Source: an uncultured Clostridia bacterium
Lineage (GTDB): Bacteria > Bacillota > Clostridia > TANB77 > UBA1234
Length of the DNA stretch: 33,393 nt
NCBI GenBank assembly: GCA_944393265.1
Contig: CALXZO010000014.1
Location: forward strand, 1 to 33,393
Direction of reading: 5' to 3'
The notes beneath the pieces were generated by a model. The model did not search any database and was not told where the DNA came from. It worked only from the letters and a program-made list of their open reading frames with translations. Below, one piece after another: positions 1 to 33,393 of this stretch (position 1 is the first letter of the stretch; each line of letters opens with the position of its first letter). The position numbers and the translations under genes were made by a program.

Positions 1-102
1 AAAGCTCGACTTTAAATATGAAATTTTTGTTGTTTCATACGGAAAGTGTTTGGTAACATACTTCGTTATTTTTTGATTACTTTCCTATGAAATAAAAAGA
101 AA

Positions 103-132
103 GAAGCTACCAATTACTCAATTGGTAGCTTC
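103..132 (-). terminator. Rho-independent terminator of the DUF4015 gene
   Basis: A perfect 13-bp inverted repeat (103-115 with 120-132) with a 4-nt loop lies just past the stop codon of the leftward gene. Read leftward it is followed by a T-rich run (positions 101 down to about 88). A shorter T run also follows rightward, so it may work in both directions. Confidence 0.85.
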
Positions 133-140
133 TTTGGTTT

Positions 141-1487
141 TTAATATATATTATTTTGACTAGTTACAGCAACTGTATTATGTACAGTTGAATTTTCTGT
201 TATTACAACTTCAGCTAATGCGGAATAACAGTATTTATTATTAGGATCCCATAAACAAAAGTCTTGAATGCCTAAATCATAACCTGCTTGAATTTGTGCT
301 TTTACTTCGTTTACGCCATAAGATAAATAATTACCTGAACCTAGCCATGATGCGGTAAAGTCTTGGTAATATGGTCTTATTGTAGCCATTTTGACGGTTA
401 AGTCTCCGCTAGTATATGATTCATACCTTTCAAATGCATCTTCTAATGCATACTTGATTATAGAATACGGATTTTTATCAGGTCTAGACAAACCATATTC
501 ATTGAAATTGTAATGTGAAGGATATATCATTGGGCAAATTACATCTACAATACTTGCTATTTTAGCAAAATCTTGACCAATATTTTCAAAGTCACCATCA
601 CGTTTAGTTGTAATTGAAAATACATCGGCAGAAACAGCAACGTTATATGGCTCAAGCTCTTGCATGGCTTTTTGTAAAAAAGAATTAATCGCTTGCGATT
701 TGGTATTTGACTTAATATCTACACCATAATCAATTAAACTAATTTTCCCCTCAGATGAAGGAAAACGTATGTAATCAAATTGTATTTCTTGGAAGCCAAG
801 TTCAGCAGCTTCTTTAGCCAACGCTATTGGATATTCCCAAGAGGCTTCATTATAAGGATTCGGCCATGCGTTTCCTCTATAATCTTTCCATACAGTACCA
901 TCACTTTTTTTGTATGATATATCTGCAACCTTTGAAGCATATATAGGATCTTTAAAAGTTACTATACGTCCAATTACATAGATATCATTTTCTTTTAATT
1001 CTTTTATAACATCCTCAATATTTCTAATCATACCTCTAGAAGCCTTTATATCAATAGCAGTTTGGACTTTTGAATTGTAAGAAAGTTGACCGGCTTCGTC
1101 TTTTATATCTAGGACTACAGCATTAAAATTATTTTCTTTTATTGATTTAATCATTGATTGACGTAGTGACGGCGTTCCCATAACCCATCCGGTAGAATAT
1201 ACTGCAGCGACCGTATGAGGAACATATTCTACAGTTGAGTCGACATCTATATCTTTATCACCAGATAATGTTGTTTCTTCAATATCTTGCTCGCCGGAAA
1301 CATCATGATATTCATCGCCGGAAGAAGTATTACCAAGTTCAGAAGTTGAGCCCGATTGTGAATTTAAGGAAAGATTATCGCCAGAAACTTTTAACTTATC
1401 AGTCATGTATATTTTCTCATTAACCCCTAAAAACAAGCCAAGCAAAATAGAAAATGAAACTATTATAATGGTAAGTTTGCTATTCAT
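141..1487 (-). CDS. Putative secreted or anchored glycoside hydrolase (DUF4015 family)
   Basis: This 448-residue protein has an N-terminal hydrophobic segment (residues about 6-23, preceded by a lysine) that should anchor or export it. A low-complexity acidic/serine linker runs to about residue 85, and a TIM-barrel-like domain fills the rest. The domain carries hallmarks of the DUF4015 putative glycosyl hydrolases: a start around STGWVMGTPSLR, then VVLDIKDEAGQLSY, and the motif QFDYIRFPS. Family members are thought to act on cell-surface polysaccharide, but the substrate is not established. The start ATG is supported by GAGGTGATTTT directly upstream. The gene is alone on the left strand, ends at a strong hairpin, and diverges from the ncRNA/sigH side. 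The family call is firm; the activity is inferred. Confidence 0.82.
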   Translation of the reverse strand: MNSKLTIIIVSFSILLGLFLGVNEKIYMTDKLKVSGDNLSLNSQSGSTSELGNTSSGDEYHDVSGEQDIEETTLSGDKDIDVDSTVEYVPHTVAAVYSTGWVMGTPSLRQSMIKSIKENNFNAVVLDIKDEAGQLSYNSKVQTAIDIKASRGMIRNIEDVIKELKENDIYVIGRIVTFKDPIYASKVADISYKKSDGTVWKDYRGNAWPNPYNEASWEYPIALAKEAAELGFQEIQFDYIRFPSSEGKISLIDYGVDIKSNTKSQAINSFLQKAMQELEPYNVAVSADVFSITTKRDGDFENIGQDFAKIASIVDVICPMIYPSHYNFNEYGLSRPDKNPYSIIKYALEDAFERYESYTSGDLTVKMATIRPYYQDFTASWLGSGNYLSYGVNEVKAQIQAGYDLGIQDFCLWDPNNKYCYSALAEVVITENSTVHNTVAVTSQNNIY

Positions 1488-1597
1488 AAAATCACCTCAT
1501 AATCTTTGAAAATATTATATTATACAAGTAAAAAAAATGGAATATTTTAGCGAAAAAAATAATGAATAAATATTCGAAAATTTTACAAAAAATATAA

Positions 1598-1626
1598 TTG
1601 AAAAATAAAATTGCAAATGATATAAT
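1598..1626 (+). promoter_or_regulatory. Sigma-A-type promoter of the candidate ncRNA
   Basis: TTGAAA (1598-1603) and TATAAT (1621-1626) are separated by 17 nt, a near-consensus housekeeping promoter. The predicted start is at about 1633. No gene begins in the next 500 bases, so the transcript would be non-coding or a very long leader. Confidence 0.75.
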
Positions 1627-1632
1627 ACAATA

Positions 1633-2105
1633 GAGTAAAGGGAAACCTTTACATTAGTATTGAGCGGGTTTTAAAATATAAATTCGAGATGTGTAAAAGC
1701 AAGGTATGCTTTGCAGGAAATTGATATATATGCAAATGATAATTATTCCAGAGTGAGTAATACACAAAGGAATGAAATCATTCATTTTGGTAGCAACTTT
1801 GAAAGGCAATATGGTTTTATTCACGGATTGCTGTGAGCGTTTAAATTTTAAAAGGAGAATTATTAAATAAATTTATTCGACTAGACAGTGACAATGGTTT
1901 AAAATAATGAACTAAGAATAAAGAGTATTGTGATTTCAAAGAATATTTTGTTTAGAAAAAAACTAAACAAAGTGCCAAAACGTTATAGGCAATATATCGA
2001 TGGTGGGTATACTAGTATAGTTATACTCATTATAAGGACTTGAAATAAATTAAGAGGCGTTTATTAAAGATGTGAAGGTGCATTTTTGAAAAGCGCCTCT
2101 TTATT
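1633..2105 (+). ncRNA. Candidate structured non-coding RNA, class not recognised
   Basis: This gene-free stretch has a near-consensus promoter in front and a hairpin terminator behind, with no convincing reading frame inside. The first transcribed bases form a 7-bp hairpin closed by a GAAA tetraloop (1635-1652). A helix pairs 1690-1695 with 1761-1766 and encloses the hairpins 1696-1712 and about 1716-1749. Further stems are 1770-1783, 1805-1832, 1950-1968 (6 bp, A-only loop) and 2005-2028 (7 bp). The terminator pairs 2052-2059 with 2094-2101 and is followed by T-rich sequence. I looked for the signatures of tmRNA, RNase P RNA, SRP RNA, T-box, lysine and cobalamin riboswitches and c-di-GMP (GEMM) elements and found none. 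It could be a lineage-specific RNA or two adjacent RNAs. The 3' end is inferred from the terminator. Confidence 0.5.
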
Positions 2106-2110
2106 TAAAT
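2052..2110 (+). terminator. Terminator between the ncRNA and sigH
   Basis: AAGAGGCG (2052-2059) pairs with CGCCTCTT (2094-2101) and runs into T-rich sequence. The loop is long, about 34 nt. It separates the upstream transcript from the sigH promoter at 2127. Confidence 0.65.
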
Positions 2111-2126
2111 ATTTTTTTCTTGAATA

Positions 2127-2156
2127 TTGACTTAATAGCATAAAACCTTGTATAAT
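2127..2156 (+). promoter_or_regulatory. sigH promoter
   Basis: TTGACT (2127-2132) and TATAAT (2151-2156) are 18 nt apart. The -10 box lies inside what would be an upstream extension of the sigH frame starting at 2148. Transcription should begin near 2163, which supports the downstream GTG start at 2190. Confidence 0.75.
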
Positions 2157-2189
2157 ACAAGCTGTAATGCTTTTAGGAGGATTTTATCA

Positions 2190-2840
2190 GTGAATAAGAA
2201 AGTATTGGGCGAAATATCTGTTGAAGCAAATGAAAATGATAAAATAGATAAAAATGATATTAAAAGAATACGAAGCGGAAATACGGCAGTAATTAATGAA
2301 ATAATAGAAAGGTACAAAGCCTTTGTTTATGCAAAAGCAAAGCCATTTTTTATTGTTGGTGCAGAAAAAGAAGATATAGTGCAAGAAGGAATGATAGGAC
2401 TTTTTAAGGCTATTCAAAACTATGACGAGACAAAAGATGTTTCATTTAAAGCATTTGCGGATTTATGTGTTAGAAGACAGATAATGACGGCAATAAAAGC
2501 GGCGACTAGGCAAAAGCACATTCCGCTTAATTCTTATTTATCTCTTAGCAAAAATGCTTTTGACGATGAGAGTGATAAAACTGTAATGGAAGTGCTTGAT
2601 GTAGAGACGGCACCAGATCCGCTTGATACTATAACTATGCAGGAGACATATGAAAAGATAGAAACTAGAATGAATGAAGTTCTTAGTGATTTTGAGCAAA
2701 GGGTTCTAAATGAATATTTAAAGGGATGCTCTTATGCTGAAATTGCAAATTCTTTAGGTTCACATGTAAAGGCAGTAGACAATGCTGTTCAAAGAATAAA
2801 AAAGAAAGTTGATAAATATATTGTTGAAGATAAGATGTAG
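2190..2840 (+). CDS. sigH: RNA polymerase sporulation sigma factor SigH
   Basis: The sigma-30/Spo0H factor directs early-sporulation and transition-state transcription with core RNA polymerase. The 216-residue product matches the family length (about 218). It has the region 2 sequence around DIVQEGMIGLFKAI, the SigH signature TRQKHIPLNSYLSL, and a region 4 helix-turn-helix at YAEIANSLGSHVKAVDNAV. I chose the GTG at 2190 because AGGAGG lies at 2175-2180 with 9-nt spacing, and because the promoter -10 box makes the upstream ATG at 2148 unlikely. The gene has its own promoter and is followed by two tRNA genes. Its presence implies an endospore-forming or recently spore-forming lineage. Confidence 0.95.
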   Translation: MNKKVLGEISVEANENDKIDKNDIKRIRSGNTAVINEIIERYKAFVYAKAKPFFIVGAEKEDIVQEGMIGLFKAIQNYDETKDVSFKAFADLCVRRQIMTAIKAATRQKHIPLNSYLSLSKNAFDDESDKTVMEVLDVETAPDPLDTITMQETYEKIETRMNEVLSDFEQRVLNEYLKGCSYAEIANSLGSHVKAVDNAVQRIKKKVDKYIVEDKM

Positions 2841-2969
2841 TAATTTTCTTATTGCATGACATAATAAAAAGATTGTACAATTCTTTATTTGTAGCTGATT
2901 GATAAGTTTAACTAATAATAGATTTTTTCAATTTAAAAATAAGTTAATTGTTTTTGCATTTTATCATAT

Positions 2970-3045
2970 GCTTCTATAGCTCAGCTGGCAGAGTGCGTCC
3001 TTGGTAAGGACGAGGTCACGGGTTCGACTCCCGTTAGAAGCTCCA
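2970..3045 (+). tRNA. tRNA-Thr (anticodon GGT)
   Basis: A complete cloverleaf is present. The acceptor stem pairs 2970-2976 with 3035-3041, the anticodon stem CGTCC/GGACG holds the 7-nt loop TTGGTAA, and the T-arm contains GGTTCGACTC. CCA is encoded at 3043-3045. The anticodon GGT reads threonine ACC and ACT. Confidence 0.96.
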
Positions 3046-3137
3046 AGAATAGAAAAAGTAGCAATTAAGTTTATATATTTTGATAATCAGAAAATTAATT
3101 TATGTATAGTTATAATATATTATTTAATTGCTTTTAC

Positions 3138-3211
3138 GCAGGTGTGATTTAGTGGTAGAATGTAACCTTCCCAAGGTTGATGTGTGGGTTCGATTCCCAT
3201 CACCTGCTCCA
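3138..3211 (+). tRNA. tRNA-Gly (anticodon CCC)
   Basis: A complete cloverleaf is present. The acceptor stem pairs 3138-3144 with 3201-3207, the anticodon stem TAACC/GGTTG holds the normal 7-nt loop TTCCCAA, and the T-arm starts at 3184. CCA is encoded at 3209-3211. The anticodon CCC reads glycine GGG. It matters for the CGG observation because the loop is not expanded, so this tRNA is not an obvious four-base decoder. Confidence 0.95.
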
Positions 3212-3220
3212 TGAGCAAAG

Positions 3221-3262
3221 AACCGTATAATTCGTTTGTATAGCGAGTTGTGCGGTTTTTTT
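3221..3262 (+). terminator. Terminator after the tRNA genes
   Basis: AACCGTATAATTCG (3221-3234) pairs over 14 positions, with a few G-U pairs, with the arm at about 3244-3257. A run of T follows. It is a classic intrinsic terminator placed 9 nt after tRNA-Gly. Confidence 0.9.
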
Positions 3263-3430
3263 GTATCTAAAAGAATATAATGAGAAATAAAACGCTACAA
3301 AAGTGTGAGAAATTAAAGAAAATATATAGTATTTTTAATATTCATTTGTAATACAAAGTTGTTAATTTAAGAGTGTCAAATTAAGTTGAGAAAATTAAAT
3401 ATAAATATTAATGTTTATATTTGTATTTTC

Positions 3431-3462
3431 TTGATTTTATTTGTTCTTTTATATATTATAAT
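3431..3462 (+). promoter_or_regulatory. Weak candidate promoter of the GH18 gene
   Basis: TTGATT (3431-3436) and TATAAT (3457-3462) lie 20 nt apart, longer than optimal. The -10 box is good, but the -35 assignment is doubtful. The remaining intergenic sequence (3263-3430) is AT-rich and shows nothing else I can name. Confidence 0.35.
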
Positions 3463-3499
3463 TAGTATGTGAAACATAAGGAGAAAGGATTTTGAATAA

Positions 3500-5188
3500 A
3501 TGAAAAATAGAGTGATATTAAAGATTATAACAGTAATGATTTTTTTCTTAATAGCATATGCTATATGTGAGTTAACCCCATATTACATTCCCAAAATTAA
3601 ATATGCAGAAGATGAAATAAGAGTCGTGATGAATGATGCTGAAATTACTAAACAATTGCCTGATGAGGCCATTGTAATTGGTGGGAGAGTACTTATGTCG
3701 TTAGATACGATTCATAAGTATATTGACAAATATGCATATTTTGATGAACGTTATAACACATTAATTTTTTCAAATAATGTATCATTAGTAAAAATGCCTA
3801 TTGATAATTGTGATATTTTAATTAATGGCAAAACAGTAACAGTTGAAGTGCCTGCACAAGTAATTCATGATGATATATATGTTCCAATACAAGACATTGT
3901 TCAAATATATGGAAAGTCTATAGTTTATAATAAAAAGGTTATCATAACAGATGATGATGCTAAATATTATTCTATTATGGCTGATAATAAAATTCATATA
4001 AAAGGTTATAAAAAAGAATTTTGCATAACTACCGATATTGTAGAAAAAGGTGAAGTACTAGAGGTGTTTGACGAATTTGAACAAAAATCAGATGATGATT
4101 ATTTATGGGTAAGATCAAGTGATGGTAGTTTGGGATATGTGAAAAAGTCGAATATTAAGGTAAAAGAAGTATTATCAAAGCCTACTTTGGTGTTGGATGA
4201 AAATAATGATAATCAAATGATTTCACTAGTATGGGAGTATGCCGAAAATTATACGCCTAATCGAAGTGCTGAACAAAAAATAGATGGATTAGATATAGTT
4301 GCACCAACATGGTTATATGTAAAAAATGTAAATGGTGACATTAAAAGTACAATCAATGAGTCATACATTTCGTGGGCTAGAGGTGTTGGATATGAAATTT
4401 GGCCTACAATAAAAAATGATTTAATAGAAAAAAATGGCAGTGATACAAGACTTGATTCAACGTCAAAATTGCTAAATGATATGCATAATCGTCAAAACTT
4501 TATAGATAATTTAGTAGAAATTGTGAGCCAATATAATTTTTCTGGAATAAATATGGATTTTGAGAATATGTATGAAACAGACAAAGAAGAGTATGCGGAA
4601 CTAATTAGAGAGTTGGCTGTTACTTTAAGAAATCGCGGAATAATCACATCAGTTTGTGTAAATGTTCCTGATGGAAGTCCGACGTGGTCGCTATGTTTTG
4701 ATAGTAAAGCAATTTCTGATGCGGCAGATTATATTATGGTAATGACATATGATCAATATACGTTGGATGATTCTGGACGTGAAATTCCAGGACCTGTTGC
4801 GGGCTTAGATTGGGTAGAACTTAATTTAAAAAAGATGATTGAACGTGATGGCATAGAAAGCGAGAAGTTATTTTTAGGAGTACCGTTTTATTCTAGATTT
4901 TGGAGAGAAAGAAATGGAACTATAAAAAATAAAAGTAGTATTTATATGGAGGGGGCAAAAAAATATATGAACAATAATTCACAAAATGTGGAGTGGCTAG
5001 AAGATGAAGGTCAGTATTATGTTGAATATAAAGATGGCAATGATACAATAAAAATATGGGTTGAGGATGAAAATTCTTTGCGTGAAAAGTTGAAGCTTGT
5101 AGATAAATATAATCTTGCTGGCGTTGCTGCGTGGCGTAGAGGGCAGGAGACTAGTGAGGTTTGGGAAGTTATTGAAGAGGCTAGATGA
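3500..5188 (+). CDS. Secreted/anchored SH3-domain GH18 family glycoside hydrolase
   Basis: This 562-residue protein has an N-terminal membrane anchor or signal (residues about 6-23). A copper-amine-oxidase-N-like beta domain follows (about 38-150), with repeated VPIQDIV-type strands. An SH3b-like domain spans about 155-220, and a glycosyl hydrolase family 18 barrel runs from about 235 to the end. The GH18 active-site strand is visible as SGINMDFENM, with D353 and the probable catalytic acid E355. Related clostridial and Bacillus proteins cleave cell-wall or chitin-like polymers and often act in spore or cell-wall remodelling; the substrate here is inferred. The ATG is preceded by GGAGAAAGG. 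It follows the tRNA terminator, and the next gene starts 57 nt later. Confidence 0.87.
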   Translation: MKNRVILKIITVMIFFLIAYAICELTPYYIPKIKYAEDEIRVVMNDAEITKQLPDEAIVIGGRVLMSLDTIHKYIDKYAYFDERYNTLIFSNNVSLVKMPIDNCDILINGKTVTVEVPAQVIHDDIYVPIQDIVQIYGKSIVYNKKVIITDDDAKYYSIMADNKIHIKGYKKEFCITTDIVEKGEVLEVFDEFEQKSDDDYLWVRSSDGSLGYVKKSNIKVKEVLSKPTLVLDENNDNQMISLVWEYAENYTPNRSAEQKIDGLDIVAPTWLYVKNVNGDIKSTINESYISWARGVGYEIWPTIKNDLIEKNGSDTRLDSTSKLLNDMHNRQNFIDNLVEIVSQYNFSGINMDFENMYETDKEEYAELIRELAVTLRNRGIITSVCVNVPDGSPTWSLCFDSKAISDAADYIMVMTYDQYTLDDSGREIPGPVAGLDWVELNLKKMIERDGIESEKLFLGVPFYSRFWRERNGTIKNKSSIYMEGAKKYMNNNSQNVEWLEDEGQYYVEYKDGNDTIKIWVEDENSLREKLKLVDKYNLAGVAAWRRGQETSEVWEVIEEAR

Positions 5189-5245
5189 AAAGTATATGAT
5201 TCTTAGAGATTGTTAGGAGTACTAGTTTTGCATGGAGGTGATAAT

Positions 5246-6109
5246 ATGCTTTACGCACTTATCGATTGTGCACCTACAAAAGGTTTTAACAGGATTTCGG
5301 CTGAAGAGATTTTAGGTGAAGTTAAAGTTATTATCCCTAAATTTAAAGAAAAAAATACTAGAAAGATTGCGAAAAAAGTAATAAAAAAAATATCAAATTA
5401 TAATGTCCAAAATGTGGTGCTGGGAGAGAAATTAGAAAATAATGCAGAGTTTTGCAAAACGCTAGAAGAAAACAAAAAATATATTATAACAGGGAGAAAT
5501 ATAAGTAAGGTTGTAACTTTTAAAATTATAGATGAAATTTGTAGATATACATCTTTTCCAAAGGAAAAGATGAATGTAGTTTTGTTAATGAATGAATATA
5601 GTCTTGAAAATATTGAACTTATTGAGTTAATTGCTTCTGAAGTTAAGCAACTAAATGTAGTGTCTAGGAATTATTCTAAATATGAGAAGGCTGCGAACAG
5701 ACTTTTTATGCAGTTTGGATATGTTGTAAAACTTTTTGATAGTGAAAAAAAGAACGAATTTAAAAGGATTAACATTGTAGTAAATTTAGATTTTAAGGAA
5801 GAAGCTTTTGAAAATATTAACTTTAACAAAAATAGTATTATTATTTCATTAAATGAAAAAATATCTAAAATCAAAAATGGATTTTCAGGAATAATAGTGA
5901 ATGATATTGATATAATTGGAAAAGAAAAAAGTACAATTAATTGTAGAGGAATTGCATTATGTGAAGCTCAAATATATAGGCCACTCCGAAATTTAAAAGA
6001 TAACGGAAGAATATTTAATTTAGAAAAATATATAATTAACGGGTATATCGGAAAAAGAGGGAAAATTACGGTTGAAGAATTTGAAAAAATAGGGAAAAAT
6101 TTCACTTGA
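5246..6109 (+). CDS. Conserved-looking hypothetical protein with Rossmann-like pattern
   Basis: I do not recognise this 287-residue protein. The start ATG at 5246 is chosen because GGAGGTGAT sits directly in front; an upstream in-frame start lacks such a site. It has no signal peptide or membrane segment and is lysine- and isoleucine-rich. The middle shows alternating strands and helices (NVVLLMNEYS, then LNVVSRNYSKYEKAANRLF, then INIVVNLD and SIIISLNEKI) that look like a nucleotide- or NAD-binding fold in the style of shikimate dehydrogenase or glutamyl-tRNA reductase, but no GxGxxG loop is visible. A C-terminal segment contains NCRGIALCEAQIYRPL. It lies between the GH18 gene and greA, and the greA promoter overlaps its stop codon. 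No function is assigned. Confidence 0.75.
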   Translation: MLYALIDCAPTKGFNRISAEEILGEVKVIIPKFKEKNTRKIAKKVIKKISNYNVQNVVLGEKLENNAEFCKTLEENKKYIITGRNISKVVTFKIIDEICRYTSFPKEKMNVVLLMNEYSLENIELIELIASEVKQLNVVSRNYSKYEKAANRLFMQFGYVVKLFDSEKKNEFKRINIVVNLDFKEEAFENINFNKNSIIISLNEKISKIKNGFSGIIVNDIDIIGKEKSTINCRGIALCEAQIYRPLRNLKDNGRIFNLEKYIINGYIGKRGKITVEEFEKIGKNFT

Positions 6110-6134
6110 CAAATAAAAAGCAAATGTTTAATAT
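6106..6134 (+). promoter_or_regulatory. greA promoter
   Basis: TTGACA (6106-6111) and TAATAT (6129-6134) are separated by 17 nt. The -35 box overlaps the stop codon of the preceding gene (6107-6109), so greA can be transcribed on its own. Confidence 0.8.
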
Positions 6135-6195
6135 ATATTCATTGTAGGGTAGACTACGAATGAATTAACACTTACGATGAGGAAGGGATGATTGT

Positions 6196-6672
6196 ATGCC
6201 ACAAAAAGAAACACTAGTAACATATGAAGGATTAAAAAAGCTTGAAGAGGAGCTTGAATATTTAAAAACAGAGAAAAGAAAGGAAGTTGCCGAGAGAATA
6301 AAGGTTGCTTTAGGTTTTGGAGATTTATCAGAAAATTCAGAATATGATGAAGCCAAAAATGAACAAGCGCAAGTTGAGATGAGAATAATTGATTTAGAAA
6401 ACAAATTAAAGAATGCAAAACTAATTGATGAAGATGAGATAGATACAAAAACAGTTCAAGTTGGCAATATAGTTCAAGTTTTAGATTTGGAATATGATGA
6501 AAAAGTAGAATATACAATAGTTGGCTCAACAGAGGTAGATATTACAGAAAATAAGATTTCTAATGAATCACCAATAGGTAGAGCTTTACTAGGAAAAAAG
6601 AAAAATGAAGTTGTTGATGTAGATACTCCAGGAGGAATGATACAACTTAAGGTTTTAAAAATAACAAAGTAG
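6196..6672 (+). CDS. greA: Transcription elongation factor GreA
   Basis: GreA enters the secondary channel of backtracked RNA polymerase and stimulates cleavage of the nascent RNA so elongation can resume. The 158-residue length is typical. The N-terminal coiled coil (residues about 5-75) carries the family motif [13 protein letters not shown], whose acidic tip residues act at the polymerase active site. The C-terminal FKBP-like domain includes [11 protein letters not shown]. The ribosome binding site is GAGGAAGGGATGA upstream of the ATG. The gene has its own promoter and ends at a hairpin, so it is probably monocistronic. Confidence 0.97.
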
Positions 6673-6724
6673 ATTCATAGAAGATATTTTGTTAATACTA
6701 ATGCGTATATATTGCATTATTTCT

Positions 6725-6755
6725 AAAAAGTGACTTTTTAAAAGGTCACTTTTTT
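6725..6755 (+). terminator. greA terminator
   Basis: AAAAAGTGAC (6725-6734) pairs with GTCACTTTTT (6745-6754) around a 10-nt loop, ending in a T run. It lies 50 nt after the greA stop. Confidence 0.88.
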
Positions 6756-6959
6756 AGACATTGAAACGGAGTTTTTGTTTGTACTATTTGAAGTTACTGC
6801 CAAGAGACAGATTGCTTTTAAGAAATATGTTACAAATTTAAACATAAATAAAGAAAAGTCTGACGAAATAATTAATGATAGACTAACATAAATTTCCATA
6901 TGTTTTTAACGCTATTTTGTATTCTACAACTATGCAGACAAAAACTCAGTCCATGTCTA
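6755..6959 (+). repeat. Inverted-repeat element, copy A (family shared with 30200-30305)
   Basis: The left arm (6755-6786) and right arm (about 6930-6959) are imperfect inverted repeats. Both contain TAGACAT at the outer edge and GAGTTTTTGT inside it. The right arm, reverse-complemented, closely matches the left arm of the second copy at 30200 (TAGACATGG, then GAGTTTTT, then TCT). The inside is AT-rich, with an open stretch of about 50 codons ending at 6891 but no good start codon. The element sits between the greA terminator and the lysS promoter. It resembles small REP- or MITE-like intergenic repeats; no target-site duplication was clear. Confidence 0.5.
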
Positions 6960-6979
6960 CCGTGTCTAAAAATAAAGCA

Positions 6980-7008
6980 TTGTGCCTATAATATTTTTAT
7001 GATATAAT
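6980..7008 (+). promoter_or_regulatory. lysS promoter
   Basis: TTGTGC (6980-6985) and TATAAT (7003-7008) are separated by 17 nt. It begins about 20 nt after the end of repeat copy A. No T-box or riboswitch is visible in the short leader. Confidence 0.7.
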
Positions 7009-7074
7009 TCAAAAACGAGTGTAGAAACATTTTGATGTTGATAGCTTTACTATGTAATGAAAGGGGAAAGATTT

Positions 7075-8589
7075 ATGAACGAAGAAAATAACATGAATCA
7101 AAGTATTGAACAAGAAGATTTAAATGAATTGATGAAAGTAAGGATAGCGAAACTTGAAGAGCTACAAAAGAAAGGAAAAGACCCATTTCAAATTGTTAAA
7201 TTTGATAACAAAGACAATAGTAAAGATATAAAAGAAAAATTCGTTGACCCGGTAGAGGGAGAAGAAACGGAGCCAATGGAAGTAAAAATGGCTGGAAGAC
7301 TTATGGGAAAGAGAGGTCATGGAAAAGCAACATTTTGTGATTTACAGGACATGTATGGAAGAATCCAAATATATGTTAAGTTAGATGAGGTTGGAGAAGA
7401 GTCATATGAAGAATTTAAGAAGTATGATATTGGAGACATTATAGGTATTTTGGGGACTGTTTTTAAAACGCATATGGGAGAAGTTTCTGTTAAAGTCAAA
7501 GAAATTACACTTTTGTCTAAGTCTTTAAGACCGCTTCCAGAAAAATTTCATGGCTTAAAAGATATGGATCTTAGATATAGACAAAGATATGTTGATCTGA
7601 TAGTAAATAACGAAGTCAAAGATGTTTTTGTTACGAGAAGTAAAATAATAAAAGGAATTCGTAAGTATTTAGATGACCGTGGATATCTTGAAGTAGATAC
7701 ACCTATACTAAATACTATTGCTGGTGGTGCTGCGGCAAGGCCATTTGTTACTCATCATAATACATTAGATATGGATATGTATTTGAGAATTGCTAATGAA
7801 TTATATCTAAAAAGATTAATTGTTGGTGGTTTTGATAAAGTATATGAGATGGGCAGAATGTTTAGAAATGAAGGGATGGACATAAAGCATAATCCTGAAT
7901 TTACAAGCATTGAACTTTATGCTGCTTATGAGGATTATCACGATATGATGGATATTATGGAAGGGCTTGTTTCCACACTTGCAAAAGATATTTGCGGGAC
8001 TACGAAAATTGATTATCAAGGAACAGAAATTGATTTGGCTCCTGGTTGGAAAAGAATAACGATGATTGATGCTATAAAAGAAGTTACTGGTGCTGATTTT
8101 AATAAAGCAAATACAGATGAAGAAGCTAGAGCACTTGCAAAAAGTCTTGGAATCCAGCTAGAAGGTGAACCAGATAGAGGGCATGTTATAAATTTAGTGT
8201 TCGAGGAAAAAGTAGAAGAAACCCTAATTCAGCCTACATTTATCATGGATTATCCTGTAGAAGTTTCTCCGCTTACTAAAAAGAAACCTTCTGATCCTAG
8301 ATTAGTTGAAAGGTTTGAGGCGTTCATTGGCGGTAGAGAATATGGTAATGCTTATTCTGAACTTAATGATCCTATTGACCAAAAAGAAAGATTTATGGCT
8401 CAAATGGCTGAAAGAGAAGCAGGTAATGAAGAGGCAAACGAAATAGACAACGATTTTATTCAAGCAATTGAATATGGTATGCCTCCGACAGGTGGATTAG
8501 GGATAGGAGTAGATAGGCTAATAATGTTGCTTACAAATAGTTATTCTATAAGGGATGTGCTTCTTTTCCCGACAATGAAGCCCCTTTAA
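7075..8589 (+). CDS. lysS: Lysyl-tRNA synthetase, class II
   Basis: This enzyme charges tRNA-Lys with lysine using ATP. The 504-residue protein has the N-terminal OB-fold anticodon-binding domain (about 60-165, with [15 protein letters not shown]) and a class II catalytic domain. Motif 2 is seen around [18 protein letters not shown] and motif 3 as [13 protein letters not shown]. The C terminus stops right after LLFPTMKP, as in typical bacterial enzymes. I chose the ATG at 7075 because AAGGGGA lies at the right distance; an in-frame ATG at 7057 would place that site inside the gene. It is a single-gene unit with its own promoter and a downstream hairpin. Confidence 0.97.
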
Positions 8590-8621
8590 TTTATAAAAAA
8601 TCAATTTGATATTAAATTTCA

Positions 8622-8670
8622 TGAGGACCGCTCACAGTACAAGTAGTGTGGATAAGGTGGTCCTCAATTT
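8622..8670 (+). terminator. Probable lysS terminator
   Basis: TGAGGACC (8622-8629) pairs with GGTCCTCA (8659-8666) around a 29-nt loop. AT-rich sequence follows, with only a weak T run. The stem is strong and the placement is right. Confidence 0.6.
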
Positions 8671-8724
8671 ATTGTTACTTATATACTAAGGAAAATGAGT
8701 GTTTTTTCACCCTAAATTGTAAGC

Positions 8725-8756
8725 TTGAATTCAGTACTAGGCTGTGATATTATAAT
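8725..8756 (+). promoter_or_regulatory. Probable promoter of the protease-tsaD-phosphoesterase group
   Basis: TTGAAT (8725-8730) precedes overlapping -10 candidates: TATTAT (8749-8754, 18-nt spacing) and TATAAT (8751-8756, 20-nt spacing). It lies about 40 nt in front of the site-2 protease start. Confidence 0.55.
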
Positions 8757-8794
8757 ACTGGTTTATTTTAAAAAGTTGTCTTAAAGGAGGAGTT

Positions 8795-9523
8795 ATGTTT
8801 AATAATTATCAGGACAGTAGAAAAATATTATTAATTATAGTTTGTATATTAGGCATTTGGTTTTTAATTCAATCTTTTCAAAATGGAGAGTTATTTGATA
8901 TCCTTTTGATTTTACCAGGATTGATTTTGGCGTTAACGGTTCATGAATTTTCACATGCGAAGATGGCAGATAAGCTAGGTGACCCTACACCGGAAAATCA
9001 AGGGAGACTTACGTTAAACCCACTTGCACACATGGATCCGGTCGGTACAATTTGCCTTCTTTTTGCAGGATTTGGGTGGGGAAAGCCGGTTCAAATTAAT
9101 TCTTCTTATTTTAGAAACCCTGCTAAAGACAACATGCTGGTAGCGCTAGCGGGTCCAGTAAGCAATTTTATTTTAGCATTCATATTTTTGGTTATATATG
9201 GATTTGCTTATTATGGCCTTCCGCTAGAAATGTCATGGGCAAGAATTTTGCTTACTATGATTCTATTTACCGCACAAATTAATTTATCTTTGGGAGTATT
9301 CAATTTATTACCATTTCCTCCATTAGATGGCTCTAAGATTTTATCATATTTCTTGAAAGGAAAGGCTCAAGCTTTTTTATGGAACTTGGAAAGGTATTCT
9401 GTAATTATTCTTATAATTTTGTATATGACAGAGCTACCTAGGCTTATCATTACTCCGATAATTGATTGGATTGGAACAGGAATGCTTTGGATAGCTTCGA
9501 GAATATGGAATTTGTTTATTTAA
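8795..9523 (+). CDS. Site-2 protease family membrane metalloprotease (M50)
   Basis: This intramembrane zinc metalloprotease has 242 residues and several hydrophobic segments. The zinc-binding motif HEFSH lies at residues 50-54, inside the second membrane segment. The third metal ligand is in the family motif PPLDGSK (D178). Proteins of this short type (YwhC-like) lack PDZ domains, and their substrates are unknown. AAAGGAGG precedes the ATG. The tsaD start follows only 17 nt after the stop, so the two are likely co-transcribed. The family call is firm; the role is open. Confidence 0.92.
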   Translation: MFNNYQDSRKILLIIVCILGIWFLIQSFQNGELFDILLILPGLILALTVHEFSHAKMADKLGDPTPENQGRLTLNPLAHMDPVGTICLLFAGFGWGKPVQINSSYFRNPAKDNMLVALAGPVSNFILAFIFLVIYGFAYYGLPLEMSWARILLTMILFTAQINLSLGVFNLLPFPPLDGSKILSYFLKGKAQAFLWNLERYSVIILIILYMTELPRLIITPIIDWIGTGMLWIASRIWNLFI

Positions 9524-9540
9524 AGGAATGAGTGTGCTTT

Positions 9541-10537
9541 ATGGCTAAGGATATTTTGTGTTTAGGAATTGAAACTAGTTGTGACGAAACTTCTGTTGCT
9601 ATTGTGAAAAATGGCAGAGAAGTTTTGTCTAATGTTATATCTACTCAAATTGAAATTCATAAAAAATATGGCGGCGTAGTGCCTGAGATAGCATCACGTA
9701 GTCATACGGAAAATATTACTTTTGTTGTACGTGAGGCGCTTGAAAGGGCTAATATGAAGTTTGAGAATATTGATATAATTGCATGTACATATGGTCCGGG
9801 GCTTGTTGGAGCATTATTAGTTGGTGTTTCTATGGCTAAGTCACTGGCATACGCGTTAAATAAACCGTTAATTGCAGTTCACCATATAGAGGGACATATT
9901 GCGGCTAATTATATAACGCATAAAGAATTAGAACCGCCATATCTTTGCCTTGTTGTATCCGGTGGTCACACACACTTGGTACATGTCAAGTCTTATACTG
10001 ATTTTGAGGTTATTGGAAAGACTCGTGACGATGCTGTTGGTGAGGCTTTTGACAAAGTAGCACGTACACTTGAACTTGGGTACCCAGGAGGCCCAATTAT
10101 TGATGAGAAAGCAAAAAACGGAGATCCAATATATCATTTACCAAGAACTTTTTTCGATAATTTGGATTTTAGTTTTAGTGGTATAAAAACGGCGGTAATA
10201 AACCTTGTACATAAGAAAGCTGTTAATGTTAATGATTTGTGTGCAAGTTTTGAAGAGGCTGTTACAGATGTATTAATTCAAAACGTTTTAAAAGCAGTTA
10301 AAATGTTAGATGTAGATAAAGTTGCGCTTGCCGGGCGGGGTTTCGGCAAACTTGTATCTTAGAAAACGTATGAAAGAAATTGGGGAGGAACATAACTTAA
10401 ATGTATATTATCCAGAAATGTCTTTATGTACAGACAATGCGGCAATGATTGCTGCTGCAGGATATTATAATTATTTAAATGGCGAGAGTGCATCGCTTGA
10501 TTTAAATGCCGTTCCAAACTTGAAAATAGGAGAGTGA
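9541..10537 (+). CDS. tsaD: tRNA t6A threonylcarbamoyltransferase TsaD, read through a +1 shift at CGG
   Basis: TsaD transfers the threonylcarbamoyl group to A37 of ANN-reading tRNAs and is normally essential. The sequence shows [14 protein letters not shown] at the N terminus, the metal-binding histidines in [17 protein letters not shown], and the C-terminal metal ligand in [14 protein letters not shown]. The frame is broken: 265 codons run from 9541 to the in-frame CGG at 10336-10338 and, read on, would end after eight more residues (273 in all). Skipping C10336 gives the family motif AGGVSAN and an intact end, 331 residues in total, normal for TsaD. All motifs on both sides are preserved, so this looks functional rather than decayed. 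The ATG at 9541 has a rather distant AAAGGA; a GTG at 9532 is an alternative start. The next gene begins 4 nt after the stop. Confidence 0.9.
10333..10339 (+). other. +1 frameshift site in tsaD (GGG-C-GGG)
   Basis: In-frame codons are GCC GGG CGG GGT. The protein continues correctly if the C at 10336 is skipped, giving GCC GGG GGG GTT (A-G-G-V). The position is codon 266. No Shine-Dalgarno-like stimulator or strong downstream hairpin is evident. Removing one G from the preceding GGG run would give the same protein, so the skipped base is ambiguous here. Confidence 0.7.
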
Positions 10538-10541
10538 TTCA

Positions 10542-11213
10542 GTGGCAATATATGCAATATCTGATTTGCATTTATCTTTTGGAATAGAAAATAAAGCAAT
10601 GGAAGTATTTGGAAACAAATGGAAAAACCACGCTGAAAAGATAAAAACAAATTGGGAAAGAGTTGTTTTACCCGATGATGTTGTAATATTATCGGGCGAT
10701 TTTTCGTGGGCTACGTATTTAGAGGAAGCTAAACAAGATTTTGATTTTTTAAATTCATTACCTGGTAACAAATTTTTACTAAAGGGAAATCACGATTATT
10801 GGTGGGAAACATTGAAGAAAATGAATGATTTCATAAAAGATAATAATTTTGAAAATATTAATTTTTTGAATAATAATGCTTTTGACCTAGGAACGTATGC
10901 CCTTGCAGGAACTAGGTACTGGGGGTATGAGGAAGATACCCAAGATAATGAAAAAATTTTTAATAGAGAAATAATGAGAGCGAATATTTCATTGAATATG
11001 GCGAAAGAGTTTGGTAAACCGATTATATTTACAACACACTATCCGCCAGATGATAAAATAATAGAAGCTGTAAGAGATTATGATATAAAGATTTGGATAT
11101 ATGGACATATACATACTAATTATGAAGAGCATATTGTGAATGTCTCTGGCATCGATACGTGGCTATCGGCATGTGACTATACAAATTTTAAGCTTATAAA
11201 AATAGCAGACTAG
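10542..11213 (+). CDS. Metallophosphoesterase
   Basis: This 223-residue calcineurin-like phosphoesterase carries the dinuclear metal motifs in order: SDLHLS near the N terminus, LSGDFSW, KGNHDYWW, a histidine in TTHYPP, and GHIHTN near the C terminus. Members of this family hydrolyse phosphoesters of unknown identity. The start is a GTG preceded by AGGAGAG, 4 nt after the tsaD stop, so it belongs to the protease-tsaD transcription group. No signal peptide is present and it should be cytoplasmic. The substrate cannot be told from sequence. Confidence 0.9.
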   Translation: MAIYAISDLHLSFGIENKAMEVFGNKWKNHAEKIKTNWERVVLPDDVVILSGDFSWATYLEEAKQDFDFLNSLPGNKFLLKGNHDYWWETLKKMNDFIKDNNFENINFLNNNAFDLGTYALAGTRYWGYEEDTQDNEKIFNREIMRANISLNMAKEFGKPIIFTTHYPPDDKIIEAVRDYDIKIWIYGHIHTNYEEHIVNVSGIDTWLSACDYTNFKLIKIAD

Positions 11214-11253
11214 TATACATAACATAATGTCGAAATAAATATTACGATTTTTC

Positions 11254-11282
11254 TTGGAAAATACATATGCCTATGATATAAT
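11254..11282 (+). promoter_or_regulatory. tig promoter
   Basis: TTGGAA (11254-11259) and TATAAT (11277-11282) are separated by 17 nt, with an extended TG one base before the -10 box. It lies 67 nt upstream of the trigger factor start. Confidence 0.78.
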
Positions 11283-11348
11283 GTCACATGCGAGATGTGA
11301 AATATTTTGTTCTAGATAACATAAATTGAAAAGGAAGGATTAATTAAA

Positions 11349-12641
11349 ATGAGTGTAAAAGTAGAAAAAATGGGAAATAACTTAGTAAAACTAGAGATAA
11401 CAATAGAAGCAGAAAAGTTTGAAGAAGCGCTTCAGAAAGCTTTTTTTAGAAACGCAAAACATTTTTCAGTACCTGGATTTAGAAAAGGTAAAGCTCCTAG
11501 AAATATAGTTGAAAGACATTATGGAGATACAATTTTATATGAAGATGCATTTAATATTGTAGCTCCAGATGTTTATGAGGAAGCTGTTGCAGAAAGCAAA
11601 ATCAATCCGGTGGCTTCGCCAGAGATTGATATTACTCAAATTGGAAAAGGAAAAGATTTAATTTTTACAGCTACAGTAACAGTAAAACCAGAAGTTAAAC
11701 TTGGAAAATACAAAGGTATCGAAATTGAAAAGCATGAACATAAGGTTACGGCTAAAGATGTTGAAAATAGATTAAATGAGATGGCTGAGAAAAATGCTAG
11801 AATTGTATCAGGAGATGAGAATTCTGTAATCGAAAAAGGATATACAGCTGTAATTGATTTTGAGGGTTTTGTTGATGATAAGGCATTTGATGGAGGTAAA
11901 GGAGAAAACTATCCGCTTGAAATAGGAAGTGGTTCATTTATTCCTGGATTTGAAGAACAGCTAATTGGCTTAAAGATGGGAGAAGAAACAGAAGTAGATG
12001 TAATATTCCCTGAAAATTACTTTTCTAAAGATTTGGCTGGTAAACCAGCTATGTTTAAGGTAAAAATAAATGAAATAAAAATAAAAGAATTGCCTAAAAT
12101 AGATGATGAATTTGCAAAAGATGTTAGTGAATTTGATACATTAAAAGAACTTAAAGCCGATACAAAGAAGAAACTAGAGGAAGAGGAAGCTAAAAAAGCA
12201 AAATTTGAGATGGAAGAAGAAGCCATAAAGGCTGTTTGTGAAGCAACTGAAATTGATATTCCAGATGTTATGATTGAAAATGAAATAGACGGATATGTTA
12301 AAGACATGGAATCTAGACTCATGTATCAAGGAATGAAATTAAATGATTATTTGCAATTGATGGGAACAAGTATAGAAGATTTCAGGTCTGAATATAAAGA
12401 GAAAGCTAAGAATAACGTAAAAACAAGGCTTGTTCTTGAGGCGATTTTTGAAACTGAAAAAATTGAAATTACAGATGAGCAGATTGCCGATAAGTTAAGA
12501 AGTATAGGAGAAAGTTATGGAACCTCAAGTGAAAGAACGGAAGAGCTTATAAAAAATCCTTCTGAGGAACTAAAAGAATTTGTAAAAGAACAATTGAAAT
12601 ATGATTTAGCAGTTGATTTTATAGTAAATAATGCGAAATAA
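11349..12641 (+). CDS. tig: Trigger factor, ribosome-associated chaperone and prolyl isomerase
   Basis: Trigger factor binds ribosomal protein L23 at the exit tunnel and folds nascent chains. The 430-residue length is normal. Domains in order are the N-terminal ribosome-binding domain with the signature PGFRKGKAPR (about residue 42-51), an FKBP-type isomerase domain (about 155-245, with VIDFEGFVDD and FIPGFEEQLIGLKMGE), and a helical C-terminal chaperone domain. The ribosome binding site is AAGGAAGGA. It heads the tig-clpP-clpX cluster, a common arrangement that links folding with proteolysis. Confidence 0.97.
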   Translation: MSVKVEKMGNNLVKLEITIEAEKFEEALQKAFFRNAKHFSVPGFRKGKAPRNIVERHYGDTILYEDAFNIVAPDVYEEAVAESKINPVASPEIDITQIGKGKDLIFTATVTVKPEVKLGKYKGIEIEKHEHKVTAKDVENRLNEMAEKNARIVSGDENSVIEKGYTAVIDFEGFVDDKAFDGGKGENYPLEIGSGSFIPGFEEQLIGLKMGEETEVDVIFPENYFSKDLAGKPAMFKVKINEIKIKELPKIDDEFAKDVSEFDTLKELKADTKKKLEEEEAKKAKFEMEEEAIKAVCEATEIDIPDVMIENEIDGYVKDMESRLMYQGMKLNDYLQLMGTSIEDFRSEYKEKAKNNVKTRLVLEAIFETEKIEITDEQIADKLRSIGESYGTSSERTEELIKNPSEELKEFVKEQLKYDLAVDFIVNNAK

Positions 12642-12681
12642 AGTTTTGAATCTAAAGAAAAAGAAAGGATGATTAATTTAT

Positions 12682-13272
12682 ATGATTAAAAATGAGTTAG
12701 TGCCTTATGTTATTGAACAGACTAGTAAAGGCGAGAGATCGTATGATATTTTTTCTAGGTTGTTAAAAGACAGAATTATATTTATTGGTGATGAAATCAC
12801 TGATGCGACAGCAAGTTTGGTTGTAGCGCAGCTTTTGTTTTTGGAATCTGAAGATCCGGATAAGGACATTCATATATATATAAACAGCCCTGGAGGTTCT
12901 GTTACTGCAGGAATGGCGATTTATGATACTATGAAATATATTAAGGCAGATGTGTCAACGATATGTGTTGGATTAGCTGCTAGCATGGGAGCATTTTTGC
13001 TTGCTGCTGGTGCTAAAGGAAAAAGGTATGCATTACCAAATGCTGAGATTATGATACATCAACCATTAGGTGGTGCTAAAGGGCAAGCATCAGATGTAAA
13101 GATTCATGCTGAATTTTTGCTTAAGACGAGAGATAAACTAAATAAAATATTAAGTGAGAATACTGGTAAACCACTAGAAGTGATAGAGAAAGACACTGAT
13201 AGAGATAACTTTATGACGGCTGAAGAAGCAAAGCAATATGGGTTAATTGATGAAATAATGATTAGAAAATAA
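12682..13272 (+). CDS. clpP: ATP-dependent Clp protease proteolytic subunit
   Basis: ClpP forms the tetradecameric serine-protease chamber that degrades substrates fed by ClpX or ClpC. The 196-residue protein shows the catalytic triad: S101 in AASMGAF, H126 in MIHQPLGG and D175 in DRDNF. AAAGAAAGGATGA precedes the ATG, 40 nt after tig, so co-transcription is likely. It has no long N-terminal propeptide. Hairpins between clpP and clpX may adjust how much clpX is made from this transcript. Confidence 0.98.
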
Positions 13273-13278
13273 TACTAT

Positions 13279-13363
13279 AGGAACGTTTAAGGCGTTCCTG
13301 ATGTAGGGGACGTTTTTTGAAAGTGTGTACTTGAGAATAGTCACTGCTTTAAAAACGTCTTTT
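13279..13363 (+). other. Two stem-loops between clpP and clpX (possible terminator or attenuator)
   Basis: The first stem is AGGAACG (13279-13285) with CGTTCCT (13293-13299) and has no T run. The second pairs 13309-13323 with 13347-13359 and is followed by TTTT (13360-13363), so it can act as a leaky terminator. A TATAAT at 13376-13381 follows without a convincing -35 box. Confidence 0.5.
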
Positions 13364-13411
13364 CGTATAATTATGTACAAAAGATAAAGTATGAATAGGA
13401 GGAGGATATAA

Positions 13412-14734
13412 TTGGCAAAGTTAGAGGATAACAAGAGTATAAGATGTTCTTTTTGCGGGAAGCCGCAAGAAGCAGTAAGAAGGATTATTGCAGGCCCGGG
13501 AGTATATATTTGTAATGAATGCATAGGGCTTTGTTCTAACATAATCGAAGAAGATATTGATGAATATGAAAGTGAATATAATGAAGATTTTGTAATGCTT
13601 ACGCCGAAAGAAATTAAGGAAAAATTAGATGAGTATGTAATTGGGCAGGAGGCCGCTAAAAAATCACTTTCAGTGGCCGTGTATAACCATTACAAAAGAA
13701 TTAACAATGAAGAAAAATCTGAAGACAACGATGTTGAAATTCAAAAAAGCAATATATTAATGCTTGGGCCGACTGGGTGTGGAAAAACATATTTAGCACA
13801 AACACTTGCAAAAATTTTGAATGTTCCATTTGCAATTTCAGATGCTACTGCTTTAACGGAAGCGGGATATGTTGGCGAGGATGTTGAAAATATACTTTTA
13901 AAGCTTATACAAGCAGCAGATTATGATATTGAAAAAGCCCAAAAAGGAATTATATATATTGATGAAATAGATAAAATTTCGAGAAAGTCAGAGAATGTAT
14001 CAATAACTAGAGATGTTAGTGGAGAAGGAGTTCAACAAGCTTTGCTAAAAATTATTGAGGGAACAGTTGCTTCTGTTCCACCTCAAGGAGGACGCAAGCA
14101 TCCACATCAAGAATTCTTGCAAATAGATACTACTAACATTTTGTTTATTTGTGCGGGGGCTTTCGAAGGTCTTGAAAAGATCATAAATGCGCGTGTTGGA
14201 AAGAAAAATATCGGGTTTGGTGCTGAGATAGAAAAGCAAAAGGAATTAAATTCAAAAGACATGCTTGAAAAGTTGTTGCCACAGGATTTAGTAAAATTCG
14301 GACTTATTCCTGAATTTGTTGGTAGACTTCCTGTAATAACTACTGTACAGCCACTTTCGAGAGAAGCATATATTGATATATTAACAAAACCTAAAAATGC
14401 ACTTGTTAAGCAATATAAAAAATTATTTGAATTAGATGGTGTAGAGCTTGAATTTGAAGAAGATGCTTTAGAGGCTATTGTTGATAAAGCGATAGAGAGA
14501 AAGACCGGTGCGAGAGGGCTTAGAGCGATATTAGAGGAAACGATGCGTGACATAATGTATGAGATACCTACAAACGATGAAATTACTAAGTGTATCATTA
14601 CCAAGGAAAGCGTTGATCAAATAAGCGAGCCTAAATTTGTTTTTACGGAACTTAAAACAAATAATATTAAATCGGCAGCTAAAAAGTCATCTACTAAAAC
14701 TAAAAAACTAAAATCAATAGATTCGGCTTCTTAA
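13412..14734 (+). CDS. clpX: ATP-dependent Clp protease ATP-binding subunit ClpX
   Basis: ClpX is the hexameric AAA+ unfoldase that feeds ClpP. The 440-residue protein starts with the zinc-binding domain (C12, C15, C34, C37), then the AAA+ module with Walker A GPTGCGKT and Walker [11 protein letters not shown], the pore loop around GYVGEDVE, and sensor 2 at [11 protein letters not shown] lysine/serine-rich tail follows the conserved core. The start is a TTG, supported by AGGAGGAGG just upstream. It follows clpP after a 139-nt gap containing two hairpins and ends at a strong terminator. Confidence 0.97.
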
Positions 14735-14750
14735 AAAAGTCTGTTTTTAT

Positions 14751-14780
14751 ATAAAATCGCTACTAAGTAGCGATTTTATT
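14751..14780 (+). terminator. clpX terminator
   Basis: ATAAAATCGCTAC (from 14751) pairs with GTAGCGATTTTAT (to 14779) around a very short loop, ending in T-rich sequence 17 nt after the clpX stop. Confidence 0.85.
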
Positions 14781-14876
14781 GTAAAAAGGAAAAAGTAAGT
14801 AATATTATAAGAAAGCTCAAATGCCATTGTATACCTATTTTAAGGATTAGCAATTTAATTTTATGGAGGAATAATT

Positions 14877-15059
14877 ATGAATGAATATAAGGTTGGGGAT
14901 ATCGTAGAGACAAAGAAAGTACACCCTTGTGGAGGAAAGACATGGGAAATAATGCGAGTTGGCGTAGATTTTAAATTAAGATGTTTGACGTGTGGGCATA
15001 TTATAATGTTAGAACGTGAGAAGGCCTTGAAGGCGATTAAAACTAGTTTGAAAACATGA
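14877..15059 (+). CDS. DUF951 family small protein
   Basis: The protein has 60 residues and starts with EYKVGDIVETKKVHPCGG, the hallmark of DUF951. It also has CLTCGH further on, so C17 and the CxxC pair may bind a metal. DUF951 proteins are widespread in Firmicutes, often near dnaB or rplI or chromosome-partitioning genes, and have no settled function. GGAGGAATAATT precedes the ATG. It lies between the clpX terminator and the gdpP promoter. Confidence 0.88.
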   Translation: MNEYKVGDIVETKKVHPCGGKTWEIMRVGVDFKLRCLTCGHIIMLEREKALKAIKTSLKT

Positions 15060-15151
15060 TTTTTGAAACGTGTACTTAAATATTGCGTTTACATATTGTA
15101 AATATAATATTGAATGTGCTCATCCTTCATCCAATTGTGACTTTCGGTAGA

Positions 15152-15180
15152 TTGACATTATTTTATAAAAAGTATAAAAT
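15152..15180 (+). promoter_or_regulatory. gdpP promoter
   Basis: TTGACA (15152-15157) and TAAAAT (15175-15180) are separated by 17 nt and lie 30 nt before the gdpP start. Further upstream, a short inverted repeat TTTACA-TAT-TGTAAA (15088-15102) could be an operator, but nothing supports a specific regulator. Confidence 0.75.
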
Positions 15181-15209
15181 AAACTGGACAATATAAGAGG
15201 AGGAAAACT

Positions 15210-17195
15210 ATGAAAAAACTTAGTTTTAGAGATGTTTTTGTGCCGAAGTATAGAATATATCTTTTTATAATATTATTGATTTTGATTTTCTTATGTGTTG
15301 TGGATATAAGATGTATCCCATATGCAATTATAATATATGCCTGTGTTCTTATTTTAACATATAAAAAAAATTTGTTGATGAAGGAAAAGGTTGTAAAGAA
15401 TCTTGATAGTCTAATATTTAAGTTAAAAACAGATGAGACTATTTTAAATTTTCCTATTCCAGCAATGATTGTCACTAATCAAGGAGATATTCTTTGGTAT
15501 AACTCGGCTATTGATATATTACTTAAAGGTATTAATAAGCAAGGATATGTTGAAAACCTTATTAAGGAACTTGATGAGGAATATGATAAAAAATTCATTG
15601 GGATTGATAAGGAAGTAAGTATTCATGATAAGCATTACAGGCTTTTAGGAAATTTAGTTAATTTGAAAAAACGTGGTCATGATAAGGAATCGGTTCTTAT
15701 GTTGTATTTTATTGATAGAACAGATTATTATCGTTTGTTTAAGATGTTTGATGATGCTAAGGATTGTATTGGAATTATTATGATTGATAATTACGATGAG
15801 TTGGTACAAGGAATGGTAGAAACTGATAAACCTCAGCTTATGGCATCTGTTGAAAGAAAACTAAGAGAGTGGTTTGCATTTACCGGTGGTATAATGACCA
15901 AATTAGATAGAAATAAGTATCTAATGATTTTTGACAAAAAGTTTATTAAAGCATTTACTGATAGCAAGTTTGAAATTTTAAATGATATAAAAGAGATTAC
16001 GCTAAGTAACAAGATTCCGGTAACATTGAGCATTGGTATTGTTACAGAGGAAGCAAATAAAAACGAAAAATATCAAAGTGCACTTGCAACTGTTGATGTT
16101 GCCTTGGGTAGGGGTGGAGATCAAGTTGTTATAAGAAAAGACGGGAAATATGAATTTTTTGGCGGAAATACGAAAGAAGTCGAGAAAATGACGAAGGTTA
16201 AACCTAGAGTTATTTCTCAAGCTTTGAGAGAATTAATTGAGAACGCAAGTAATGTTATAATAATGGGACACAAAAATACGGATGCGGACTGTTTAGGCGC
16301 AGCAATGGGAGTGTATAGATTAGCAACTATTTATGGCAAGAATGCATATATTATTTTTAATGAGTCTGGTATAACCGTAGAGGGGTTATATAAAAAAATA
16401 AATGGTGATTCGACGTATAATGATGTATTAGTTACATCATCTGAGGCTATGGAATTGGTTGATGACAATTCTTTAATTGTAGTTGTTGATACACATAAAG
16501 CTGATTATGTGGATTCAGTTGATGTTTTGAATAAAGCAAACAAAATCGTAGTGATAGATCATCATAGGAGAAGTACGGAAGCAATCGAAAATCCTGTTTT
16601 AATGTTTCATGAAGTTTATGCTTCTTCTGCTAGTGAGCTTGTTACAGAAATTTTACAATATTCAGATGGAAAAATTGGGATATCAAAATTAGAAGCAGAA
16701 TGCTTATATGCTGGTATTTTAACAGATACTAAGAACTTTACTCAAAAAACCGGTGTTAGAACTTTTGAAGCAGCAGCATATTTAAAAAGGACAGGAATAG
16801 ACGTTGCAGCAATAAATAAGTCTTTTCAGAATGATGTTGAAACGTATGTTGCAATTGCTGATGTGATACGTAATTGCGAAATAATACGTGATACTATTGC
16901 TATTGCTATTTGCCCAAGTGGAATAGAAAATCAGTTACAAATTACTGCTCAGGCCGCAGATGAACTTTTAAATTTGAATGGAATTGAAACTTCTTTTGTG
17001 TTATCAAAAGTAGATAATAAGGTTTATATAAGCGGAAGATCTACAGGAGCACTTAATGTACAGGTTGTTTTAGAAAAGCTGGGCGGCGGTGGTCATATGA
17101 TGATTGCTGGAGCACAAATTGAAAATGTAGAAGTTGAAGATGCAAAAAAAATGCTGATTGATTCTATTGAAGAAGCTATAAGGGAAAAGGCATAA
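15210..17195 (+). CDS. gdpP: Cyclic-di-AMP phosphodiesterase GdpP
   Basis: GdpP hydrolyses c-di-AMP and so controls potassium and osmotic balance and cell-wall tolerance. The 661-residue protein has two N-terminal membrane segments (residues about 12-50), a PAS-like domain (about 75-150), a degenerate GGDEF domain (about 170-310, with GRGGDQVVIR in place of an active GGDEF), a DHH domain with MGHKNTDADCLGAAMG and VVIDHHRRS, and a DHHA1 domain with GGGGH. Length and order match B. subtilis YybT/GdpP. AGGAGGAAAACT precedes the ATG. rplI follows after 36 nt and dnaB next, the classic Firmicutes order. Confidence 0.96.
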   Translation: MKKLSFRDVFVPKYRIYLFIILLILIFLCVVDIRCIPYAIIIYACVLILTYKKNLLMKEKVVKNLDSLIFKLKTDETILNFPIPAMIVTNQGDILWYNSAIDILLKGINKQGYVENLIKELDEEYDKKFIGIDKEVSIHDKHYRLLGNLVNLKKRGHDKESVLMLYFIDRTDYYRLFKMFDDAKDCIGIIMIDNYDELVQGMVETDKPQLMASVERKLREWFAFTGGIMTKLDRNKYLMIFDKKFIKAFTDSKFEILNDIKEITLSNKIPVTLSIGIVTEEANKNEKYQSALATVDVALGRGGDQVVIRKDGKYEFFGGNTKEVEKMTKVKPRVISQALRELIENASNVIIMGHKNTDADCLGAAMGVYRLATIYGKNAYIIFNESGITVEGLYKKINGDSTYNDVLVTSSEAMELVDDNSLIVVVDTHKADYVDSVDVLNKANKIVVIDHHRRSTEAIENPVLMFHEVYASSASELVTEILQYSDGKIGISKLEAECLYAGILTDTKNFTQKTGVRTFEAAAYLKRTGIDVAAINKSFQNDVETYVAIADVIRNCEIIRDTIAIAICPSGIENQLQITAQAADELLNLNGIETSFVLSKVDNKVYISGRSTGALNVQVVLEKLGGGGHMMIAGAQIENVEVEDAKKMLIDSIEEAIREKA

Positions 17196-17231
17196 TAATT
17201 AAGATAAAAAATAGAAAGGAGCAAATGCAGT

Positions 17232-17678
17232 ATGAAGGTAATCTTAGTGCAAGACGTAAAAACATTAGGAAAAAAAGGAAAAGTAGTTGAGGTATCAGAT
17301 GGATATGCTAGGAATTTTTTGATTCCTAAAAAGCTTGCAGTTGTTGCTGACGCTACGAATTTAAATGAACTAAAGACTAAGGAAGATGCTAATAAATATA
17401 GAAGAGATTTAAGTGAAGCTACTGCGAAGGAACTTTCTGAAAAAATGAAAAAGTTTGAACTTGTATTTAGGATTAAAGCAGGTGAGAACGGAAAAACTTT
17501 TGGAAGCGTTACAGCAAAAGATATAGCAAGTGAACTGGCTAAAAAGTATTTTGTTGAGATTGATAAAAAGAAAATTTGTTTAGATGATGCCATAAAAACA
17601 CTTGGAGTATATCACGTAGAGATAAAATTGTTTGAAGGAATAAGTGGGACATTAAAAGTTAATATTGTGGGTGAATAG
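17232..17678 (+). CDS. rplI: 50S ribosomal protein L9
   Basis: L9 binds 23S rRNA near the L1 stalk and affects frame maintenance. The 148-residue protein has the N-terminal motif GKKGKVVEVSDGYARNFLIP, a long connecting helix and a C-terminal domain (GKTFGSVTAKDIA). AGAAAGGAG precedes the ATG. It sits between gdpP and dnaB. Because L9 is known to limit mRNA slippage, it is of passing interest for the frameshifted genes here, but it appears complete and normal. Confidence 0.97.
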   Translation: MKVILVQDVKTLGKKGKVVEVSDGYARNFLIPKKLAVVADATNLNELKTKEDANKYRRDLSEATAKELSEKMKKFELVFRIKAGENGKTFGSVTAKDIASELAKKYFVEIDKKKICLDDAIKTLGVYHVEIKLFEGISGTLKVNIVGE

Positions 17679-17739
17679 AACTAGTTATATAGTGAGATGT
17701 TATGAATTTGCTTTTAATGTTTGAAAGGTTGTTTGGGTT

Positions 17740-19071
17740 ATGAATGATGAAATACTTGGTAGAATTCCTCCTAATGATGTGCAAGCTGAACAGGCGGTAT
17801 TGGGTTCAATGCTAGTTGATAAAGATGCTGTGTTGACGGTAATTGAAATTTTGAAACCGGAGGACTTTTATAGAAATGAGCATGAAGAAATTTATGCTGC
17901 GATAATAGATTTATATTCTGCAAATAAGCCAATAGATTTGCTTACTCTCAAAGAGCAATTGAGGATAAGAGGAAAGTACGATATAATAAATGGGTTTGAA
18001 TATTTAGCATCACTTACGAATCCTATGTATTTGCTTTCTAATGTGGAAAGCTATGCCAATATTGTGCTAGAAAAATCAATTTTGAGAAAGCTAATAAAGG
18101 CAGCTAATCAAATTAGCAAAGAGGGATATGATGCAACAGATGATGCGGTAAGTATTGTTGAGCGTGCGGAAAAAGAGATTTTTAATATTGTGCAAAAAAA
18201 GAATACGGCATATTCTTTGATTAAAGATGTGCTTATAGATACTTTTGATAATCTTGAAGAATTATCGACTAGAGAAAGTGGAGTTGTTGGCTTACCTAGC
18301 GGTTTTGCGGACATAGACAATATGACGCTCGGCTTTATGCCGGGGCAGCTTATTGTGTTGGCAGCGAGGCCAGCAGTGGGAAAATCTGCACTTGCATTAA
18401 ATATCTTGACAAATGCGGCAGTAAAGAATAATAAAGCAGTAGTATATTTTAGCTTGGAGATGTCGAAAGAAGAATTAGTTAGTAGAATTTTAGCTAGTGA
18501 AGCAATGGTGGATAGCTCAAGTATAAGAAGTGGAAAGCTGCAAGACGAGGATTGGATTAATTTAACAAATGCGTCAGGTGTTTTGTCAGAGGCAAAAATA
18601 ATTTTGGATGATGCATCAGGTTTTTCGCCTATAGAACTTAGAGCAAAATGTAGAAAACTTAAGATGGAGTATGATATAGGATTAGTAGTAATAGACTATT
18701 TGCAGCTTATGGATGCGGGCAAGGCTAGCTCTAGCAGACAAGAAGATATATCTGGAATAAGTAGATCTTTAAAAGTACTAGCGAGAGAAATAGGTGTTCC
18801 AATAATTGCTCTTTCACAATTAAGTCGTGCACCTGAGCAAAGAATTGACCATAGACCTATGCTTAGTGATCTTAGAGAATCTGGTTCAATAGAGCAAGAT
18901 GCAGACATAGTTATGTTTTTATATAGGGATGATTATTATAATAAAGAGTCTGAAAAGAAAAATGTTGCGGAAGTAATTATTGCTAAAAATAGGGCGGGCT
19001 CGACTGGAACTGCTGAAGTTTTGTGGCTTAGTCAATATACTAAGTTTGTAAATTTAGATAAATTCCATTAA
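17740..19071 (+). CDS. dnaB: Replicative DNA helicase DnaB (DnaC of Bacillus)
   Basis: This hexameric helicase unwinds DNA at the replication fork. The 443-residue protein has the N-terminal primase-interacting domain (PPNDVQAEQAVLGSML) and a RecA-like domain with Walker A AARPAVGKSALALNI and Walker B LVVIDYLQLM. Sequence after SQLSRAPEQR (DLRESGSIEQDADIVMFLYR) is standard, and no intein is present. It follows rplI by about 60 nt and precedes tilS by 20 nt, suggesting an operon gdpP-rplI-dnaB-tilS. Confidence 0.97.
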   Translation: MNDEILGRIPPNDVQAEQAVLGSMLVDKDAVLTVIEILKPEDFYRNEHEEIYAAIIDLYSANKPIDLLTLKEQLRIRGKYDIINGFEYLASLTNPMYLLSNVESYANIVLEKSILRKLIKAANQISKEGYDATDDAVSIVERAEKEIFNIVQKKNTAYSLIKDVLIDTFDNLEELSTRESGVVGLPSGFADIDNMTLGFMPGQLIVLAARPAVGKSALALNILTNAAVKNNKAVVYFSLEMSKEELVSRILASEAMVDSSSIRSGKLQDEDWINLTNASGVLSEAKIILDDASGFSPIELRAKCRKLKMEYDIGLVVIDYLQLMDAGKASSSRQEDISGISRSLKVLAREIGVPIIALSQLSRAPEQRIDHRPMLSDLRESGSIEQDADIVMFLYRDDYYNKESEKKNVAEVIIAKNRAGSTGTAEVLWLSQYTKFVNLDKFH

Positions 19072-19091
19072 TTAGTAATAAAAGGAGACTT

Positions 19092-20051
19092 ATGATTAAT
19101 AAAATTAAAAATACAATAAAAAAATATGAGTTGTTGTCTTACGAAGATAAGGTACTAGTAGGTGTTTCTGGTGGACCAGATTCTATCACTCTTTTGAATA
19201 TATTGTATGAACTTGGGTATAATCTTTGTGTAGCACATATTAACCATCAAATAAGAGAAGCAGCTAATGATGATGAGGAGTTCGTGCGTGCCTTTTGTGC
19301 TGAAAGGCAAATTGATTTTTTTGTAAAAAGAGTAAGATTAAAAGAGCTTGATTTAGGGATGACTTTGGAAGAGACAGGTAGAAAGATAAGATATGACTTT
19401 TTCTATGAAATAAAGGAGCGTGAAGGGTGTACTAAGATTGCTACGGCTCATAATGCAAATGATAACGCAGAAACAGTAATTATGAACCTAATTCGTGGTT
19501 CTGGGATGACAGGATTAAAAGGAATTGAAGTTAAAAGAGGTGACATTGTACGTCCCCTTATTGAGGTGACTAGAAATGAAATTGAAGAATATTGTAATGA
19601 AAATAATTTAAATCCTTGTTATGATGAAACTAACAATGAGGCCATATATACGAGGAACAAGGTTAGACTTGAATTATTGCCGTACATTGAAAAAAACATT
19701 AATTCAAATGTAGTCAATAATATAAATAGAATGTCAAGTATTATTATTGATGAAGAGGCTTTCATAGAAAAAGTCGTAGACAAAGCATATAACGATTGTA
19801 TAATTAGTGAATCTTTTAAAAATGTGGTATGTAATTTATCAAAATTTAATAAACTAGATAGTGTAATAAAAAGACGCCTAATAAAAAGATTTATTTTTAA
19901 GGCGATTGGAACTGTGAAAGATATTGAAAGAATTCATGTAGAGGATATTTTAAAATTGTGTGAAAATAATATTGGAGGAAAATATTTGACTCCAAATAAA
20001 AATATAAAAATCATGGTAGACAAAGGTAAAGTTCAGTATATTGGGTTGTAA
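19092..20051 (+). CDS. tilS: tRNA(Ile)-lysidine synthetase TilS, short form
   Basis: TilS modifies C34 of the CAT-anticodon tRNA-Ile to lysidine, so that it reads ATA instead of ATG; ATA is common in this AT-rich genome. The N-terminal PP-loop ATPase motif SGGPDS lies at about residues 26-31, followed by the motifs AHINHQIR and ATAHNANDNAET. At 319 residues the protein is much shorter than the B. subtilis (about 470) or E. coli (about 430) enzymes. It lacks most of the C-terminal tRNA-binding domain, as in the compact Aquifex type. The reading frame ends naturally, with no remnant seen downstream. AAAGGAGACTT precedes the ATG. Confidence 0.94.
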   Translation: MINKIKNTIKKYELLSYEDKVLVGVSGGPDSITLLNILYELGYNLCVAHINHQIREAANDDEEFVRAFCAERQIDFFVKRVRLKELDLGMTLEETGRKIRYDFFYEIKEREGCTKIATAHNANDNAETVIMNLIRGSGMTGLKGIEVKRGDIVRPLIEVTRNEIEEYCNENNLNPCYDETNNEAIYTRNKVRLELLPYIEKNINSNVVNNINRMSSIIIDEEAFIEKVVDKAYNDCIISESFKNVVCNLSKFNKLDSVIKRRLIKRFIFKAIGTVKDIERIHVEDILKLCENNIGGKYLTPNKNIKIMVDKGKVQYIGL

Positions 20052-20106
20052 TTTTAATACTATTCAAGGAGAAATATTTTGTAATAAATGTATAAAATTT
20101 TTATTC

Positions 20107-20135
20107 TTTACACTTGAATAATGCTGTGATAACAT
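20107..20135 (+). promoter_or_regulatory. ftsH promoter
   Basis: TTTACA (20107-20112) and TAACAT (20130-20135) are separated by 17 nt with an extended TG before the -10 box. It lies 44 nt before the chosen ftsH start. Confidence 0.65.
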
Positions 20136-20178
20136 GTTAGTTGGATTTAGTAAATTGAAAATTAAGAAGGAGGAGCAA

Positions 20179-21987
20179 ATGAAGAAATCATTTAGTGGAA
20201 TTGCGCCGTTAATTATAATTATGATATTTATCTTTTTTGCATCAGCGCTAATTGCTGAACAAGGAGAGAGAGAGTCCTTATCGTATGATGAGTTATTGAT
20301 GAGAATACAGTCGGGAGATGTAGAAAAAATTGAACTTACAAGCGAAGGCTCGTCTGCAATGGTTCAGTTAATTTCAGATGATATAGAAAGACCAGTAAAT
20401 ATACCAGATAGAAATGCTTTTGTGTTATATGCACAAGATGCGCTGGAAGATGGTGCAACGTTTGAGCTAACAGAGGAGTCACCATCGATTACTCTTACAT
20501 TATTAGATTATATTACTCCAATAGGTCTTATAATAATGCTAATATTGTTTTGGGTGTTTATGATGCAGACTGTAAGCGGCGGTAAGGGCGCAATGTCATT
20601 TACAAAAAGTAGGGCAAAGTTATTTAATCCGGAAGAAAAAGATAAAATAACGTTCAAGGACGTTGCTGGACTACCAGAAGAGAGAGAAGAACTACAAGAG
20701 ATTGTAGAGTTTTTAAAATATCCAAAAAAGTTTACAGATATGGGAGCTAGAATACCAAAAGGAGTATTGCTTGTTGGGCAACCTGGTACAGGTAAGACCT
20801 TGCTTGCAAAGGCTGTTGCAGGCGAAGCAGGAGTTCCATTTTATTCTATAAGTGGCTCTGATTTTGTTGAGATGTATGTTGGTGTTGGTGCATCAAGAGT
20901 TCGAGAATTATTTAATGAAGCTAAGTCAAAAGGTGGACCTTGCATTATATTTATAGATGAGATTGATGCTGTTGGGCGTCAAAGAGGAGCAGGACTTGGC
21001 GGAGGACATGATGAAAGAGAACAAACTTTAAACCAGCTTTTAGTTGAAATGGATGGGTTTGGAACAAACTCTGGAATAATTGTGTTAGCTGCTACAAACA
21101 GACCGGATATATTAGACCCAGCACTTCAAAGACCTGGTAGATTTGATAGACAAATTGTTGTTCCCGCACCAGATGTAAAAGCAAGGGAAGAAATTCTTGC
21201 GCTATATGCTAAGAAGAAAAAATTAGCTGGTGATATTGATTTAGGAGTACTTGCAAAAAACACAGCAGGTTTTACAGGAGCTGATCTTGAAAACTTAATG
21301 AATGAAGCTGCCTTACTTGCTGCTAGAAATGATCAAAAAGTTATAACAATGCAAGACTTAGAAAATGCTATGGTTAAGGTTTTAATGGGACCAGAAAAGA
21401 AGAGTAAAGTTATATCAGAAAAGGATAAGAAGCTTGTTGCTTACCATGAAGGGGGGCACGCTGTAGTATCAAGATTTTTGGAGCATACTGAGCCGGTACA
21501 TCAAATTTCAATTGTCCCAAGAGGTATGGCTGGAGGCTACACAATGTATAAAAATACAGAAGATAAGTCATTTATGTCAAAGTCTGAAATGGAGGATAAG
21601 ATTGTTTCACTTCTTGGAGGAAGAGTTGCTGAGCAATTAATCTTAGACGACATAAGCACTGGTGCATCAAATGATATAGAAAGAGCAAGCAAGATTGCAA
21701 GAAGTATGGTAATGAGATATGGAATGAGTGAAAAGCTTGGAACCATCACATTTGGAACTGACCAGGAAGAGGTGTTCCTAGGAAGAGACATAAATAATAC
21801 TAAAAATTATAGTGATGAGATAGCTGCAGTTATTGATGTTGAAGTTAAGAAAATAATAGATACTGGATATAATACAGCAAAGAAAATTTTGCAGGAACAC
21901 GTAGATAAACTTCATGCAGTTGCAAATGTACTTCTAGAAAAAGAAAAAATCGAAGCAGAAGAGTTTGAGCAAATTATGAATTCATAA
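20179..21987 (+). CDS. ftsH: ATP-dependent zinc metalloprotease FtsH
   Basis: FtsH is the membrane-anchored AAA+ protease for damaged membrane proteins and short-lived regulators. The 602-residue product begins at the ATG at 20179, preceded by AAGGAGGAG; an in-frame ATG at 20134 lies at the promoter -10 box and is rejected. Two membrane segments flank an extracytoplasmic domain (about 8-26 and 115-136). Walker A GQPGTGKT, Walker [17 protein letters not shown], the SRH region [20 protein letters not shown] and the zinc motif HEGGH (H423, E424, H427) are intact. It follows tilS, as in many Firmicutes, and ends at a hairpin that also faces serS. Confidence 0.97.
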
Positions 21988-21994
21988 TTTTATG

Positions 21995-22037
21995 AAAAAG
22001 AACTTTGAATCTAAAACGAGATTTCAAAGTTCTTTTT
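21995..22037. terminator. Terminator between convergent ftsH and serS
   Basis: AAAAAGAACTTTGAA (21995-22009) pairs with TTCAAAGTTCTTTTT (22023-22037). A-rich and T-rich flanks let it serve both ftsH and the oppositely oriented serS. Confidence 0.88.
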
Positions 22038-22088
22038 ATGCTACAATACGTTAATCGTGTTAAAAAATTTCACAATGAATATACAAAA

Positions 22089-23375
22089 TTATTTTTTTGG
22101 CGTTATTTTTTCAACTCCACCCATATATGGTTGTAGTGCTTTTGGAATTTTAACGCTTCCATCTTCAGTTACATTATTTTCAAGGAACGCTATAAGTCCA
22201 CGAGGTGTTGCAAACACGGTGTTATTAAGTGTGTGCACTAAATAATTTCCGTCTTTCCCTTTTGCACGTATTCCTAATCTTCTTGCTTGAGCGTCACCTA
22301 ATGTTGAGCAACTTCCAACTTCAAAATATTTTTGCTGTCTAGGACTCCAAGCTTCGATATCACACGACTTAACTTTTAAATCTGCTAAATCACCACTACA
22401 ACATTCAAGCGTTCTAACAGGTATATCCAAGTTTCTAAATAATTCAACAGTATAACTCCACATTTTATTATACCACTCCATAGATTCCTCTGGTTTGCAA
22501 AGTACAATCATTTCTTGTTTTTCAAACTGATGAACTCTGTAAATTCCTCTCTCTTCAATTCCGTGTGCGCCCACTTCTTTTCTAAAGCAAGGAGAATATC
22601 CAGTAAGTCTAACAGGAAGTTCTTCTTCTTTGACAAGTTGGCCTTTGTATCTGCCAATCATAGAATGCTCAGAAGTACCTATTAAAAACAAGTCTTCTCC
22701 TTCGATTTTATACATCATTGCTTCCATTTCAGCAAAACTCATAACACCATTGACAACATCGCTTCTTATCATAAAAGGAGGAATGCAGTATGTGAATCCT
22801 TTTTCTATCATAAAGTCTCTAGCATATGAAATCATTGCAGAATGGATTCTTGCAATATCTCCACATAAAAAGTAAAATCCGTTTCCCGAAGTTCTACCTG
22901 CGCTGTCTTTATCTAGTCCGTTAAATCTGTCCATAATGTCAGCATGATAAGGCACTTCAAAGCTAGGAACAACAGGTTCGCCGAATTTTTCTATTTCTAC
23001 ATTTTCAGTATCATCTTTTCCTATTGGAACGCTAGCATCTATTATATTGGGAATTATTAGCATTCTTTTTCTAATTTCTTCAGTTAAAGAAAACTCATCT
23101 TTTTCTATTATTTCAAGCTCTTTATTAATGTCAACAACACGAGCTTTAATCTCATTTGCTTTATCGACTTCTTTATTTTTCATGAGAATGCCAATTTCAG
23201 AACTCTTGGAATTTCTTTCAGCTCTTAAAGTATCGCCTTTAAGTCTAGCCTCTCTTAACTTGCTGTCTAAGTCAATAACTTCATCGACTAAAGGTAATTT
23301 TTGATCTTGAAATTTTTTCTTGATGTTTTCTTTTACTACATCTGGATTTTCTCTAAGAAACTTAATGTCTAACAT
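22089..23375 (-). CDS. serS: Seryl-tRNA synthetase
   Basis: This class II synthetase charges tRNA-Ser. The 428-residue protein has the N-terminal tRNA-binding coiled coil (about 25-105), then the catalytic core with motif 2 FRKEVGAHGIEERG and RVHQFEKQEM and a motif 3 region LNNTVFATPRGLIAFLEN. The serine-binding loop reads GTSEHSMIGRY where most bacterial enzymes have TAEVPLTN, so this is a divergent bacterial subtype. The C terminus ends in LQPYMGG followed by a short basic tail. AGGAGGTT precedes the ATG. Expression should be controlled by the T-box leader directly upstream, which carries a serine specifier. Confidence 0.96.
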   Translation of the reverse strand: MLDIKFLRENPDVVKENIKKKFQDQKLPLVDEVIDLDSKLREARLKGDTLRAERNSKSSEIGILMKNKEVDKANEIKARVVDINKELEIIEKDEFSLTEEIRKRMLIIPNIIDASVPIGKDDTENVEIEKFGEPVVPSFEVPYHADIMDRFNGLDKDSAGRTSGNGFYFLCGDIARIHSAMISYARDFMIEKGFTYCIPPFMIRSDVVNGVMSFAEMEAMMYKIEGEDLFLIGTSEHSMIGRYKGQLVKEEELPVRLTGYSPCFRKEVGAHGIEERGIYRVHQFEKQEMIVLCKPEESMEWYNKMWSYTVELFRNLDIPVRTLECCSGDLADLKVKSCDIEAWSPRQQKYFEVGSCSTLGDAQARRLGIRAKGKDGNYLVHTLNNTVFATPRGLIAFLENNVTEDGSVKIPKALQPYMGGVEKITPKK

Positions 23376-23390
23376 AATATAACCTCCTAC

Positions 23391-23598
23391 AAAAAAAATA
23401 TCTCCTTAGTCCAAAGGACGAGGGAGATTCGTGGTACCACCTTAGTTACTTCTTAATTGCATTGTAACCTATGCAAGCAGGTTTGACTTTCGCCAAAAAG
23501 CTCAAGAGTAGATTCGCAAAGCAATTATGCTAATTTACACCAACCATTAGCTCTCTTGAAAAATTACTTTGTTACTAGTCTCTATCATCGCAAATATT
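23391..23598 (-). promoter_or_regulatory. Serine T-box leader of serS
   Basis: Read leftward, the leader begins near 23598. It contains GATGATAGAGACTAGTA, the stem I elements AGAGAGCTAATGGTTGGTG, and the specifier loop with GAA-TCT-AC, so codon TCT (complement of 23510-23512) fits serine. The T-box sequence AGGTGGTACCACG lies at 23442-23430. The terminator ATCTCC...GGAGAT (23428-23400) ends in eight T (23398-23391). Uncharged tRNA-Ser should favour the antiterminator and switch serS on. Confidence 0.93.
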
Positions 23599-23604
23599 GA
23601 AAAG

Positions 23605-23633
23605 ATTATATAACGCGGGTTAGTAAAAATCAA
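23605..23633 (-). promoter_or_regulatory. serS promoter
   Basis: On the left strand TTGATT (23633-23628) and TATAAT (23610-23605) are separated by 17 nt, placing the start just in front of the T-box leader. Confidence 0.85.
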
Positions 23634-23654
23634 GCAAAATTATATAATTTAATA

Positions 23655-23978
23655 TTATTTTTTCTTTCTAAAAAGTAAGCCTAAGCTATTTCCTATTATT
23701 ATAGAAAAGAAGTAGATAAATGAATAGAAAATTATTCTTGGCGTTTTATATGATAAAAAAGCATACGGCAAAAAAATAACAATAGCTATGATTGGTAACA
23801 ATAGTGAAAAACCATGTTTTCTTCCAAAAGATAATGAAGTCAACGTAAGGGATAGCATTGTTATTATCAAAGCTGCTATATGTTGAATACCAGAGACTAT
23901 AGGTGTTACTGATATAAGAAATGGTAGTAAGTAAAACAATATAATAAAAACAACTATATATGTAGTAAATCTCTTCAT
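23655..23978 (-). CDS. Small integral membrane protein, unknown function
   Basis: I do not recognise this protein. It is about 107 residues with three or four hydrophobic segments (about 5-25, 30-48, 55-75 and 83-100) and a basic tail FRKKK. The ATG at 23978 is chosen because GGAGG lies just before it; a GTG start five codons earlier overlaps that site. It ends shortly before the serS promoter on the same strand and is divergent from mfd. The good ribosome binding site and consistent membrane pattern suggest a real gene. Confidence 0.7.
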   Translation of the reverse strand: MKRFTTYIVVFIILFYLLPFLISVTPIVSGIQHIAALIITMLSLTLTSLSFGRKHGFSLLLPIIAIVIFLPYAFLSYKTPRIIFYSFIYFFSIIIGNSLGLLFRKKK

Positions 23979-24116
23979 AATTTTTTCCTCCACTTTTTAG
24001 ACTTAATCATTATTTCATAGAATTATTATATGTCATTGCTAGTTGTAAAACAATAGAAAAAGATAAATATAGTTCAATTTTAGCACGTGAAAGGGATAAT
24101 ATTTTTGCGTCAAACG

Positions 24117-24145
24117 TTGATATAGATGCGCTTTTGTGATAAAAT
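24117..24145 (+). promoter_or_regulatory. mfd promoter
   Basis: TTGATA (24117-24122) and TAAAAT (24140-24145) are separated by 17 nt, with an extended TG before the -10 box. Confidence 0.75.
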
Positions 24146-24177
24146 ATCCTAGAATGTTTTATAAGAAGGAGACTGAT

Positions 24178-27100
24178 ATGACAGCATTAATAAAAGCATT
24201 ACCTAAGATGAAAAAATTTAATGATTATATAAATGATGTGAATAAGGCTAATTTTCCAATTACACTTTCTGGATTATCTGATAGTCAAAAAGCACATTTT
24301 ATTTATGCAACAAGATTTTATACAGAGAAACCAGTTTTAGTTATAACTTATAATGAAATTGAATTAAAAAAAATAAAAGAGAATATGAACTTTTTCTCAG
24401 ATGAAGACATTTATATTTTTCCTAAAAGAGACGTTATATATTACGATATAGATACGATGAATAAAGATGTAACAATGGATAGACTTAAATTATATACTAA
24501 ACTTTATAATAGTGAGTCGTGCGTTATATTAACAACTGTTGAGGCTTTAATGCAAAAGACAATTAATAAAAATAGCTTATTTAAAAATGTATTACAGTTG
24601 GAAGTCGGAGGCTCGATATTATTAGAAACATTAATTAGTAAACTAACTATATTAGGGTATGATAGAACTGATATGGTAGAAGGAAGAGGTCAGTTTTGCG
24701 TTAGAGGTGGAATTATTGATGTGTTTCCACTAGCAACTGAAAATCCTGTACGTATTGAATTTTGGGGGGACGAAATAGATTCCATAAGAGTATTTGATGT
24801 TGAATCTCAAAGAACTATAGAGGCTATAAGAGATATAAGTATTTTCCCTGCAGAAGAATTTTTAATAGATGTTGAAAAGTTAGAAGATATAGGTAATAAA
24901 ATATTAGAAAAATATCCTAATGCAATAAGCGATGTAGAGACTATAAAGAACGGAAATTATTTATCAAAAATAGATAAATATTTTGAATTTTTTTACGATG
25001 ATACATCGACTTTTTTAGATTATATTAGTGCAGATACGCTCGTGTTTTTAGACGAGTCATCAAGGATTAGTTCTAAGTGTCAAGCAATTAGCTATGATAA
25101 CGATGAGTTTGTAAAATCTTTTTTAGAAAAAAATAAAATTATTCCAAGTTACACAAATCAGATGTCTTCATATGATGACATAAGTGTGGTACTTGATAGT
25201 AAAAACCTTATCAATTTGGAAAGAATTGATACAAATATGCATGCAAAAAGAAACGGATACAGCTTTAGCTGTAGGGAGGTGAACTTTTTTCATGGTTCAA
25301 TGGATATATTTATACAGGAATTACAAGAAGCTTTTGATGCAGGGAAAACAATAGTAATATTGGGTGGGTTCTTATCAAAGGCTAGAGGCATGGCGACAAT
25401 GTTACTGGAACATAATATTCCGGCAACTTTTTATGAAACTCTTAATGATGTATCGCTTGATGAAGGCAAAGTTATTGTAACTACAGGAAGTTTATCTGAA
25501 GGATTTGAGTATATTGAATTAAACCTTATCGTGGCAACCGGGGAGTTTGCAAGTGTTAAGGAAAATAAAAGAACATATAAGCCATCAGTATTTAAGCAAG
25601 GCAAGAAAGTTGTTTTTGCAGATTTGACGCCGGGCGACTATATAGTTCACTCTATTCATGGAATTGGGCAATATGTTGGAATTAAGACACTTACAGTTGA
25701 TAAAGTTAAAAAAGATTATATAGAGCTTAGATACAAGGATGGAGATGGAATGTATATTCCAACCACTCAGCTTGATAATATTAGAAAGTACATGGGAGCA
25801 GGTGAAAGCCAACCTCGATTAAATAAGTTAGGAAGCAAGGAGTTCGCAAATACTAAGGCAAAGGTAAAAGCGTCTCTTAAAGATATTGCAAAAGGTCTGA
25901 TAGCCTTATATGCAAAACGAAAGCATCAGGTAGGATACAGTTTTTCTAAGGATACCGTGTGGCAAAGAGAATTTGAAGATGCGTTCCCTTATCAGGAAAC
26001 GGAAGACCAGTTGAGATGTATTGATGAAGTAAAAAAAGATATGGAAAGTGCAAGACCAATGGATAGATTGCTTTGTGGCGATGTGGGATATGGGAAAACA
26101 GAAGTTGCATTAAGGGCAACGTTTAAGGCTGTTATGGACGGAAAACAAGTTGCATATTTAGTTCCAACAACTGTACTTGCACAACAACAGTATGATTCTT
26201 TTAAGGATAGATTAAAGGATTATCCAGTAAAAATTGATGTGCTTAATAGGTTTAGAAGCACTAGTGAAAAAAAAGGAATTTTAAAGAAATTAAAAAATGG
26301 AGAGCTTGATATTATAGTTGGTACCCATAGAATACTCCAAAAGGATATTGAATTTAAAGATTTAGGGTTACTAATAATAGATGAGGAGCATCGTTTTGGT
26401 GTTGCTGATAAAGAAAAAATTAAACAGCTTAAGGCTAACATTGATGTATTAACGATGACGGCTACTCCTATTCCTAGAACCATGCATATGTCAATAGTGG
26501 GAATTCGTGATATGAGTGTAATTTATGAACCGCCTCAAAATAGAAGACCAGTTCAAACGTACGTATTAGAGTATGATACAGATGTTATAAGAGAAGCTAT
26601 AATAAAAGAAATTGAACGCGACGGACAGGTGTTTTATCTTTTCAACAGAGTAGAATCAATTGAGAAAAAATCAAGTGAAATTTCACAATTAGTGCCAGAA
26701 GCAAGAGTGGCTATTGCGCATGGAAAGATGACGGGTTCAGAACTAGAAAATATTATGAAGGATTTCGTAGACAAAAATATTGATGTGCTTGTATGTACAA
26801 CAATACTTGAAACTGGTATAGACATTCCAAATGCTAATACGATAATTATAGAAGATGCAGATAGATTACGGATTGGCACAGCTTTATCAGATAAGAGGAC
26901 GTGTTGGAAGAAGCAATAGAATGGCGTACGCATATATAACATATAGAAAAAATAAAGTTCTTGCTGAAGCATCAGAAAAAAGATTAAAAGCGATTAAAGA
27001 GTTTACAGAGTTTGGATCTGGGTTTAAGATTGCGCTTAGAGATTTGGAAATTCGTGGTGCAGGTAATATATTAGGTCCAGAGCAACATGGTCATATGGAA

Positions 27101-27622
27101 GCAGTAGGATATGAAATGTATTGCAAGCTGTTGGACGAGGCTGTAAAAGAGCTAAAAGGAGAGACTATTTTGCCAGAAATAGATACACAAATAGATATAA
27201 TGGTAACGGCATATATTCCATCATCATATATTTCTAATGTTAATCAAAAAATTGAAGTTTATCAAGACATTGCCAACATAGATAAAGAAGAGCAGATATC
27301 AGAGGTAATTGATGAGCTAATTGATAGGTACGGAGATATTCCAAAAGAGTTAGAAAACCTGCTAGAAATAGCAAAAATAAAAATATTAGCACGCGCACTG
27401 GAAGTTGTAAGCATCGTGCAAAAAGGAGAAAAGCTTGTAATCCAGTTTAATAATACTGAAAAAATCTTCGATGGAGCTGTGCAAATTTTAATAGATTTAT
27501 ATAAGAGCCGTGTACTTTTCTCTGCAGGAGCGGTACCTTATATAACATTTAAGTTGCAAAGTAAAAAAGATAGTGATATATTAAATGATGTTATAAAAAT
27601 ATTGAATGTGTTGAAAGGATGA
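24178..27622 (+). CDS. mfd: Transcription-repair coupling factor Mfd, read through a +1 shift at CGG
   Basis: Mfd removes RNA polymerase stalled at DNA lesions and recruits UvrA. The N-terminal UvrB-like module, a polymerase-interaction domain (about 490-560, with GDYIVHSIHGIGQYVGI) and the RecG-like translocase with GDVGYGKTEVALRA and IIDEEHRFG are present. 897 codons run to the in-frame CGG at 26869-26871; unshifted reading stops after 913 residues, before the key RGRVGR motif. Skipping C26869 gives ADRLGLAQLYQIRGRVGR and a complete C-terminal D7 domain, about 1,147 residues in all, the usual Mfd length. The ATG at 24178 is preceded by AGAAGGAGA. The foldase gene follows 3 nt after the stop. 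No other damage is seen. Confidence 0.92.
26866..26872 (+). other. +1 frameshift site in mfd (TTA-C-GGA)
   Basis: In-frame codons are AGA TTA CGG ATT. Skipping C26869 gives AGA TTA GGA TTG (R-L-G-L), which fits the conserved Mfd/RecG segment before QLYQxRGRVGR. The position is codon 898. Removing one T instead would give R-Y-G-L, also acceptable. Confidence 0.7.
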
Positions 27623-27625
27623 TTT

Positions 27626-28651
27626 GTGAAGATGAAGAAGGAAAATATATTTATTGCAATAGTGGCTGTTATTATAGTAGTGCTTACTATTAGTGTATTT
27701 GTGATGTCTTCTGATGATGAAATATTAGATAGGAATGTAATATTAAAGATAGAAGATACTGAGTATAATATTGCTGAGTTTGAAAAATTTGTTGCCATAA
27801 AGAATGAAGAAAATGGTGATATAGCAGCGGAACTTAGTGCAGAAGAAATGGATAGTATGATACAAGACTTTACGATGTCTAAAATATATGCAAATATAGC
27901 AAATAGTAATGGAATACTAGTTCCAGACGAAGAAAGAGAGAATCTTCTAAGTGTTTATCAAGGGAAAGAAGAACACTTTAAAGCATATGGCATTTCATCA
28001 GGTGATTATTTAAGATATGGTGAAGATTCATATAAAGAAAATCATATTCTTAATAATTTTTCGACTTATTACGAGCTACCAGAAAAATATTATAATGAAT
28101 ATATAGAGCAGTATTCAGGAGATAAGAAAACGTATTCTTATAGAATTATGATGTTTAACTATGAAGAACCTGAATCTGGCGAAGAAGTAAGTGGAGATGT
28201 TATTGAATCTGGTGAAGAAGATAGGAGCAGAGAGACTGTTTTAACGATAGCGGAAAGTACTTTAGAAAAAGCAAAAAATAGTGGAGATTTTGAAGCCTTG
28301 GCAAAGGAGTATGCATCAAGCAGAATAACATTTACTGGTAATTCTTATACTATAGTAAATGGTGAACTTGAATATTCAATTACCCCAATATTATCTGGGA
28401 AGATAGGAAATGAAGATTTGTATAATGCGATTCTTGCTACGGGTTCTGGAGAATTTACGGAGATTATTGAAGATGAAGAAGGAAATACATTGCAGTTTGC
28501 TAAAGTAGAAAGTGTCGAGGACGGTTTTGTGGGACAGGCTGATAAGGAATTTAGAGAAGCATTATTATCAGCATATTCCGATGTAATAGTAACAGAAGGT
28601 GTTGACTTTGAAATTAATCAATCAGCATTAATGAGAGTATGGTATCAGTAA
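27626..28651 (+). CDS. PrsA/SurA-like extracytoplasmic foldase, divergent
   Basis: This 341-residue protein has one N-terminal membrane segment (residues about 7-29) without a clear lipobox cysteine. A SurA-N-like helical region follows (about 45-130, ending in PEKYYNEYIEQYSG), then a divergent parvulin-like segment (about 135-300) recognisable from YRIMMFNY, AKNSGDFEALAKEYAS and a terminal GNTLQFAKVESV. The usual parvulin active-site histidine near RHIL is not visible, so isomerase activity is doubtful. PrsA-like proteins are common right after mfd in Firmicutes. The GTG at 27626 is best spaced from AAAGGA; an ATG at 27632 is possible. An acidic insert (about 173-195) interrupts the parvulin region. 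Confidence 0.75.
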   Translation: MKMKKENIFIAIVAVIIVVLTISVFVMSSDDEILDRNVILKIEDTEYNIAEFEKFVAIKNEENGDIAAELSAEEMDSMIQDFTMSKIYANIANSNGILVPDEERENLLSVYQGKEEHFKAYGISSGDYLRYGEDSYKENHILNNFSTYYELPEKYYNEYIEQYSGDKKTYSYRIMMFNYEEPESGEEVSGDVIESGEEDRSRETVLTIAESTLEKAKNSGDFEALAKEYASSRITFTGNSYTIVNGELEYSITPILSGKIGNEDLYNAILATGSGEFTEIIEDEEGNTLQFAKVESVEDGFVGQADKEFREALLSAYSDVIVTEGVDFEINQSALMRVWYQ

Positions 28652-28698
28652 TAAATAATCTATAATTTTCATTAAATATATTTAGTTGAGGGATGTAA

Positions 28699-29460
28699 AT
28701 GATAAGTAGTAAATCAAATGAGTTAGTTAAATATACGAAAAGCTTACATTTGAAAAAATCGCGTGATGAGCACAATGAGTTTATAGTTGAAGGTAAAAAA
28801 ATGGTGCAAGAAGCAATTGAATTTGGTATGAGTATAAGAAAAATAATAATTTGTGATGAGCTTTTTAATGAAAAAATTGATACTACAAACATAGACGTAG
28901 AACATGTTTCACAGAATGTGTTTGAATATTTGTCTGATACTAAAACACCTCAAGGAATACTTGCTATAGTTGAGAAAAAAGATATGTCTAAAATAGGGTA
29001 TGGAAATATTATTTTTGCTTTAGAAGATATTCAAGACCCAGGCAATTTAGGGACTATAATTAGGACGCTTGATTGTGCTGGAATAAATACATTGATATTG
29101 TCAAAAGGTTGTGTAGATAAATACAATTTAAAAGTAATTCGAAGCACGATGGGAGCAATATTTAGAGTAAATATTTTTGATGACTTGTTACTTGATAGCG
29201 AATTAAGAAGGCTAAAAGAGGATGGATATGAAATTATAGTAACAGACTTAGATGGGGCAATTTCTTTATTTGAATGCAAATTCACTTCCAAAGTTGTTGT
29301 AGTTATAGGAAATGAGGCAAATGGCATAAGCGATGAAATAAAAAGAATAGCTTGTAAAAGAATAAAAATTCCAATGAGCGGAGGCACTGAAAGCCTAAAT
29401 GCAGGAGTGGCGGCTAGCATAGTGGCATATGAAATATATAGAAGAGCAATAGAAAAATAA
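28699..29460 (+). CDS. SpoU/TrmH-family rRNA or tRNA 2'-O-methyltransferase
   Basis: This 253-residue SPOUT-superfamily enzyme has an N-terminal substrate-binding domain (HNEFIVEGKKMVQEAIE) and a knotted SAM-binding domain. The three family motifs are IQDPGNLGTIIRT, VVVIGNEANGISDEI and IPMSGGTESLNAGVAASI. It resembles RlmB/YsgA-type proteins that methylate 23S rRNA guanosine ribose, but the exact target cannot be read from sequence. GAGGGATGTAA precedes the ATG. It follows the foldase gene by 47 nt, probably in the mfd operon, and ends at a strong terminator. Confidence 0.93.
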   Translation: MISSKSNELVKYTKSLHLKKSRDEHNEFIVEGKKMVQEAIEFGMSIRKIIICDELFNEKIDTTNIDVEHVSQNVFEYLSDTKTPQGILAIVEKKDMSKIGYGNIIFALEDIQDPGNLGTIIRTLDCAGINTLILSKGCVDKYNLKVIRSTMGAIFRVNIFDDLLLDSELRRLKEDGYEIIVTDLDGAISLFECKFTSKVVVVIGNEANGISDEIKRIACKRIKIPMSGGTESLNAGVAASIVAYEIYRRAIEK

Positions 29461-29476
29461 AGTAATTAGAATAGGA

Positions 29477-29507
29477 AAAAGTCTGAGCATCTGTTACTCA
29501 GACTTTT
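29477..29507. terminator. Terminator between the methyltransferase and the DUF4364 gene
   Basis: AAAAGTCTGAG (29477-29487) pairs with CTCAGACTTTT (29497-29507). It is symmetric enough to work in both directions for the convergent genes. A second imperfect stem pairs GGCTCTCTT (from 29519) with AAGAGGCC (from about 29570). Confidence 0.88.
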
Positions 29508-29590
29508 ATCAATGGAACGGCTCTCTTTGAGGTGATTAGAAGTTTGAATTATGTTTCAGCAATCTTTAAGAGGCCGCCCCCTGAGTGAGA

Positions 29591-30136
29591 TTAATTTGAA
29601 AGAGACTTTACAATATCATGATAGTATTGATTAGCATTTGACTTCCAGTTTTCTGCTATTTTCTTGGCTTCAGATTGAGATTTGCATAAAATATTTAATT
29701 CAAAGATTGTCTTATATGATTCAGAAAGCTTACATTTAGTCATGTAAGTATCATTATCTTCAGGAATGTATTCAGCAGTTACTAATAATTCGTTTTTGAC
29801 ATCACTTAAAAGATCACGAGTTATTATATCTACTTTGTGCTTTATGATTCCAGGTAGCATATTACCAGTTAAATCCAAAACCTCACTACCTAGTGGACTA
29901 ATTTCATACATCCACTCATCATTTTGTTTATAAGTTGTTATATATTTTTTTTCAACTAAATCTGAAAGTAGGTGTTGGAAATAATAATAATTGAAACTTT
30001 CAAAATCATAAAGAAGTTTAAGTATTTGCAAATTAGAAAGTGCACAATTGGCATTATGCATTAAATATAAAATAATAAGTTTGTTTTCAGCAAGCGTTTC
30101 CGCTTTTTCTAAATTAGAATCATTAATATTACTCAT
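29591..30136 (-). CDS. DUF4364 family winged-helix protein
   Basis: This 181-residue protein matches the clostridial DUF4364 family: an N-terminal winged-helix-like region (about 10-95, with LAENKLIILYLMHNANCALSN and ITTYKQNDEWMYEISPLG) and a C-terminal alpha/beta part. Such proteins are presumed DNA-binding regulators, but their targets are unknown. I chose the ATG at 30136, which has GGTGAT close in front. An ATG at 30157 would lie upstream of the transcription start predicted from the promoter at 30160-30188. It is transcribed away from the ECF sigma operon and is a candidate local regulator, although nothing shows that directly. Confidence 0.8.
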   Translation of the reverse strand: MSNINDSNLEKAETLAENKLIILYLMHNANCALSNLQILKLLYDFESFNYYYFQHLLSDLVEKKYITTYKQNDEWMYEISPLGSEVLDLTGNMLPGIIKHKVDIITRDLLSDVKNELLVTAEYIPEDNDTYMTKCKLSESYKTIFELNILCKSQSEAKKIAENWKSNANQYYHDIVKSLSN

Positions 30137-30159
30137 AAAATCACCATATCCTTGCAAGC

Positions 30160-30188
30160 ATTATATCATTCTCGCTATTGATAATCAA
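30160..30188 (-). promoter_or_regulatory. Promoter of the DUF4364 gene
   Basis: On the left strand TTGATT (30188-30183) and TATAAT (30165-30160) are separated by 17 nt. The implied start near 30153 decides for the inner ATG at 30136. Confidence 0.82.
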
Positions 30189-30199
30189 GCTTAAAAATA

Positions 30200-30305
30200 T
30201 AGACATGGCTGGAGTTTTTATCTATACTTCTTAAACCCAATCTGTCTAGGGCAATAGGCTTCAATAGTATAGACAAAAACCCCGTCTCAGTGTTTAAAAT
30301 GAGAC
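30200..30305 (+). repeat. Inverted-repeat element, copy B (family shared with 6755-6959)
   Basis: The left arm (30200-30228) and right arm (30266 to about 30295) are inverted, sharing GTTTTT(A/G)TCTATACT. The left arm begins TAGACATGG and matches the reversed right arm of copy A. The right end carries a further hairpin, GTCTCA (30284-30289) with TGAGAC (30300-30305). The element is about 106 nt, roughly half the length of copy A. It sits exactly between two divergent promoters, so it may affect both. Confidence 0.5.
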
Positions 30306-30315
30306 AAGAAGGAAG

Positions 30316-30343
30316 TTGACTTTTTCTTAAATTGCCGTAAAAT
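30316..30343 (+). promoter_or_regulatory. Promoter of the ECF sigma operon
   Basis: TTGACT (30316-30321) and TAAAAT (30338-30343) are 16 nt apart, acceptable for the housekeeping sigma factor. An ECF-type autoregulated promoter was not recognised. Confidence 0.6.
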
Positions 30344-30380
30344 AGATGTATGATAGTAAAGATATGTAGGAGGTGATAAA

Positions 30381-30965
30381 GTGAAGGATGAGGAGCTAGT
30401 AAAAAGGATTAATGCTGGAGAAATGGAGCTTTTTGAGGAAATTATCGCAAGGTATGAAACAAAGGTTTTTGGCGTTATTTACTATATGATGAGAAATAAA
30501 AATGAAGTAGAAGATATTGCTCAAGAAGTTTTTATTAAAGTCTTTAAAAATTTAAGAAAGTTTAAAGGTGATTCTTCACTTTATACGTGGATATATAAGA
30601 TAACTGTAAATCTTTGTTTAGACGAATTAAAGAAACGAAAAAAGGTTGTTTATTTGGATGAAAAGGTAGAAGTTAATGATTCTGAATTAGAAATTCAATT
30701 ATCAAGCAATGAGAAAGATCAAGCTAAGTTGTACGAAGAAAAAGAGCTAAAAGAGTGCATGCAAAAATGTATACGAGAGCTTCCGGAAAAGCAGCGAATT
30801 ATGCTGATATTAAGGGACATACAAGGATTACCATATGAAGAAATTTCTCGTATAACTGGTATTAAGCTTGGAACTGTGAAATCTCAAATCAACAGAGCCA
30901 GGCTGAAACTCAAGGATTTGATTGAAAAAGAGGGAACTTTTTTAGAGTATATTGAGTCAAACTAG
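30381..30965 (+). CDS. ECF-type RNA polymerase sigma factor (SigW-like)
   Basis: This 194-residue extracytoplasmic-function sigma factor contains region 2 (about 10-80, with VEDIAQEVFIKVFKNL and SSLYTWIYKITVNLCLDELKKR) and region 4 (about 130-182, with LPEKQRIMLILRDIQGLPYEEI and the helix GTVKSQINRARLKLKDL). The start is a GTG with GGAGGTGAT in front. The next gene, a membrane protein, is the likely anti-sigma partner, and recN follows. The activating signal is unknown. The gene uses the same codon preferences as its neighbours, so nothing suggests recent transfer. Confidence 0.94.
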   Translation: MKDEELVKRINAGEMELFEEIIARYETKVFGVIYYMMRNKNEVEDIAQEVFIKVFKNLRKFKGDSSLYTWIYKITVNLCLDELKKRKKVVYLDEKVEVNDSELEIQLSSNEKDQAKLYEEKELKECMQKCIRELPEKQRIMLILRDIQGLPYEEISRITGIKLGTVKSQINRARLKLKDLIEKEGTFLEYIESN

Positions 30966-30989
30966 ATAAGTGAAAGGTGGTGATAACAT

Positions 30990-31631
30990 ATGAAAAAGAT
31001 GTTAGATGAATTGAAAAAATTGAATAATGATGTTTCTGTGCCAACTGATTTTAGGACAAATGTTATGAGAAAAATTACTAACATTAAGCAAGAGGAAAAG
31101 AACAAGCATCTTAACAAGTATGTTATCTCTTGCGTATCTGCTGCAGCCGTGGTGGTTTTGGCTTTAGTTGTTACTTTATCTGATAATTCTGCAATGAATT
31201 TTGATGCTAAAAGTAGTGATATGTCTTTGGAAGGTGATATGTTAGATTTTAATATTGCTACTACTCGAGACGCAATCGAGAACGAGGATGTTGAAAATAC
31301 TATGCTGGCGGAGGATGAAGTAGAAAAAGCTGAGGATACTGCCTCTATTTTTAAATATGATGAAACGCCTACTAATCAATCGGATTCACTTTCTTCTCCT
31401 AAAGGAGCATATGAAGATAGTGAATTAGTTAATTTAGAAACAGTTTCGATTATTGATATAAAAAATATTTTAGAAGAAAATAAATCTAAGGTGCTGGAAG
31501 AATCTGGAGAAAAAATTGTTGTTTCTGCTACTCTTAATAATTTGGAAGTCTTGTTAGGGGAATATTTAGATGTGTTAGTTATTACAGAATATGAAGACAA
31601 AGTTATAGTGGAAATTAAGAAAGAGGTGTAA
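30990..31631 (+). CDS. Putative membrane anti-sigma factor
   Basis: This 213-residue protein has a cytoplasmic N terminus of about 45 residues, one membrane segment (about 46-64, VISCVSAAAVVVLALVVTL) and an acidic extracytoplasmic part with a compact C-terminal domain. Position directly after an ECF sigma gene and this topology suggest an anti-sigma factor. No HxxxCxxC zinc motif is visible, so it is not a standard ZAS-type anti-sigma domain. The N-terminal segment VPTDFRTNVMRKI is typical of clostridial proteins in this position. GGTGGTGATAAC precedes the ATG. Its stop lies 2 nt before the recN start, implying one transcript. Confidence 0.7.
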   Translation: MKKMLDELKKLNNDVSVPTDFRTNVMRKITNIKQEEKNKHLNKYVISCVSAAAVVVLALVVTLSDNSAMNFDAKSSDMSLEGDMLDFNIATTRDAIENEDVENTMLAEDEVEKAEDTASIFKYDETPTNQSDSLSSPKGAYEDSELVNLETVSIIDIKNILEENKSKVLEESGEKIVVSATLNNLEVLLGEYLDVLVITEYEDKVIVEIKKEV

Positions 31632-31633
31632 GT

Positions 31634-33251
31634 TTGTTAGGGCAGTTGCATATTAAAAATATTGGAATAATAGATGAGATTACTATTAATTTTGAGGACG
31701 GGCTTAACATATTAACTGGTGAAACCGGAGCTGGAAAGAGTCTTATAATTGATTCCATTAATGCAATAACTGGTGCGAGAATGTCAAAGGATATAATCAA
31801 ATATGGCGAAAGTATGGCACTTGTTGAAGGTGCCTTTTTTGCTGAGGATGAGACAACGATACTTACAAGAGAATTTTATAAAAATGGAAGAAGTCTTTGC
31901 AAAATAGATGGTAGAATGGTTACGCTGGCTGAACTAAAAGATATCGGCGAAAAAATGATTGATATTCATGGACAACATGATAATCAATCTTTATTAAATG
32001 ATAAGAGTCATATAAATTTGTTAGATGAATTTGCTGATATTCGGTGCTTTAAAAGAAGTGTATGTCAAAGAATTGAATGAGTATAACGAGATAAAAAATA
32101 AAATTAAGTTAAGCTATGGTGATGAGACAGAAAGAGCACGTCGCATTGATTTGTTGCAATATCAAAAAAACGAAATCGAAGCGTCTAAACTAAAATGTGA
32201 TGAAGAGGACCTTCTTATAGCGAGAAGAAATCTTATAATGAATTCTGAAAAAATTGTAAAGAGCCTTGCTAAATCGCATATTATTCTTGATGATAATGTA
32301 ATGAATGGCTTAGGAGAAGTTACATATGAGCTTTCTCAAATTTCTGAAATTGACGAGAACTATAAAAAGCTTTTAGAAAGCGTAAATGATGCTTATTACA
32401 CGCTTAAGGATGCTTCAAGTTATATTACGGGATATATAGATGAAGTTGATTTTGATGAAAGAGAACAATCTGAGATTGAAGAGAGATTAGACGTTATTTT
32501 TATGTTAAAGAGAAAATATGGAAATAGTATTCCTGAAATTTTGGAGTACCTGAAAAAAATAACAAGCGAGCTTGAAATACTTGAAAATTCCGAAGAGATT
32601 GTTGAAAAACTTAAAAAAGAATTGAGCGAAAAGGAAAAAAATTTATTGAGACTTTCAGATGATATGAGAAAAATTAGAATTGAAACTTCTAAAGTAATAG
32701 AAGAAAAGATTAATGAGCAACTTAGTGATCTTGAAATGAAAAAAGCTTTTATAAAGTTTGAATTTAAAGCATCGGAGACGTTTCTTGAAAATGGAAAAGA
32801 CATTATAAGAATAATGATTTGCACGAATGTTGGAGAAGGTCTTAAACCACTTGCAAAAATCGCATCTGGAGGAGAACTTTCACGCGTTATGCTTGCAATG
32901 AAAACAATTCTTTGCGGATATGATAATGTTCCTACAATGATTTTTGATGAAATTGATACAGGTATTAGCGGTCAGGCTGCTAATGCTGTTGCAGAGAAAA
33001 TGCAAATAATAGGAAAGACGCATCAAGTTATATGTGTAACGCATTTGCCGGTAATTGCTGCTGCTGGAAATGCAAATTATTTTATTGAAAAATTTACTAA
33101 AAATGAAAGAACAATTACGAAGATAACAAGACTTTCGGAGGAAGAGACAATAAAAGAAATCGCAAGAATTCTAGCAGGAAATGACTTATCTGAAGCAGCA
33201 TTAAATCATGCAATGGAGATGCGAAAATTAGCAAATAAAAATTTAGCTTAA
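31634..33251 (+). CDS. recN: DNA repair protein RecN, read through a +1 shift at CGG
   Basis: RecN is an SMC-like ATPase in double-strand break repair. The N-terminal part has Walker A TGETGAGKSLIIDSI and the motif MIDIHGQHDNQSL. The C-terminal part has the signature IASGGELSRVMLAMK and Walker B PTMIFDEIDTGISG, with coiled-coil arms between. 136 codons run from the TTG at 31634 to the in-frame CGG at 32042-32044; unshifted reading stops at 148 residues. Skipping C32042 gives DEFADIGALKEVYVKEL and a full 538-residue protein, close to family length. Both halves keep all ATPase motifs. AAAGAGGTG precedes the TTG and overlaps the anti-sigma gene end. The gene is last in the window and ends near a strong terminator. 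Confidence 0.92.
32039..32045 (+). other. +1 frameshift site in recN (ATT-C-GGT)
   Basis: In-frame codons are GAT ATT CGG TGC. Skipping C32042 gives GAT ATT GGT GCT (D-I-G-A). The position is codon 137. Removing a T instead would give GAT ATC GGT and the same protein. Confidence 0.7.
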
Positions 33252-33348
33252 AACATTAAAAAAGGGAAAATAGGAAATAAGAGTGGTGCAGAAAAATTAT
33301 GTTTAATGCATAAACCTACTCTCTAGCTAATGATGTAAATTGTGTTTT

Positions 33349-33384
33349 AATTACCTGCAAAATTATATGTAGGTAATTTTTTTT
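33349..33384 (+). terminator. recN terminator
   Basis: AATTACCTGCA (33349-33359) pairs over 11 positions with TGTAGGTAATT (33368-33378) and runs into a T tract. The 100 nt between the recN stop and this hairpin contain a weak imperfect stem (about 33281-33333) and no gene. Confidence 0.9.
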
Positions 33385-33393
33385 GTTATCATA

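Follow-up and report, generated by a model that had tools for sequence, protein, structure and literature searches.

Large and intricately folded RNAs are few in bacteria, and most of them are without a known function. ROOL, GOLLD and OLE are ornate RNAs of this kind, measuring hundreds of nucleotides and combining a multi-helix fold, long-range closing helices and an orphan function (PMC12286853), features in which the RNA described here resembles them. Clostridia also have ModT, a structured RNA that works in trans; when it is lost, both the sigma-H regulon and sporulation are reduced (PMC11706538). A survey of structured RNAs from the human microbiome returned candidates of 27-219 bp (PMC8040213), and an RNA of 475 nt would consequently not appear there whole. 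The stretch of DNA analysed here (33,393 nucleotides of an uncultured Clostridia bacterium, genome G000; hereafter the window, to whose positions all coordinates refer unless another contig is named) carries what is, on sequence evidence, very probably a real stand-alone gene for a structured non-coding RNA at 1598-2106, located between a putative glycosyl hydrolase gene and sigH (Table 1). As a candidate it has well-marked gene ends, a fold that can be tested and a head that is conserved.

Table 1. Positions of the RNA gene, its structural elements and its neighbours in the window (P, pair probability).
Feature	Position	Strand	Basis
DUF4015 putative glycosyl hydrolase, divergent upstream neighbour	141-1487	-	Pfam PF13200, E 5.9e-110
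RNA promoter TTGAAA-17-TATAAT, extended -10 (TG before -10), TGATATAAT	1598-1626	+	11/12 match
Non-coding RNA, predicted transcript of ~474 nt	about 1633-2106	+	Fold z, syntenic homologues, no start-bearing conserved frame
H1, 5'-terminal hairpin GTAAAGG-GAAA-CCTTTAC	1635-1652	+	P about 1; other stem sequence at the same place in all homologues
H2 hairpin	1665-1686	+	Position common to all four genomes
H3 hairpin	1692-1715	+	Position common to all four genomes
P4 5' strand, pairs with 1989-2001, closes main domain	1720-1733	+	P 0.83-0.91; counterpart in all homologues
H5 side stem, less certain in G000	1735-1782	+	P 0.44 in G000, 0.87-0.95 at the same place in homologues
P6 5' strand, pairs with 1974-1980	1785-1791	+	P 0.53 in G000, 0.80-0.93 in homologues
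P0 arm 5' strand, pairs with 1916-1941	1797-1822	+	P 0.95-0.99; inner 8 bp covary
Head GAUUGCURUGAGC ... GACUARAYAGUGACA	1826-1893	+	Near-invariant sequence, compensatory changes
P1 (UUGCURU/AYAGUGA)	1828-1834/1885-1891	+	Part of head
Internal loop GAG/ACUAR	1835-1837/1880-1884	+	Part of head
P2	1838-1846/1871-1879	+	Part of head
P3 hairpin, third junction arm (GGUU/AACU in G000, AACC/GGUU in G004/G005)	1896-1913	+	Two-sided change in 3/4 pairs
P0 arm 3' strand	1916-1941	+	Pairing and covariation with 1797-1822
H7 hairpin between P0 and P6	1944-1974	+	P 0.9; counterpart in all homologues
P6 and P4 3' strands	1974-2001	+	Pair probabilities; all four genomes
H8 hairpin	2000-2033	+	In G000, G004, G005; absent in G003
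Terminator hairpin (2052-2101) and U-rich tail	2052-2106	+	P 0.96-0.99
Separate sigH promoter TTGACT-18-TATAAT, 3' of RNA terminator	2127-2156	+	Sequence match
sigH, GTG start, downstream neighbour	2190-2840	+	NCBIfam NF006148 SigH, 264.5 bits (cut-off 208)

Gene boundaries and overall fold

The promoter of the RNA is of the sigma-A type as judged from its sequence, and promoters with a 17-nt spacer stand at nearly equal distance from the 5' hairpin in the related genomes G003, G004 and G005. A long terminator hairpin is likewise present in all homologues, and the DNA following position 2101 in G000 is T-rich. The ends of the gene are set by these sequence signals, and from them we infer its transcription; the predicted length agrees with the approximately 470 nt expected beforehand, and the homologues measure 488 nt (G003), 533 nt (G004) and 541 nt (G005). 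No notable reading frame was found inside the locus, as had been anticipated, and none is conserved with a start codon.

The MFE of the RNA is -124.8 kcal/mol compared to -83.7 +/- 4.5 kcal/mol for dinucleotide shuffles (z -9.1; 0/100 in G000), with z values of -7.7 in G004 and -5.0 in G003. Removal of the terminator gives z -5.7 in G000 and a range of -3.9 to -5.8 across these three genomes. The signals found, the fold and the homologues in three congeners uphold the original prediction of a structured RNA that has a promoter and a terminator of its own. When P1 and the first pair of P2 are imposed, the pair probabilities yield an architecture common to four genomes, comprised of H1, H2, H3, the closing helix P4, the side stem H5, the arm P6-P0, the head, H7 and the terminator. 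When the first 155 nt are folded without constraint, five helices coincide in position between G000, G004 and G003, and shuffles reach at most one (0/300). Stem letters differ from genome to genome, with the pairing still complete. The GAAA-capped hairpin at the 5' end had been correctly recognized, but a closed multi-branch domain proposed for 1690-1766 does not hold, its closing pair having a probability below 1e-4; the region instead folds into the H3 hairpin, the 5' strand of P4, which pairs far downstream, and the separate stem H5. Nor does the locus house two RNAs, as had been considered, since P4 and P6 tie the 5' and 3' halves together in all four genomes and thereby make it one.

The conserved head and the range of the RNA

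The peripheral helices keep their shape and not their sequence, whereas the head keeps its sequence and holds the sole strongly conserved letters of the RNA. In alignment A3, comprised of four rows (three independent) and partly set by hand, with N spacers and a shortened P2 loop in G003 that favour the named structure, 96.4% of 112 cells in the head, a region picked because it is conserved, are paired and two-sided change is seen in 8/28 pairs; with the partner slid by 1-3 columns, only 38-52% of cells are paired and 0-3 pairs display two-sided change. The unconstrained fold of G003 lacks P1-P3, and its constrained fold is 3.6 kcal/mol worse. Conserved structure with compensatory changes, the mark of a structured RNA, is nevertheless found among these relatives, in which the helices are kept and the eight head pairs covary, as the original prediction would have it.

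A DNA search returned core matches in the congeners G004 and G005, both ahead of sigH. The same divergent hydrolase lies on the far side in G004, and the contig of G005 ends short of the hydrolase position. A homologue in G003 is also located ahead of sigH, with the genes further upstream in another arrangement. The carriers are all draft genomes of one genus and supply three independent sequences, G004 and G005 being 90% identical; MAFFT identity among G000, G003 and G004 is 45-54%. Two congeners, G001 and G002, contain other genes ahead of sigH, and the covariance model R1 finds no convincing copy elsewhere in either. An RNA without a detectable copy in two of six congeners would not be essential to the genus, unless it was missed in two drafts, and the presence of carriers and non-carriers within one genus provides a natural comparison. 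In G007, a genome of the same family, sigH and the hydrolase are adjacent, separated by a short gap without the RNA.

Among 385 genomes of the order, R1 recovers G000, G003, G004 and G005, each with an E value of 7e-17 or lower, and over 391 genomes of the class it returns genus members only. A match of 33.7 bits in G333 was rejected for its location inside a 535-codon gene, and weak matches in G002 and G005 (C35) were rejected because P1 is broken or mostly missing in them. The short motif GATTRCTRTGAGC occurs in 25/385 order genomes and was set aside as non-specific, because the second motif half is absent in every matching genome outside the genus. The two-part motif, searched over GTDB genome contigs, identified two contigs only, apparently those of G004 and G005. 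Phage and plasmid collections yielded no match to the RNA, and a viral contig (L091) bearing a pattern match without a model match was rejected. Within the genomes searched, the RNA is restricted to one genus, although the filters of the large runs were stricter and can drop weak matches, so that more distant kin may exist. The confinement to one genus suggests that RNAs of this kind originate in single genera, or change there until they can no longer be recognized, and that they escape catalogues built on broad conservation.

The window displays some further features of its own. A hairpin-like element, TTTCATACGGAAAGT ... CTTTCCTATGAAA, at 24-92 recurs upstream of sigH in G001 (L021 2363-2377, - strand), where it lies within a longer inverted repeat; this is possibly a small repeat element. 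The genes tsaD (9532-10362), mfd (24136-27622) and recN (31634-33251) each look frame-shifted, with neighbouring frames continuing the protein, probably as a result of assembly or read errors.

Linkage to sigH and explanations of the RNA

The placement first described for the RNA, between a cell-wall hydrolase gene and sigH, stands as regards sigH, and the other neighbour is corrected to the divergent DUF4015 putative glycosyl hydrolase. The RNA lies directly upstream of sigH and in the same orientation in all four carriers, even where the upstream genes differ (G003). A sigH promoter of the form TTGAC(A/T)-18-TATAAT is kept in five congeners, including G001, which is without the RNA. The gene spo0A is present in the carriers and also in G002, where no copy of the RNA is detectable, and the link of the RNA to sporulation is accordingly circumstantial, favoured by the carriers, which have spo0A and keep the RNA next to sigH, and opposed by G002. 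The sigma-A type of the RNA promoter and the absence of pairing between the RNA and the sigH start region also speak against the stationary-phase or sporulation role first suggested. As for G001, it has only a weak match to the Spo0A C-terminus and the RNA is also absent; sporulation may have been lost there. Other RNA elements surround sigH in the congeners. In G003, the new RNA is separated from a tRNA-Gly gene by a 6S RNA gene (L019 632-826, - strand), several stable-RNA genes being thus clustered ahead of sigH, and in G004 a glmS ribozyme occurs downstream of sigH (L002 26-176, - strand; 77.7 bits), with similar sequence at the corresponding place in G005.

The reading that we consider most likely, and to which we would give about an even chance, is that the RNA works in trans as a scaffold and binds a partner through its head. 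Produced from its sigma-A-type promoter to its own terminator, the RNA would act in trans as a stand-alone molecule of ~474 nt, bearing three hairpins at the 5' end and a P4-closed main domain with side stems and the long P6-P0 arm. The arm tip would be shaped by a three-way junction presenting UUGCURU-GAG / ACUAR-AYAGUGA together with P3, and the arm would plausibly display this head to a conserved partner, be it a protein, an RNA or a second copy of the RNA; the keeping of shape at the periphery and of sequence in the head suggests such a presentation. The RNA would then most likely be a scaffold on which a ribonucleoprotein, or an assembly of RNA, is built, like other large orphan RNAs; both its action in trans and its binding of a partner are inferences. 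One step further, it would be a new class of large structured bacterial RNA peculiar to one gut-clostridial lineage, forming an RNP or RNA assembly of its own that adjusts, together with sigH, how cells enter stationary phase or sporulate; this is a tentative extension and rather unlikely.

The foremost alternative, itself unlikely, is a cis-acting leader or attenuator of sigH, in which conditional read-through of the terminator would add sigH mRNA. Its invariable position ahead of sigH, kept with differing upstream genes, is what such a leader would display, but the near-consensus sigH promoter between terminator and gene, present also in G001 without the RNA, makes a leader role improbable; an unsystematic look revealed no apparent switching anti-terminator, and the conserved sequence resides mid-RNA, not at the terminator. 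A base-pairing regulatory sRNA, with an exposed loop acting on target mRNAs, ranks just behind and is unlikely as well. A free-standing gene with promoter and terminator would suit it, as would the sRNA control known for clostridial sporulation (PMC10267692), but the RNA is very long and highly folded, with conserved letters mostly paired or in the junction. Moreover, in four genomes the duplex energy of the RNA with the start region of sigH does not improve on that of shuffled sequences, and antisense action on this region was rejected on that account.

The size class and intricacy of the RNA, with tRNA genes near (2970-3042 and 3138-3208), would also befit a selfish or phage-derived ornate RNA akin to ROOL or GOLLD. 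This is very unlikely given the silence of phage and plasmid collections, the lone viral-contig match lacking model support, and a housekeeping neighbourhood with vertical linkage to sigH; the ROOL model (RF03087) had no match in G000 and 17 relatives, a weak result since the control genomes gave no match either. Divergence is fast in small AT-rich genomes, and even the best RNase P RNA candidate of G000 (RF00011; C1:128553-128879) scores 55 bits, below the cut-off of 97, so a very divergent member of a catalogued family could conceivably be missed by current models. Permissive Rfam scans of the region and the three homologous loci nevertheless gave chance matches only over the RNA, and the usual housekeeping RNAs have loci elsewhere in the genome, with tmRNA (RF00023) at C23:380-732 (177.5 bits), so that the RNA is not tmRNA, and the sole 6S match of the genome (RF00013) on contig C4 (86.4 bits); this explanation is highly improbable. 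Least probable by far is an overlooked small protein or mRNA. G000 and G004 have a similar stretch of 16 residues, VLFTDCCERLNFKRRI, but it derives from the conserved RNA head, in which changes are compensatory and not codon-like, and the conserved peptide was rejected because its frame has no start codon in G004 and stops early in G003.

Relation to known RNA families

The scaffold RNA favoured here has its closest counterparts among catalogued RNAs that it does not match. At gathering score, an Rfam scan over the window gave no match to the RNA, consistent with the lack of resemblance to known classes remarked on originally; the only matches in the window, a T-box and two tRNAs, lie outside the RNA. 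The T-box leader (23411-23597, - strand; 109.4 bits) is located directly upstream of serS (22089-23375, - strand). The new RNA shares with the T-box and other cis-regulatory leaders a structured RNA and terminator upstream of a gene, but it has no model match and the sigH promoter is separate, following the terminator. Like 6S RNA, it is a stand-alone structured RNA, and the 6S gene adjoins it in G003, but in G000 the two occupy separate loci and the new RNA contains no 6S match.

The raiA motif (ModT) is also a stand-alone structured RNA of Clostridia, but the new RNA is much longer and has another genomic place, another head and no match to RF03072; this model had no match in any of 18 genomes, a weak result with the control genomes silent as well. 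Any parallel to the role of ModT in the sigma-H regulon is an analogy, not evidence. Compared to ROOL, GOLLD and OLE, the new RNA is shorter, has no covariance-model match and is absent from phage and plasmid collections; ROOL is found in phage or prophage near tRNA islands, whereas here two tRNA genes lie near in a housekeeping context, and RNA-only homo-oligomers are a mark of ROOL, OLE and GOLLD. It is an uncatalogued family within a known kind, the large orphan structured RNA.
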